From the IMG/VR virus record IMGVR_UViG_3300030099_001111, positions 1 to 52,426 of that record: a stretch of 52,426 nucleotides of DNA; one strand, written 5' to 3'. This stretch comes from a virus. The translations under genes were made by a program, and so were the position numbers. Shown here piece by piece: positions 1 to 52,426 of the stretch. The notes beneath the pieces are model-generated. The model saw only the letters and a program-made list of their open reading frames with translations, was not told the origin of the DNA and did no database searches. Position 1 is the first letter of the stretch. The number at the start of each line of letters is the position of its first letter.

Positions 1-3000
1 CTTTAACCTCTTGAGCTATCAAACCTTCATCAGACTTGCCATCTGCTTTCCAGTCGTAAGCAACTGGGTTGAGTTTGTTGATAACTTCTAAACCTCTGGC
101 AGACCCTGTGATGTCTTTTAATCTAGCATCGGATGATGTGTTGTAAGTTGTGGCTGAACCTGTGATTGAAATAGTACCTACTGTTGTGCCATCTTTAGCA
201 AATATTGCAATGTCTCCATTATTATTTAAACGATTAAGTGCTAATGGTGGACCTTGATAACGAGCAGCAGCTATATAACCTTTGATACCTGCTACACCAA
301 TGTTAATGCCCGGATTATTTCCTGAATTATTTGTAACATTGTTATCAGTAGTACCAACCAATAAGTTACCTGAACTGTCTATACGCATACGTTCTGAAGC
401 ACCAGTAAATGTTGCCACATACTCTTCGTTTGAATGATACCTATGTCCAGCATCAACATTATTTGAAGCTGTAGCGGCAGCAAAAACATACTCACTACCA
501 GTAGTTTCTAGTTTTATATTTCCATTTACTTGTAGCTCTTGAGTAGGCGAAGTAGTTCCTATACCAACGTTGCCTTCTTGAGTGATACGCATTTTCTCAG
601 CAACACTACCACTATTAGCAGTATGGAATGATAAGTCACCACCTTGTCCTGAATCTGTGTTTGTCTCTACGTCTGCTCTTATTTTTGCATAAACTGCTTC
701 AGTGCCATTAGCTGTATTAAAACTAAAATCTAAAGCAGAAGCCGCAGAAACAGATGAATTAGGTCTATGTAAATTTAATAAACCAAATTGGTCAACTCTG
801 ACATCAAGTGCTGAAGCTGGTGAGGTTGTGCCTATACCAACGTTGCCTGTTGGGTTTAACACGATGTCTGTGTCTGCTGTAGTAGTTTCTAAAGTTAGTC
901 CTTCTCTACCGTCAATGACAAAACCACTTGTTGCATAGGAATGTATTTTATCTTCTTCATAGAAGCTTACATTTGAACCATTTTCAACTCTTACTATACC
1001 ACCATTAACATGAAGCTTCTCACTAGGCGAACTCGTGCCGATGCCTACGTTGCCTGAACTGTCTATTCTGGCTTTTTCAGTGCCATCTACATTAAATCCT
1101 AATATACTTCCTGCTGATTCGTTATTGATGTCTGCACTTATAAATAAACTACCAGCACCCGAACCTGCTGAAATGTGACTATCAGCATTTGTATCTGTAT
1201 CTGTTAAAAGTATTCTTGGAAAAGTACTTGCTATATGCAGATTAGCACTTGGCGAACTAGTTCCTATACCAACGTTGCCAGAAGTATCTATTCTGAATCT
1301 TTCTGCATAATTTGTACTAAGAGTTAAAGCAGTTCCGTTAGAACCTACTCGTATTTGGTCAGCAGTAGAGCTTGTATTACCAAATGTAATAAATGAAGAT
1401 GTCCCACCAGTATTTTTAAAATTACTAAGAATTGTAGTACCACTTGCATTTACGTCTAATTTTCTAGTTGGCGAAATAGTTCCTATGCCAACATTGCCAT
1501 TTGTACCAGTAATATACATTCTAGTATTTCCTGTGCTTGAAAGAGATGTTGCGTTGGTGTTGAAATATAAATCATTAGCAGAGCCTAGTAATAAGTTTTC
1601 ACCACTTGATGAGATTAAAGCTAGATTATCGAAACCATCATCACCAATTTTATGACTATCGCCAACTTCTATTTCACCAGTAACATCTATACCTGATGAC
1701 TTTATTTTTAATACATTAGCTGTTGTATTATTACCAAAAATGAACTCTCCCTCAACTGAAGCAATTTTAAAATTGTGACCTGCGTTTGCAGAAGAACCAG
1801 CAGTAGAAGTAAAAACATTTAAAAGTCTTAAATTAGCTGTACCACCTGTAAAATATGTATCGCCTTCTGCTGCTCCTTGAACAGTTAATCTACCTGAAGG
1901 CGAAGTAGTGCCTATGCCGACATTGCCATCTTGTTTTACAGTCATCTTTTGACTTTCAGAACCACTTGTTCCAGTCCAGAAGGTGACATCACCATACTCA
2001 TTAATAATGTCGAACTGACCAGCATTTTGATATCTTAAAAATGCTCTTCTTGTCGTGTCTTGGTCAAATCTTAAATTTGGTGAACCTGTAGAACCTGCTT
2101 GTATTTTTATGTAAGGGTTTTGCTCTGTAGCTACAATATTTCCAGCTACATCTAGCTTTTCGTCTGGCGAACTCGTTCCGATGCCAACGTTGCCTGAAAA
2201 GTCTTGGACAAAAGAACTTGGGTGAGAAGATGAGCCTATATTTAATTTACCATTGGAGTCTTTCCAAATTCTATGACTTACAGCATTACTACTTGTTATA
2301 GCAATACCATCATTTAATGTGTCACCTTTTTGTTTTACTATTACTGTACCACCTGTTGTTGCTGCACCAGTTCCACCATTAACTTCAAGTAAACTAGCTG
2401 GTGAAGTAGTACCTATGCCAAGACCTGTTGAAGTAAATCTAGCTCTTTCTGTGCTTTCTGTTTGAAAACTTAAAGCTGTACTAGTTGTTAAAATACTTGC
2501 AAAACCAGTACCTTGTTTTAAATCTAAGTTTTTAGAAGCAGTAGTATTTGTAATTCTTAATGGGTGGTTAAAAGTATCGTGTCCGCTTACTGTTAAGGGT
2601 GAGCCACTTGTAGTAGTAATAGCTACTGAACCACTAGATGTTAAACCATCAACAACTGCTGTACCTGTAACATCTATACCTGTTGAGGTTGTGGCTAGTT
2701 TTTGTGAACCTGAGTGTTTTAGATTTATTGCACCGCCAGTACGAGCAGTAAGCATTGTTTGGCTATTAGCTGTGTCAAAGAAATTAATTTCATCACCATT
2801 AGTTCTTAAAGATAAGTTTCCTGTACCTGTATCTTGTATAAAACTAGCATTACCATTGTGATATATTTGTAAATCTTGACTTGCACCTAGTCTGATTCTG
2901 TCGTTGTCGCCAAAGTCAAGACCATGTGAAAATTCAAAAACATCATTACTAGCGTTCCAAAGTAAAGTGGCATCAGTAGAAGCATCAACCGCATCTTGGA

Positions 3001-5482
3001 TAGTAATTCCAGCACCATCGGCTGTTGAGCTTGAATCGCCTGTGGAGTAATTGATTGTTATGTTTTTGTCTTCGACATTTAGATTGGTTGTGTCGATTGT
3101 TGTTGTGGTTCCAGAGACTGTGAGATTACCATCTATATTAGCATTACCAGAAAGGTGAAGGTCTTTGAATCTTGCACCACTAGCACCTAAATCTATTGCA
3201 GCATCTCTATCACCTGATGAACCTGATTGTGCTGGTAATATAGAATCACCACCATCACTAAATCTTAAACCAGTATCACCTGTTCCTATTGTTATGTCGC
3301 CTATTCTTGTACCAATAGTACCGACAACAGTGTCATCTTTAGCAAATTTTTGGATGATACCATCAGATGTTTTTCTGTTAAGGTATAAAGGTTCTCCACC
3401 ATCTCTAGCAATAGAAGCAAAACCTGAAGCACCATCAAATCTAAAACCAACTGTAGCATTATCAACTGCTGTTTTACCTATTAATAGTCTGCCTGAACTG
3501 TCTATTCTCATGCGTTCAGTATTGCCACCAGTAGCAAAAAGCATATTAGTTTGTGACCTAATAGCTAAATCATCTACTGCTGAGCCACTTATCATATCTC
3601 CTGTTGATGTAGGAACTTGTATGCCACCTTTGAATGTGCCACCATTTAAAAACCTAAGTCTTAAATCATCTGTTCCATTAATGTCATTACTACCTGAAGA
3701 AGTAATAGCACCAGTAACATCTATACCTGATGAGGTTGTTTCAAACTTTTTACTGTTGTCGTGATAAAGTTCTACAGCACCATTAGCTGTGCCATGTAAA
3801 AAACTTTCACCACTAGCTGCTTGTAGTCTTAATTGTGTAGCTCTTATTAATAAGCTGCCAGAACCTTTTTCATCTATAAAAGAATTTGCACCATCAGAAT
3901 ATATTTCTAAATCTTGACTAGCACCTAGTCTAATCTTTTCGTTGTCGCCTAGGTCTATTTGGTCGGCATATATCACACCATCTATGTATAAGTCTTTCCA
4001 TTCCTGTGAAGAACTGCCGAGGTCATAAGTATTGTCATCGTCTGGAATAATGTTTGAATCAATATCAGCTCCGAAAGAAACTGTGTCGGTTGCTGCGTTA
4101 CCAAAGGTTAGATTACCGTTGACTGTCAAGTTGCCTGTAACTAAAGCATCTCCTGCAACGTGTAGTAATGAACTAGGAGAACTTGTACCGATGCCTATGT
4201 TGCCTGATGAGTCTATTCTAAATCTTTCAACACCAGCAGTATTAAATATCATACTATCAACACCATGTGCATAGCGAATAAGACCTACATCATTATCAGC
4301 ACTATCACCAAATGCAATACGACCATCTGCACCAAGAATACTTAAACCTACATTAAATGGGTGTTCTAAAACAAGTTCTTGAGCAAGGTCTGAACGTGTA
4401 GCTCCAGATGAACTACGAACAATATTTAAATTACCTTGAGGCGAAGCAGTACCTATACCTACTCTATTATTACTAGAATCTACTTTAAGTGTTGAAGTAT
4501 CTACAGTTAAATCACCAGAGACTGCTAAGCTTGATAGGGTACCAAGACTTGTAATATTTGTTTGGGCTGCAGTTAGAACAGAGCCTGTTAGATTTCCTGC
4601 GACATTACCAGTTACATCGCCTGTCAAGTCTCCTGTCACATTTCCTGTCACATTACCGGTGACATTACCTGTAACGTTTCCTGTCAAATCTCCTGTAACA
4701 TCACCAGTCACATTACCAGTCACATTACCTGTAACATTACCAGTCACGTTTCCTGTTAGAGCTGCTTCAACTGTACCAGCTACAAAAGTTTCTGAACCTA
4801 CTGTCCATTTATCTGTGGTTTCATTCCATATTAAAGTCTTGTTAGTGCTTGTGCCTCGTTCTATTTCAATCCCACCGTTCTGTGATGGTGTTCCTGTCTC
4901 ATCTGAATTAAGGACAATGATGTTATCACCGATATTAACTTCATTACTGTTGACTGTGGTTGTTGTCCCGGAAACGGTTAGATTACCACCTATAATAACA
5001 TTGCCAGATGTATCAACTGTGGTAAATGTAGCTGCTGCTGCTGTAGTGCCACCAATAGTTACGTTATCTAGTGTGCCACCATTAATATCTGCAGTGTCGG
5101 CTACTAAGCTATCTATGTTAGCTGTGCCATCTATAAATAAATCTTTAAACTCTAAAGAGCTTGAGCCGAGGTCAATATCGTTGTCTGTAACTGGTAGGAT
5201 AGCTCCATCGGCTATGTAGAGTTGTTGGACAGGATTACTACTAACTTCTATATAGAACTCAATGTGATTATTAGCACTATCTATTAAGACTTTATTGTTC
5301 GGTGTTGTTTCTCCAGCATCACCTATTAGTCCTATAACTGGACCTTCACTAGCTGTACCATCGTGTTTGTGACCAGTAGCATTACTAAAAACTGCTAATA
5401 AATGGTCATACTCATTGTTAAATAATGCTGCGGTGATGGTATCGCCATCAGTAAATGTACTTTGTCGGGTATATCCTGCCAT
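1..5482 (-). CDS. Giant tail fibre with S74-type C-terminus, partial (runs off left edge)
   Basis: This open frame starts at an ATG at 5482, behind an AGGAGAT ribosome site and 3 bases after the upstream tail gene stop. It stays open to base 1, giving about 1827 codons. The N-terminal 100 or so residues are unique. A run of NVTG repeats follows, then at least ten blocks of the form GNVGIGT(S/T)SP with a neighbouring ERMRIDSSG motif, typical of trimeric beta-structured fibres. The last visible part (SDARLKDITGSARG, then DEGLIAQEVK) matches Peptidase_S74 intramolecular chaperone ends, which cleave themselves off after folding. About 75 residues of the C-terminus are missing, judging by the paralogue at the right edge. 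Likely role: host receptor binding. Confidence 0.9.
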   Translation of the reverse strand, partial: MAGYTRQSTFTDGDTITAALFNNEYDHLLAVFSNATGHKHDGTASEGPVIGLIGDAGETTPNNKVLIDSANNHIEFYIEVSSNPVQQLYIADGAILPVTDNDIDLGSSSLEFKDLFIDGTANIDSLVADTADINGGTLDNVTIGGTTAAAATFTTVDTSGNVIIGGNLTVSGTTTTVNSNEVNIGDNIIVLNSDETGTPSQNGGIEIERGTSTNKTLIWNETTDKWTVGSETFVAGTVEAALTGNVTGNVTGNVTGNVTGDVTGDLTGNVTGNVTGNVTGNVTGDLTGDVTGNVAGNLTGSVLTAAQTNITSLGTLSSLAVSGDLTVDTSTLKVDSSNNRVGIGTASPQGNLNIVRSSSGATRSDLAQELVLEHPFNVGLSILGADGRIAFGDSADNDVGLIRYAHGVDSMIFNTAGVERFRIDSSGNIGIGTSSPSSLLHVAGDALVTGNLTVNGNLTFGNAATDTVSFGADIDSNIIPDDDNTYDLGSSSQEWKDLYIDGVIYADQIDLGDNEKIRLGASQDLEIYSDGANSFIDEKGSGSLLIRATQLRLQAASGESFLHGTANGAVELYHDNSKKFETTSSGIDVTGAITSSGSNDINGTDDLRLRFLNGGTFKGGIQVPTSTGDMISGSAVDDLAIRSQTNMLFATGGNTERMRIDSSGRLLIGKTAVDNATVGFRFDGASGFASIARDGGEPLYLNRKTSDGIIQKFAKDDTVVGTIGTRIGDITIGTGDTGLRFSDGGDSILPAQSGSSGDRDAAIDLGASGARFKDLHLSGNANIDGNLTVSGTTTTIDTTNLNVEDKNITINYSTGDSSSTADGAGITIQDAVDASTDATLLWNASNDVFEFSHGLDFGDNDRIRLGASQDLQIYHNGNASFIQDTGTGNLSLRTNGDEINFFDTANSQTMLTARTGGAINLKHSGSQKLATTSTGIDVTGTAVVDGLTSSGSVAITTTSGSPLTVSGHDTFNHPLRITNTTASKNLDLKQGTGFASILTTSTALSFQTESTERARFTSTGLGIGTTSPASLLEVNGGTGAATTGGTVIVKQKGDTLNDGIAITSSNAVSHRIWKDSNGKLNIGSSSHPSSFVQDFSGNVGIGTSSPDEKLDVAGNIVATEQNPYIKIQAGSTGSPNLRFDQDTTRRAFLRYQNAGQFDIINEYGDVTFWTGTSGSESQKMTVKQDGNVGIGTTSPSGRLTVQGAAEGDTYFTGGTANLRLLNVFTSTAGSSANAGHNFKIASVEGEFIFGNNTTANVLKIKSSGIDVTGEIEVGDSHKIGDDGFDNLALISSSGENLLLGSANDLYFNTNATSLSSTGNTRMYITGTNGNVGIGTISPTRKLDVNASGTTILSNFKNTGGTSSFITFGNTSSTADQIRVGSNGTALTLSTNYAERFRIDTSGNVGIGTSSPSANLHIASTFPRILLTDTDTNADSHISAGSGAGSLFISADINNESAGSILGFNVDGTEKARIDSSGNVGIGTSSPSEKLHVNGGIVRVENGSNVSFYEEDKIHSYATSGFVIDGREGLTLETTTADTDIVLNPTGNVGIGTTSPASALDVRVDQFGLLNLHRPNSSVSAASALDFSFNTANGTEAVYAKIRADVETNTDSGQGGDLSFHTANSGSVAEKMRITQEGNVGIGTTSPTQELQVNGNIKLETTGSEYVFAAATASNNVDAGHRYHSNEEYVATFTGASERMRIDSSGNLLVGTTDNNVTNNSGNNPGINIGVAGIKGYIAAARYQGPPLALNRLNNNGDIAIFAKDGTTVGTISITGSATTYNTSSDARLKDITGSARGLEVINKLNPVAYDWKADGKSDEGLIAQEVK
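1497..1570. repeat. 74-bp exact repeat, copy inside left fibre
   Basis: These 74 bases are identical to the last 74 bases of the window (52353-52426), in the same orientation and reading frame. Both copies encode the fibre segment around NTRMYITGTNGNVG. The first mismatch is at 1496 against 52352. The repeat ends exactly at the window edge, which is typical of an assembly that stops at a repeat. Confidence 0.9.
4582..4764 (-). repeat. Tandem NVTG/DVTG coding repeats in the fibre
   Basis: Within the left fibre gene, a tandem 12-bp-type repeat encodes about 14 consecutive GN(V/L)TG or GD(V/L)TG tetrapeptide units. Codon usage varies between units (gtaacg, gtcaca, gttaca), so the repeat is old rather than a recent slippage product. 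It probably forms an extended fibre shaft segment. Confidence 0.8.
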
Positions 5483-5485
5483 GTC

Positions 5486-7090
5486 TTATCTCCTGCCTGA
5501 AGGTATATAATCTACATAAAAACCATTTATAATGTAGGGTGAATTTGAATCATTACTTGAGAATCTAAAATTGTTACTATGTCCGCTACCTACTAGTGAT
5601 TCTCTAACTAGTGGTTGCTCGGCTGCTCCAAATATTGCTTGACCAAATACAGATTGACCAAAAAGTGAGGGAGCAGGTACTGAATCTAATACTATATCAT
5701 CTGGCTGTGGTATATCAGAGCTACTATAATCATATCTGACTCTAAGTGTTGGTTGTATATTACTCTCTGGTGTTATAGATATTTTAATATAATGCAAAGT
5801 TTTTAATGTACCAAAGTCTCCATAATCATAATCTGGTGTTTCATAAATAGCATTTATGTTAGTTCCATCAAAACTATGTCCAACATCATGGGTATAAACA
5901 AAACCATTAGTATCGCCATGATAGTAAACTTCAACACCATTGTTATCAAAGTTTGAGTTGACACTAGTTACTTCTAAACCTAATAATTCTGACCATTGAA
6001 AACCATTTGGTCTTAAGGTACCTACTATGCCCTTTTGAGCTGAGTTAGCTAGTACTACATTAGTGTAATAAAGTCTGTATTGTGATTTTTCTCTAATAAC
6101 TAAACTATTAATAACAAAGTCATCTATGTTTCTAGCTAGTTCACTAACAATAGGTTGTATTTGTTTTGAAACTGTACCTAACTCAACGTCACCAATTCTT
6201 GCTGTTCCGGCAACTGTTCTAAAACCATCAGCTGCTAAAAATAATAAATCACCACCAATCTCTTGAATACTATAACCACTTAAACAACCTACGTTATCAG
6301 TAATTGGGTCTATCCTAACTGTATCAGAGTTATGAAGATTAATAAGTTTATGAATACTATTTTCACAAAATATAATTAAATCTTCACGGAAACCTTTAAT
6401 ACCTACAACTTGGTCTGATAAAGTAAAACTACCACCAGCTGCAAAGTTATCAAAATCATTAACTTGACTATGAAAAACAGTATTTAAGTTACCTGCCACC
6501 CCTGCTGCTATTAAATGATTATCGTGAATAGTTATAAACTTAACTCCATTACTACCACTAACAGTTATTTCAGCAGAAAAAAATGTTCTAGTATTTAAAG
6601 CTCCTGTACCTTCCATACGAAAGCTATAAATTTTATTAGCTCCATCAGCTATAAAAACTTCACCATAGTCAAAGGTAGCACCTTCAGCTAAAGCAAAAGT
6701 ACATTGACCTTGATTAGTTCTATTTAAAATACTACGACCTGTAAAAGTTGTATGATTATCTCCACTGCCTGAAACTGAACTTCGATTTATTTGTAACCAA
6801 GTAGCTCCATCATTAGTAAAATATATATCATCACTAACACAAGCTATAACTCCATCAGCATAAGGAAAAACTCCTAAAATAGTAGCAGTACTTCCAGCTG
6901 GTTGAGCTGCAGTTACATCACCTACTTTATATTTAGCATAACCATTTACTCTACGATAACCACCTTCAATAGAAACTTCAAAGTTTTGTAGTTTAGTTGC
7001 TACTCCGGGAGTTTTTAATAAATCAATAGCATTAGATGAGGTTAGTAAACCACCATCACATGCTACTGTATAGGGTTGAGAACGTGCCAT
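5486..7090 (-). CDS. Tail protein, probable hub/stabilisation (gp10/gp12-type) protein
   Basis: 534 residues, beginning MARSQPYTVACDGGL. It contains recurring short beta segments with GYRRV, DDIYFTNDG and EVFIADGANK motifs, which suggest a beta-propeller-like fold. In phages with this gene order, the protein between the gp4/gp11-type adaptor and the fibre is the tail tube or stabilisation protein (P22 gp10 or T7 gp12 type). It abuts the fibre gene by 3 bases and follows the adaptor gene by 3 bases, consistent with one tail operon. Assignment rests mainly on size, position and repeat character. Confidence 0.65.
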   Translation of the reverse strand: MARSQPYTVACDGGLLTSSNAIDLLKTPGVATKLQNFEVSIEGGYRRVNGYAKYKVGDVTAAQPAGSTATILGVFPYADGVIACVSDDIYFTNDGATWLQINRSSVSGSGDNHTTFTGRSILNRTNQGQCTFALAEGATFDYGEVFIADGANKIYSFRMEGTGALNTRTFFSAEITVSGSNGVKFITIHDNHLIAAGVAGNLNTVFHSQVNDFDNFAAGGSFTLSDQVVGIKGFREDLIIFCENSIHKLINLHNSDTVRIDPITDNVGCLSGYSIQEIGGDLLFLAADGFRTVAGTARIGDVELGTVSKQIQPIVSELARNIDDFVINSLVIREKSQYRLYYTNVVLANSAQKGIVGTLRPNGFQWSELLGLEVTSVNSNFDNNGVEVYYHGDTNGFVYTHDVGHSFDGTNINAIYETPDYDYGDFGTLKTLHYIKISITPESNIQPTLRVRYDYSSSDIPQPDDIVLDSVPAPSLFGQSVFGQAIFGAAEQPLVRESLVGSGHSNNFRFSSNDSNSPYIINGFYVDYIPSGRR

Positions 7091-7093
7091 TAA

Positions 7094-7861
7094 TTAAAAG
7101 TATCTTCTGTCGTCTGTCATTACTCTTGGTGTTGGATTAATTAAATTAGATTTCATACTTTTCATAGCTTTTCTAAAGTCTTCTAAAGCAAAAGCTGCTT
7201 GTTGAGGTGACTCTTTAAACTGCCATACATAATATCTAACCCTAGAGGTAATAACATTTGTATATTGTTCTGGAAGGACTACTGTATCACTATGAGCTGA
7301 TAAAGCTGTTGGTTTAACAAAAGCATAAAAATGCACGTTATAAGTTTTATCAGGTATAGGACTTAATCCAAATTTTCTATTATCTGGAGATTTAATTACG
7401 AATTTAGGCTCTCCATAGCCTTGTGTATCAGCATCATCAGCATTTTCACTATCTCTATAATATCTTCTCCAATCAGCAAGATTTAAAAACTTTAAACCTC
7501 TAGAAACAAAAGGAGCTGATTCTCCTCCTACTCCAATAGTAGTAATATAAAAATCATCCCAATCTATTGAAGCAAAATCAGTTGCAATACTAGAACTACC
7601 TGATTTTAAAATATACCATCTAGTTCCTGCTGTAGTTGCCACTGTTACATTACCATAAAATGGGTCTGAAGTACCACTAAGATTGTTAGCAAAAAAAGGT
7701 AACTGTGGTTCAGCATTAGCAATATCAAAAATTGCTTTGTTTACCATGTCTTTTACAAAAGCTTGTAAGCCTTTAGCGTTACCAAAATTTGATGAAGTTA
7801 AAGGAACTTCATTAAGCTCTCTTAATACTTCATTAGTAATATCAAGATAAGTTGTAGCCAT
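7094..7861 (-). CDS. Tail tubular protein A-like head-tail adaptor
   Basis: 255 residues. The N-terminus, TYLDITNEVLRELNEVPL, resembles the start of T7 gp11-type tail tubular A and P22 gp4-type accessory proteins of marine podoviruses. A conserved-looking end reads VRYYVWQFKESPQQAAFALEDFRKAM, shown here only as a description of aromatic and basic composition. It lies between the capsid block and the tail hub gene, and its ATG overlaps the stop of the following small basic gene's frame by one base (7861). Likely role: closes the portal vertex and connects it to the tail. Confidence 0.7.
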   Translation of the reverse strand: MATTYLDITNEVLRELNEVPLTSSNFGNAKGLQAFVKDMVNKAIFDIANAEPQLPFFANNLSGTSDPFYGNVTVATTAGTRWYILKSGSSSIATDFASIDWDDFYITTIGVGGESAPFVSRGLKFLNLADWRRYYRDSENADDADTQGYGEPKFVIKSPDNRKFGLSPIPDKTYNVHFYAFVKPTALSAHSDTVVLPEQYTNVITSRVRYYVWQFKESPQQAAFALEDFRKAMKSMKSNLINPTPRVMTDDRRYF

Positions 7862-8082
7862 TATTTACCTACTTTTTTCTGTGCTGCTTTATGTGCTTGT
7901 GTAAAAGTTTTACCTCTTTTCATCATAGCTGTCATAGCTTTCATGTGTTTGCCAGTATGATGAACTGAATGTTTTTTCATAGTTGCTTGTTGTCTAGTAG
8001 TTAAAGCAGACACATCAGCACCTTTTATCATAACTTTTTTAACTTTTTTACCTGTAGCCATTTTTTTACGTTTACCGTACAT
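7861..8082 (-). CDS. Small basic protein, unknown function
   Basis: 73 residues, very rich in lysine, with histidines and methionines (MKKHSVHHTGKHMKAMTAMM region). There is no hydrophobic segment. An AGGAG site lies seven bases before the ATG, and start and stop overlap its neighbours by one base on both sides, so it is translated within the head-tail operon. It may bind packaged DNA or RNA, by composition only. It belongs to a set of short basic genes scattered through the late block. Confidence 0.7.
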   Translation of the reverse strand: MYGKRKKMATGKKVKKVMIKGADVSALTTRQQATMKKHSVHHTGKHMKAMTAMMKRGKTFTQAHKAAQKKVGK

Positions 8083-8288
8083 TATTTTTCTCCTGATATT
8101 TTCATTGTATTATATCCTACCATTTCAACACACTTTTTTTCTTTTTCATAAATATCAGCGTACCTTGAAACAGAACCACCGTCAGCATAATTCATACGAC
8201 CACCGCCCATTTTATTATTTCTAGGCTTCATGTCATACATCATACCACCACCCATCTTTTTCTTTCTTTTTTTATCTTCGTAATACAT
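8082..8288 (-). CDS. Small Met/Gly/Lys-rich protein, unknown function
   Basis: 68 residues from the ATG at 8288, which has an AAGGAG site five bases upstream. An upstream in-frame start at 8339 is rejected because its leader runs through a terminator hairpin. The N-terminal half repeats KKMGGGMMYDMK and NKMGGGRMNYADGG, two near-copies of a Lys-Met-Gly3 motif followed by a more ordinary acidic/basic tail. It is encoded directly after the coat gene. I do not recognise the family. Confidence 0.65.
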   Translation of the reverse strand: MYYEDKKRKKKMGGGMMYDMKPRNNKMGGGRMNYADGGSVSRYADIYEKEKKCVEMVGYNTMKISGEK

Positions 8289-8302
8289 TTTTCTCCTTAT
8301 AT

Positions 8303-8330
8303 AAAAATGGAAGGCTCCGAAGAGCCTCCC
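8303..8330 (-). terminator. Terminator or attenuator after the coat gene
   Basis: On the minus strand a 9-bp stem (GGGAGGCTC with GAGCCTTCC, one G-U pair) with a TTCG loop is followed by ATTTTTAT. It lies between the coat stop at 8339 and the next start at 8288. It probably gives excess coat mRNA relative to the tail genes, with read-through to the tail. Confidence 0.7.
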
Positions 8331-8338
8331 GAATATCA

Positions 8339-9301
8339 TTAGTCTACAACGTAGAAAGCTGATACTAGTGCTTTTGGTCTTAGAACTTTTGCTCCGTAGA
8401 CATGCAACCCTCTAACAATATCACCAAATGAACTTGGGTCTCTTAAGACTTCAGTTGAAGTGATTGTTTGAGCAGTTGAAACGGAAGAAATGTGTCCAGC
8501 AAGGACTTTACCAGTAGCATTAGAAGTTGCAGCAATATTATTTGATTTGTACATATTGAAGCCTCTTAACTTACCACTTGATACTAGTCCATTTCTAATT
8601 GAACCTTGTCCTGCGTTAAAGTCTACTGAAAGCAGTTTTGAACCAGACTGTGCTAACTCTTCATAAAATGAAGGAGGAGCAACAAACCATCTACCTTCTT
8701 CAGGTACATTTTGGTCGTCTAGTAATCTTGCCATTCTAGCCATTAAGTCAATCGCATCTACACCAGTTCCATCAGAACCTAATAGGTCAACAGAATTAGT
8801 TGCGTGTGTCATTGATGAATCTGCAGTTGCACTGTCTGAACCAATAATATGGTCTGGTGAACTTGCAGATACACCTGAAAACATCTTAGCCATAACACCT
8901 GCATCGAATGCATCTCTTAAGGCATAAGCAGCAGATGAACTTGCTACTTCTTTGAAGTTTACATGTGACATTTGACTCTCAATATCATCTACGATGAATT
9001 TGAAAGCATTAGCAGTGTCAACAATTAATGTTGTTTCTGCATCAGTTAGTGCTGTTTTAGTTACATCAGCACCTCTTTCGTATTGAAAGACTGTGATTTC
9101 TGGTTCGTTAATTATTTTAACAGTATCGCCAAATCCTGAAATCTCACCTGCGTAGTCTGTGTTTGTTATTGCTTCGACAACAGAGGCTTTCCTAAAAAAG
9201 TTTAAGACCTTCTTGGAATAAATTTCAGGTAGAAAGGCATTGTTACTAAAGTTCGAACCAGAACTTTGTGCGAAATTTTGGTCGCTTACGTTAAAAGCCA
9301 T
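8339..9301 (-). CDS. Major capsid protein
   Basis: 320 residues. Features fitting an HK97-fold phage coat: an N-terminal arm (NFAQSSGSNFSNNAFLPEIYSKKVLNFF), a central EISGFGDTVKI stretch, an AYALRDAFDAGVMAKMF helix, and VPEEGRWFVAPPSFYEEL, a motif common to P22-type and marine podovirus coats. It sits directly after the scaffold-like gene and before a terminator, the usual place for a highly expressed coat gene. The ribosome site reads AAGGAGAAAAT before ATG. No fused protease is seen. Confidence 0.88.
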   Translation of the reverse strand: MAFNVSDQNFAQSSGSNFSNNAFLPEIYSKKVLNFFRKASVVEAITNTDYAGEISGFGDTVKIINEPEITVFQYERGADVTKTALTDAETTLIVDTANAFKFIVDDIESQMSHVNFKEVASSSAAYALRDAFDAGVMAKMFSGVSASSPDHIIGSDSATADSSMTHATNSVDLLGSDGTGVDAIDLMARMARLLDDQNVPEEGRWFVAPPSFYEELAQSGSKLLSVDFNAGQGSIRNGLVSSGKLRGFNMYKSNNIAATSNATGKVLAGHISSVSTAQTITSTEVLRDPSSFGDIVRGLHVYGAKVLRPKALVSAFYVVD

Positions 9302-9329
9302 TTTATTTTCTCCTTAAAATAAAAATAAT

Positions 9330-10196
9330 TTATCTTTGAACTCTTCCTTCAAACATGGCTTGACTAATTTCGTCTTCGTATTTGTCAAATTCATCCATGC
9401 TCATGGAAGAAATCTCCTTAGTAGTCCAGACTTTCTCTTGCTTAGGCTCAACACTTGTTGTTTTAGTTGAGACCATATCAGCAGCAGAAGTCTTAGATTT
9501 TTTAGAATTTGACTTCTTTGGTTTTGAATCTATACCAATATCTCTTTTAAATAAATCAATAGCTCTTGAAGCTAGGTCAGCATCATCAGCATTTTTGTAT
9601 ATCCAATCTTGAATAGACTTAGGCTGAGACTTTGCCCAATCGTGAAAGTCATCACTGTTTCTGATATCTTCAAAATCAGGATGTCTGTCATTCAATCGTT
9701 TTTCAGCATCTTTACGAACAAGTTCTTTTTCTCGTTGTTGAAGAGCTTCTAATCTTTCTTCTAAAACTTTAGATTTCTCTGAAGCTTGAAGATGTGAAAC
9801 TGTTTCAACGACTTCATAAACATCTGGATATTGTTTCTTAAATTCTTCAAGTTCTTCTTGAGATTTAGGAGCTTTATAGGTTTGTCTATTTTTAGTAGCT
9901 TCTTCTAACAGCTCTTGTTCTCTTGACTTAAATTCATTAAGTTTAGCATCATAATGTTTTTTTAAATCATCGTATCGCTTTTTGTAGTTTGGTCGCTTGT
10001 AAGGTTGGTCTTTAGGACTTTCCTCAGCAGCTTCTTGTTCTACAGGTTGCTCTACATTATCATTTGATTTTGCTTTATCAGGGTCGCTAAAAAACATCCC
10101 ATCAGCAGCTTCAAATGCTTTATCTTCTTCGTCACTATGCCATGATTTTTTTTCGTTATAAGGATTGGCAGTTTCCTTTTTTACTTCAGTAGTCAT
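9330..10196 (-). CDS. Scaffolding protein
   Basis: 288 residues, highly charged and mostly helical. A long coiled-coil-like centre (about 85-170) is rich in Glu, Lys and Gln, a Ser/Lys/Thr-rich linker follows near 225, and the C-terminal part ends with an acidic helix and basic tail. Composition, size and position immediately upstream of the coat gene match podovirus scaffolds, which guide capsid assembly and then leave. A GGAGAAAGAAT ribosome site precedes the ATG. No protease motif is visible. Confidence 0.78.
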   Translation of the reverse strand: MTTEVKKETANPYNEKKSWHSDEEDKAFEAADGMFFSDPDKAKSNDNVEQPVEQEAAEESPKDQPYKRPNYKKRYDDLKKHYDAKLNEFKSREQELLEEATKNRQTYKAPKSQEELEEFKKQYPDVYEVVETVSHLQASEKSKVLEERLEALQQREKELVRKDAEKRLNDRHPDFEDIRNSDDFHDWAKSQPKSIQDWIYKNADDADLASRAIDLFKRDIGIDSKPKKSNSKKSKTSAADMVSTKTTSVEPKQEKVWTTKEISSMSMDEFDKYEDEISQAMFEGRVQR

Positions 10197-10331
10197 ATTC
10201 TTTCTCCTACTCAGGGCTTCATTTAAAGGTAGCTGCGTGTGTCGACTGTGCAGTGCTTTACTTGTAAAGGTAGCCTTTCGGTTAATATAATGATAAGGTG
10301 CTTATGACAATAAGGTAGCCTTATCTCCTAT
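10197..10331 (-). other. Intergenic stretch with AAGGTAGC hairpin repeats
   Basis: This 135-bp gap has no gene. It carries three copies of AAGGTAGC (10226, 10267, 10312) plus a related AAGGTGC (10294). Two copies form small palindromes: AAAGG-tag-CCTTT and ATAAGG-tag-CCTTAT (10310-10324). No T-run follows on the minus strand, so they do not look like ordinary terminators. An RNA processing or protein-binding site is possible. Confidence 0.5.
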
Positions 10332-11009
10332 TTAGCTTACGGGTGAAGGCTTACCTGTCATCATTTTACGAGTTCGTATTTCTTCGACTAACTCTTCTTC
10401 CTCTTGCTGAGTTGCTTGAGGTCCTAAAGTTTCTCGTTGCACACGAATCTCTTGTTTGACAGGCTCTGGTTCAGTTGGTTCAACCATAAAAGTTTCACCT
10501 TCTTCCAGTTCGCCTCCATAAACTAACTGTTGTCTTTCATCTGCCTTAGCTTCAGCTTCTTTCATCATTGACATTAAATTGTCAGCTCCGATTTCTTCCA
10601 CAGCTTTGGCAGTGAAGACAAATTCTCCGTCAGATAACCTTGCGGGTATACTGTCAGAGACTCCTGAACCCGGACCTTCAACAGGACCAGACCCAGCAAA
10701 TTCTTGAGCAACATCTACAACTTTGTCAAATAACATAGCTAATTGCTCATCTTGTTCTAGTTTTTCTTGAAGCATATTTTCTTCTTCATCAGTTAATGCT
10801 TCATCTAAAATAAAGTCTAAATAATCTTCTTCCATTTCTTCGTCAGAGACCATTTCTACTTTTTCTTTTGGTTTCATTAAAATAGCCATTTGACTATCAA
10901 CATCACCACCTATTTGTTTTTTTAATCTTAATATTTTAAAATCTTCAGCAGATATCTTGCCATCATCATTGACATCTATTTTCTTTTGATTACCTACTAA
11001 TTCTTTCAT
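10332..11009 (-). CDS. Acidic structural-block protein with EF-hand-like loop
   Basis: 225 residues, strongly acidic. Residues 11-22 (IDVNDDGKISAEDF) form an EF-hand or dockerin-like calcium loop with D, N, D, G, I and E in the expected places. A central segment (GPGSGVSDSIPARLSDGEFVFTAKAV) is a motif I associate with marine phage genes beside the portal. The C-terminus is Glu-rich. It may be a capsid-associated or ejection-related protein, but the function is not known. Its ATG overlaps the end of the upstream small membrane gene. Confidence 0.7.
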   Translation of the reverse strand: MKELVGNQKKIDVNDDGKISAEDFKILRLKKQIGGDVDSQMAILMKPKEKVEMVSDEEMEEDYLDFILDEALTDEEENMLQEKLEQDEQLAMLFDKVVDVAQEFAGSGPVEGPGSGVSDSIPARLSDGEFVFTAKAVEEIGADNLMSMMKEAEAKADERQQLVYGGELEEGETFMVEPTEPEPVKQEIRVQRETLGPQATQQEEEELVEEIRTRKMMTGKPSPVS

Positions 11010-11186
11010 TATTTCTCCTTTGCTCTTCCTATATTAAGGGCAAACCAATCAATAACTTTGTAAGCTTTACTTACTAAATTATCATCATGTGGAGTTGGGG
11101 TTAAAGCAGCTATCATTGAACAGATTGAAACTATCCAAGGTACTACTCCTACTATTTTTAATATTGTATCTAATAAATCTAACATT
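11009..11186 (-). pseudogene. Small membrane protein gene with a one-base frameshift
   Basis: A strong GAGGAG site and ATG at 11186 start the peptide MLDLLDTIFK. A run of five A on the coding strand (about 11156) then shifts it out of frame, and it stops after some 33 codons. Removing one A restores a 58-residue protein that continues KIVGVVPWIVSICSMIAAL (a membrane helix), then TPTPHDDN and ALNIGRAKEK, and ends exactly at the ATG of the next gene. The protein pattern looks like a small marine phage membrane protein. Either a homopolymer sequencing error or a real +1 shift is possible. Confidence 0.6.
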
Positions 11187-11219
11187 TATTTCTCCTCTTC
11201 TTTTCTATTTAAAGCCTCT

Positions 11220-13406
11220 TCAACTTGAAGGGGTAATTGCTCTATTCGTACCAGAGAATTCACTTTCCCCTGCAACCGGAACATTTCCGATTCCGATGTT
11301 GCCACCACCAGTCCCTGTAGGTCCAAGGTCTTGAGGTTTTGCAGGTGTTCCAGCAAGGCTTCCCATAGGACCTTGTCCTTCACCAGCAAGTTCAGCTTCC
11401 GAGCTAACGTTTTGTCCAGCATTTTGCATTCCTATTATTTGTGCCATCATAGCTGCTTCTTCAGGGTCATTCAGAATTTCATCTGGGTCTAAATCCAAGC
11501 TATAGGCAAGTTCACTAACCAATTTAGAAATCTTAACAAAAGGAGCAATAGCTGGACTTTGTGCAGTTTGTAAGAACATAGTAAGTCTTTGACTTCTGAC
11601 TTCTTTTTGCATCAAGCTATTAGTACCCGTTGCTTTAACTTCTAAATCACCTTTCACATCTAACGAGCCTTCAAAGAACTGCATGTTCCATTGAAAGAAA
11701 GCTTCGCCTAATGGTCTTAATAAAAAGTCATCTAAGTTTTTAACGACTGTTTTAATATTTAAACTAGAAGCACCTAGTAACATTGACATACCAGAAGCAG
11801 TCCTTGTCATACTTTGCACACCAGTTTGACCATGTGAATATGATGGTATACCGGTCTGTTCGTCAGCAAGTTGTCTAAACTTATCGAACATCATCATATT
11901 CTCTGGAGCAGTGTTTGGAAACTTTAAACCATGTATGGCTTGTCCCGGCATTCCAGCTTGTCGCCTGAATATTTTACCCGGATATATTTCCATAGACTGT
12001 CCGCCAACTAAAGCTGATTCATCTACATCAAAGACGAGAGAACCAGCCATTGCTAGATTATCAACAGCCATCCTTGCATGACCATTCATAATCTGTTGAG
12101 AATCATCCATGTTTTCTGCTACTCCAATACCAAAGAAATTATATGGATTTCTTTCATAAGGAAAAGCATGATAAGGTATTCTGTATGGAGTAAATGGGTT
12201 TATTACAGCTCTTAAGAGTTGATTACCACAAATCCATGCATTAATTTGCACCTCATCTAAATCATCTATACTATCATCTAACTCAATACCAACTTCTCTG
12301 GCATACTCGGCATCCATAATACCCCAGTACTCCATGACTTCAAAGTTAGTTTGGTAGTCATCTTGTCTAGCATCATCTTTTAATTGACTTTCAAAATCTT
12401 TTTCTTCGTAGTTAGGACCTTCCATTAAACATGCTCTAATAGCATCTTCATCAAAGTAAGGCATATTACGAAGTTGTCTTAATTGTGATTTGTTCATTTT
12501 ATGTCTATGAACAATGTATTCACATTCTTCTATGCTAGTAGCTGAAGGGTCTGGATAAAAGTCCCAGCAACTAACAAATTCTATTCTTGGTACTCTAACT
12601 TCTAAAGGATTATAAGTTCTTTCACCCTCATCTGACATGTCCCATTTATTAAGTTTTTTATTAAAGTTAAAAGGACCTTTAACGATACCGGTACCTAATA
12701 AAGCAGATTCTAATAAAGAACTTCTTATTTCTGATGAACCTTTAGATTCATCTATTTGGTCATGGATAAGTTTTTCCATTCTTCTCGCAGCTTTCTGAGC
12801 TGGTGAGATTTCTAAAACTTGTGGATTTGGATTATAACCTTCAACTAAGTTATCTTCTACTTGGTCTTCTAAAGACTCGCTGAACATACCTTTACCAAAA
12901 GTAGCTCCAGCTTTTAAAACTTTTCCATCACCTTCATAACCAACATCATAAGGGTTATCTATTCTATTGCCAATATCATCAGGGATAGAAGTTTCAAGAC
13001 CAACAGAAGGATTATTAATATCTAAATGAGCTGCATCTAACTCACCTTCTGGTACTTTAGTTTCTTGAATACCAATAGGAAATTTACCTGTGCCAAAAAT
13101 AACATCAACTAATTGTCCATAGGCAGCTAGGACTTTAGTTTTAGTAATTTTAACAAAGATACGAGATTTTTCTGAATCTCTAAACTTGACTGATTTACTA
13201 TAAAGACCTCTATAGTTTTCGTAAGCTTTAAGCCATCTTCTTTCATCAGTGTTACGAGCATCTTCAGCTTGATAAAAACGACTTTGAATGATACCGACTA
13301 AGTTTTGTTTTTGATTTAATTCTAAATCTAAGGTTTTACCAGCTTCGCCCTCAACATCATTATATAGATTGTTAGCTGTTAAAAATGTATTTTCGTTATC
13401 TGCCAT
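11220..13406 (-). CDS. Portal protein
   Basis: 728 residues, close to P22 portal (725) and much longer than T7 portal (536). An N-terminal helical region with RRWLKAYENYRGLYS is followed by WDFYPDPSA, a YHAFPYERNPYNFFGIGVAE motif and a DSQQIMNGHARMAVDN helix of the kind seen in P22-type portals. A helical C-terminal part follows, with a Gly-rich tail. The protein forms the dodecameric ring for DNA entry. It lies between terminase and the scaffold block, with 4 bases after the TerL stop. Confidence 0.85.
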   Translation of the reverse strand: MADNENTFLTANNLYNDVEGEAGKTLDLELNQKQNLVGIIQSRFYQAEDARNTDERRWLKAYENYRGLYSKSVKFRDSEKSRIFVKITKTKVLAAYGQLVDVIFGTGKFPIGIQETKVPEGELDAAHLDINNPSVGLETSIPDDIGNRIDNPYDVGYEGDGKVLKAGATFGKGMFSESLEDQVEDNLVEGYNPNPQVLEISPAQKAARRMEKLIHDQIDESKGSSEIRSSLLESALLGTGIVKGPFNFNKKLNKWDMSDEGERTYNPLEVRVPRIEFVSCWDFYPDPSATSIEECEYIVHRHKMNKSQLRQLRNMPYFDEDAIRACLMEGPNYEEKDFESQLKDDARQDDYQTNFEVMEYWGIMDAEYAREVGIELDDSIDDLDEVQINAWICGNQLLRAVINPFTPYRIPYHAFPYERNPYNFFGIGVAENMDDSQQIMNGHARMAVDNLAMAGSLVFDVDESALVGGQSMEIYPGKIFRRQAGMPGQAIHGLKFPNTAPENMMMFDKFRQLADEQTGIPSYSHGQTGVQSMTRTASGMSMLLGASSLNIKTVVKNLDDFLLRPLGEAFFQWNMQFFEGSLDVKGDLEVKATGTNSLMQKEVRSQRLTMFLQTAQSPAIAPFVKISKLVSELAYSLDLDPDEILNDPEEAAMMAQIIGMQNAGQNVSSEAELAGEGQGPMGSLAGTPAKPQDLGPTGTGGGNIGIGNVPVAGESEFSGTNRAITPSS

Positions 13407-13410
13407 TTAT

Positions 13411-15186
13411 TTAATATCCAAAAGTAGAATCAGAAGGTTGATGCATTTCTTTTTTAAGACCTCTAATTCTTTCTAATGGGCTGTCCACTCTTGGACGACT
13501 CATTATCATATACCGCAAAGCATCGTATGCGTGGTCAGAGGCATGGGTATCTACATCCTCTGGGTTGGTTTTTGATAGTGGTATACTTTGTAACTCTCGT
13601 ATTAAATTTGGGCAAGTGTTAAATATTTGCAGTTTTGGTCTACCGTTTTCTCTAACCTTTAGGAACTCGTGTATTTGAATTTTACCTTGAATCCTATTCT
13701 TATCAGCTCGTCTTAATTTATGACCAGCTCTAATTAAAGCTTCCCCGACAGTGGGACCAGTAGTACCTGTTCTAGCCCATGCTGCTGTATCTAACACACC
13801 TGAGACCGAAAAAGGGTCTTCAAGCTCCATATTTCCTATTATAGCTCCTAATTCTTCTCCTGTCAAGCCTTTACGGTATAATTCACGGTATATTATGAGG
13901 GTGCCATCATTCATGTCTATAGCTCCCCACAGGCAGCAGGATTCAGATGCATAACCATAGTCAATACCCTTAACTCTTTCCCAGTGTACTGGAATCTGAA
14001 ATGGAGTTACTATATGTTTAGTATTATCAAATTCAACAAAGGCTGCACCTTCGGCAACTTCCCAGTTTCCTTCTAATAGTTGTCTTCTTTGGATAGGCGG
14101 TAAAGACTTTAGCATTTGTTCATAAACACCATCTTTAGCTAAATAAGGGTTATCTTGTAATTTAGCAGGAATAAATTTTCTAGTTAAACCATCTGTACCT
14201 AAAAAGGAGTTATTAGCTTCGTGTGGTTCTATATATCTTTTTTTAACCCAACTAGCACCAGCTCCTCCGGGGTTAGCAGTGCAACGTAGATAAGTCTTTA
14301 TTTCAGGGTCAGTAGTTCTTAGACGAGATGCTAGGTAATTCCAACTAAACTCAGTAGGGAGATGTGTGATTTCATCAAAGCCAATCCAAGAATAAGCTTG
14401 ACCTTGGTATCGGTACACATCAGCATCTCGTTCCAAGAAACCAAATTCTATTTTAGCACCACTAGGAAAATTCCACAACTTTTCTACTTCTCTAAACTTA
14501 GCACCCGGGAATGCTTGTGGATAAAGTTCCCGAGACTTGTCTATCATTTCTCTAAGTTCCGGCATAGACCTTCTAAGTATTAAAGCTCTATGGGCTTTTT
14601 TATGAGCATACCTTAAGGGGTCAACTAACATAGCATAAGATTTACCACCACCTGCTGCACCGCCATAAAGCACATCTTTTTCATCGGCAGCTAAAAAATC
14701 TGTTTGTGGTCCTTCATTAGCTGAAAAGATTACTTTAGCATCTTTGAGTTGTGCTTGAACATCAACTGGCACTTTTGCTAGTTCTGTTTCAGTAACAACA
14801 TGCGAAGTAGTCTGCTCAGTAGCTTTTTTCATAACTTGCTCTTGAGCTTTAACCGCTTGTTCTTTTTTATAAAGGGATTTTTTTTGTCGAGCTAGTTTGC
14901 GTTTTTTAGCCGCTATTTTCTTTTTATGTTGTTCGGCTAGAGAAGGGTCAGAGTCTAAATAGTTCTTTAGGGTAACGTGAGAAACACTACGACCTGCTTC
15001 TTGGGTAATAAGTTTAGCTGCTTCTCGTAGAGAATACTTTTGTTCCGTAACACCTTTTAGGTATTTCTGTAGAGCTTCTAGTTCTTTGGGGATGGGTTTG
15101 AGATAACCCTCAATGTCACTAAGTTCATAACCAAAAGGAATGGTATGACTTTTTTTAGGTAAATAATCTGCTGGTATCTTTGTCAT
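13411..15186 (-). CDS. terL: Terminase large subunit with N-terminal DNA-binding-like extension
   Basis: 591 residues. The ATPase has Walker A GGAAGGGKS at 175-183, Walker B WIGFDE and the coupling motif TANPGG. The nuclease shows KGIDYGY, VLDTAA and HASDHAYDALRY acidic positions. The first 150 residues are unusual: about 50-80 read like a helix-turn-helix (REAAKLITQEAGRSVSHVTL), followed by a Lys-rich coiled coil near 86-125. The enzyme cuts and pumps DNA into the prohead through the portal. The extension may help recognise the packaging site alongside the separate TerS-like gene. Confidence 0.92.
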   Translation of the reverse strand: MTKIPADYLPKKSHTIPFGYELSDIEGYLKPIPKELEALQKYLKGVTEQKYSLREAAKLITQEAGRSVSHVTLKNYLDSDPSLAEQHKKKIAAKKRKLARQKKSLYKKEQAVKAQEQVMKKATEQTTSHVVTETELAKVPVDVQAQLKDAKVIFSANEGPQTDFLAADEKDVLYGGAAGGGKSYAMLVDPLRYAHKKAHRALILRRSMPELREMIDKSRELYPQAFPGAKFREVEKLWNFPSGAKIEFGFLERDADVYRYQGQAYSWIGFDEITHLPTEFSWNYLASRLRTTDPEIKTYLRCTANPGGAGASWVKKRYIEPHEANNSFLGTDGLTRKFIPAKLQDNPYLAKDGVYEQMLKSLPPIQRRQLLEGNWEVAEGAAFVEFDNTKHIVTPFQIPVHWERVKGIDYGYASESCCLWGAIDMNDGTLIIYRELYRKGLTGEELGAIIGNMELEDPFSVSGVLDTAAWARTGTTGPTVGEALIRAGHKLRRADKNRIQGKIQIHEFLKVRENGRPKLQIFNTCPNLIRELQSIPLSKTNPEDVDTHASDHAYDALRYMIMSRPRVDSPLERIRGLKKEMHQPSDSTFGY

Positions 15187-15249
15187 AACTAAAGCTGGAC
15201 TTTCCAGATATTAAGATGGAAAAACATCCGGAAAGCCTCTTACGCTGAC

Positions 15250-15411
15250 TCAGTCTTTCGACTTCGTACTCTGATTAAAAATAGCATCCCAGTTTTTAGC
15301 AAACTGTACTTTGTCTGGAATAGGTCTAGGTCTAGAACCTTTACCTACTCGACCACCATTTTTTTTGTTAGTCATTAAAATTGGTTTTTCGTTGCTACCT
15401 AATTGAGACAT
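15250..15411 (-). CDS. Small protein between TerL and basic genes, unknown
   Basis: 53 residues starting MSQLGSNEKPILMTNKKNGG and continuing with an RPRPIPDKVQFAKNWDAIFNQ part. The start at 15411 lies one base before the stop of the upstream basic gene, a spacing typical of this operon. The Trp-Asp-Ala-Ile-Phe pattern near the end resembles short conserved phage proteins beside terminase, but I cannot name it. The 60 bases between its stop and TerL hold an imperfect inverted repeat (CTTTCC/GGAAAG). Confidence 0.6.
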   Translation of the reverse strand: MSQLGSNEKPILMTNKKNGGRVGKGSRPRPIPDKVQFAKNWDAIFNQSTKSKD

Positions 15412-15412
15412 T

Positions 15413-15700
15413 TTACCATTTAACTTTGTCAGCCCAATAAGCTGCGGACATTTTTCCTTTGTTAATATTTCTTCTATGACGAGCTTTAAAAGATTTACGT
15501 TTAGCTGTCATTCGAGCTGATTCACCTTCTTTTCTTTTACCTGCAGTCTTAGCACCTTGTTGACCAAAACGAATAGTTTTAATTTTATCGCCTTCTTTAG
15601 CTACCACGATATGTGATTTCTTAGGATGATTAGGAGTTCTTTTAGGTTTATTAAAACCACTAACTCCGGCTCGGGCTAATCTAGGGTCTTTTTTACTCAT
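15413..15700 (-). CDS. Conserved small basic phage protein
   Basis: 95 residues, strongly basic. It has an orderly core, DPRLARAGVSGFNKPKRTP, then SHIVVAKEG and TIRFGQQG, and ends KMSAAYWADKVKW. I recognise this pattern from uncultured marine phages and some large DNA viruses (a DUF5872-type small protein), with no known function. The regular GQQG and RHRRNI elements argue for a folded nucleic-acid-binding protein, not a mere polybasic tail. Its ATG and the previous stop overlap by one base. Confidence 0.75.
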   Translation of the reverse strand: MSKKDPRLARAGVSGFNKPKRTPNHPKKSHIVVAKEGDKIKTIRFGQQGAKTAGKRKEGESARMTAKRKSFKARHRRNINKGKMSAAYWADKVKW

Positions 15701-15948
15701 TAGGATGTTTTTCTATAACTTCTAGTTTTTCTAGCTATTTTTTTAGGTTGTTTAGAATGTTGTTTACCTTTTTTAGTATCTTTACGTTTTTTTCTAGAAG
15801 TAGCTGCATACTCTGCTGGGGTTAAAGCTGCAATAGCAGCTGAAGGTAGATAACGTTCACCTGTTTCACTAGACTTTTTACCTGATTTAGTTCGCCACTT
15901 CTGTTTAGTCCAATTTCTAAGACTTCTTTGTGACTTTTTTAGTGCCAT
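15700..15948 (-). CDS. Conserved small basic phage protein
   Basis: 82 residues. The N-terminal part (SLRNWTKQKWRTKSGKKS, then TGERYLPSAAIAALTPAEYAAT) looks folded. The rest is Lys/Arg-rich. The same pattern recurs in marine phages in this position, without a known role. A GGAAG site precedes the ATG. It overlaps the end of the upstream basic gene by 32 bases, a long overlap for this operon. Confidence 0.75.
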   Translation of the reverse strand: MALKKSQRSLRNWTKQKWRTKSGKKSSETGERYLPSAAIAALTPAEYAATSRKKRKDTKKGKQHSKQPKKIARKTRSYRKTS

Positions 15949-16225
15949 GTTTCTTCCTTATTGCTACTTTGCCTTGCTGGGCGATTTTCGCCTGTTGCGT
16001 TTTACCGGCAACTTTCGCCCTTTGTTCGAGGACCGTGAGGATTTGGATTTTTCTTGCGAAGGGCTTGTTAATTTTTTTAACTTTTGCCACAGTTCTTCGA
16101 GCATCTGCTGGGGTTTTAAAAGCAATACTGACAGTATCTTTGGGGTTTTCATCTGTATATAATCTCCTGCTACTTCCTTTAGGTTTTTTACCCGTGCCAA
16201 CTTTCGGGTCTCTTTTTTTTGGCAT
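15917..16225 (-). CDS. Conserved small basic phage protein
   Basis: 102 residues. The start PKKRDPKVGTGKKPKGSSRRL and YTDENPKDTVSIAF is a recognisable element of marine phage basic proteins. A helical basic C-terminal half follows (VLEQRAKVAGKTQQAKIA). It directly follows the 65-residue basic gene with a one-base overlap. With four basic genes side by side next to terminase, a shared role in DNA handling during packaging is plausible but unproven. Confidence 0.72.
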   Translation of the reverse strand: MPKKRDPKVGTGKKPKGSSRRLYTDENPKDTVSIAFKTPADARRTVAKVKKINKPFARKIQILTVLEQRAKVAGKTQQAKIAQQGKVAIRKKHGTKKVTKKS

Positions 16226-16422
16226 TATTTATAACCACCACCTTTAGCTTTATACTGCTTAGCTAACATCTGAGCCTTTCGAGCTGACCACTGACCGGGC
16301 TTACCCCCTTTAGAACCAGCTTTAATCTTATTAAAAAGATTTTTACGCATAGTAGGCTTAGTATAGTTACCAGCTTTATTAACGGTTGATTTACGTTTCG
16401 ATTTACGTTTCTTGGTTGTCAT
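16225..16422 (-). CDS. Conserved small basic phage protein
   Basis: 65 residues. A Lys/Arg-rich start (TTKKRKSKRKS) leads into GNYTKPTMRKNLFNKIKAGSK and GQWSARKAQMLAKQYKA, a pattern seen in many marine phages. It overlaps the end of the TerS-like gene by 20 bases and is the second gene of the late operon. Nucleic-acid binding is likely from composition; no enzymatic motif is seen. Confidence 0.72.
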   Translation of the reverse strand: MTTKKRKSKRKSTVNKAGNYTKPTMRKNLFNKIKAGSKGGKPGQWSARKAQMLAKQYKAKGGGYK

Positions 16423-16807
16423 ATTCTACATCTATAGTTTGTTTTTCAGGCAGAATAAAAATCCCACCTTGCACATTATGGTTGACATCTACTCGTTCTG
16501 TTTTACCTAATCCGACTCTATCAAGCACTGTTTGAGCAGCTTGAAGCTTGACACTGGCTTGAGGTATTGCATCTGCAGCTGACATGACTTCAACGAGCTT
16601 AAAAGCTGCTTTAGGTGCTTCCCTTGCTAGTACATTCGAGGCTAATTCGACTATTTCTTCTTTTAAACTCTTTATAACTTGGTAGTGATTTCCTGAGTAT
16701 CCGGCAAGTTCGGCAGATAGTTTTAAATCTCCTTGGGTTGTAAGGATATTATCTAAAAATAATTGCTGTTTATCGGTTAATTTTCTTACTGTAGGTAAAC
16801 TACTCAT
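16403..16807 (-). CDS. terS: Terminase small subunit-like protein
   Basis: 134 residues from the ATG at 16807. The longer upstream frame would cross a promoter and is rejected. The N-terminal half reads as a helix-turn-helix of the TerS type (LTDKQQLFLDNIL, then DLKLSAELAGYSG), followed by a helical oligomerisation segment (ASVKLQAAQTVLDRVGLGKTER) and a flexible C-terminus. It is the first gene of the late minus-strand block, with TerL five genes later. Role: recognises the packaging site. The start codon sits about at the expected transcription start, so the transcript may be leaderless. Confidence 0.75.
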   Translation of the reverse strand: MSSLPTVRKLTDKQQLFLDNILTTQGDLKLSAELAGYSGNHYQVIKSLKEEIVELASNVLAREAPKAAFKLVEVMSAADAIPQASVKLQAAQTVLDRVGLGKTERVDVNHNVQGGIFILPEKQTIDVEYDNQET

Positions 16808-16814
16808 ACATCTT

Positions 16815-16842
16815 ATTATAAAGTTTGTCAGGCTTTTGTCAA
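16815..16842 (-). promoter_or_regulatory. Sigma70-type promoter for the late operon
   Basis: Read on the minus strand: TTGACA (16842-16837), a 16-base spacer, then TATAAT (16820-16815). Both boxes are perfect consensus. Transcription would begin near 16808, next to the TerS ATG at 16807. Its -35 box faces that of a divergent promoter 25 bases away. Confidence 0.8.
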
Positions 16843-16867
16843 GTTTTGTGATAAAATACCTAAAGAC

Positions 16868-16896
16868 TTGACAAAGTGCTAATCTGGGTGTATAAT
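16868..16896 (+). promoter_or_regulatory. Perfect sigma70 promoter, divergent, no gene downstream
   Basis: TTGACA at 16868-16873, a 17-base spacer and TATAAT at 16891-16896: the ideal consensus. Reading rightward, no plus-strand gene occurs until 19840. It may drive a non-coding RNA through the gene-free stretch, or antisense RNA against the minus-strand genes at 17.6-19.3 kb. Confidence 0.8.
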
Positions 16897-17567
16897 GACA
16901 TTGTAGGTCGCCCGGGTTGAATAGTAAGGAACCAAAAACAACACTTGCTAGACTAAATAGAACTAGATAGACCTGTATAGACCTGTGTAGCCGAGCAGTG
17001 TAGGGGTCTAGCCTCTGTCTTAACACTGTAAAACCTGTAAAAATGTAGAAGCACTAGTATATATACAGGGGACTGGGGGGGTGTCTCCTGCCCGTGGGTA
17101 CTCAAAAGACTTCACAAGCCTATAAATAGAGACTTCACAAGCTTTTTAGACTTCAAAGGTCTTCAAAGTGCCATGAGGTAAGCTTTAACAAGCATACAGA
17201 GGCACTAAAGAGCCTTTAAATTAACCCTTTAGCTCCTCAAAGAACTTCACAGAACCTCACAAACTCAACAAAACTAGCAAGGGGTAAACCCTAGGCTCAA
17301 AGCATTTCAGAGCCTTACAAAGCCTTTCAGAGCCTCATAGATTTAAAATTATTAGAAGCATTAACAATTTATAGCTTTTCAGTCCGTTAAGTTAAAAAAA
17401 TAGTATTTATTAAAGTAAAAACATTGATTAGAAGCTTTATTTGCTCTTCTAAGACCTTTAAATATTTTTCAGCTATATAACCATGCCTTTTTATAAAAGC
17501 TCTTAAATTTAAAATTATAAAGCCTCAAGCCTATATAAACAGGTGAGGGGGGGTAGTAAATGAGGGC
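16897..17567 (+). ncRNA. Gene-free stretch, candidate structured RNA or origin region
   Basis: There is no credible coding frame on either strand over 670 bases. The first part can fold: GCTAGAC (from about 16948) pairs with GTCTAGC near 17007, CAGTGT with ACACTG, and AGGGGAC with GTCTCCT around a G7 run at 17065-17090. From 17100 to 17345 degenerate short words repeat (acttcacaagc, ctttcagagcctc, cttcaaag). It lies between divergent transcription units next to TerS, so an origin, packaging site or regulatory RNA are all possible. Confidence 0.4.
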
Positions 17568-17593
17568 AAAAAAAACCCCTCAATTAAGAGGGG
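17568..17593 (-). terminator. Terminator of the 73-residue gene
   Basis: Minus-strand stem CCCCTC with GAGGGG, a six-base TTAATT loop, followed by eight T. It lies 24 bases after the stop of the gene ending at 17617. Same architecture and loop as the three other terminators in this cluster. Confidence 0.85.
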
Positions 17594-17616
17594 CTACTTT
17601 GGGGATTAGTTAAACT

Positions 17617-17838
17617 TTAAACTACTTCTATCTGGTTAATATTTTTATAACCTTGAACACTCACAATATCTTGTACCGCTTCCGTCCAATTATTGAAAGG
17701 TCTTTTTTCATCAGCTAACCAATTTTCGAAAACTCCCTCTGTGCAGTCCTCAAAACCTACTAATAAATTTGCCTCGTCATCTAATGAGCCGAAGCAGTCT
17801 ACTACTAAGCCTTGATATTTTATCGTTACTTTTTCCAT
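17617..17838 (-). CDS. Small acidic protein, unknown function
   Basis: 73 residues, acidic, with no membrane segment and no motif I recognise. The middle reads FEDCTEGVFENWLADEKRPF. The start has AAGGAGTAAATAAAA before ATG, the leader type shared by all four genes of the cluster at 17.6-19.3 kb. It is separated from its neighbours by its own terminator and leader, so it is probably an independent early unit, perhaps acting on the host. Confidence 0.7.
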   Translation of the reverse strand: MEKVTIKYQGLVVDCFGSLDDEANLLVGFEDCTEGVFENWLADEKRPFNNWTEAVQDIVSVQGYKNINQIEVV

Positions 17839-17894
17839 TTTTATTTACTCCTTAAGTAATAATTAATATATGAGTATTGAAGCACAACTTATAT

Positions 17895-17922
17895 AAAAAA
17901 GAAACCCCCAAATTAATGGGGG
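17895..17922 (-). terminator. Terminator of the 117-residue gene
   Basis: Minus-strand stem CCCCCA with TGGGGG around TTAATT, followed by TTTCTTTTTTAT. It lies just downstream of the gene ending at 17946. Confidence 0.85.
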
Positions 17923-17945
17923 CTACTTTGGGGATTAGTTAAAGC

Positions 17946-18299
17946 TTAAGATATTTTATTATAAATAGCTTCATTATAGCCAATAACAAAGCCTAGCATT
18001 TCATCTTTACTGTTGAACCTTTTTAGGTCATGTCCGTAATAATGACCTAGAGTAATACTATATTTATTAAAGTATAAGCCCTCACTAGCTACGGCTTTTT
18101 TTGTAGCATAAGAATCATAACCATATTTAATAATATTCTTTTCAAACTTTGCACATTGAAAAGCATAATAATATTTATTATCCCCTCTTAATTGAAAGGT
18201 AATATTTTTTTTAGCTTCTTTAAACTCAAGTTCTCTTTCTTTATGAAATCTTTTAGTCATTTTAGCTGAAGCTAATTTAAATACTTCTAAATTATCCAT
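17946..18299 (-). CDS. Unknown protein, Lys/Tyr-rich
   Basis: 117 residues, rich in Lys, Tyr and Phe, probably helical at the N-terminus (MTKRFHKERELEFKEAKKN) and more beta-like in the centre (YYYAFQCAKFEKN). No signal peptide or membrane helix. I do not recognise the family. The leader with AGGAGTAATTAAAA before ATG is part of an exact 90-bp repeat shared with the next gene (18400-18645), and the gene ends at its own terminator. Confidence 0.7.
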   Translation of the reverse strand: MDNLEVFKLASAKMTKRFHKERELEFKEAKKNITFQLRGDNKYYYAFQCAKFEKNIIKYGYDSYATKKAVASEGLYFNKYSITLGHYYGHDLKRFNSKDEMLGFVIGYNEAIYNKIS

Positions 18300-18386
18300 T
18301 TTTAATTACTCCTAAATAGTTAATAAATTATTATAAACATATTTTATAGTAAAAAGAAACCCCCAAATTAATGGGGGTTCTTCAAG
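18297..18386 (-). repeat. 90-bp exact direct repeat, copy 1 (terminator plus leader)
   Basis: Identical over 90 bases to 18643-18732. It contains the terminator of the gene to its right (stem CCCCCA/TGGGGG at 18360-18377), an AT-rich stretch with a TATAAT box, and the ribosome site up to the ATG of the gene to its left. It is a complete terminator-promoter-leader cassette. The -35 box is poor, so promoter activity is uncertain. Confidence 0.85.
18351..18377 (-). terminator. Terminator of the 81-residue gene
   Basis: Minus-strand stem CCCCCA with TGGGGG, TTAATT loop, then TTTCTTTTTA. It lies within repeat copy 1, downstream of the gene ending at 18400. Confidence 0.85.
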
Positions 18387-18399
18387 GGGATTATTAAGT

Positions 18400-18645
18400 T
18401 TATTTATCTGAATAAATATAAGCACTTACTAAGCTTTTTTGATTGGCATAGTAAAACTCAACAGCATTAGTAACCCTGTTAGTAATATTATAGCCTTGAG
18501 TGCTAAGGGTTTTTTTGTCGTTACTCAGAAACAAGTTATTGACAAATTGAATAAAGCCTAGGTCTTGGAAATCCCTAGGCATAAGAGCTGAGTTATAGTT
18601 AAAGTTTTTAACCCAGTAATTTAGTTTAGTATTTGAATCAATCAT
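18400..18645 (-). CDS. Small unknown protein, Asn/Tyr-rich
   Basis: 81 residues, rich in Asn, Tyr and Phe (LNYWVKNFNYNSALMP near the start). No recognisable motif, signal peptide or membrane helix. It is flanked by the two exact copies of the 90-bp terminator-leader cassette, so the gene plus one cassette (346 bp) looks like an insertable or exchangeable unit. Confidence 0.68.
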   Translation of the reverse strand: MIDSNTKLNYWVKNFNYNSALMPRDFQDLGFIQFVNNLFLSNDKKTLSTQGYNITNRVTNAVEFYYANQKSLVSAYIYSDK

Positions 18646-18732
18646 TTTTAATTACTCCTAAATAGTTAATAAATTATTATAAACATATTTTATAGTAAAA
18701 AGAAACCCCCAAATTAATGGGGGTTCTTCAAG
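18643..18732 (-). repeat. 90-bp exact direct repeat, copy 2
   Basis: Second copy of the cassette at 18297-18386, offset by exactly 346 bases. Identity ends at 18733. More diverged versions of the same leader and terminator surround the outer genes of the cluster (17836-17922 and 19286-19310). Confidence 0.85.
18696..18723 (-). terminator. Terminator of the 179-residue gene
   Basis: Minus-strand stem CCCCCA with TGGGGG around TTAATT, then TTTCTTTTTAC. It lies within repeat copy 2, downstream of the gene ending at 18749. Confidence 0.85.
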
Positions 18733-18748
18733 TAGTAATGGTTACTTA

Positions 18749-19288
18749 CTAACCATAATATTCTGTTAATTCTTCTTGAGTTGCCTCCCGTTCCCACTCA
18801 TACTCACCTATTTTAAATATTTTAGATACTTTTTCAATGTCTAACCCGTGGTCAGTAGTATTCTTCAGATAGTATGTAAGGCTATCAGGGTCAAGATATT
18901 GCCCCTCATCCCAGCTCTTCTCCCATCTACCATACTCAGGCTCACTTACAGCTTTTAGAGGATTATTTTTAAAATCTTTTTGTGCCTGAAAAGGACACAT
19001 ATTGCTTGTCACAATATCATCCATATTACCAGTATATTTATCATAGCTTAAAGAAAATGAAAACATTTCCTCAATTAAATCAGCTACATATTCTGCTATG
19101 GTGTAATGAACCATATTAAAACTTGCAACATGTCCTGCATTAATATCATGCTTAGTAAGATAATTATTTTCTTCTTCACAGTCTATCCAGTATCTACATT
19201 CATTTAATCCTAATGCAATACCATATACTTTCATAATTATATTCCTGTCTTTAACAGACCTATCTTCATATTTTATATCGTTCTTCAT
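18749..19288 (-). CDS. Unknown acidic protein
   Basis: 179 residues, acidic and aromatic, with four Cys in the body (LNECRYWIDCEEEN region and NMCPFQAQK). No family recognised. The ATG at 19288 has AGGAGTAAATAAAA upstream. An internal Met at MKVYGIALGL lacks a ribosome site. It is the most upstream gene of the four-gene minus-strand cluster. Likely an early accessory protein with a host-directed role, by position only. Confidence 0.7.
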   Translation of the reverse strand: MKNDIKYEDRSVKDRNIIMKVYGIALGLNECRYWIDCEEENNYLTKHDINAGHVASFNMVHYTIAEYVADLIEEMFSFSLSYDKYTGNMDDIVTSNMCPFQAQKDFKNNPLKAVSEPEYGRWEKSWDEGQYLDPDSLTYYLKNTTDHGLDIEKVSKIFKIGEYEWEREATQEELTEYYG

Positions 19289-19706
19289 TTTTATTTACTC
19301 CTAAATAGTTAAATTAATATAAAGTCTAAACAGACTTTTTAAACTTTGCAAGAATTATTTTTCAAAAATCCCTAGCAGTTAAACTCTATTCTGTCAACAA
19401 ATATGACAAAATGCTTTATTTGCTGTTTTAATACTAGGACATCACTTAATTATTCCCTTTGTTTGTGTGTAAATCTGAGACATTGCATAACTAATATTTA
19501 TAGTCTTAGTGTTATACTATAACTAATAATTATATAAAGCTAAACAGTAAAACATAGTAAAGAATATCAAGATAATAAGATAAAAAGTTAAATAGATACT
19601 TGACAAGACTATAAAACTATATAGACTTTATAGCTATGTAGTAGGGATAGAGTTTTGTCTATCCATCTTACTTTGTTCCTTACTACTGTTAATCTAAATT
19701 TTAAGG
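19289..19706. other. AT-rich non-coding stretch with a hairpin
   Basis: There is no credible gene in these 418 bases. A TTGACA occurs near 19607 without a good -10 at the right distance. A perfect 7-bp hairpin (GGATAGA/TCTATCC, 19645-19664) and the terminator at 19707 suggest that a short plus-strand RNA may end here. The stretch separates the minus-strand cluster from the plus-strand early operon. Confidence 0.45.
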
Positions 19707-19729
19707 GCTACTTCGGTAGCCTTTTTTTA
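19707..19729 (+). terminator. UUCG-loop terminator before the early operon
   Basis: GGCTAC-TTCG-GTAGCC followed by seven T. It is on the plus strand with no coding gene upstream, so it would end a non-coding transcript or insulate the early promoter at 19751 from read-through. Confidence 0.85.
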
Positions 19730-19750
19730 TTTCTGCCCAAAACAAAGGGG

Positions 19751-19779
19751 TTGCAATTCCTCTAAGAGTGTGTTATAAT
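19751..19779 (+). promoter_or_regulatory. Sigma70-type early promoter
   Basis: TTGCAA at 19751-19756, a 17-base spacer and TATAAT at 19774-19779. It would start near 19786, just before an attenuator-like hairpin and 54 bases before the first early gene. Confidence 0.75.
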
Positions 19780-19786
19780 ATAGGTT

Positions 19787-19813
19787 CTAGCCGATAGAGC
19801 TAGTTGTTTTTTT
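19787..19813 (+). promoter_or_regulatory. Attenuator-like hairpin in the 5' leader
   Basis: CTAGC-CGATAGA-GCTAG followed by TTGTTTTTTT lies immediately after the predicted transcription start. It has the form of an intrinsic terminator, so the promoter could give mostly a very short RNA unless termination is prevented. Confidence 0.55.
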
Positions 19814-19839
19814 AAACTTAATTTAAGGATATATGAAAA

Positions 19840-20160
19840 ATGAATGTTGATGAAACAGTTCTTATTCGTTTAACAATATCTGATAGAACCATTGAGTATC
19901 TTAGACAAAATGGTGAATTCGATATTGAATTAGTGCCTTATCAAATGAATGGTAAAGAATTTACTGTTGTTTGTATAGGAAAATTAGAAGATGATTCTAC
20001 TATTATTAACCATTGTAAAGATAGCTATGCTCATTCATGGTTTACTAGTGGACATGAGAACACTCCAAAGTTTAAAGCTTGGGAAGAAGTTATTGCTTAT
20101 GCTTCTTCTCCGGAAGATGGTCTTTGTCCTCACTTTTTAGTAGTTAATAGAGAAGAGTAA
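19840..20160 (+). CDS. Unknown early protein
   Basis: 106 residues, acidic, soluble, two Cys-His pairs (NHCKDSYAHSW and GLCPHF) but no clear zinc site. The ATG at 19840 is preceded by AAGGATATATGAAAA. It is the first gene after the early promoter and is bracketed by an attenuator-like hairpin and its own terminator, so it is expressed alone, probably at once after DNA entry. I do not recognise a family. Confidence 0.65.
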   Translation: MNVDETVLIRLTISDRTIEYLRQNGEFDIELVPYQMNGKEFTVVCIGKLEDDSTIINHCKDSYAHSWFTSGHENTPKFKAWEEVIAYASSPEDGLCPHFLVVNREE

Positions 20161-20167
20161 AAATTAA

Positions 20168-20194
20168 AGGGCTATTTAGGTAGCCCTTTTTTTT
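20168..20194 (+). terminator. Terminator after the first early gene
   Basis: GGGCTA-TTTAGG-TAGCCC followed by eight T, seven bases after the stop at 20160. Similar stem sequence to the terminator at 19707. Confidence 0.85.
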
Positions 20195-20280
20195 CGCCTA
20201 AAAAAAACTAAAAATATTGCTTGACATACTTGACAGCATGGCTTAAGTTGTAAGAGTTAATTATTTTAAGGAGTAACTAA

Positions 20281-20463
20281 ATGAAAACTTACAGAGTAAA
20301 AAGCATAACTGACCAAATAGAAGTTATAGAAGTTAAAGCTAAAACTGCTGAGGAAGCCGAAGAACTTGTTTTGGGTGGTGACTATGTATTAGACCCTGCT
20401 TTTAAAGTAGTGTCAGAAACTTATGAGAATCAAGAGATTGTTTCAGTACAGGAGAGTGCATGA
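20281..20463 (+). CDS. Small unknown protein, beta-alpha-beta pattern
   Basis: 60 residues: MKTYRVKSITDQIEVIEVKA, then TAEEAEELVLGGDY. The pattern (strand, strand, helix with A-x-x-A-E-E, strand) resembles short phage proteins with a DpnD/PcfM-like fold, which also appears at 22687. AAGGAG lies eight bases before ATG. A TTGACA at 20221 could be part of a weak promoter. The end GGAGAGTGCATGATG overlaps the next start. Confidence 0.65.
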   Translation: MKTYRVKSITDQIEVIEVKAKTAEEAEELVLGGDYVLDPAFKVVSETYENQEIVSVQESA

Positions 20464-20606
20464 TGGAAAAACTAACTGAACACGAATTATTTAAAAGACT
20501 TGATAACGAGTTTTATGATGTGGACTTTAGTGTGCGAGACTGTGCGACTAAAGGTGTAGTAGCTATGGTTTATTTTTATGAAGATAAATTTGAGGAGAGT
20601 GCATGA
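20460..20606 (+). CDS. 48-residue unknown protein
   Basis: Starts at the ATGATG overlapping the previous TGA. Begins MMEKLTEHELFKRLDNEF, with an aromatic tail (VAMVYFYEDKFEESA). Its end repeats the GGAGAGTGCATGATG block exactly. A start at 20463 would drop one Met. Acidic, soluble, no motif. Confidence 0.6.
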   Translation: MMEKLTEHELFKRLDNEFYDVDFSVRDCATKGVVAMVYFYEDKFEESA

Positions 20607-20965
20607 TGTCTAATTTATCAAATATAACAGCAAATGGTAATGTAGAAAGTAAAAATGGGGAGCATTTTGCTAATGAACTTCATAAAGTGGCTGATATGTT
20701 AAGACTAGAAGAAAAAGAATTTTTACAGTCTTATTCTTACTTATCAGAAAAAGATTATTATTTAACAATTAAATTTATTCTTAACTTAATTAAAGAACAT
20801 TATCGAACTCAATACCCAAATGAACCTATTAATAAAGTTATTGATACTGATACTTTCGATGAAATGTGGGGAAAAGAAATATATGAAACTTGGGGTAAAG
20901 AATTTTATGAACTAATAGAAGATAAAGATGTTTTAAATTATTACCAAACAAGGGAGAGTGCATGA
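20603..20965 (+). CDS. Unknown early protein with SYSYL motif
   Basis: 120 residues, acidic and helical. The segment EFLQSYSYLSEKDYYLT resembles FLSSYSYLTEEEYNLT in the 48-residue gene at 21485, so the two share a duplicated domain. Near the C-terminus EMWGKEIYETWGKEFYEL is a small internal repeat. It is coupled to both neighbours through GGAGAGTGCATGATG overlaps. Confidence 0.65.
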   Translation: MMSNLSNITANGNVESKNGEHFANELHKVADMLRLEEKEFLQSYSYLSEKDYYLTIKFILNLIKEHYRTQYPNEPINKVIDTDTFDEMWGKEIYETWGKEFYELIEDKDVLNYYQTRESA

Positions 20966-21138
20966 TGAAAAGTTGGACTAGCACAATAACATATTCTGTA
21001 TTCGATATGGGTAGAGAGTGTAAAACAGAAGAAGAATATAAAGAATGGGTTAAACAGTCTTTTAGAGAAGAACATAATATTGAGCTTGAGGATAGAGACA
21101 TAACCGATATTGAATTTGAGGATGTGAATGATGAGTAA
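20962..21138 (+). CDS. 58-residue unknown protein
   Basis: Begins MMKSWTSTITYSVFDMG and has a charged helical rest (EEEYKEWVKQSFREEH), ending very acidic. It is coupled by ATGA overlap to the previous gene and overlaps the next by 11 bases. The strand-helix layout suits a small inhibitor-like protein. No family recognised. Confidence 0.6.
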   Translation: MMKSWTSTITYSVFDMGRECKTEEEYKEWVKQSFREEHNIELEDRDITDIEFEDVNDE

Positions 21139-21343
21139 AGAGTTCAAAGATTTTTATAAATGGTCGTCTGATAAGTTAAATGAATTAAATTGTTTAGATG
21201 ATACAAGCAAAGAAGCAGAAAAAATAAAAATAGAAATGGGATATTCTGCTGATGCTGACTATTGGGATATAAGCCATGATGTAGTAAAGATAAGAGACTT
21301 TGTTGATTGGTATGAAGAATGGAAACAAAAGGAGACTGTATGA
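21128..21343 (+). CDS. 71-residue unknown protein
   Basis: Acidic, Trp-rich (FYKWSSDKLNEL, DADYWDISHD and FVDWYEEWKQKE). The start at 21128 or 21131 lies inside the end of the previous gene. It overlaps the next gene by the usual ATGA. Probably soluble and helical; no known motif. Confidence 0.6.
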   Translation: MMSKEFKDFYKWSSDKLNELNCLDDTSKEAEKIKIEMGYSADADYWDISHDVVKIRDFVDWYEEWKQKETV

Positions 21344-21495
21344 AAATAACTGGCTATAAATTAGTAATCTATTATGAGGACGGAGCTACGGAAGATATTG
21401 TAGATATCCCTCACCATATAGAAAAAAGAATTGAATCGCATTTAGACGAACTAGAAGCAGAAATGGAATATGAGGAGATTGAAGATGAATTATAA
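21340..21495 (+). CDS. 51-residue unknown protein
   Basis: Starts MKITGYKLVIYYEDGATEDIV, two beta strands, then an acidic helix (EKRIESHLDELEAEMEYEE). A GGAG site lies ten bases before the ATG at 21340, which overlaps the previous stop. It looks like a small folded acidic protein of the early conveyor; function unknown. Confidence 0.6.
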   Translation: MKITGYKLVIYYEDGATEDIVDIPHHIEKRIESHLDELEAEMEYEEIEDEL

Positions 21496-21631
21496 AGACT
21501 TTACAGACGATAAAGAAAAGATGATAGATTTTAAACTCTTATCTAAAACAAAGTTTCTCTCTTCTTATTCTTATTTGACTGAAGAAGAATACAACTTGAC
21601 TAAACAAAATGTGGAGAATGATAATGAGTGA
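21485..21631 (+). CDS. 48-residue unknown protein, SYSYL paralogue fragment
   Basis: Contains TKFLSSYSYLTEEEYNLTK, matching a segment of the 120-residue gene at 20603. It overlaps the previous gene by 11 bases and the next by 8. It may be a shortened duplicate that kept only this domain. Confidence 0.55.
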   Translation: MNYKDFTDDKEKMIDFKLLSKTKFLSSYSYLTEEEYNLTKQNVENDNE

Positions 21632-21812
21632 AGTAAAAGTTGATAGAAGAACACCAAATGCAATATATGTTGAGGTTGGTGATATGACTGTGTATATTGA
21701 CAACTCTACACTAGAGCAGATTGTTGATATATTTTTTGATGATGATGTCCCTTACTTACAACAAAGAGAATATAGAAAAGCAATGATTACTAAACTGATG
21801 GACGAATTATGA
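21624..21812 (+). CDS. 62-residue unknown protein
   Basis: The start at 21624 is chosen because GGAG at 21613 is correctly spaced. Earlier Met codons lie too close. Begins SEVKVDRRTPNAIYVEVGD, then TVYIDNSTLEQIV, and an aspartate-rich turn (FFDDDVPYL). It looks like a folded alpha-beta protein. The next gene starts within its stop. Confidence 0.62.
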   Translation: MSEVKVDRRTPNAIYVEVGDMTVYIDNSTLEQIVDIFFDDDVPYLQQREYRKAMITKLMDEL

Positions 21813-22066
21813 GTGATGAAGAGAATACTAAAATACTAGAACATATTAGTTTTGTGATAACAGGACTGAATGTGTTTCGTGACCGAGAGGATTTACTAAC
21901 TGATTTGTTTAACCATGTGGAAGCAGAACTATTGAGTAATCCTATACCCATTACAGATGAAAATATTGTAAAGTCTGTGATAAGCTTTATGGAGAGCCTG
22001 TGTATTGATGCAGTTTCTTCAAAAGATTTAGAAGAAATGGCAGAACAAGCGAGGACTACCCTTTAA
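21809..22066 (+). CDS. 85-residue unknown protein, last of the first early unit
   Basis: Helical, acidic (FRDREDLLTDLFNHVEAELL), with no membrane segment. It is coupled to the previous gene by ATGA overlap and closed by a terminator whose left arm includes its last codons. No family recognised. Confidence 0.62.
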   Translation: MSDEENTKILEHISFVITGLNVFRDREDLLTDLFNHVEAELLSNPIPITDENIVKSVISFMESLCIDAVSSKDLEEMAEQARTTL

Positions 22067-22106
22067 ATTAACTAACTCATTCGATACTATAAGGGTAGTT
22101 TTTGTT
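22055..22106 (+). terminator. Long-loop terminator overlapping the gene end
   Basis: ACTACCCTT at 22055-22063 pairs with AAGGGTAGT at 22091-22099, followed by TTTTTGTTT. The loop is 27 bases, longer than usual. Confidence 0.65.
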
Positions 22107-22113
22107 TAAAAGT

Positions 22114-22229
22114 TTACGACTGGGGTGTAACAGGAAGCAAATATTTAATTATTTATTTCATATACTCCTAAGTTACCCTAGTCGTAATTTAATAGTCTCT
22201 TGCTAGTTTAGACTTGAAACCGAACTAGC
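22114..22229 (+). promoter_or_regulatory. Two strong hairpins in the leader of the second early unit
   Basis: Hairpin one: TTACGACT-G-GGGT-gt-AAC at 22114-22131 pairs with GTTACCCTAGTCGTAA at 22172-22187, an interrupted stem of about 16 pairs with one G-U and one bulge. Hairpin two: GCTAGTT/AACTAGC at 22202-22229. They precede the CGGAGG ribosome site of the next gene. No T-run follows either one. They may act as an RNA leader element, origin or replication-protein site. Confidence 0.5.
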
Positions 22230-22251
22230 ACTTAGTTAAACGGAGGTAATT

Positions 22252-22497
22252 ATGACTAAGACTGAAATATATATTAAACTTACGGACTTACAGACCGGAG
22301 CATTAAAACATCTAACTGAAAAGCTTAGAAGTTTTAATAGACATTGTATTGATAGAGAGCTAGAAAGACCTGAAGGTGATGAAGATTATTCTTATGTTGC
22401 TAGTTGTGCTATTGACCTAGACTATCTAGAAACTATCAATAATGAAGTATCAGAAATCTTAGAACAGTTGGAGAAACATAAGCTTTATGATAGGTGA
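22252..22497 (+). CDS. 81-residue unknown protein
   Basis: Starts MTKTEIYIKLTDLQTGALKH, helical (LTEKLRSFNRHC), with a second helix near the end (INNEVSEILEQLEKHKL). It has a strong CGGAGG site. It is the first gene of the second early unit and overlaps the next start by 11 bases. No motif known to me. Confidence 0.65.
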   Translation: MTKTEIYIKLTDLQTGALKHLTEKLRSFNRHCIDRELERPEGDEDYSYVASCAIDLDYLETINNEVSEILEQLEKHKLYDR

Positions 22498-22678
22498 GCT
22501 GATTTCACAATACGGTAGACCGCAAAGCCGAGAAGCTTTTATCTTTAAAAACCGAAAAGGGTTTTTTGTTGAGCTTTATCGTGAAACTATGCTAGTTAGG
22601 GTGGTCGAATGCTTTAACCATTCCGAAAGCTATGCTGAAGATGTCGCAGAGAATTGGGTACAAAAAATTTTAAACTGA
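22487..22678 (+). CDS. 63-residue unknown protein
   Basis: Begins MIGELISQYGRPQSREAF. The middle reads IFKNRKGFFVELYRETMLVRVVE, two or three beta strands, followed by a helix (YAEDVAENWVQKIL). A compact alpha-beta fold is likely. Its start lies within the previous gene; it ends eight bases before the next. Confidence 0.62.
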   Translation: MIGELISQYGRPQSREAFIFKNRKGFFVELYRETMLVRVVECFNHSESYAEDVAENWVQKILN

Positions 22679-22686
22679 GGTGACTT

Positions 22687-22860
22687 ATGAAAACTTATGT
22701 CGTTCATGCTATACAACCAACACACTACAAACTAGAAGTACAAGCTAAGTCTATTAAAGAAGCTTTAAAAGTTGCTGAAGAGACTGGAGCTAGTGATTGG
22801 TCTTTCATTGAATACGGAGCATGGGAGTATGACCATATTGGTGAGGTTTTTAATGAGTAA
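22687..22860 (+). CDS. 57-residue unknown protein, beta-alpha-beta pattern
   Basis: Reads MKTYVVHAIQPTHYKLEVQA, then SIKEALKVAEETGASD. This repeats the strand-strand-helix plan of the 60-residue gene at 20281 (MKTYRV, EVKA, EEAEEL), so they may be distant paralogues. GAGG lies eight bases before ATG. It overlaps the next start by 8 bases. Confidence 0.62.
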   Translation: MKTYVVHAIQPTHYKLEVQAKSIKEALKVAEETGASDWSFIEYGAWEYDHIGEVFNE

Positions 22861-22960
22861 TTTAATAGAATTACTACTTGCCCTTATATTCTTTTTTGTG
22901 TTAGGCTTTTTTGTGTGGGAATCAACTAAGTTGGTTGATGACAAGAAGAGGAAGAAGTAA
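22853..22960 (+). CDS. 35-residue single-span membrane protein
   Basis: The start at 22853 gives MSNLIELLLALIFFFVLGFF with one hydrophobic helix, then VWESTKLVDDKKRKK, a positively charged end that would stay in the cytoplasm. A longer frame exists but begins inside the previous gene without a ribosome site. It may alter the inner membrane early in infection, as superinfection-exclusion proteins do; this is inference. Confidence 0.55.
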   Translation: MSNLIELLLALIFFFVLGFFVWESTKLVDDKKRKK

Positions 22961-23100
22961 TGGATTTATTTTTAAAACTTTGTACTGATATAGTTAAAGA
23001 ATTAACGGAAGACTTACCAGCTGAGCAAAACCTTGAGTATTGTGAGGACTGTGGTGACCCTGTTGATAAGTGTTCTGGTTACAAGTGTTGGATAAGATGA
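22960..23100 (+). CDS. 46-residue protein with four-cysteine zinc-ribbon-like end
   Basis: The C-terminal half is CEDCGDPVDKCSGYKC, with cysteine spacing C-x2-C-x6-C-x4-C, consistent with a small metal site. A fifth Cys is near residue 7. GAGGAAG precedes the ATG, which overlaps the previous stop. Such tiny Cys-rich phage proteins can bind RNA polymerase or zinc; here this is only a possibility. Confidence 0.55.
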   Translation: MDLFLKLCTDIVKELTEDLPAEQNLEYCEDCGDPVDKCSGYKCWIR

Positions 23101-23288
23101 GAACTAGACCGATAGATGTTTTCTTTATGAAAAAATTTAATGAGTATTGTAACGAACAATTATATTTTAATACTTTAACAAAACAAAAAAACTTTGAAGA
23201 CTTTATAACTACTAATAAAAGTTTTTTAGTAGCTTTGTATGTGAAACAAAGGAGAATGAATAAATTAATTATAAAGATGGAGGAATAA
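23097..23288 (+). CDS. 63-residue basic protein, unknown
   Basis: Starts MRTRPIDVFFMKKFNEYCNE at the ATG overlapping the previous TGA. The upstream frame to 23070 is rejected because it lies inside the Cys-rich gene. Basic, aromatic and helical. The next gene begins right after its stop. Confidence 0.58.
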   Translation: MRTRPIDVFFMKKFNEYCNEQLYFNTLTKQKNFEDFITTNKSFLVALYVKQRRMNKLIIKMEE

Positions 23289-24026
23289 ATGAAAAATTTA
23301 GTAATATCAACTTTAATAACTTTAGTGTTGGTAACTGCTACTTATGTATTGCTTGGTAATTATGTCAAGCAAACTGTGAGTGACACACCAGCTTATGTCG
23401 AAGAATTTAATAAGACTAAACAAGTTTTATTAGCTAGGCTTGATAGTTTAGAAACAGAGAATGCCGAATTAAAATTAGAAAATGATGGTATCTTTCAAAC
23501 TGTATTGATAGCAGAACGAAATTTAAAAACTTTAGAAAACTTTACTAGACAGGTCGAAGCAGACTATCTTAGTTTACAAGATGAGTTTTTAATTATGCAA
23601 GGAGATTTAATACTGATAAAACAAGACGGTGTTATTTTAAAAACCCAAACAAACAGCAGTATTGCTGAATTAAAAGCAATGTTAGCCTTGTTACAAACGA
23701 AGCCCTCAGAGGCGATAGTAGAGCCTGTAAAAGCAGAGCCTTATGTTGTCTCTAATGAGGTAGAAAAAGTTGTAGCAGAGCCTGTGGCTTGTCCTAAGCC
23801 TATAAAAAATAGAAGTTTCTCTTATTATATTAAGAATGTTAGTTTAAGTAGGTCTGTGGCTTTTAGAATTGTGTATGATTTAGAGTTGGGAGAGCCTACT
23901 AATATAGAGTTTGAAGCGAATCCACCTGTCAGTTTACGAAGAGCTACTATTAGATATTTAAATAGTTTAGATTTTGGGGAGGCTACTGCTGAAAACTGTT
24001 CAATTCCCTTTAAGGTTAATGTTTGA
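23289..24026 (+). CDS. TonB-like membrane-anchored protein
   Basis: 245 residues. An N-terminal signal anchor (LVISTLITLVLVTATYVLL, about 4-22) is followed by a periplasmic coiled coil (40-130), a Pro/Glu/Lys linker (EPVKAEPYVV, EKVVAEPVACPKPIK), and a C-terminal domain near 178-245. That domain (VAFRIVYDLELGEPTNIEF, then SLRRATIRYLNSLDF and IPFKVNV) follows the TonB C-terminal plan: strand, turn with a glycine, strand, helix, final strand. TonB links the inner membrane to outer-membrane receptors. The phage copy may compete with host TonB or TolA, for example blocking superinfection; this is inference. It abuts the previous gene, so it belongs to the early unit. Confidence 0.62.
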   Translation: MKNLVISTLITLVLVTATYVLLGNYVKQTVSDTPAYVEEFNKTKQVLLARLDSLETENAELKLENDGIFQTVLIAERNLKTLENFTRQVEADYLSLQDEFLIMQGDLILIKQDGVILKTQTNSSIAELKAMLALLQTKPSEAIVEPVKAEPYVVSNEVEKVVAEPVACPKPIKNRSFSYYIKNVSLSRSVAFRIVYDLELGEPTNIEFEANPPVSLRRATIRYLNSLDFGEATAENCSIPFKVNV

Positions 24027-24028
24027 TT

Positions 24029-24226
24029 ATGACTGAAAGTATTGTTTTAAATAAAGAATTATTTAGAAAATTTGATAATTTTGTTATTAAAAATTATGAA
24101 AATATTTTTAATAAAGATAAAGTAGTTTATGAGGTTGAATTTTTAGGTAATGAAAACTTTAGAATTACTTTACACAACAATAAAGCTATGTCTTTAGGTA
24201 AAATAATTGCAGAAATTGCTGTTTAG
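24029..24226 (+). CDS. 65-residue unknown protein
   Basis: The ATG at 24029 is preferred over the in-frame TTG at 24023. Begins MTESIVLNKELFRKFDNF, then beta-like (YEVEFLGNENFRITL) with a hydrophobic end (GKIIAEIAV). AAGG lies upstream in the end of the TonB-like gene. Lys/Asn-rich; no known family. It is the last gene before the SSB promoter. Confidence 0.58.
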   Translation: MTESIVLNKELFRKFDNFVIKNYENIFNKDKVVYEVEFLGNENFRITLHNNKAMSLGKIIAEIAV

Positions 24227-24229
24227 CTA

Positions 24230-24257
24230 TTGACAAGGTTTTTAAATTTTCTATAAT
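24230..24257 (+). promoter_or_regulatory. Sigma70-type promoter for SSB and replication genes
   Basis: TTGACA at 24230-24235, a 16-base spacer and TATAAT at 24252-24257, both consensus. It starts a transcript near 24264, 27 bases before the SSB-like gene. This marks the beginning of the replication unit. Confidence 0.82.
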
Positions 24258-24290
24258 ATTCTATGAAATTGTGCCGAAACGGAGGAATCT

Positions 24291-24728
24291 ATGGCAATAC
24301 AAGAAGGAATAGCTTATTGGGCTAGTGTTACGACTCCAAATACTAAGTTTGAACCTGTTTATACAGTAGACTTAGTAGTGAGTGACGATGTCGCCAAAGA
24401 CTTTGAAAGTCGTGGTTTTAAAGTAAAAGAGATTACCATGAATGACGAAGTTGTTGGAAAAGCAATTACATTTAAGAGAAAGGTTAATGGACCAAATGGT
24501 TTGGTTCGTCAACCTCCTAAACTTTTAGATGCAAATAAAGTACCTTTAGATGAGTTGGTTGGTAATGGCTCTAAAGTCAAAGTCCAGTATAATGAGTGGG
24601 AGACATCTAATAAGTATGGAGACTTTAAAGGCTTGGATTTTCAAGCCATGCAAGTAATTGATTTAGTTCAATATAAATCTAGTGATGGTTCAGAGTTTGA
24701 TGTCATCGAAGGAGGAGAAGAGTTCTAA
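24291..24728 (+). CDS. ssb: Single-stranded DNA-binding protein (T7 gp2.5-like)
   Basis: 145 residues. The OB-fold-like body (AYWASVTTPNTKFEPVYTVDLVV, KAITFKRKVNGPNG, VKVQYNEWE) matches gp2.5-type phage SSBs, which share the opening seen here. The acidic C-terminal tail, FDVIEGGEEF, ends in Phe, as in gp2.5, where it contacts polymerase and helicase. CGGAGGAATCT is a strong ribosome site. It lies directly after its own promoter and ahead of primase-helicase and polymerase, so it coats DNA at the fork. Confidence 0.82.
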   Translation: MAIQEGIAYWASVTTPNTKFEPVYTVDLVVSDDVAKDFESRGFKVKEITMNDEVVGKAITFKRKVNGPNGLVRQPPKLLDANKVPLDELVGNGSKVKVQYNEWETSNKYGDFKGLDFQAMQVIDLVQYKSSDGSEFDVIEGGEEF

Positions 24729-24979
24729 TGATTATTAGTATCAAAAACGAAGAAGGTGAAGTTACTAACTTTGATGTTAGTGCAATAGCTGATGAGCAAA
24801 AGAAAAATGATGCTACTGTTATGGTAAATAAGGTAGGTAATCTTTCTGTTATTATCGAAGCTTTAGACTTTGCTAGTCGTACACACAGAGCAAACTTAGA
24901 AGAGCTATTAAAAGGCTGTCCTGAGTCGCAAGTGGAAGAGGATGCTGAAGAATCTACTGAAGATTCTGAGGAAACCTAA
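24728..24979 (+). CDS. Acidic protein coupled to SSB
   Basis: 83 residues, overlapping the SSB stop by one base. Begins MIISIKNEEGEVTNFDVSAI, with a helix (NLSVIIEALDFASRTHRANLEELLK) and a strongly acidic tail (EEDAEESTEDSEET). A similar gene commonly follows SSB in marine podoviruses, as far as I recall. The role is unknown; the DNA-mimic-like tail suggests binding to replication proteins. Confidence 0.68.
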   Translation: MIISIKNEEGEVTNFDVSAIADEQKKNDATVMVNKVGNLSVIIEALDFASRTHRANLEELLKGCPESQVEEDAEESTEDSEET

Positions 24980-25003
24980 CCACACTTTTTATCATAAATT
25001 TAG

Positions 25004-25033
25004 ATAGGGTGTCTTCGGATGCCCTATTTTTTT
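25004..25033 (+). terminator. UUCG-loop terminator before primase-helicase
   Basis: ATAGGGTGTC-TTCG-GATGCCCTAT, ten pairs with two G-U, followed by seven T. The T-run ends one base before the GAGG ribosome site of the next gene. It probably raises SSB mRNA relative to the downstream replication enzymes. Confidence 0.82.
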
Positions 25034-25043
25034 GAGGTCAAAG

Positions 25044-26714
25044 ATGGAAAACACATTAAAATTTAAGAAGTATCACTTGCCTTGTCCGGCTTGTGGTAGT
25101 AGTGATGCTCTTTCGGTTAATGAGAATGGTTCAGCTAAGTGTTTTAGTTGTGATGAGTTTTTTCCGAAAGGAGTGGACAAGCCAACAGATATAATACATA
25201 GTAAAACTAATATGACAGAAACAGTTAGAGAACTAAATGCTCATGGTGGAGTCTTCGCTAAGTTAGCAGATAGAAATATCTCAAGAGAGACTGCGGAAAA
25301 GTATGGAGTTAAAACTGTTTATGATAGTGCCGGTCAAATAGCCCAACATATTTATCCTCTATATATCAACAACGAACTAACATCAAATAAGATTAGATAT
25401 GTTCGAGACAAAAAGTTTAGCTACGATGTCAGTCCTCAAGGGGTTGGCTTGTTTGGTCAACAACTATTCAAAGAAGGTGGGAAGTATTTAACCATAACTG
25501 AGGGTGAGTGTGATGCTATGTCGGCTTACGAATTATTAGGCAGTAAGTGGGCAGTAGTTTCTATTATCAGAGGAGCTTCCGGAGCAGTTAAAGATATTAA
25601 AGAGAACTTAGAATACATAGAAAGCTTTGATAATATTGTCATTTGTTTTGATAAAGATAGACAAGGCATTGAGTCAGCTAAGAAAGTTGCTAGTATTCTT
25701 AAACCCGGCAAGGCTAAGATAGTCACTCTACCTAATGGTTACAAAGATGCTAATGATATGCTTCTTAAAGGCAAATACAAAGAGTTTGTTAGTGCTTGGT
25801 GGGATGCTAAACTTTATACTCCTAGTGGTATCATTAGAGTATCAGAGAAGAAAGATGCTTTTTTAGATAGGGAAAAGAAAGAATCCGTGCCTTATCCTTG
25901 GGCGGGACTAAATGAAAAGCTTTATGGTATGCGACAGGGTGAGCTGGTAACTCTTACTGGGGGTACAGGACTTGGTAAATCAAGTGTAACTAGAGAGTTA
26001 GAACACTGGTTAGTGCAACAGACAAATGATAATGTAGGTATTATAGCCTTGGAAGAAGATTGGCGAAGAACAGTTGATGGTATACTTTCTATCGAAGCCA
26101 ATGCCCGATTATACATTGACCAAGAAAGAGAGAGGTTTGATGAGTCAACTTTGATGTCTATGTTTGATAAGGTTTTTAAAGATGACAAGGTATTTATACA
26201 TGCTCATTTTGGTACTAATCAAATAGATGATATTTTTGCTAAGCTTAGATACTTAATAGTTGGTTGTGATTGTCGTTGGGTGGTGGTAGACCACTTACAC
26301 ATGCTTGTCAGTGCCTTAGAAGAGGGTGACGAAAGACGAGCCATAGATAATATTATGACTAGACTTAGAAGTTTAGTTGAGGAGACAGGAGCTGGAGTGT
26401 TTTTAGTTTCACACCTGAGAAGGGTTGATGGCAACAAAGGACATGAGAATGGTATTGAAGTTTCTTTATCACACTTGAGAGGGTCTAATAGCATTGGACA
26501 ATTAAGTGATTGTGTGATAGCATTAGAAAGGAATCAACAGTCCGATGACCCAGAAGAGGCAAGGACTACTAGACTTAGAATCTTGAAGTCTAGATATACA
26601 GGGGATGTCGGTATGGCAACTGCTTTAATTTATGATAAAGAAACCGGAAGGTTATCAGAAACTTATGACACAGATTTTGACATACAAGATAATCAAACTT
26701 CAATAGCTTTTTAA
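25044..26714 (+). CDS. Bifunctional primase-helicase (T7 gp4-like)
   Basis: 556 residues from the ATG at 25044 (GAGG upstream). A zinc finger has cysteines at 14, 17, 33 and 36. A TOPRIM primase domain follows, with TITEGECDA near 155 and ICFDKDRQG near 200. The helicase has Walker A TGGTGLGKSS near 310, a VVVDHLHML Walker B and an LVSHLRR motif. It unwinds DNA and makes primers at the fork with the downstream polymerase. Length and order match T7 gp4 (566). The stop overlaps the polymerase ATG. Confidence 0.93.
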   Translation: MENTLKFKKYHLPCPACGSSDALSVNENGSAKCFSCDEFFPKGVDKPTDIIHSKTNMTETVRELNAHGGVFAKLADRNISRETAEKYGVKTVYDSAGQIAQHIYPLYINNELTSNKIRYVRDKKFSYDVSPQGVGLFGQQLFKEGGKYLTITEGECDAMSAYELLGSKWAVVSIIRGASGAVKDIKENLEYIESFDNIVICFDKDRQGIESAKKVASILKPGKAKIVTLPNGYKDANDMLLKGKYKEFVSAWWDAKLYTPSGIIRVSEKKDAFLDREKKESVPYPWAGLNEKLYGMRQGELVTLTGGTGLGKSSVTRELEHWLVQQTNDNVGIIALEEDWRRTVDGILSIEANARLYIDQERERFDESTLMSMFDKVFKDDKVFIHAHFGTNQIDDIFAKLRYLIVGCDCRWVVVDHLHMLVSALEEGDERRAIDNIMTRLRSLVEETGAGVFLVSHLRRVDGNKGHENGIEVSLSHLRGSNSIGQLSDCVIALERNQQSDDPEEARTTRLRILKSRYTGDVGMATALIYDKETGRLSETYDTDFDIQDNQTSIAF

Positions 26715-28498
26715 TGGAACTTGTCTTTGATATAGAAACAAATGGATTACTTTGGGCATCATCATTAAAAGATAAAGAAACAGGCGAGGTAATTAATTTA
26801 CCACCTGCTTCAACTATTTGGTGTATTGTTGCTGTTGATAGTTCAGACAAGATATATAGTTTTAAACCAGACAGAATTGACGAGGGCATTGAGTTTTTAA
26901 AGTCTGCTGATAATTTAGTTGGGCATAATATTTTAGGCTTTGATATTCCGGCTATAAATAGGATAAAGCAGGTAAACTTATGTGACCATGCTAATATTAT
27001 TGATACTTTGACCTTATCAAGATTATTACATCCTACTAGAGAAGGGGGACATAGCCTAGAAAAGTGGGGTTGGAAACTCAACTGCCCTAAGTCAACTGCA
27101 CCGGTTTTTACAGAATACAGTGATGAAATGTTAGATTATTGTATTCAAGATGTTAAATTAAATAAAAAAGTTTTAGAAAAACTTAGACAAGATAGTAAGG
27201 GTTTTTCTAAAGAGTCTGTTAGTTTAGAACACAATACCACCAACATATTAATAGAACAAGAACTAAATGGTTTTCTGTTTGATGAGAGAAGAGCAATAGA
27301 TTTATTAAGTTGTTTAAATCAAAGAAAAAAAGAAGTAGAAGATGAAGTTCATGCTACTTTTAAGCCTAAGTGGATTCCTGTTAAGGAAGTTATACCCAAG
27401 CTTAAAAAAGATGGCACTTTATCAAAATCTGGACTTACCTCCGTTGAGTATCAGGAAAGAGTTGAAACTAATGACACTACTCCTTTTATGAGAAAAGAAC
27501 TTAGAGAATTTAATCTCGGCTCTCGTCAACAGATTGGCGAGTATCTTATTGATTTTGGTTGGCAACCTAAAAGGTTTACCCCTACCGGACAACCAATAGT
27601 TGATGAAGGAACTTTAAGCAAGATTGCACATATTAAAGAAGCTCAGTTAATAGCTGAATATTTATTAATACAAAAAAGGGTTGGTCAAATAGAGTCTTGG
27701 ATAGATAATATTAAAGACGATGGTAGGGTGCATGGTGCTGTTATTTCTACTGGCACAATTACTGGTAGAATGTCGCATCGAAATCCTAACATGGCTCAAG
27801 TACCGGCAGTATACAGTCCTTATGGTAAAGAGTGTCGTGCTTGTTGGACAGTGCCAAAAGGTTATAAGTTAGTAGGTATAGATGCTTCAGGGCTAGAACT
27901 AAGGATGTTAGCTCACTATATGTCAGACGAGGAATATATAAATGAAATTATCAATGGAGACATTCACACAACTAATCAAGAGTTTGCTGGACTTAAATCA
28001 AGAGACGAGGCTAAAACTTTCATCTATGCACTTATATACGGAGCAGGAGATGAAAAAATTGGAAGCATCGTTGCAGGAAATAGAGCAGATGGTAAACAAC
28101 TGCGAGAACAGTTTCTTGCTAGTTTACCAGCACTTAAATCTCTTAAGACAAGAGTTGAAACAGCGGCTCAAAGAAATTTCCTCAAAGGATTAGACGGTAG
28201 AAAGATATTTTTAAGACACAAACATGCTGCTTTGAACTCTTTATTACAAGGAGGAGGAGCCATAGTAATGAAAAAAGCTTTAATTTTATTGCATAACAAA
28301 CTAAAAGAAGCTAAGATTAATTTTAAGTTTGTTGCAAACATTCACGATGAATGGCAACTTGAGGTCAAAGAAAGCCAAGCAGAACGAGCAGGACAATTAG
28401 CTGTTCAGAGTATTCAAGATGCCGGTGAGTACTTTAATATGCGATGTCCTCTCGATGGCGAATACAAAGTCGGAGACAACTGGAGTGAAACCCACTAA
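26714..28498 (+). CDS. DNA polymerase, family A (T7-like)
   Basis: 594 residues, shorter than T7 gp5 (704). An N-terminal 3'-5' exonuclease has FDIETNG (D6, E8), VGHNILGFDI and YCIQDVKLN. Polymerase motif A is DASGLELR (D390), motif B is RDEAKTFIYALIYGAG, and motif C is HDE (544-546). All catalytic carboxylates are present, so proofreading and synthesis should work. No thioredoxin-binding loop or inserted DnaJ-like region is evident. It is coupled by ATGG overlap to the primase-helicase gene. Confidence 0.95.
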   Translation: MELVFDIETNGLLWASSLKDKETGEVINLPPASTIWCIVAVDSSDKIYSFKPDRIDEGIEFLKSADNLVGHNILGFDIPAINRIKQVNLCDHANIIDTLTLSRLLHPTREGGHSLEKWGWKLNCPKSTAPVFTEYSDEMLDYCIQDVKLNKKVLEKLRQDSKGFSKESVSLEHNTTNILIEQELNGFLFDERRAIDLLSCLNQRKKEVEDEVHATFKPKWIPVKEVIPKLKKDGTLSKSGLTSVEYQERVETNDTTPFMRKELREFNLGSRQQIGEYLIDFGWQPKRFTPTGQPIVDEGTLSKIAHIKEAQLIAEYLLIQKRVGQIESWIDNIKDDGRVHGAVISTGTITGRMSHRNPNMAQVPAVYSPYGKECRACWTVPKGYKLVGIDASGLELRMLAHYMSDEEYINEIINGDIHTTNQEFAGLKSRDEAKTFIYALIYGAGDEKIGSIVAGNRADGKQLREQFLASLPALKSLKTRVETAAQRNFLKGLDGRKIFLRHKHAALNSLLQGGGAIVMKKALILLHNKLKEAKINFKFVANIHDEWQLEVKESQAERAGQLAVQSIQDAGEYFNMRCPLDGEYKVGDNWSETH

Positions 28499-28913
28499 AA
28501 AAGACCGAAAGAAATTTGATATTGACCTTGAATATGGCAGTATCAGAGAAGATAAAGTAGCTGAGATGCTTTTCAATAAAAAGATTGAAGTTAAATCTGA
28601 GAGAGGCATGTGGATGAAAACAGGAAATATAGCTATTGAGTATGAAAGCTATGGTAAGCCCTCTGGTATAAAAGCTACTGAATCAGATTACTGGTTTCAT
28701 AATCTCTGTGTTGGAGATAAAGAGTTCTGTACTTTAGTTTTCAGCACTGAAGTCCTTAAATCTATCGTTGAAAAGTTAGATTACTTTAAAACAGTTTGTG
28801 GTGGCGACCATAATGCTAGTAGGATGTATTTAATAAATCTTCAAAAACTATTTTCATCTGATGTTATTAAAGCTTTCAAGAAAGAAATAGAAAAAAATGA
28901 CAAACAAAAATAA
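28485..28913 (+). CDS. PD-(D/E)XK-type endonuclease, possible Holliday resolvase
   Basis: 142 residues from a GTG at 28485 (GGAG nine bases upstream); an ATG at 28455 gives 152 residues but lacks a ribosome site. Motifs: EYGSIREDKVAEM with a likely active-site Glu, KIEVKSE (E-x-K signature), and GNIAIEYE. This fits the small phage nuclease seen next to polymerase, a functional stand-in for T7 gp3 endonuclease. It may resolve branched DNA before packaging. It overlaps the polymerase end and the next gene by 17 bases. Confidence 0.72.
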   Translation: MKPTKKDRKKFDIDLEYGSIREDKVAEMLFNKKIEVKSERGMWMKTGNIAIEYESYGKPSGIKATESDYWFHNLCVGDKEFCTLVFSTEVLKSIVEKLDYFKTVCGGDHNASRMYLINLQKLFSSDVIKAFKKEIEKNDKQK

Positions 28914-29709
28914 AGATATAGTGGACACTTCTAAATCTGAAGTGTATAATATTAATAAGTTCACATCGGAAGCCGGACACTGGTATGACAGAGAAGGCTT
29001 ACCTGCCTACACCATAGTAGGAGCAAACGGTAAAGAACGAAACACTACCCTCAGAGATGCTAAGAAAGAAGGACTAGTTCCTTCTGTTACTACTATTTTA
29101 AATCTAGTAGCAAAACCATCACTAGAAAACTGGAAGATAAACAAAGCTTTAGAAGCTTCTGTTGCTTTAAAGAAAACAGAAGAAGAGTCAGTAGAAGAGT
29201 TTATTTACAGATGTAAAACTGCTCAGAGAGAGATAGGGCAAACTGCCGCTAGTCAAGGTACTAAAATACATGCTCTCATTGAAAAAGGTTTTGAGGGTAA
29301 ATCTAAAAACAAATCTTATTTTGCTGTTAAAGCATTTTTAGACCAGCACTTTCCTAATGAAAAATGGATTGCTGAGGATTCTTTTTGTTCTGAAAAAGGC
29401 TATGGAGGTAAAATAGATTTATATTCTAAGTCTGGTATTTTTGTAGACTTTAAAACAAAAGATAATTTAGTAGATAAGGAACCTGCTAAATTAGTCTATG
29501 ATGAACATGGTATGCAATTATCTGCTTATGCTGAAGGCTGTGGGTTTTCTAAACCTGAAAGGGTTTCAATCTTCGTAGATAGACAACAAACTGATTTGGT
29601 TTTAGGTCATATCTGGGATAAAGAATCTCATATCAAGCATATTAAAATGTTTGAAAGCTTACTAACTTATTGGAAATTAGTAAAAAACTATGACTCTGCT
29701 GTATTATGA
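28897..29709 (+). CDS. RecB/Cas4-like exonuclease of the PD-(D/E)XK superfamily
   Basis: 270 residues. Motifs in order: GTKIHALIEKG (His), YGGKIDLYS (Asp), FVDFKTKD (D-x-K) and MQLSAYAEG (Q-x3-Y). This is the full signature of RecB-type nucleases. It replaces T7 gp6 in many marine podoviruses, where it degrades host DNA or recombines phage ends. The first 40 residues (NINKFTSEAGHWYDREGLPAY) are a family-specific lead. It overlaps the previous gene by 17 bases and the next by 4. Confidence 0.85.
   Translation: MTNKNKDIVDTSKSEVYNINKFTSEAGHWYDREGLPAYTIVGANGKERNTTLRDAKKEGLVPSVTTILNLVAKPSLENWKINKALEASVALKKTEEESVEEFIYRCKTAQREIGQTAASQGTKIHALIEKGFEGKSKNKSYFAVKAFLDQHFPNEKWIAEDSFCSEKGYGGKIDLYSKSGIFVDFKTKDNLVDKEPAKLVYDEHGMQLSAYAEGCGFSKPERVSIFVDRQQTDLVLGHIWDKESHIKHIKMFESLLTYWKLVKNYDSAVL
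28922..28950 (+). promoter_or_regulatory. Possible promoter inside the exonuclease gene
   Basis: TGGACA at 28922-28927 (5 of 6 consensus), a 17-base spacer and TATAAT at 28945-28950. It lies within the first codons of the exonuclease gene. It could boost transcription of downstream nrd genes. Intragenic matches in AT-rich DNA are often fortuitous. Confidence 0.35.
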
Positions 29710-29954
29710 ATGGTAAGAAAGCAAAAAGATTAAGACGAAGAAGTAAAGAATTGTTAATAGAGTGGTTGAAAACTATGGTGCCTGAAGGTGAAGATAGTGA
29801 AAAAATAACTGTCAACAACTTGAACAATTTTTTACCGACACAAACACATGTGTATGCTAATAATAAAATGATGGTTAGTGCTTATTCTTTACGTTGGTTT
29901 TACAAGCAGGTCAAGAAAAATCCAGATATAACTTTAAAAGATATACTAAAATGA
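29706..29954 (+). CDS. Conserved small phage protein, unknown
   Basis: 82 residues. Basic start (GKKAKRLRRRSKELLIEWLK), then KMMVSAYSLRWFYKQVKKNP, a segment I associate with marine podoviruses between exonuclease and nrd genes. It overlaps both neighbours by four bases (ATGA). It may bind nucleic acid by composition. No enzyme motif. Confidence 0.7.
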   Translation: MNGKKAKRLRRRSKELLIEWLKTMVPEGEDSEKITVNNLNNFLPTQTHVYANNKMMVSAYSLRWFYKQVKKNPDITLKDILK

Positions 29955-30241
29955 ATATAAAATATAAACTTAACGAAGATAAACTAATAAAAGAAATAAA
30001 AGATTATGTTGATTCTACTTATAGACAACACTATTCGGCTGGTAAGTATCAAGCAGCAGATGTAATTATAGAGTCCGGACATGGTGAGGGTTTTTGTATT
30101 GGTAATATAATTAAGTATGCTATGAGATATGGTAAAAAAGGAGGTAGAAACAGAGAAGACCTTTTAAAGATTATTCACTACGGTATAATCATGTTATATG
30201 TCCATGACAGACTAAAGAAATTTTTTGCTACAGGAGAATGA
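29951..30241 (+). CDS. DUF3310-type protein
   Basis: 96 residues from the ATG at 29951. The segment YQAADVIIESGHGEGFCIGNIIKY, then AMRYGKKGGRNREDLLKIIHYG, matches the DUF3310 pattern, in which a conserved D-V-I and a K-Y-x-x-R-x-G-x-K-G-G helix recur. Such genes are common in phages near nucleotide metabolism, and are sometimes misnamed nucleotide kinases. Function unproven. It is coupled to nrdA by ATGA overlap. Confidence 0.8.
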   Translation: MNIKYKLNEDKLIKEIKDYVDSTYRQHYSAGKYQAADVIIESGHGEGFCIGNIIKYAMRYGKKGGRNREDLLKIIHYGIIMLYVHDRLKKFFATGE

Positions 30242-32130
30242 TGGAAGATAAAGTAGGAGCAAAAGAATATCTAGGCATCAAGATTAATTATGATAATGAA
30301 AAGCTTTTAGATAAATTTAGTTTAGATACTCTAAAAGATAGATATTTTACAGGAGAAGAAACACATGCCCAAGAAGCATTCGCAAGAGCCTCCGTCTTCG
30401 GAGCAACATTCAAAGGAGTTACGGATTTTAAACTGGCTCAACGACTGTACAACTACAGTTCCCGTTGTTGGTTCATGTTTAGCACTCCTATACTTAGTAA
30501 CGGGGGAACAAGTCGTGGGCTACCTATTAGTTGTTTCCTTAATTATGTTCCTGACAGCCGAATTGGTTTGTCATCTCATTATGATGAGAATATATGGTTG
30601 GCTAGTTCAGGCGGAGGTATTGGTGGATATTGGGGAGATGTGCGTAGTAACGGTGTATCTACTGCTCACGGTAGTAAGTCTACTGGTTCAATCCCCTTCA
30701 TGCATGTTGTAGATTCACAGATGTTAGCCTTTAATCAAGGTGTAACAAGAAGAGGTAGTTATGCTGCTTACATGAATATTTGGCACCCAGAGATTGAAGA
30801 GTTTATTAATATGAGGAAAGAGTCAGGTGGTGATATTAATAGAAAGTGCTTGAACTTACACAATGGAGTCAATATTAATAATGAATTTTTACGAGCTATT
30901 GAAAACGATGAAGAATGGCGATTGATTGACCCTAAATCAAACGAAGCTGTCAAAACTATTAATGCAAGGGATTTATGGTGGCAATTATTAAATGCTCGAG
31001 CAGAAACTGGAGAGCCTTACATAGTCAACTTAGATACTTGTAATGAAGCTTTACCACAAAAACAAAAAGATTTGGGTTTAGAGATTAAACAAAGTAACTT
31101 ATGCTCTGAAATTACTCTACCTACTGATGAAGAAAGAACAGCTGTTTGTTGTTTGTCTTCGGTAAACTTAGAACATTTTGATAAGTGGTCTAAAAAGAAA
31201 AACTTTATTAATGATTTAGTTACTATGCTAGACAATGTACTGCAACACTTTATAGATAATGCAGTAGATACTACACAGCTAGGAGAATACAATGCTAATT
31301 TTAAAAGATTTAAAAAATATATACGAGCAGGTAAAGAGGGTTTTACGAGAGCAGCTTATTCAGCTTACAGAGAAAGGTCGATTGGCTTGGGAGCAATGGG
31401 TTTCCATGCTTACTTACAATCTAAACAAATACCTTTTGAAAGCATCTTTGCTTCTGGCTTCAACCATAAAGCATTTAGCCACATCAAAGCAAAAGCTTTC
31501 GAGGCTTCTCAAAGACTTGCTGATACAAGGGGAGAAGCTCCTGATATCTCTGGTAGTGGGGTTCGGAATGCTCATCTTCTTGCTGTTGCTCCTAATGCTT
31601 CTTCTAGTATTATATGTGGCGGGACTTCTCCTTCGATTGAGCCTTACAGGGCTAACGTTTATACACACAAAACTCTTTCGGGGAGCTACCAAGTAAAGAA
31701 TAAGTATTTAGAAAAACTTCTTAGGTCTAAAGGTTTAAAAGGACAAGAGTTAATAGAGACTTGGAAAGACATTGCTGGACATGATGGTTCGGTACAACAC
31801 TTAAAATTTTTAACAGCAGAAGAAAAAGAGTTATTTAAAACTGCTAATGAAATAAATCAGATATGGTTAGTTGAACATGCTTACAAACGACAAGAGTTTA
31901 TTTGTCAATCTCAATCAGTAAATTTATTTTTTGTCTTACCTAAAGCCACTGAGTCTCAAGAAGTACATGATGATTACATGCAGTATGTTAATGATGTGCA
32001 TTGGTATGGTGCTTGTAAGTTAAAATCTTTGTATTATTTTAGGTCGAATGCTGCAAGGAATGCAGAGAATGTTAATATTAAAATACCTCGTATTAAACTA
32101 GACGAGGGTTGTATAGCTTGTGAGGGATAG
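30238..32130 (+). CDS. nrdA: Ribonucleotide reductase alpha subunit, class I
   Basis: 630 residues, shorter than bacterial NrdA (about 760). No N-terminal ATP-cone is seen, so dATP feedback may be missing. Active-site parts: SNLCSE (radical Cys and catalytic Glu), ISCFLN and CCLSSVN for the redox Cys pair, and the loop SSGGGIGGYWG. The C-terminus CIACEG carries a Cys pair for thioredoxin-type reduction. With NrdB downstream it converts ribonucleotides to deoxyribonucleotides for phage DNA. The start is ATGATG at 30238 overlapping the previous gene. Confidence 0.94.
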   Translation: MMEDKVGAKEYLGIKINYDNEKLLDKFSLDTLKDRYFTGEETHAQEAFARASVFGATFKGVTDFKLAQRLYNYSSRCWFMFSTPILSNGGTSRGLPISCFLNYVPDSRIGLSSHYDENIWLASSGGGIGGYWGDVRSNGVSTAHGSKSTGSIPFMHVVDSQMLAFNQGVTRRGSYAAYMNIWHPEIEEFINMRKESGGDINRKCLNLHNGVNINNEFLRAIENDEEWRLIDPKSNEAVKTINARDLWWQLLNARAETGEPYIVNLDTCNEALPQKQKDLGLEIKQSNLCSEITLPTDEERTAVCCLSSVNLEHFDKWSKKKNFINDLVTMLDNVLQHFIDNAVDTTQLGEYNANFKRFKKYIRAGKEGFTRAAYSAYRERSIGLGAMGFHAYLQSKQIPFESIFASGFNHKAFSHIKAKAFEASQRLADTRGEAPDISGSGVRNAHLLAVAPNASSSIICGGTSPSIEPYRANVYTHKTLSGSYQVKNKYLEKLLRSKGLKGQELIETWKDIAGHDGSVQHLKFLTAEEKELFKTANEINQIWLVEHAYKRQEFICQSQSVNLFFVLPKATESQEVHDDYMQYVNDVHWYGACKLKSLYYFRSNAARNAENVNIKIPRIKLDEGCIACEG

Positions 32131-32285
32131 TGCCGAAGAAATCAAAGAGTCAGTTTTCTACCGCACATAAACCAGTTGCAGGAGTAAACGGTAAAAAAAC
32201 TTCGCAAGGGCAAGGTAACTTAGCAACATCTACGATGAACAAACATAAAAGAAGAAGCTTTAAAAAATATAGAGGACAAGGATGA
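32130..32285 (+). CDS. 51-residue basic protein between nrd genes
   Basis: A GTG start at 32130 overlaps the NrdA stop (TAGTG). The protein reads MPKKSKSQFSTAHKPVAGVN, followed by a Gly/Gln/Asn part and a basic end (NKHKRRSFKKYRGQG). It overlaps the next gene by four bases. Basic proteins like this are typical in this phage. Likely nucleic-acid binding; no family named. Confidence 0.62.
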   Translation: MPKKSKSQFSTAHKPVAGVNGKKTSQGQGNLATSTMNKHKRRSFKKYRGQG

Positions 32286-32602
32286 AAAAAAAATTATTAG
32301 AAACAATATATTGGATAGACAGTTGTTGGAAATTAGTTATGGACAATAGATATAATCCTCTTAAGTATATACCAGACCCATCTATACAGGCTTACTTTAC
32401 TTTAGTTTTGTTTACAGTTTGGAGTTTCTTTTTTGGTTTACTTGCTACTTACTACATGGGTTGGTATGGTTATAACTCTGTTGTCTCTTTTGCAGTGCAT
32501 TGTAGTGTTATTATACCTTTACTTTTCACTAGAGCAGTATTCTTAGATGCTGAACGAGATGGTGCTAAATGGTTAAAAAAAATTAAAAGGAGTAAAAAAT
32601 AA
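32282..32602 (+). CDS. Two-span membrane protein, unknown
   Basis: 106 residues. Two hydrophobic helices, near 40-60 (FTLVLFTVWSFFFGLLATYY) and 66-85 (VVSFAVHCSVIIPLLFT), lie between charged ends. The C-terminus is Lys-rich. Coupled by ATGA to the previous gene. It is odd to find a membrane protein inserted between NrdA and NrdB. It could be an early holin-like or exclusion protein; not determined. Confidence 0.65.
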   Translation: MKKKLLETIYWIDSCWKLVMDNRYNPLKYIPDPSIQAYFTLVLFTVWSFFFGLLATYYMGWYGYNSVVSFAVHCSVIIPLLFTRAVFLDAERDGAKWLKKIKRSKK

Positions 32603-32603
32603 A

Positions 32604-32822
32604 ATGTTTACTAATGAATTATTTGAAGCTTTGTATGAAAAATACTCAGCACAACAAAAAATAGCTAAAACTAATTTAAGGTTGTATATTACTAATCCAG
32701 TTGCAGTAGCCGACCACCCTGATATGGTGGCTACTTTTGATAAGCTGTTTAAAAAATATGTAGAAGCAACTGAAAATATTAAAAGATTAAGGGAGTTAGA
32801 TTATGAGTTTACTAGCAAATAG
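32604..32822 (+). CDS. 72-residue helical protein, unknown
   Basis: Helical (NELFEALYEKYSAQQKIAKTN, then FDKLFKKYVEATENIKRLREL). AGGAG lies 13 bases before the ATG. It overlaps the NrdB start by 20 bases. A short helical hairpin that might bind a partner protein. No family recognised. Confidence 0.6.
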   Translation: MFTNELFEALYEKYSAQQKIAKTNLRLYITNPVAVADHPDMVATFDKLFKKYVEATENIKRLRELDYEFTSK

Positions 32823-33786
32823 AGAATATTATAAACCTTTTGATGATGCATGGATGTTTGATTACTATGTCCTGCAAAATCAAATGCATTGGATGCCGGA
32901 GTCTGTGCCACTACATACAGATGTTAAGGATTGGCAAGACCTTTCGGATGTTGAAAAGAATTTACTAACACAAATATTTAGATTGTTTACTCAATCAGAT
33001 GTTGATGTTGGTGCTGGTTATATAGACAGATATATGAGAATATTTAAAAAACCAGAGGCTCGTATGATGATGGGTTCGTTTGCTAATATGGAATCTATTC
33101 ATCAACATGCTTACAGTTTATTACTTGATACTGTTGGTATGCCTGATAATGAGTATAAAGCTTTTGCTGAGTATGAAGAGATGTCCGACAAACATGAATA
33201 TATCAATGATATTAAGACTACTAGACAAGATAAAAGAAGTATAGCTAAAACTTTAGCAGTCTACTCAGCCTTTACTGAAGGACTACAGTTGTTCTCAAGT
33301 TTTGCAATCTTATTAAACTTTCCAAGGTTCGGCAAGATGAAAGGCATGGGACAGATAGTTACTTACTCTATTCGTGATGAGTCCATGCATGTCGAAGCTA
33401 TGACTAAACTGTTTAGACAATTCATTCAAGAGAACATAGATATTTGGACAGATGAATTTAAAAAAGAGATATACGATATCTGTAGACAAATGGTTGAACT
33501 AGAAGATAAATTTTTAGATTTAGTTTTTGAAATGGGTAATATTCAAGGCTTAACTAAAGAAGATATGTACAAGTACAATCGTTATATTGCTGATAGAAGA
33601 CTTTTACAACTAGGTCTTAAACCTAATTACAATCAAAAAGAAAATCCTCTTACTTGGCTAGATGAAGTTATGGGTGTTGAACATCAAAACTTTTTTGAAG
33701 GTAGGGCTACTACTTACATGAAGGCAGGTTTAAGAGGTAGACAAGATAAAGTTACTTTTAGTAACTTAGAAAATATAAATGAATAA
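32803..33786 (+). CDS. nrdB: Ribonucleotide reductase beta subunit, class I
   Basis: 327 residues, close to the shorter NrdB length. Metal ligands appear in ESIHQHAY (Glu, His, with the radical Tyr four residues on), FTEGLQLFSS and RDESMHVEA (Glu, His). The radical Tyr is present, so a classic tyrosyl radical is expected. The C-terminal tail, which should reach NrdA, ends LENINE. Supplies the radical for NrdA. It is placed after three small genes, an arrangement found in phages. Confidence 0.94.
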   Translation: MSLLANREYYKPFDDAWMFDYYVLQNQMHWMPESVPLHTDVKDWQDLSDVEKNLLTQIFRLFTQSDVDVGAGYIDRYMRIFKKPEARMMMGSFANMESIHQHAYSLLLDTVGMPDNEYKAFAEYEEMSDKHEYINDIKTTRQDKRSIAKTLAVYSAFTEGLQLFSSFAILLNFPRFGKMKGMGQIVTYSIRDESMHVEAMTKLFRQFIQENIDIWTDEFKKEIYDICRQMVELEDKFLDLVFEMGNIQGLTKEDMYKYNRYIADRRLLQLGLKPNYNQKENPLTWLDEVMGVEHQNFFEGRATTYMKAGLRGRQDKVTFSNLENINE

Positions 33787-33997
33787 TAAAGAAGCAAACT
33801 TAATTAGCTTTAAAGTTTTATTAACTAGAGAAAATAAAATTGTAACAGAGCTTAGCATGTTACCAGAAAATAAAATCGATACTGTGTTTCCTCTCCATGA
33901 AAGAGAGATGATTAAAAGTATTGTTAGAAATGGTAAAGTTAAACTCGAACCACTACATAAGTTTCTAGAAAAAGAAGTTAATGCACTAAAAAACTAA
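33779..33997 (+). CDS. 72-residue unknown protein, last plus-strand gene
   Basis: Begins MNNKEANLISFKVLLTREN, with a basic helix at the end (VKLEPLHKFLEKEVNAL). It overlaps the NrdB stop by 8 bases. No motif. Just after it the two strands' gene blocks converge. Confidence 0.58.
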   Translation: MNNKEANLISFKVLLTRENKIVTELSMLPENKIDTVFPLHEREMIKSIVRNGKVKLEPLHKFLEKEVNALKN

Positions 33998-34121
33998 ATC
34001 TGTGAAAAAATGACCTCACAGAATCGCTTGTATTGAACGTAAAGCATTCAAGTAATACTATATGTCCAAAAACTAACAAAATTGCTTAGAAGCGATATCT
34101 GAGGCTCTCAGAGCATTTAGC
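33998..34121. other. Convergent intergenic stretch
   Basis: 124 bases between the plus-strand early block and the minus-strand late block. It holds a hairpin TCTGTGA/TCACAGA (33999-34022) and a short GCTCT/AGAGC hairpin near 34097. Neither is followed by a convincing T-run, so I cannot assign a strong terminator. Confidence 0.4.
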
Positions 34122-35852
34122 TTAAATTGTGTAGATTTTTACCGGTTTTTCCTTACCTTTGACAAAAATAGACTCTAACTCTGTTACTTTACCTTTATAT
34201 TTGCTAATGGTTGCCTCACCAATAACTAAATTTTTACCAACAGATTTACATGAAGATTCTAACCGAGCTGCAAGATTACATGCATCGCCCAAAACACTAT
34301 ATTCAAAACGAGATTCACTTCCCATATTTCCTGCAACAACTTCTCCAGAGTTTATTCCTATACCAATCTCAATATCTAACTGTGCTTCTTGCATTGCGTG
34401 TGTTATTTGAAGAGCTGTCTTAATAGCTTTTTGCTCATGGTTCTCAACATCTACTGGAGCATTCCAAACAGCCATCATAGCATCACCGATATATTTATCT
34501 ACCATTCCTTCATTAGCTTTGACTGCATCTGCTTGAATAGTTAAAGCTTTGTTCATTATCTCAATAACTTCTTCTGGTTCTAGTTTCTCTGACATAGAAG
34601 TAAAACCCCTGACATCTGTAAACATTATCGTACAGTTTCTTCTTTCACCGCCCAATCTTAATAACTCTGGATTCTTTTGTAGTCTAGCCACTTGTCGAGG
34701 GTCAAGATAAGTAGAGAACTGCTTCTTGATTTGTTGTCTAAGTTTAAACTGAGTTCTAAAGTTTAGATAGAACTGTTGAGCAGAAATTAAAAATAAACTT
34801 ATTAGAGTCCATGTGACATCTATCAAAAGATTCTGCTGTATGAAAGACCAACCAAGATAAGCTACCCCACTAAAGATACTTAAGGCTGAGACTAAACCTG
34901 TAGTAATACCTAAGAAACCAGTTAAAATACCTACGAGTAAACCAGCTACTACTAAGATACTTAGTTCAGCAAACAAACGATAGTCTGGTATGCTAGGTGT
35001 CTCCAGTAAAATAGACTCAGCTAAGGCTGCTTGAATTTTATGTGGCTCTAATAAACCCACAGGAGTTGCTAGTTGTCTCTGTATTCCAGAAGCAGTAAAA
35101 CCAACAAAAACAAACTTACCCTGCACATCCATTTCAGTTAGGTTAGTCTCTGGTGTCTTGACCCAACTAATCCATTTTTTACCTGCTGAGTCTGTAGAGA
35201 TAGGTGGTATACCTTTTACTCTTATCATCTCTATACCGTTCTCGTTGGTTTTTATTTGATAAGTATTGCCACCGCCAAGTATCTTAAGAACTTCTGTACC
35301 AAAAGAAGCTACCCAGCCCTCTGGGGTTTGTTGGATGAGGGGTATCTGTCTAACTAGATTATCTATATCAACCGGCACTGACACAGCTCCTTGAGCTGCA
35401 GAGGCTTTTAAGACTGGAATGTTTTCTAAGAAACCTTGAGCTTGAGTTAAACTAATATCAGGTCCTAAGATAACTGTTCCGTGTGTCTGTGGATATTTAT
35501 TATTATTTACTTCGGGCATTGCTATGACACTAGGAGCTAAACCAAGCATCTCAGCAAAGGCTTCATCGCCTCCTAGTCTATCAGGATGAGGAAAGAGTAT
35601 TGTCCAGCCAACCCCCAAGGCTCCTTGTTGTAATAACTTAAGTTGTATGTCTGCTAGGGTCTGACGAGGTAAAGGATAACCACCTTGCTGGTCTATAAAC
35701 TCTTCATCAATGTTGAGGATAGTAAAGTAACCAGTAGGCTCTGGAGTCTTGACAAGGGCATCAAAGGTTTTGAGTCTTAGTATCTCCAAAGGCGGAGCAT
35801 TGAACACTAAGGGAAGTGTCAATAAAAAAAGTAAAAGACTAGCCCACTTCAT
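34122..35852 (-). CDS. CHASE2-domain adenylate cyclase
   Basis: 576 residues. One N-terminal membrane helix (4-18), a periplasmic CHASE2 sensor (about 25-290), three membrane helices (about 301-365), then a cytoplasmic class III cyclase (390-576). Catalytic residues are complete: metal Asp413 and Asp457, adenine-selecting Lys453 and Asp523, and transition-state Asn526 and Arg530. It should make cAMP from ATP in response to a periplasmic signal. It is the last gene of the late block and is coupled by ATGA to the FecR gene. In bacteria CHASE2 cyclases often sit beside FecR genes; finding this in a phage is unusual. Confidence 0.92.
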   Translation of the reverse strand: MKWASLLLFLLTLPLVFNAPPLEILRLKTFDALVKTPEPTGYFTILNIDEEFIDQQGGYPLPRQTLADIQLKLLQQGALGVGWTILFPHPDRLGGDEAFAEMLGLAPSVIAMPEVNNNKYPQTHGTVILGPDISLTQAQGFLENIPVLKASAAQGAVSVPVDIDNLVRQIPLIQQTPEGWVASFGTEVLKILGGGNTYQIKTNENGIEMIRVKGIPPISTDSAGKKWISWVKTPETNLTEMDVQGKFVFVGFTASGIQRQLATPVGLLEPHKIQAALAESILLETPSIPDYRLFAELSILVVAGLLVGILTGFLGITTGLVSALSIFSGVAYLGWSFIQQNLLIDVTWTLISLFLISAQQFYLNFRTQFKLRQQIKKQFSTYLDPRQVARLQKNPELLRLGGERRNCTIMFTDVRGFTSMSEKLEPEEVIEIMNKALTIQADAVKANEGMVDKYIGDAMMAVWNAPVDVENHEQKAIKTALQITHAMQEAQLDIEIGIGINSGEVVAGNMGSESRFEYSVLGDACNLAARLESSCKSVGKNLVIGEATISKYKGKVTELESIFVKGKEKPVKIYTI

Positions 35853-36961
35853 CCGGAAGACTGCTTGATAGTAATGGAAGAGTTACTACCGCCATTAAGA
35901 GTAATAGTAATTGCTTTGCCATCTTGTATAATTAAAACCTTATAACTGTTGTTAGTATCTAAATCTAATCTTACTGTGTCTTCTACTTGTCTTAAGAAAG
36001 TTATAACTGTGTCAGTAATAAAAGTATTTACTTGAGTGTTAGAGTCAAAACCAAAAGCTGTGCCTTGAACACTAATATCACCAGTGTTCAAAACATTTTG
36101 TTCTAACTCATCAACTTCTTCTATAATACTTAGAAGGTCTTCTAAGAAATTTACATCTAAATAGTTGATATCAAGTTCGGTGAACTCTAAGTTATCTTCT
36201 GCTAAGTAGTCTTGTTCTAGTTCGTCAAACTCTAAATAGTCTATGTCTAGAATATTGTCCGAGCCATCTGTTTGTTTTTCTTCATTAACAAAATCTGAGT
36301 CTTGTTTTGGTGGATTGACAATCAACATGTTGTCAATAATATCTAGAGTCAAGTCTAAAATAACAGGACTACTAGGTGTTGTTTCAAGCAACTCAACTGT
36401 AGTAGCTTGATAGGGTTTGTTGAGAACTACTTGTCCTGCTAAAGTAGAAACAACTATTTCACCAGAAGCAATTCCCTGTTCATTTGGTAATAGTATTATT
36501 AAAGACCTGCCGAGTTCATCAACAGTAACAGTAAAGTCTGTTCCCCTAATACCGATAGTAGCACTTGGAGTCTTGATAGAGATGTTTTCTTTATTGATAG
36601 AGGCTAATTTGCCGGTAATAAACCTAGCTGTACCACTAGCAAACTGTAGAGCCATCTTAGATTTAGATGGGTCAGGGTCATAGATAAACTCATCTATAAC
36701 TAACTGTGAGTGTTCGGTAAGTCGAACCTGCGAGTCGTCTAGAAAAGTTATACCTATTCGACCATTAGAAGTTTCGACATTATCAAAACTATTAATAGTA
36801 AAAGCGAGAGCAGCAGTAAAGGGGTCTTGCTCCCTTACTACTCTCCCTATACCTTTTAATTCTGTTATGCTTCCTATACTAGCAACTTGTGCTGCCTGAA
36901 TCTGATTGTATGATACAGACAGTGCCATTATTGCCAGTAGAAATAATCTTAAGCCAATCAC
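35849..36961 (-). CDS. Secreted FecR-domain protein
   Basis: 370 residues from a GTG at 36961. A signal peptide (LRLFLLAIMALSVSYNQIQA) is followed by a FecR domain at about 55-150, with SNGRIGITFLDDSQVRL and PSATIGIRGTDFTV, the typical core. A long acidic stretch (about 228-290) repeats LEF-ELxxxYL elements. A beta-like C-terminus (AITITLNGG, SSITIKQ) follows. It should be periplasmic. FecR domains pass signals across the envelope; here a role sensing export or feeding CHASE2 is inferred from coupling. Its start overlaps the curlin-like gene by 83 bases, and there is no good ribosome site. Confidence 0.82.
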   Translation of the reverse strand: MIGLRLFLLAIMALSVSYNQIQAAQVASIGSITELKGIGRVVREQDPFTAALAFTINSFDNVETSNGRIGITFLDDSQVRLTEHSQLVIDEFIYDPDPSKSKMALQFASGTARFITGKLASINKENISIKTPSATIGIRGTDFTVTVDELGRSLIILLPNEQGIASGEIVVSTLAGQVVLNKPYQATTVELLETTPSSPVILDLTLDIIDNMLIVNPPKQDSDFVNEEKQTDGSDNILDIDYLEFDELEQDYLAEDNLEFTELDINYLDVNFLEDLLSIIEEVDELEQNVLNTGDISVQGTAFGFDSNTQVNTFITDTVITFLRQVEDTVRLDLDTNNSYKVLIIQDGKAITITLNGGSNSSITIKQSSG

Positions 36962-37580
36962 TTGCTAAAGTTGAACTCTGTGTAATATTAAATGCTCGAC
37001 TGCTACCTGTTTGGTCTAGATAAAAATAACCATCAGCATAACCACTACCATTATAGACCACACTGTTTGAGTCACCATCTATATCTAAATAAGATGTGGC
37101 TCCATCAATATCTACTGTGTAATCTATGGTATTTAAATCACCATTGATAATCCAGTCGAGGTCTAAGTATTCTGCTAAAGCATTTGTTGCAACATTTAAC
37201 TCAAAGTCATTACTTGAGCCTGTAACATCAACATAGTAATTACCACCATCAGCACTATAAGTATCTGTTGGGTCTACTTGAATTTCAAAAGTATTACTAT
37301 CACCATCAAATTCAAAAAAACCTACTAGTGAATCTAAGATAATGTCTCCAATAAATTTGTTGGAATCCCCAAGTTGATTGATGTCTAAAGTCATAGAACC
37401 ACCAGTTAATTCTAGTGCAGTCATTTGACCTGAAACAGCATCAAGACCACCAATAAGGTTGGAACCGCCTAGTTGTTCAACATCTAGGTTTAAGTCTGAA
37501 CCAACTTGATTGATGTATATTTCATTGTCGGCTTTGGCTATAAAGCCTAAGAAAGCTAATAATATAATTATTCTATTCAT
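36879..37580 (-). CDS. Secreted curlin-like repeat protein
   Basis: 233 residues. A signal peptide (MNRIIILLAFLGFIAKA) is followed by about eight degenerate curlin-type repeats, each like Q-x-G-x-S-N-x-(F/I)-x-(I/L): INQVGSDLN, EQLGGSNLI, INQLGDSNKF, FDGDSNTFEIQ, VTGSSNDFEL, NGDLNTIDY, DGDSNSVVY, QTGSSRAFNITQ. Curlin subunits form amyloid fibres after export through CsgG. It lies directly after csgG in the same operon, so it is the likely export substrate. Very acidic, with two Cys near the end (TVCIIQ, final Cys). The Gln ladder is weaker than in CsgA, so fibre formation is not certain. Confidence 0.72.
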   Translation of the reverse strand: MNRIIILLAFLGFIAKADNEIYINQVGSDLNLDVEQLGGSNLIGGLDAVSGQMTALELTGGSMTLDINQLGDSNKFIGDIILDSLVGFFEFDGDSNTFEIQVDPTDTYSADGGNYYVDVTGSSNDFELNVATNALAEYLDLDWIINGDLNTIDYTVDIDGATSYLDIDGDSNSVVYNGSGYADGYFYLDQTGSSRAFNITQSSTLASDWLKIISTGNNGTVCIIQSDSGSTSC

Positions 37581-38379
37581 AACTCCAAAATCTCCTCTCT
37601 ATTCCTTGTTGTACTATTTCTAGTACACTTGTCTCTATCGCTTTTTGGAGAGCAATAGATACACTTTCGTTTTGTGTAACACCAGATTCTATTTCTACTA
37701 ACTCTGTCCCAGCTTCAATGAATCTAAAGATATCATTAGAAACTCCTACAGATAGGATAGTCTTTGATGTTAGTACTTCTATTAATATTTCTCCGGTATT
37801 AACAGAAACTAGTCGTAAAGAAACTGTCACAGTGTCTTCACGATATTGGCGGCTCATGCCGATGCCTAGATATCTAGCACCATTACCACCACTTTTTAGG
37901 TTCGTGTCATACGAAATGACTCCGCCCTGAACCAGTAGACCTGCGAAGATAAGAGGGTTTAACTCTGTATTATCTTCAAAGTCTTTGCGGGTTGTTCTAA
38001 TTATTTGTCGTTCTTTAGTTAAGTTATCTAGACCTACTCTTTCGACAACTGTAAAGAATTGACCATCTGCAGCATGTTTAAAAGCCCTGATAAGTAAAGC
38101 ATCAGGTGATTGAGTTATAGCAGAACTAAATAAAGCAAAGGTACTGTTACTCTTTCTTTGCCCTGTTAGGTCTGTGAAGCTATTAGGATAAATAGCAATA
38201 GTCGGCTTAATTCTAGCCGGTCTTAAGTTTTTTAACTCTTCTGACTGTAACTCTAATACGGTACTTGGTCTTTTCTTTGAATAAGCTCCTATGACATTCT
38301 CATCTAATAGAGAACTGTGTCTAAGGCTTGAACAACTAGAAAGTAAAAGAACCGATAGGAACAGTAATCTCTGTAACAT
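37573..38379 (-). CDS. csgG: CsgG, curli outer-membrane export pore
   Basis: 268 residues from the ATG at 38379 (GAGGGG just upstream, spacing tight); an ATG at 38391 adds four residues. A lipoprotein signal ends LLLSSC. The body follows E. coli CsgG closely: DLTGQ, AITQSPDALLIRAFK, VVERVGLDNLTKERQIIR, LVQGGVISYDTN, KSGGNGARYLGIG, VNTGEI and TSKTILS, ending IERRFW. CsgG forms a nine-fold pore that exports curli. Aligned with E. coli, constriction Tyr51 and Asn55 become Ser and Leu while Phe56 stays. It overlaps csgF by 44 bases and the curlin-like gene by 8. Confidence 0.94.
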   Translation of the reverse strand: MLQRLLFLSVLLLSSCSSLRHSSLLDENVIGAYSKKRPSTVLELQSEELKNLRPARIKPTIAIYPNSFTDLTGQRKSNSTFALFSSAITQSPDALLIRAFKHAADGQFFTVVERVGLDNLTKERQIIRTTRKDFEDNTELNPLIFAGLLVQGGVISYDTNLKSGGNGARYLGIGMSRQYREDTVTVSLRLVSVNTGEILIEVLTSKTILSVGVSNDIFRFIEAGTELVEIESGVTQNESVSIALQKAIETSVLEIVQQGIERRFWSYE

Positions 38380-38809
38380 TCCCCTCTGCATCTGTAATCT
38401 TTAATGTAATCATAGTACCGTCTGGACTAACGGTATATTCAATAGTATTACCCATTAACTCTAACACTCCAGCTGTGCTTGGGTCTTCACCAAACAAAGC
38501 ATCTACTAACTGTCGTGATAATTGAGCATATATTCTTGATTCTAAGTTTCTGATAAATCTTGCTAGAGTTGTATTATCTGCTTCTCTTTCTAGCTCTTCT
38601 CGATAAGCTTTTATTTCAGCTTTAATAGCTGCCTTTCTATTAAACTCTTGATTCTCAATAGTAAGATAGTGAGCTGAAGTATTTAGCCCACTAAAAGAAG
38701 GCGACTTAAATTTGTGTACTAATTCATCGGCAAATATATTACCGCTGACACCAGCAGTCATAACTAAAAACCCTGCAATTAATAGGGTTAGTTCTAAGCT
38801 TTTTAACAT
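38336..38809 (-). CDS. csgF: CsgF-like curli export partner
   Basis: 157 residues from the ATG at 38809 (GAGGAAATT before it); the longer frame lacks a site. Signal peptide about 1-27 (ending SGNIFA). The mature start LVHKFKSPSFSG parallels CsgF FQFRNPNFGG, the part that plugs the CsgG barrel in E. coli. The end IEYTVSPDGTMITLKITDAEG and a TEITVPIGSF strand match the CsgF beta C-terminus. A charged helix (RKAAIKAEIKAYREELER) in between is phage-specific. Role: completes the export pore and anchors nucleator. It follows holin-like genes by 8 bases. Confidence 0.85.
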   Translation of the reverse strand: MLKSLELTLLIAGFLVMTAGVSGNIFADELVHKFKSPSFSGLNTSAHYLTIENQEFNRKAAIKAEIKAYREELEREADNTTLARFIRNLESRIYAQLSRQLVDALFGEDPSTAGVLELMGNTIEYTVSPDGTMITLKITDAEGNVTEITVPIGSFTF

Positions 38810-38816
38810 AATTTCC

Positions 38817-39104
38817 TCAATCTTTTCGTTGGTCTTTTTTTCCATCTGCCCTTGCTAATCTATCTACATCTACAGGCACTCCCATAGCTGTCCGACACAT
38901 TGTGTCTATTCTTATTATATCGTTGTCTATTTGTCTTATCCTATCTATTAAAGCTACTATCATGCTATGTTGAGTATCTAGTTTTTTATGGACATCTGCT
39001 ATCAAATGATTAAATAGTTTCCAAACCATCCACCCAGCTGCTACAGCAAAAGCCGCAGGAATTCCTACAGTTTCTAAAATGTCCATCCATGTTTTTGTAT
39101 TCAT
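38817..39104 (-). CDS. Small membrane protein, holin-like
   Basis: 95 residues. One membrane helix near 12-32 (VGIPAAFAVAAGWMVWKLF), then a helical coiled-coil-like segment (DTQHSMIVALIDRIRQIDN) and a charged end (ADGKKDQRKD). This plan resembles small phage holins of the XhlA or BhlA sort. Its ATG overlaps the stop of the three-span gene. Candidate lysis protein; a partner of the 147-residue gene. Confidence 0.6.
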   Translation of the reverse strand: MNTKTWMDILETVGIPAAFAVAAGWMVWKLFNHLIADVHKKLDTQHSMIVALIDRIRQIDNDIIRIDTMCRTAMGVPVDVDRLARADGKKDQRKD

Positions 39105-39547
39105 TATCTACCTTTAACTAAACTACCACCAAAGTACATACCTATAATTGCTGAGACTAAATTAGTATCTAATTGTGTAATTACCAAGCCCTGAAATGTA
39201 ACCCATTCAAATATTTCTCTACCTTCTTTCAAGAACCAAAAGCCCGGATTCCAATTAGTGTAACCAACAGTCACGGAAACATCTGGATAGTAGACTGCTA
39301 CTAGTTTAGGTAGTAACACAATAGCAAAAACTGAAGTCAAAGCTATGATTCTTCTAGTCCAAGCAAAGCCTTTATCTTTTAAACCATGGTCTAAAGACTG
39401 TTGCCTTTCTTTCATGCCAAACTCACCACGGGTTATTAAAAGTTTTTGTTGCTCTGCCTTAGCTTTTCTACTCTCAGCCCAAACACTCATTAAACCACCA
39501 AGAACTGTGGAGGCTAACATAGTTATTATTTCAAAAGGAAAACCCAC
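39104..39547 (-). CDS. Three-span membrane protein, candidate holin
   Basis: 147 residues from a GTG at 39547 overlapping the previous TAG, with AGGAGAATTTGAATA upstream. Helices near 5-22 (FEIITMLASTVLGGLMSVW), 65-85 (RIIALTSVFAIVLLPKLVAVYY) and near the end (LVSAIIGMYFGGSL). A charged loop lies between the first two. The plan fits GTA-type three-span holins in marine phages. No lysozyme or amidase is seen nearby. Confidence 0.68.
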   Translation of the reverse strand: MGFPFEIITMLASTVLGGLMSVWAESRKAKAEQQKLLITRGEFGMKERQQSLDHGLKDKGFAWTRRIIALTSVFAIVLLPKLVAVYYPDVSVTVGYTNWNPGFWFLKEGREIFEWVTFQGLVITQLDTNLVSAIIGMYFGGSLVKGR

Positions 39548-39699
39548 TATTCAAATTCTCCTAACATAAATTTTTCCATTTCTTTTTCATACAAAGGTCT
39601 ATAATCTTCAATAGTTACCCAAGGTAAATTAAGACCTGCTCTAGCTTTGCAATTATCTCGCCAAGCTTCCTCTAGTTGTTGTTCTGTGTAGAGTATCAT
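39547..39699 (-). CDS. 50-residue conserved-looking protein
   Basis: Reads MILYTEQQLEEAWRDNCKAR, then a WVTIEDYRPLYEKEMEKF part. It begins inside the stop of the 1174-residue gene (TAATG) and ends inside the holin start (TAGTG), so it is tightly coupled. No membrane helix. Its position between ejection proteins and holin recurs in marine podoviruses as far as I recall. Function unknown. Confidence 0.65.
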   Translation of the reverse strand: MILYTEQQLEEAWRDNCKARAGLNLPWVTIEDYRPLYEKEMEKFMLGEFE

Positions 39700-42600
39700 T
39701 AATTTTCTGTATATAAATATTTATACATTGTTTCCTTCATTAAATTTTTATTTAAAACTCCGGGTGCTTCTTCAGTATTTTTAGCTACTTTATTTATATA
39801 ATTATCTAAATGAGCTTCTAGTTTTTTAGGATTGTTATATTTTTTGAAACCTTTATCACGATATTTTCTTATTAGATTTGTTTCAGTAATAATGCCTGTT
39901 AAAATTTCTTTATTAATATAATTATCTTTCATGCCAAAATTTATACGAGCATCTTTGACTGTAGGTATATTTAAATACTCACCAACTGAAAAAGTAGGTT
40001 CAAACTGTTCAATTTTTAAAGCCTCTTTTACAACATCTTTACTACCCTCAGCAAAACCTAGCCTACTCATCTGTTCTTGATAAGGTTCACCAGTCAAAGG
40101 ATTGATACGGTCTGCTGGGTTTTCTTGGGTAAAAGGTACTTCTGGTCCTGAGACTAAACCACCTGTTGCAAATCTTATTACTTCATCTTCAACACGTCTA
40201 ATAGGCTCTCCAGCTTTATCTATTTCTCTGACTTTATCAAGTGCCTGTTTATATGTTTCTGGGAACTGACTTCTTAATACTGTAATAAAAGGAGCCTTTC
40301 TAAACAAAGCCTCAGCAGTTGCTCCTCTGTATTGAGAAGCTCTAATATAATCGACAATGTCTCCTACAGCTGGTCCAGTAACAGTAGTTAAAGCAGCTGT
40401 AATATTATTTTGAAATTTTCTAGCTTGTTCATATCTAACATAGTATTCAAATGGTCCGTATAATCCTGACCTAATTAAAGCATCATTTAATATTCCAGTA
40501 TTTTCTAAACCAGTTGCACTTGGGTCAGAGTTCCATAATGGTTTTTTACCTTCATTAAATAATTCTAAATTACGACCTCTTGTTCTAATAGTGTTACCAA
40601 TTATACCAGCAGACATCATAACCAGAATACCTGATAAGACTTTTGGAGTTGCTAGTCTAGAAGTTTTACCATTTTTTATATCTTTAGTTATTTCTCTAAC
40701 TGCGTTTTTAATAGCAGTATTAGAAAATGCTGTTGGGAATCCTAGTAAGCCAAAAGCCCATTTAGTTAAAGGATGAGAATGCACTAAAGGTTTTTGATTA
40801 GCAGCAGTAGTAGGGTTCATTACAACTTCATCAGTATATCTTCCGGCTCCTTTTCTAACTTGCTTTAAATAAAAATCATCTGTATGTTCGGCTCCATTTC
40901 TTACCCATTTTAATCCAGCTTCTATATCTATACCTAATTCGTTTAATTCTCCTGCTAATCTTTGTCGGGTTGTCCTGTCTAAACCACCTTTAGATAAATC
41001 TTCTAAATTTCTAATTATCATACCTTTACCAGTATCATAACCTACTAATTGTACAAACCTTGTCCAGTCATGTAAAAAAACACTTTTAAAAAAAGTATTT
41101 TGAATTTTAGTAGAGTTTCTTCCTAAAGCTTGTCCATAAATAGCCATAGCTCTATCTTCTTTTGCCATGTCTACAGACCTATTAAAAGCATTAAGTTCTC
41201 TTCTATTTAAACTACGAGTTTCCGGTCCAATATCTTTACCCGTTGATACTTGTACTCCTTTCCACCATTCATCAGCTGAATCTGCTATTCCACCCAAAAA
41301 TGATTTAGCCCAAGGTTGGAACTCAGCTCCTCGTAATAAAGGCACTCCAATTTCTGCAAAACTTGTAATAGTTGCAAAAGGTAATAAAGCTGTTTGAGTG
41401 CTTACTTGAATAAAGTCAGACAAGAATCTAAGTGTTGGACTGTTTATGTAACCTTTTTGTCCAGTAGTAAATTCATAAATACTAACTAGCTTATTAATTT
41501 CTCTTTCACTAAAATTACCTTTAAGTTCATTAATAATTTTATTTATGTATCTTTCTTTAAACTCTTCAGGTGTTTCTCCAAATAATTCTTTTCTAGTAAT
41601 AAGTTTACCAGCTTGAAAAATATAATCTTGTAAAACATTTTCAACATTATTATCTAAAAATTCACTATATTTACTATCGTCAATCTTCAAAAGTTTTCTA
41701 GAGGCTTTTATTGAAGATATAGGAGCAGCACTAGTTCCATCAATCATATCAAGATTTGTCATATTTTTCCAAGTTTCTCTAGCTTTAGCAACATCACCGT
41801 TAAACTCATCTTTAGCTAATTTATTAATAAACTTAGCTCCTCCTCCTTCTGTTAAAGCTCCTTGTAACCAAACACGGGGAAAAAAGTTTTGCATTTCTCC
41901 AATGTTAAGACCAGTTTTTTGCCCTGACTCTAATATTTCTGCAAGTAAGGCTCTTATTTCATCTCCAGCTTTAACTAAGTTATCGTCTAATCCTTCTCGA
42001 TTACCAGTTCTAATATAATTTGCTAGGTCTAGGTTTGTTTGCTCATTAAGTCTGTAAGATTTTAAAATAGATTTTCTAGTTCTTCTTTTTTTACTTCTAA
42101 ATGGATTTATAACAGCTCCTTGTGAAAAAGGCATAACTTCGTCTTTACTGCCTAGTTCATATAAATCATATTTTATAAATATTTCTTTTAGTTTTTCTAA
42201 ACGAGTACCTATAAAATCTCCTAGTTTTTCACTATAAGCATCATTCATTTTAGGAGTTTGACCAGCTCCTTCAGCTATTAAACTTTTCTCAGCATCATAT
42301 CTAAATAATTTAATTAGTTTACTTAGAGTTGGAGATTTTTTTGCTTTAATTAAAAAAGAACTAGTAGGTTTGGTTAGAAGATTTAATGCATCTAAAGCAA
42401 TTTGACTTGCTTGTTCTAGTTTAGTAGATTTATAATCATCATTTAAATCTATTTTTGCTAATCTTTTTTCTTCGATAGACCTAAGATAACTTGGAGTTTG
42501 AGCTAAGTGTCTAAGACCAAAAGAAGCTCCATAGCCTAAAGCACCACCCAAAGCTCCAGTAGTTAAAGTTTCTGCTAAATTATAATCTTCTTTTTGACCA

Positions 42601-43223
42601 ACATTAATTTCTCTATTTTGTCTTAAAAAGTCATAAGAAGAACCATAAACCATGCCTTCAGTTCCAACAAGAGCATGAGTTTGTACAGGTGTTAAAGGTT
42701 TATTAAGAACTTGACCCGGTAAAGCTGCAAAACCTTTTTTAGTGCCTTCTTGCACAGCTTTATTAGCTGCTACTTTTAAACCAGTTTGCACAGCTTTACC
42801 AGCTGATAAACGAGCTGCTAAAGAAGTACCCCCAGTCCAAGGAATAAATAAAGCACTAGCTATTAGTGTAGGGTCTGTTAATATTTCTTGACCAATATCA
42901 GCAGAAGTTCTAGCCCACTCTATCCAATCACCAACTTTAGCATTATCAAATTTATTTTTTAAATATAAATAATCCTCTTTTTGTTGGTCATCAAACTTTT
43001 TAGTTTGAAACATAGCTTGAGTAGCATCGCCAAGATTATATTCCATACCTCTAAAAAACCCAAATAAATCATCAGCAGATTTACCTTCGCCAATAGACTG
43101 TAAGAATCTTGTAGTTCTTTGATTAAACTCATCATCGTTTCTTAAGTCATTAAGGGTATAGGTTTCTACTGGAGGTTGTAAAGAAATATTTTTATTAATA
43201 TTAATGTTATTACTAATTGGCAA
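39699..43223 (-). CDS. Large internal virion (ejection) protein
   Basis: 1174 residues from a TTG at 43223, where AGAGGA is well placed; an upstream TTG at 43256 is less likely. No ATG fits. Mostly helical, with small glycine/alanine-rich membrane-like stretches (TTGALGGALGYGASFG and GILVMMSAGIIGNTI). Size, position near the end of the tail block and lack of enzyme motifs fit the largest ejection protein of podoviruses (compare T7 gp16), which helps DNA cross the envelope. No lytic transglycosylase motif was found. Confidence 0.72.
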   Translation of the reverse strand: MPISNNININKNISLQPPVETYTLNDLRNDDEFNQRTTRFLQSIGEGKSADDLFGFFRGMEYNLGDATQAMFQTKKFDDQQKEDYLYLKNKFDNAKVGDWIEWARTSADIGQEILTDPTLIASALFIPWTGGTSLAARLSAGKAVQTGLKVAANKAVQEGTKKGFAALPGQVLNKPLTPVQTHALVGTEGMVYGSSYDFLRQNREINVGQKEDYNLAETLTTGALGGALGYGASFGLRHLAQTPSYLRSIEEKRLAKIDLNDDYKSTKLEQASQIALDALNLLTKPTSSFLIKAKKSPTLSKLIKLFRYDAEKSLIAEGAGQTPKMNDAYSEKLGDFIGTRLEKLKEIFIKYDLYELGSKDEVMPFSQGAVINPFRSKKRRTRKSILKSYRLNEQTNLDLANYIRTGNREGLDDNLVKAGDEIRALLAEILESGQKTGLNIGEMQNFFPRVWLQGALTEGGGAKFINKLAKDEFNGDVAKARETWKNMTNLDMIDGTSAAPISSIKASRKLLKIDDSKYSEFLDNNVENVLQDYIFQAGKLITRKELFGETPEEFKERYINKIINELKGNFSEREINKLVSIYEFTTGQKGYINSPTLRFLSDFIQVSTQTALLPFATITSFAEIGVPLLRGAEFQPWAKSFLGGIADSADEWWKGVQVSTGKDIGPETRSLNRRELNAFNRSVDMAKEDRAMAIYGQALGRNSTKIQNTFFKSVFLHDWTRFVQLVGYDTGKGMIIRNLEDLSKGGLDRTTRQRLAGELNELGIDIEAGLKWVRNGAEHTDDFYLKQVRKGAGRYTDEVVMNPTTAANQKPLVHSHPLTKWAFGLLGFPTAFSNTAIKNAVREITKDIKNGKTSRLATPKVLSGILVMMSAGIIGNTIRTRGRNLELFNEGKKPLWNSDPSATGLENTGILNDALIRSGLYGPFEYYVRYEQARKFQNNITAALTTVTGPAVGDIVDYIRASQYRGATAEALFRKAPFITVLRSQFPETYKQALDKVREIDKAGEPIRRVEDEVIRFATGGLVSGPEVPFTQENPADRINPLTGEPYQEQMSRLGFAEGSKDVVKEALKIEQFEPTFSVGEYLNIPTVKDARINFGMKDNYINKEILTGIITETNLIRKYRDKGFKKYNNPKKLEAHLDNYINKVAKNTEEAPGVLNKNLMKETMYKYLYTEN

Positions 43224-43225
43224 AA

Positions 43226-44893
43226 TTAATCCTCTTCTATAACTTCGTAATCCCAAACATTATCATTTCTGACATTATCATTTTTGACAAAGAATCTGTA
43301 TGGTCCTGCGTTAAATTCATTACCCATTATTTTTTTAAAACTAGAACTATATCTAGAAGCATATTCATAGTTATTTAATCCTTTAACAAAATATTCAGCA
43401 TCATTTAAACTTAACTCTGGTTTTTCTATTAATTTAAACCAATTAACATCAACAGGATTATATTTAAATTCTTGACCAAATCCAAAGAAACCTTTTGATG
43501 TTTTTTCTAAACCAAACATTTGTATTTTTATTGCTTGACGATAAGCTTTTTGTCTTCCGGTTGGACCAGAAAATTGAGGAAATCTTTGTAGTTCTTGAGC
43601 AGTTCTAATAGCTGTACTAATAAAGTAACTTTCTAAACTATCACCTCTTTCATTTGTTAATTCAGATAATTGAAAATCTATTTCGTTACCTTCTTCTTCA
43701 ATTAATATTTTAAAGTCGTCTCTTAGTTTTGTATTAAGAACTTCTTCTTCTTCTTGATTTATAGTTCTTTTAAAACTAGGTTGTTTTGCACTTTTTAAGT
43801 TTAACTTAGACAATTCAAAGTCCATTTTATTTGTATCATAAGCCATAGCAGTTGTGCCTATAGCTATAGCATAAACATCCCTTTCTCTACCAATTAAAAC
43901 GTCAAGTGGATTTTGACCATCTTGTATTGCCTTTTGAGCTTTAACAAAAGCAGATTGTAATACTGGTCTTTCACCAGCTATAATGTCATTAAAGCCCGGT
44001 AAGCCCGGTATCTCGACTCCTAGAACAGCAGCTCTATCTAAATCTTCTAAAGTTAATTTATAACCAGATTGATTTACTTTATTTAAGAAACTATTCTTAT
44101 CTAGTTTTAATCTTTCAGCTGAAGTATAAAGCATAGGCATCTCAACTTCTTGAGCTGCTTTATTAATATTATCTACACTTGCTTGATTATCTTCTTGTTC
44201 TTGTTGTTCGAGAGGCTTGACATAATTTAAGCTCATTCTATCTTGAGCTTTCTTATTAGCCTCGGCATTCTCAACAGCGACTTCATATTGACCTCTTTCA
44301 GCTGCAAACATATTAGGAAATATTTTAGCAAAAGCAGCATTTAATAAGTTCTGTTTAGCTGGGTCATTACTTAAAGCAGCATACTTAGCTTTATAAGAAT
44401 CCATAGCTGCTTTGTTATACATTTCATAAGTAGCCATAGAAACCTCTGGAGCTTTACCTAGTTTTTGAATATCTTTTTCTGCTTCATCTTGATATTTATT
44501 GTAGAGTTCTAAAGCATACTTTCTACTGTCAGGGTCTAACTGATTTATTTGTGTGTAGTTTTTACCTGAAGCTAAAACTGAAGGGTCGCTATTAAATAGC
44601 TCAATAGCTTTTAATCTTTTAAACTCTTCAGGGTCTTTGAGGTAACTTTGATAGTCAGCTCTATCATCTTTTGATAATTCATATTTAGCTTGATTATTTC
44701 TAAAAATACTATCGTACTCCATTTGTAAATTATTGTAAGCATCATTCAAACCTTGCTTTAATCTTCTTTGTTGTCCTTTCAAGAACCCACCGAGCAAACT
44801 GTAAACAAAGTCTCTACGTTTTGCTTTTTTTCCTTGACCTAATAAACTAGTGGCTACTTGACCAAATTTAGAATCTTTTAAATAATCACTCAT
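43226..44893 (-). CDS. Internal virion protein, unknown subclass
   Basis: 555 residues, largely helical and highly charged, with Gln/Asn-rich parts (EQQEQEDNQ, NINKAAQEVE). N-terminus SDYLKDSKFGQVATSLLGQGK. No membrane helix or enzyme motif. It lies between the 238- and 1174-residue genes and overlaps the former by 8 bases. By position an ejection or core protein (compare T7 gp15). Confidence 0.62.
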   Translation of the reverse strand: MSDYLKDSKFGQVATSLLGQGKKAKRRDFVYSLLGGFLKGQQRRLKQGLNDAYNNLQMEYDSIFRNNQAKYELSKDDRADYQSYLKDPEEFKRLKAIELFNSDPSVLASGKNYTQINQLDPDSRKYALELYNKYQDEAEKDIQKLGKAPEVSMATYEMYNKAAMDSYKAKYAALSNDPAKQNLLNAAFAKIFPNMFAAERGQYEVAVENAEANKKAQDRMSLNYVKPLEQQEQEDNQASVDNINKAAQEVEMPMLYTSAERLKLDKNSFLNKVNQSGYKLTLEDLDRAAVLGVEIPGLPGFNDIIAGERPVLQSAFVKAQKAIQDGQNPLDVLIGRERDVYAIAIGTTAMAYDTNKMDFELSKLNLKSAKQPSFKRTINQEEEEVLNTKLRDDFKILIEEEGNEIDFQLSELTNERGDSLESYFISTAIRTAQELQRFPQFSGPTGRQKAYRQAIKIQMFGLEKTSKGFFGFGQEFKYNPVDVNWFKLIEKPELSLNDAEYFVKGLNNYEYASRYSSSFKKIMGNEFNAGPYRFFVKNDNVRNDNVWDYEVIEED

Positions 44894-45602
44894 CTTTTTC
44901 CCTCGCTAATAAACTTTGTCTAATTTCTGGACCAGCCTCTTTAACTCTGTCGAGTAATGATTTCTCTACTACTCCTTCAGTTAAATTTTCTGGTTTAATT
45001 TCTTTATCCATAGCACCTGCTTGTATTTGTTCAAAAACATTTTCAAACTCTTGTAATTTTTCTGCTATTTCTTCTTCGTCTTCTTCATCAATATCATCGT
45101 TATCAATGTTGTACTGTATGTTTGCTTCCTCACCTATGCTCATAATTAAATACATAATAGGCTCCATGACTAGAAGCATAGTATCTGGGTTAATTTTACC
45201 TTCAGTAAATTTAGCATAAGTAATTGCCATAGCTAAATCACCAACACTAGCTCCGTTTGATAAAGCATTAATAATTTCTTTTACTGCTTCTGGTTGTAGT
45301 ATTTGAGTTAAGATAGCATCAATAGCATCTCTAGGGTTAGCAAACTCTGCTGGTTGTTCCCATGGATAAGGTTGGTCAGGACTGTTTGTTAAAGATTGTC
45401 CGGGTATAGCAGCACCTTGAGATTTTAAAGCTACTAGTTTATCTAAACCTTCTTGACTATCTCTAAGCTGACCTCTAACTTTTGGTTTATCTTCAATATC
45501 ATCTAAGTCAACACCAGCCGCTTGAGCATCTAAAATAACCTGCTCAACAGCATCTGTTAAATTATTAGATACTACAGGTCTTAATTCTCTTTGTTGTGCC
45601 AT
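44886..45602 (-). CDS. Acidic virion-block protein
   Basis: 238 residues, acidic, with a helical middle (VKEIINALSNGASVGDLAMAITYAKF) and an Asp/Glu run (NDDIDEEDEEEIAEKLQEF). No enzyme motif. Its start overlaps the previous stop (TAATG), and its end overlaps the next start. It may be a scaffold-like or chaperone partner of the ejection proteins. Confidence 0.6.
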   Translation of the reverse strand: MAQQRELRPVVSNNLTDAVEQVILDAQAAGVDLDDIEDKPKVRGQLRDSQEGLDKLVALKSQGAAIPGQSLTNSPDQPYPWEQPAEFANPRDAIDAILTQILQPEAVKEIINALSNGASVGDLAMAITYAKFTEGKINPDTMLLVMEPIMYLIMSIGEEANIQYNIDNDDIDEEDEEEIAEKLQEFENVFEQIQAGAMDKEIKPENLTEGVVEKSLLDRVKEAGPEIRQSLLAREKDE

Positions 45603-46411
45603 TATACCATACCTCCTACAGTTTCTTGTCTATATAAATCACTAGCTAAGTAACCAACATCTCCTGTTCCAAACTGTAAATTATTATAAGCATCATTTAA
45701 ATTGACAGCTGGTTGAGCAAAAGACACTTGTAATGGGTCTAACATACTTTGTTCATCGCCTCCATAGCCTACATATTGACCCGGTATTTCTGGGTCTGGT
45801 TGTAGCTTTGATTCAGCATAACTCATACCTACATCTCTAACAAATTGACCTGCAGTAGTATCAAAGAATCCTGTTTGTTTTACTGTTTCAACTTTATCCC
45901 CTGCTCTTACAATTTTACCACTAGCATCTAAATAAGAACCAGATACTTGTGCTGTATCTTTAAAAGAAGCAGGTAAATTAGATATTTCAGATTGAGTTAA
46001 AGGTTGTCCTGTTTCAATATTTAAATATGAATTATTAACAGGGTCAAAAGCTATTTTATCTAAATTTAATCTTCCTGCTTCACTTGTAAAACCTAAAAAG
46101 TCTGTAACTTTACCAGCTCCTGTACCCACAGCAGCTCCTAAAAACTCAAATGGTTTAGCCACTGTGCCTACTACAGGTAGACCAGTAATAAAGTTTTTAG
46201 CTCCAATTAATGCTTTACCTACTGCTGAAGTTGCAAACTGACCTCCAAAAGCTCCTACCGCTGCTCCTCCCGTGACTAAAGCTGCTCCTACAAGTGCTAT
46301 AGTTTTAAGGATTTTACTTTTGCTAATTTTCTTAACAACTTTCTTAACTCCTCTGACTACTTTTTTAATGCCTTTTTTTACTTTTTTAAAGACTTTTCTT
46401 AAAAATCCCAT
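45602..46411 (-). CDS. Membrane-active virion protein, basic amphipathic N-terminus
   Basis: 269 residues. The start is almost pure Lys plus hydrophobics (VFKKVKKGIKKVVRGVKKVVKK), then a Gly/Ala-rich hydrophobic segment (IALVGAALVTGGAAVGAFGG). The rest is mixed. This suits a pilot or ejection protein that inserts into membranes (compare T7 gp14). It has no Cys and no enzyme site. Coupled to its neighbours by one-base overlap or two-base gap. Confidence 0.65.
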   Translation of the reverse strand: MGFLRKVFKKVKKGIKKVVRGVKKVVKKISKSKILKTIALVGAALVTGGAAVGAFGGQFATSAVGKALIGAKNFITGLPVVGTVAKPFEFLGAAVGTGAGKVTDFLGFTSEAGRLNLDKIAFDPVNNSYLNIETGQPLTQSEISNLPASFKDTAQVSGSYLDASGKIVRAGDKVETVKQTGFFDTTAGQFVRDVGMSYAESKLQPDPEIPGQYVGYGGDEQSMLDPLQVSFAQPAVNLNDAYNNLQFGTGDVGYLASDLYRQETVGGMV

Positions 46412-46412
46412 T

Positions 46413-48752
46413 TTATATATCCTCTGTTATTATTCCTATTAAGTTTTCTATTGCTGCTAAACCACTACCATACCTTTCAGGGTCAGAAGCTAGTGCTGTA
46501 CTAACTAATTGAGCTATTCTATTTTTTTCATTTTCTCCAGCTCTAAAATCATAATCAGCATTATCCCGTAACTCTTGCCACATAAAAGATAAAGCAGTTT
46601 GTGACATATTAAAAGCATTCATAGCATTCTGCATATTGATAGCATTTTGTGCTGCTGTGTTAGCAGTATTAGCTTGTCTTCGCCATTGAACATTAGAAGC
46701 TTCGACAACTGCTCTGTTTTGTGAATTCCATTGATTTCTAGCAAAGTCTTGATTAGCATTAAACTCAGCTACTTGAGTTTTTAATTGCGTATTAAATTTA
46801 TTTACATCGGCTTGTCTTTGAGCATCTCGAGCTGCTGCTGCGTTCTGTTGTGTATTATTAAATTGATTAACTGCATTAGTTTGTTGAGTATTAAACTGGT
46901 CAACTTGAACTGCTAAACTATTATTAAATTGTTCTACTTGCATTTCTGAAGTAGCATTAAATTGTCTTCTAGCATTCTCAGCTGATTGATTAGATAATAT
47001 TCTTTGTTGTTCTTGCTGAGCTTCTATCATGTAACTTTGTTGTTCAGCATTTAAATTAGCTAAATCCATACTTAAAAAGTTTTTAGCATTTTGAATTTGT
47101 GATTGTTGAGCAAAGTTAGCTTCTGCTAAGTTAGCTTGTGAAGTTAATATAGCATTTTGGATTGCTACTTGTTGTCTATTCTTAGCTTCAGTTAAACTTA
47201 CAGTTTGTAAAAATCTGCTATTACTTAAATTAGCTTGTTGTTCATTACTAAGATTAGCCAAATCCATTTTAAAAACATTACCAGCATTAAATAAAGCTGC
47301 TTGTTGTCTTCTTTGAGCATCTGCTTCAGCTGCTTGAGCTTCTATACCTCTTTGTTGAGCTACTGATTGTTGAATAGCTTGAGCATTAGATTGAGCTATT
47401 GGTAAAGATGCTTGAATAATAGTATTAACTAAAGTATCTCGACCAACTGTTGAAGCTGACATACCTCTAGCAGCTAACATTTTTTCAACACTAGTTACAG
47501 CAGGTCTAGCCCACATTGGTATTTCTCCTGCTTCTAGTCCAGCTAACAAACTATCAATTTGATTAGAAACTAAAGCTTCTTCTGGTAAACCCTCAATAAT
47601 ACCTCGTTGTTCTTCAGTAAAGTCTGTCAATCTATCTTCAAGAGCTTCAGGGTCATTACCAAGCTCTGTGATATCTTCTTCAGATAAACCAGCATTTCTT
47701 AATTGTTTTTTAGCTCTAGTAACTCTAGCTAAAGTTAGTCCAGCATTTTTAGCTGCTTCAGCTTTAGCTTCAGGACTTAGTTCTCCTTGAGCTGCTGCCA
47801 TTAAAGCACCTTCTTCTATTGCTACAGTAGCTGCTGGAATAGCTTCAACTCTAGCAACTTTAATAGCCTCTGCTAAGTTTTCTGGTCTGATTTGTCCTTG
47901 AGCTATCTTAACTGCAACATCTTCAGGCACTTTTAAAATTTCTTGTATAGTAGAAACTTTAGCTTCTTCTGGACCTTGAGCCTGTGCTATTTGATTAATA
48001 ATACTAACAGTTTCTGCTGGTACTCCTTCAGCTTCTTCAAAGTTTACTGAAGTAGGTTCTGGCATAACTGTAACATTTTGAGCTATACTATCATCTATTT
48101 GTAAGGCATCAGGAATAGTAATTGTTTCTGGCATTTCACCACGAGCTTGAGCTTCTATTTGACTTCTTAAAGCATCTTCTTCTGGAGAAGGAGTCGGTGC
48201 TGGAGTCGGTGCTGGTGCTGGTGTTGGTGCTGGTGTTGGTGCTGGTGTTGGTGCTGGTGTTCCTCCACCCGGGTCAGGCTCAGGTTCAAAATCTCTAGGT
48301 GGCTGGTCTCTGTCATAATCGCCAAAACCTCCAAAGTCTCCAAATCTTGGAGTGCCTGATAAATCTGGTTGAGCTATAGGAGCAGGACTAGGGGTAGTTG
48401 TCGGTGTTACAGGAGTTACATTAACAGGAGGTGTTATAGGTTGTCCGACATCAGGTGATGGTGGTTCTGTTTTTTCACTAGGAGTAGGACTTGGTGTTAT
48501 ACCAATATCAGGTCTACCTGTTTTAGCTCCTTTCGGCACTGCACCAAAAGTAGGTTCTGTTTCTATAGGCTCTATAGGTTTATTAAGCTCATCTATTTTT
48601 TGTTGATTTTGTTTATTAACACGATTCATAGCTCCTAGAGCTACAGTATTAAAACCACCTGTAAACTTTTTAGCTCTTTCAACTTTACCACCTTTTCTGT
48701 AATCTTGACGTACAGATACTGTTCTTGTTCTTTTGTTTTTACTTTTTGCCAT
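46413..48752 (-). CDS. Large virion protein with PAPT region and NxDLANL repeats
   Basis: 779 residues. A basic start (KSKNKRTRTVSVRQDYRKGGK) is followed by a Pro/Thr-rich region (about 60-190) ending in PAPTPAPTP tandem units, an acidic helical middle, and a very long Gln/Asn/Ala-rich coiled-coil C-terminal half with repeats such as MDLANLSNEQQ and MDLANLNAEQQ. The C-terminus WQELRDNADYDFRAGENEKN is more folded. This type occurs in marine phage tail or ejection blocks. A rod-like internal or tail structural protein is likely. Confidence 0.65.
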   Translation of the reverse strand: MAKSKNKRTRTVSVRQDYRKGGKVERAKKFTGGFNTVALGAMNRVNKQNQQKIDELNKPIEPIETEPTFGAVPKGAKTGRPDIGITPSPTPSEKTEPPSPDVGQPITPPVNVTPVTPTTTPSPAPIAQPDLSGTPRFGDFGGFGDYDRDQPPRDFEPEPDPGGGTPAPTPAPTPAPTPAPAPTPAPTPSPEEDALRSQIEAQARGEMPETITIPDALQIDDSIAQNVTVMPEPTSVNFEEAEGVPAETVSIINQIAQAQGPEEAKVSTIQEILKVPEDVAVKIAQGQIRPENLAEAIKVARVEAIPAATVAIEEGALMAAAQGELSPEAKAEAAKNAGLTLARVTRAKKQLRNAGLSEEDITELGNDPEALEDRLTDFTEEQRGIIEGLPEEALVSNQIDSLLAGLEAGEIPMWARPAVTSVEKMLAARGMSASTVGRDTLVNTIIQASLPIAQSNAQAIQQSVAQQRGIEAQAAEADAQRRQQAALFNAGNVFKMDLANLSNEQQANLSNSRFLQTVSLTEAKNRQQVAIQNAILTSQANLAEANFAQQSQIQNAKNFLSMDLANLNAEQQSYMIEAQQEQQRILSNQSAENARRQFNATSEMQVEQFNNSLAVQVDQFNTQQTNAVNQFNNTQQNAAAARDAQRQADVNKFNTQLKTQVAEFNANQDFARNQWNSQNRAVVEASNVQWRRQANTANTAAQNAINMQNAMNAFNMSQTALSFMWQELRDNADYDFRAGENEKNRIAQLVSTALASDPERYGSGLAAIENLIGIITEDI
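48191..48261 (-). repeat. 12-bp minisatellite coding for PAPT
   Basis: About six imperfect copies of GGTGCTGGTGTT (plus strand) encode PTPA units in the 779-residue virion protein. The last four copies are exact, suggesting recent slippage. Length may differ between relatives. Confidence 0.8.
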
Positions 48753-48867
48753 TGTTCTTTTTCCTACTTCTCAGAGTTGTTAAAAGCTTTGAAGGTATAG
48801 TAGATATAGATACGACTAATGTTGAAACAGGAAGTTTCTTAGTCTTTTTAGTTTTTTTAGTATTCAT
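48739..48867 (-). CDS. 42-residue basic protein
   Basis: Reads MNTKKTKKTKKLPVSTLVVS, then a Thr/Leu part and a basic end (RSRKKNNGKK). It starts 11 bases after the 79-residue gene stop and overlaps the 779-residue gene start by 14 bases. The ribosome site is weak (GAAAG). It fits the gap and the basic small-protein theme, but it could be fortuitous. Confidence 0.42.
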   Translation of the reverse strand: MNTKKTKKTKKLPVSTLVVSISTIPSKLLTTLRSRKKNNGKK

Positions 48868-48877
48868 TTATATTTTA

Positions 48878-49117
48878 CTATCTTTCAAAGAGTTTGTCAA
48901 TCTTCTCATCTAATTTTTCTAATCTATCAATCAGGACACTCATATCATCTTTGACTTCAGACTTTGTTATATAATCTTTTGCTATTTCTTCTCTGGTTTT
49001 ATTTAATAATATATCTAATCTTTTTAACTCTGACCCATTCTGTCTAATACTATACAGCACTGGAGCTAAGACCAGAGTTATAAAGATATTCCAAAACATT
49101 AAGCTGGATATTTCCAT
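48878..49117 (-). CDS. Single-span membrane protein with coiled coil
   Basis: 79 residues. A membrane helix (LMFWNIFITLVLAPVLYSI, about 6-24) is followed by a coiled coil (ELKRLDILLNKTREEI and VLIDRLEKLDEKIDKLF). This resembles the 95-residue holin-like protein at 38817 in plan. Lies two bases after the 119-residue gene. It may be a holin, or an anchor for virion assembly. Confidence 0.62.
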   Translation of the reverse strand: MEISSLMFWNIFITLVLAPVLYSIRQNGSELKRLDILLNKTREEIAKDYITKSEVKDDMSVLIDRLEKLDEKIDKLFER

Positions 49118-49119
49118 AC

Positions 49120-49479
49120 CTAGCTTATAATTTTATTAACGGATGTTGGGGTAACTTTCTCAGCTATCTGAGCATCAATCCCAGCTTTAAGAGCTGTAAC
49201 TTCATCAGACCCCATAGCTGCTTCGACCCAGCCTTGGACATCTGATAACTTTACACTAGCAAAAGCTGTGAAGCTTGATAAATCTGAAACATCTAATGAT
49301 TGACTACCATAAACTTCTCCAGTTTGTGGGTTACCATCAGCATCGTTGTTAGCATCGTCAGACCCTTTTAGTCTCCAATGCACGTTATAAATTACATCAG
49401 ACTCAGTGTTTGAACTGCTATCTGTATGTGAAGGGTAAGTATCAACGTTTGATACATCCCAAGTATATGATATAGCCAT
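49120..49479 (-). CDS. Fibre-adjacent conserved protein, unknown
   Basis: 119 residues. Starts MAISYTWDVSNVDTYPSHTD, then VIYNVHWRLKGSDDAN, an element I recognise from marine phage proteins beside tail fibres (DUF7936-like, from memory). The middle looks like a beta sandwich; the C-terminus (VTPTSVNKIIS) is conserved-looking. AGGAGGAAACTAAA is a strong ribosome site. It may assist fibre assembly or attach to the fibre. Confidence 0.65.
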   Translation of the reverse strand: MAISYTWDVSNVDTYPSHTDSSSNTESDVIYNVHWRLKGSDDANNDADGNPQTGEVYGSQSLDVSDLSSFTAFASVKLSDVQGWVEAAMGSDEVTALKAGIDAQIAEKVTPTSVNKIIS

Positions 49480-49480
49480 T

Positions 49481-52426
49481 TTAGTTTCCTCCTTTAAATA
49501 GCTTTAATTCAGCCTTAAGAGTCTCAATAGTTTCTATTAAGCTCTCGTAGCCTTCCATGTCCTCAAGACCTTTCGGGCTATGAGAATGTTTCTTAAGTTC
49601 TTTAATTTCTTTTTGTTGTTCTTTCATACCAGCAACTAAATGTACTACCAACTTAGAGTAATCCATTTGATAATAACCATCTTCGGTTTCTGACACTGCG
49701 TTAGGTACTAGCTCTTTAACCTCTTGAGCTATCAAACCCTCATCAGACTTGCCATCTGCTTTCCAGTCGTAAGAAACTGGATTAAGTTCGTTAATAACTT
49801 CTAAACCTCTAGCAGAACCTGTAATGTCTTTTAGTCTGGCATCTGAAGAAGTGTTGTAAGTTGTGGCTGAACCTGTGACTGAGATAGTACCTACTGTTGT
49901 GCTATCTTTTTGAAATAAAGCTACATTACCATCTGTTGATAATCTATTTAATAGTAATGAAAAGTCAGTTCTAGTTGATTTGACAATACCAATACTTGAA
50001 ATAGTTGTACCTGCTACAGCATTATTATCAGAGGTCTTACCAATCATCAAGTTACCTGAACCATCTATTCTGGCACGTTCACTCCCACCAGTTGATAGGG
50101 TCATAAAGCCATCGTTTAGAACGATTTTTGCTTGTTCTGAGAAACCTGATAAATCTATTACTTGGTCGTTATCATCTCTATCACCAAAGAAAATAGTGTT
50201 TGATTGTTTTTCTAGTGTATTTAGACCTTCTAGTTTTAAATTACCATTTAATCTTAAATTGCCCTCTACATGTAGCTTCTCACTTGGCGAAGTAGTGCCT
50301 ATGCCTAGACCTGTGTTGGTTAATCTAATTTTTTCTGTCGGTGCTGTATTAGAAGTAGAAAGTCCTATTGCTAGTGCATGGTCATTACCTGCTGCATTTG
50401 TAGATAAAGTTTGTAGATATGACCTTACTCCTGCACCACCCGAAGAACCATCATTACCATAAAACTCAATTTTACCAACAGAGCCTCCTGATGTTTGTGG
50501 GTCTGTAGTATCTTCTAATCTTATAACTGGACTAGCACTACTAACATGTAACTTCTCACTCGGCGAATCAGTTCCTATACCAACGTTGCCTGAACTGTCT
50601 ATTCTCATGGCTTCAGATGAGCCTTGTATAAATCTTAAATCTCTGCCTGTTGATGAGTTGACACCTCTTGAGTATATTGAGTTCTGTGAAGAATCAATAG
50701 CTAATAATAAACTAGCTGCTGTGCCTGTGTTTCTAACTTGTATACTTGAGCCTGATGAAGCTGCTACATCTAACTTAGCACTTGGCGAAGTCGTTCCTAT
50801 GCCGAGGTTGCCGACAGAATCAAGACGCATTTTTTCAGCATCTCTAGTTTTCCAGATATGTTTACTTGAAGTATCGTCTCTGTAATCTGTGTAAATTAAA
50901 CCAGATTCACCACCTATATTACCGCCCGGATTGTATCTAATTTCTCCATAAGCTCCAGTATTTCTATATAGTTGGATTGCTGGGTCTGGTAGAGCAGTAC
51001 CATCAGTAGATACTCTTAAAGTAGTGTTTACACCTGAACCACCTTTTACTTCTAGATTTGTATCTGGCGAAGTCGTGCCTATACCTACGTTGCCACCATA
51101 CGGGTTTAATGCTAGTTCATCGGTTGTGCCATTTGACCTACCTGACTGTATTGCATTTGTATCTGTCGTTGCATTAGCATAGCCCATATATAGACCATAT
51201 TCGTTAGCATGGTTAACTACAGACCTAAATGTAGAATTAGATATAAAGTTGCTAAATGTAGATTGTGTCGTTGTGCTACCACCTTTAACATGAAGTTTTG
51301 ACTGTGGCGAAGTAGTTCCTATACCAACATGTCCTGAACTGTCTATTCTCATGGCTTCTGAGCCTTGTGGCTTAAATGTCATACCTCTATCAACTTTTTG
51401 AAAAGCAAAATAATCACTGCTTCCATCTATTATTAGGAATGTTGGTTCTGCTGTACTACTGGTAGTAGCAAGTCTAATTTGTGTTTGCGCACTAGAACTT
51501 ACATGTAATGGCGAAACTGGCGAAGTAGTTCCTATGCCTACGTTGCCTGAGGTGTCTATTCTAAGTCTTTCAGTAGTACCCCCAGTCTTGAATAGCAAGT
51601 TTCCACCAGTTCCTTGAATTTGCGACTGCCATGCTTGGTCGATGAAGTTAATATTACCACCAGTAGTGTTATTGCTGTAAATTCTAAATTCAGGAGCAGA
51701 ATCTTGTATATGTAATAAAGCATTTGGCGAAGTAGTTCCTATACCAAGGTTGCCTGAGGGGTCAATAGATAAACGAGTATTTGTTCCAAGAACATCATTA
51801 TCTGCAATTTCAAAATTACTACTATGTACACCTATAGCAAAAGTGTTTGCAGGTTTTACAAACTTAATTTGTGGTCTTGCACTTGCACCATTGACACTAA
51901 CTGATACACCAGAAGTTCCAACATCTCTGATGAACTCTGCTATATTTGCACCACCACCACCACCTGTTACTTTAAAAGCTACAGTATTGTCATCATGGTC
52001 TACTCTTAATTTTACATCTGGCGAAGTCGTTCCTATGCCGACATTGCCTGAACTGTCTATTCTCATACGTTCAGCAGGATTAGAACCTGATGTTCTTGTA
52101 GAAAAAATCATTGATGATGATGTGTTTCCGCTTGTTGCGTTTTCTTTAATAGCATGTATGCCACCAAAGGCTGTATTAGAATCAGATTGACCAGTAGCAG
52201 CTTTACCTGTGAATGTAACACCACCACCTACACCAGCTGCCATTGCTGTATCATCACCAAGTTGTAGGACTGATTGTGTGCTTCCAAATGTTTGTGAAGT
52301 AGCGTGTACTGTAACAGGTCTATTTGGCGAAGTAGTTCCTATGCCAACATTTCCATTTGTACCAGTAATATACATTCTAGTATTTCCTGTGCTTGAAAGA
52401 GATGTTGCGTTGGTGTTGAAATATAA
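49481..52426 (-). CDS. Second tail fibre with S74-type C-terminus, partial (runs off right edge)
   Basis: The frame is open from the window edge at 52426 to the stop at 49481, giving 981 codons; an internal Met at 52375 is not the true start. Ten or so NVGIGTTSP blocks alternate with MRIDSSG elements. The C-terminus has SDARLKDITGSARG, the LIAQEVKELVPNAV element and a coiled-coil tail (EQQKEIKELKKHS, ETLKAELKLF), the Peptidase_S74 chaperone layout. The end is about 90 percent identical in DNA to the left fibre at 1-200 by eye. It is either a tandem paralogue or another allele of the same fibre. Confidence 0.9.
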   Translation of the reverse strand, partial: LYFNTNATSLSSTGNTRMYITGTNGNVGIGTTSPNRPVTVHATSQTFGSTQSVLQLGDDTAMAAGVGGGVTFTGKAATGQSDSNTAFGGIHAIKENATSGNTSSSMIFSTRTSGSNPAERMRIDSSGNVGIGTTSPDVKLRVDHDDNTVAFKVTGGGGGANIAEFIRDVGTSGVSVSVNGASARPQIKFVKPANTFAIGVHSSNFEIADNDVLGTNTRLSIDPSGNLGIGTTSPNALLHIQDSAPEFRIYSNNTTGGNINFIDQAWQSQIQGTGGNLLFKTGGTTERLRIDTSGNVGIGTTSPVSPLHVSSSAQTQIRLATTSSTAEPTFLIIDGSSDYFAFQKVDRGMTFKPQGSEAMRIDSSGHVGIGTTSPQSKLHVKGGSTTTQSTFSNFISNSTFRSVVNHANEYGLYMGYANATTDTNAIQSGRSNGTTDELALNPYGGNVGIGTTSPDTNLEVKGGSGVNTTLRVSTDGTALPDPAIQLYRNTGAYGEIRYNPGGNIGGESGLIYTDYRDDTSSKHIWKTRDAEKMRLDSVGNLGIGTTSPSAKLDVAASSGSSIQVRNTGTAASLLLAIDSSQNSIYSRGVNSSTGRDLRFIQGSSEAMRIDSSGNVGIGTDSPSEKLHVSSASPVIRLEDTTDPQTSGGSVGKIEFYGNDGSSGGAGVRSYLQTLSTNAAGNDHALAIGLSTSNTAPTEKIRLTNTGLGIGTTSPSEKLHVEGNLRLNGNLKLEGLNTLEKQSNTIFFGDRDDNDQVIDLSGFSEQAKIVLNDGFMTLSTGGSERARIDGSGNLMIGKTSDNNAVAGTTISSIGIVKSTRTDFSLLLNRLSTDGNVALFQKDSTTVGTISVTGSATTYNTSSDARLKDITGSARGLEVINELNPVSYDWKADGKSDEGLIAQEVKELVPNAVSETEDGYYQMDYSKLVVHLVAGMKEQQKEIKELKKHSHSPKGLEDMEGYESLIETIETLKAELKLFKGGN
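52353..52426. repeat. 74-bp exact repeat at the right edge
   Basis: Identical to 1497-1570 and ends exactly at the window edge. It links the right fibre end to the left fibre gene in the same frame. Confidence 0.9.

Follow-up and report, generated by a model that had tools for sequence, protein, structure and literature searches.

The analysed window is an entire IMG/VR virus record of 52426 bases, in which portal, terminase, capsid, and tail protein genes form a left arm on the minus strand, replication genes and a ribonucleotide reductase occupy the middle on the plus strand, and internal virion proteins and tail fibres make up a right arm, again on the minus strand. Where this right arm faces the reductase genes, at its inner end, lies a block of curli, FecR, and cyclase genes that is codirectional with the virion genes and downstream of them. 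Its features, listed from the highest coordinate downwards, are the following:

39104 to 39547, minus strand: 147-aa membrane protein abutting u95, with a putative holin-like topology
38817 to 39104, minus strand: u95, a 95-aa protein and the sixth module gene, with a single hydrophobic segment and a coil at the C-terminus (phrog_18771, E 5e-21)
38336 to 38809, minus strand: CsgF (PF10614, E 1.3e-14; phrog_35372, 3e-42)
37573 to 38379, minus strand: CsgG outer-membrane lipoprotein pore (PF03783, E 9.4e-50)
36879 to 37580, minus strand: curlin-like secreted protein, 233 aa, with a signal peptide and degenerate Q-x-G-x-x-N / G-x-x-N repeats
35849 to 36961, minus strand: secreted FecR-domain protein, 370 aa (FecR PF04773, E 1.9e-11)
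35843 to 35923, minus strand: vestige of an accessory gene that was lost (MAKQLLLLLMAVVTLPLLSSSLPDEVG...), as read from the sequence; it overlaps the fecR 3' end
34122 to 35852, minus strand: CHASE2-class III adenylate cyclase, 576 aa (CHASE2 PF05226, E 5.5e-30; Guanylate_cyc PF00211, 9.2e-25)
33999 to 34022, minus strand: terminator-like hairpin with a 9-bp stem and a T tail, just past the cyclase gene (a pattern match only)

ORF and Pfam analyses confirmed the five genes that had been predicted at 34122-38809 on the minus strand, namely csgF, csgG, a curlin-like gene, a secreted FecR gene, and a CHASE2 cyclase gene. The predicted overlaps were likewise reproduced from the ORF coordinates, with 44 bases for csgF/csgG, 8 for csgG/curlin, 83 for curlin/fecR (the fecR start being a GTG at 36961), and 4 for fecR/cyclase; the curlin/fecR overlap is retained at ∼80 bases among close relatives. 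The gene content thus agrees with the proposal that a curli-type pore is combined here with a predicted cAMP-signalling protein.

The csgF ORF opens at 38845, with a start at 38809 that precedes a signal peptide, and the csgG ORF opens at 38391, with an ATG start at 38379 before a lipobox-like LSSC. CsgG matches the solved CsgG chains 3x2r, 4uv2, and 4uv3 at E ∼5e-43 (best 4.4e-43). The curlin-like protein, a candidate amyloid subunit, matches Curlin_rpt (PF07012) at E 0.0021 and 18.4 bits, under the 20.7 cut-off, and its repeat-spaced Gly and Asn residues are invariant across 32 relatives. Its AF2 model (pLDDT 83.5) is all beta and has phage 'Curlin associated' proteins as its nearest structural neighbours, with no significant match of the model in the PDB and nothing useful from a sequence profile searched against the PDB. 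The block shares the CsgG pore, CsgF, and curlin-type repeats with the canonical Escherichia coli curli system (csgBAC/csgDEFG), but its repeats are degenerate, FecR, cyclase, and u95 are added, and CsgC and CsgD were not found beside it. Nor did CsgE have a match in the set of ORFs between 34 and 43 kb that was scanned; CsgE is non-essential for curli in E. coli and missing from alphaproteobacterial systems (PMC7029224, PMC9599517).

A scan with the window CsgG returned 32 viral loci, and a CsgG profile scan returned at least 575 confirmed relatives, 80 of which were kept. When the same gene order was sought in related phage contigs, as the original prediction had proposed, the block recurred in ∼100 of them. 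Conservation was counted over 103 viral contigs that contain a relative of csgG, each gene being scored only where the contig was long enough. On this basis, all 93 scorable contigs had csgF, all 88 had curlin, and all 82 had fecR, while the cyclase was present in 36 of 45 (on the opposite strand in three of the 36), a recurrence beyond chance that bears out the view of the five genes as one conserved phage module; the absence of the cyclase downstream in nine of the 45 contigs indicates that it is dispensable, or located elsewhere, in some phages. We hold the gene identities and their conservation with high confidence. A chimera of phage and bacterial DNA at 38.8 kb, the event named beforehand as damaging to this view, is ruled out by the recurrence of the junction in many independent contigs.

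The block truly begins one gene earlier, with u95, which is as constant as csgF: it was present in all 79 module contigs long enough to score among the 103, with two copies in 12. In a sample drawn independently of csgG, for which two single proteins served as queries, csgF lay downstream of u95 in 143 of the 144 contigs with room downstream. Relatives of the 147-aa membrane protein are directly upstream of u95 in 78/210 loci. Among phage records, u95 occurs only in HTVC008M and Melnitz strains. Its relatives are 85-116 residues long, have a single hydrophobic segment, and lack both an invariant histidine and a Pfam histidine kinase domain. Because it is similarly short, occupies the same place, and likewise occurs in one copy or sometimes two, u95 is probably the gene published as 'histidine kinase' ('HK'); as an actual histidine kinase, it is rejected on its length and its lack of an invariant histidine and a kinase domain.

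The original prediction took the five-gene set to be unreported, but it had already been published: in pelagimyophages and HTVC023P-type podoviruses (nine genomes of the latter), Wittmers et al. 2022 (PMC9599517) found the order CsgF-CsgG-CsgA/B-FecR-adenylate cyclase. In their description, one or two 'histidine kinase' genes always come before CsgF-CsgG-CsgA/B, while FecR and adenylate cyclase come after it, in many cases together with a second curlin gene; they also reported the viral module to be expressed in metatranscriptomes. CsgF and CsgG were also noted in pelagimyophages and Melnitz, together with sibling-capture, pinholin, and secretin ideas (PMC7029224, PMC9004378); the Melnitz study, the only one to look in an isolate, saw no clumping, and it modelled Melnitz CsgF as unlike that of E. 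coli (PMC9004378). Late expression and the roles put forward in the original prediction, namely aggregation of infected cells, alteration of the envelope, or protection of virions, would thus be putative. The window matches the order of this pelagiphage type VIII secretion (T8SS) module, from the small upstream gene(s) through CsgF, CsgG, CsgA/B, and FecR to the cyclase. Consistent with this, the records of HTVC008M (KC465899) and Melnitz (MZ577097) hold homologues of u95, CsgF, CsgG, curlin, FecR, and cyclase in the same order, at ∼29-48% protein identity, but differ in having a second curlin gene between FecR and cyclase. What is new beyond PMC9599517 is the carrier lineage, the sixth constant gene, and evidence that the sensor half derives from a common bacterial signalling pair.

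The carriers published to date are HTVC023P-type podoviruses or pelagimyophages, to which the module need not be restricted, whereas the terminase and capsid of the window are closest to those of the Pelagibacter phages HTVC115P, HTVC103P, and HTVC104P, of HMO-2011, and of CRP roseophages. On these similarities, the carrier is an HMO-2011/HTVC115P-like podovirus, a new lineage for the module. We found no report of such podoviruses with the module in the open-access literature, to which our search was confined, and CsgG, FecR, and cyclase all go unmentioned in the dedicated HMO-2011 paper (PMC9038755). Moreover, at least 12 contigs with the module measure 47-54 kb and encode capsids 73-100% identical to that of the window, so an entire clade of such phages has the module. 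It is also found on contigs of 60, 84, and 104 kb without the window-type capsid; other phage lineages therefore probably carry it too, which fits the published pelagimyophages and HTVC023P-type phages.

The FecR protein comprises a signal peptide, a FecR domain (residues ∼61-147), an Asp/Glu-rich stretch that AF2 modelled with little confidence, and, at the C-terminus, a beta domain (residues ∼300-370) modelled at pLDDT 77-88. Its model resembles the cell-surface (periplasmic) signalling domain of PupR (6ovk; Foldseek E 2.4e-4) and also 5ix9, a cell surface anchoring domain (at probability 1.00 but E 0.08); its sequence profile gave nothing useful against the PDB. Unlike the FecR/PupR anti-sigma regulators, it lacks the N-terminal cytosolic anti-sigma domain, Pfam detecting only the FecR domain after the signal peptide, and no partner sigma factor gene was found beside fecR. 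In the extra tail, Gln346, Gly348, Asn356, Gly358, and Gln367 are invariant in 31 relatives, and these Q-x-G ... N-x-G ... Q columns are suggestive of curlin repeats. However, the tail has no Pfam curlin repeat match, and a purpose-built curlin-repeat HMM could not tell FecR tails, which scored 7.5 bits at best, from shuffled sequences, which reached 8.1. We therefore treat the curlin-like tail as a lead, consisting of a conserved pattern and predicted strands.

The cyclase (phrog_35576, 3e-128) has an N-terminal membrane segment, a CHASE2 domain (residues 13-306), a hydrophobic membrane region, and a Guanylate_cyc domain (residues 405-575); CHASE2 domains are periplasmic by family rule. We take Asp413, Lys453, Asp457, Asn526, and Arg530 to be the class III catalytic residues (metal, adenine, and transition-state). 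Ser519 occupies a position that is Thr in many bacterial adenylate cyclases, and the Lys453 and Ser519 positions suggest, by class III rules, the use of ATP rather than GTP. Across 24 phage relatives, Asp413, Lys453, Asp457, and Arg530 are invariant and Asn526 nearly so, and all five align with those of solved class III adenylate cyclases, e.g. CyaB 3r5g and 1wc1. As the catalytic residues are kept and Ser519 is present, the product is likely to be cAMP.

Between fecR and the cyclase gene, close relatives of the window phage (L003, L009, L012, L013, L016, L022, and L027) contain an intact ORF of 147-163 aa with a signal peptide, a non-curlin ORF that sets them apart from the published T8SS module. 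In the window phage, the alignment indicates a deletion of ∼370 bases, which leaves only the first residues of this accessory gene readable, inside the fecR end; the loss is common to L002 and L023. Judged from this comparison, the 4-base fecR/cyclase overlap is a derived state in the window's clade, resulting from accessory-gene loss. In more distant module contigs, fecR and the cyclase gene often overlap too, which marks the accessory ORF as typical of the phages closest to that of the window.

To place the FecR-cyclase pair, we turned to bacteria, taking 33 CHASE2-positive genomes with 68 CHASE2 genes from an even draw of the Brevundimonas class (Alphaproteobacteria). A FecR gene lay within 5 kb of 19 of the 68 CHASE2 genes, against 0.44 expected, and in 10 of the 19 it was upstream on the same strand, as in the phage. 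Three further clean FecR-CHASE2 cases came from other genomes. In one locus (L325), FecR is followed by a CHASE2-cyclase ∼10 bases away, and in another (L329), FecR, a Crp-like cNMP-binding regulator, and a CHASE2-cyclase stand in one run. These two pairs resemble that of the phage in that a gene for a secreted FecR precedes that for a CHASE2 class III cyclase, and differ from it in having no curli genes nearby and, in one, the Crp-like gene in between; the bacterial FecRs that were examined have different ends, without the curlin-like tail. Some of the bacterial CHASE2 partners of FecR that were examined appear, from their C-termini, to be kinase or diguanylate-type proteins rather than cyclases. 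CsgG was found within 20 kb of none of the 68 CHASE2 genes, which indicates that the signalling pair exists without the curli unit. Elsewhere, a weak CsgG-like domain (E 5.9e-5) occurs 3.3 kb from a CHASE2 gene in genome G013, a match below normal strength that we rejected as a curli CsgG. Given the bacterial pairing, the phage module looks like two joined units, a curli secretion unit and a bacterial FecR-CHASE2-cyclase pair for cAMP signalling, and we have good confidence in this two-unit origin. The two-unit view also fits the remark in PMC9599517 that FecR and adenylate cyclase lie outside bacterial T8SS operons, with no need for iron regulation.

We judge it somewhat better than even that the locus is the known pelagiphage T8SS (curli) module, uniting a curli unit with a FecR-CHASE2-cyclase signalling pair and with u95 as a constant part. 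Expressed late, the first unit would consist of the outer-membrane CsgG pore, its CsgF partner, and a curlin-like substrate that CsgG may export, and would furnish the infected cell with a beta-rich fibre or cap. In the second unit, the secreted FecR protein would act on, or report to, the CHASE2 domain that the inner-membrane cyclase exposes in the periplasm, perhaps by direct contact, and thereby gate the synthesis of cAMP inside the cell; u95 is probably an inner-membrane protein, holin-like or a scaffold. The curlin-like tail of FecR may link export to cAMP. A closed sensor loop, in which this tail senses curlin export or the state of the fibre, CHASE2 switches cAMP, and fibre assembly is thereby tied to late-infection timing, would carry the scheme further, and we regard it as quite unlikely.

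Foremost among the alternatives, although unlikely, is that the CsgG/CsgF pore has been repurposed for lysis timing or solute flux without any fibre, the other genes regulating or plugging it; repurposing of the pore as a pinholin or secretin was proposed for Melnitz (PMC9004378). The degenerate curlin-like repeats would suit this reading, as would the putative holin-like topology of membrane proteins before u95 in about half of the loci. Further, a u95 relative is weakly similar to holins (phrog_4898, E 0.002), making a holin-like role of u95 possible, and the one u95 copy without csg genes (L218) lies next to genes for a phage lysozyme and for a membrane protein of phrog_1544. A bare pore, however, has no need of the secreted curlin-like protein that occurs in 88/88 contigs, and CsgG is an outer-membrane pore, whereas pinholins work in the inner membrane. 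Moreover, a lysis cassette at the window is putative, with no endolysin found in the ORFs scanned; an ORF at 5486-7090 bears the PHROG name 'amidase', with no Pfam backing.

Next in order, and doubtful, is that the fibre and FecR serve adhesion only (aggregation, sibling capture, or a superinfection block), with the cyclase as a passenger. This accords with the absence or inversion of the cyclase in some contigs, with the likeness of the FecR model to the surface anchoring domain, and with a PA14 domain on the second curlin gene of HTVC008M, but a passenger role is at odds with the retained catalytic residues and with the pairing of FecR and CHASE2 in bacteria without curli. Very improbable is the reading of PMC9599517, in which FecR controls transcription of the curli genes in an iron-dependent manner and u95 is a histidine kinase: it has in its favour the shared FecR domain, the gene position, and the annotation of its authors, and against it the signal peptide of the phage FecR, the missing anti-sigma domain and neighbouring sigma factor gene, the frequent neighbourhood of bacterial FecR and CHASE2 genes, and, for u95, its shortness and lack of an invariant histidine.

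Viewing the module as a curli unit joined to a portable bacterial FecR-CHASE2-cyclase pair argues against these published regulator and upstream kinase readings, and it frames testable gating questions, namely whether FecR gates the cyclase and whether curlin export gates FecR, for a module that is widespread in ocean phages and now extends to a further podovirus clade. We considered whether the whole module might be bacterial, which was not seen: bacterial csgFG loci had no FecR or CHASE2 neighbours by the phage profiles. The module, whole or in its greater part, did occur at seven loci in bacterial-genome contigs, all of them short MAG contigs (3-23 kb), and these are probably phage.

Between the fecR and cyclase genes, the window retains at 35843-35923 (minus strand) a leftover of a deleted signal-peptide ORF, the counterpart of which is still intact at the compared loci L003, L009, L013, L016, and others; this ORF gave no significant Pfam hit and no PHROG match. 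In some phages (L113, L115, L116, L118, L121, and L128), the cyclase gene itself is encoded on the other strand and converges with the remaining module. In a bacterial locus (L329:707-3989), FecR, a Crp-like cNMP-binding regulator, and a CHASE2 cyclase form a single gene run, which provides a ready-made model of the signalling half of the module, namely its FecR and CHASE2-cyclase pair.

The sole copy of u95, the 95-aa membrane-protein gene, found to occur without csg genes (L218:664-2710) resides in a lysis-like cassette, where its neighbours are a phage lysozyme and a membrane protein of phrog_1544. The second curlin gene of HTVC008M (L034:9459-10784), annotated as hypothetical, encodes a PA14 domain in addition to five curlin repeats.

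Tail-fibre ORFs occupy both contig ends of the window (2-5482 and 49481-52426, minus strand) and have phrog_18345 and phrog_9942 in common. They could represent one gene split on a circular map; when the window ends are joined directly, the two ORFs are out of frame.

Bacterial MAGs of Maricaulis, Flavobacteriaceae, Rhodobacteraceae, and Pelagibacter include seven contigs carrying the phage-type module (L037, L038, L039, L044, L046, L048, and L073), probably as phage contamination. Further, a CsgG gene is present in OR851715.1, a 1499-base record titled Salmonella phage S.Kent 1-2-1, which is probably a host csg fragment submitted as phage.
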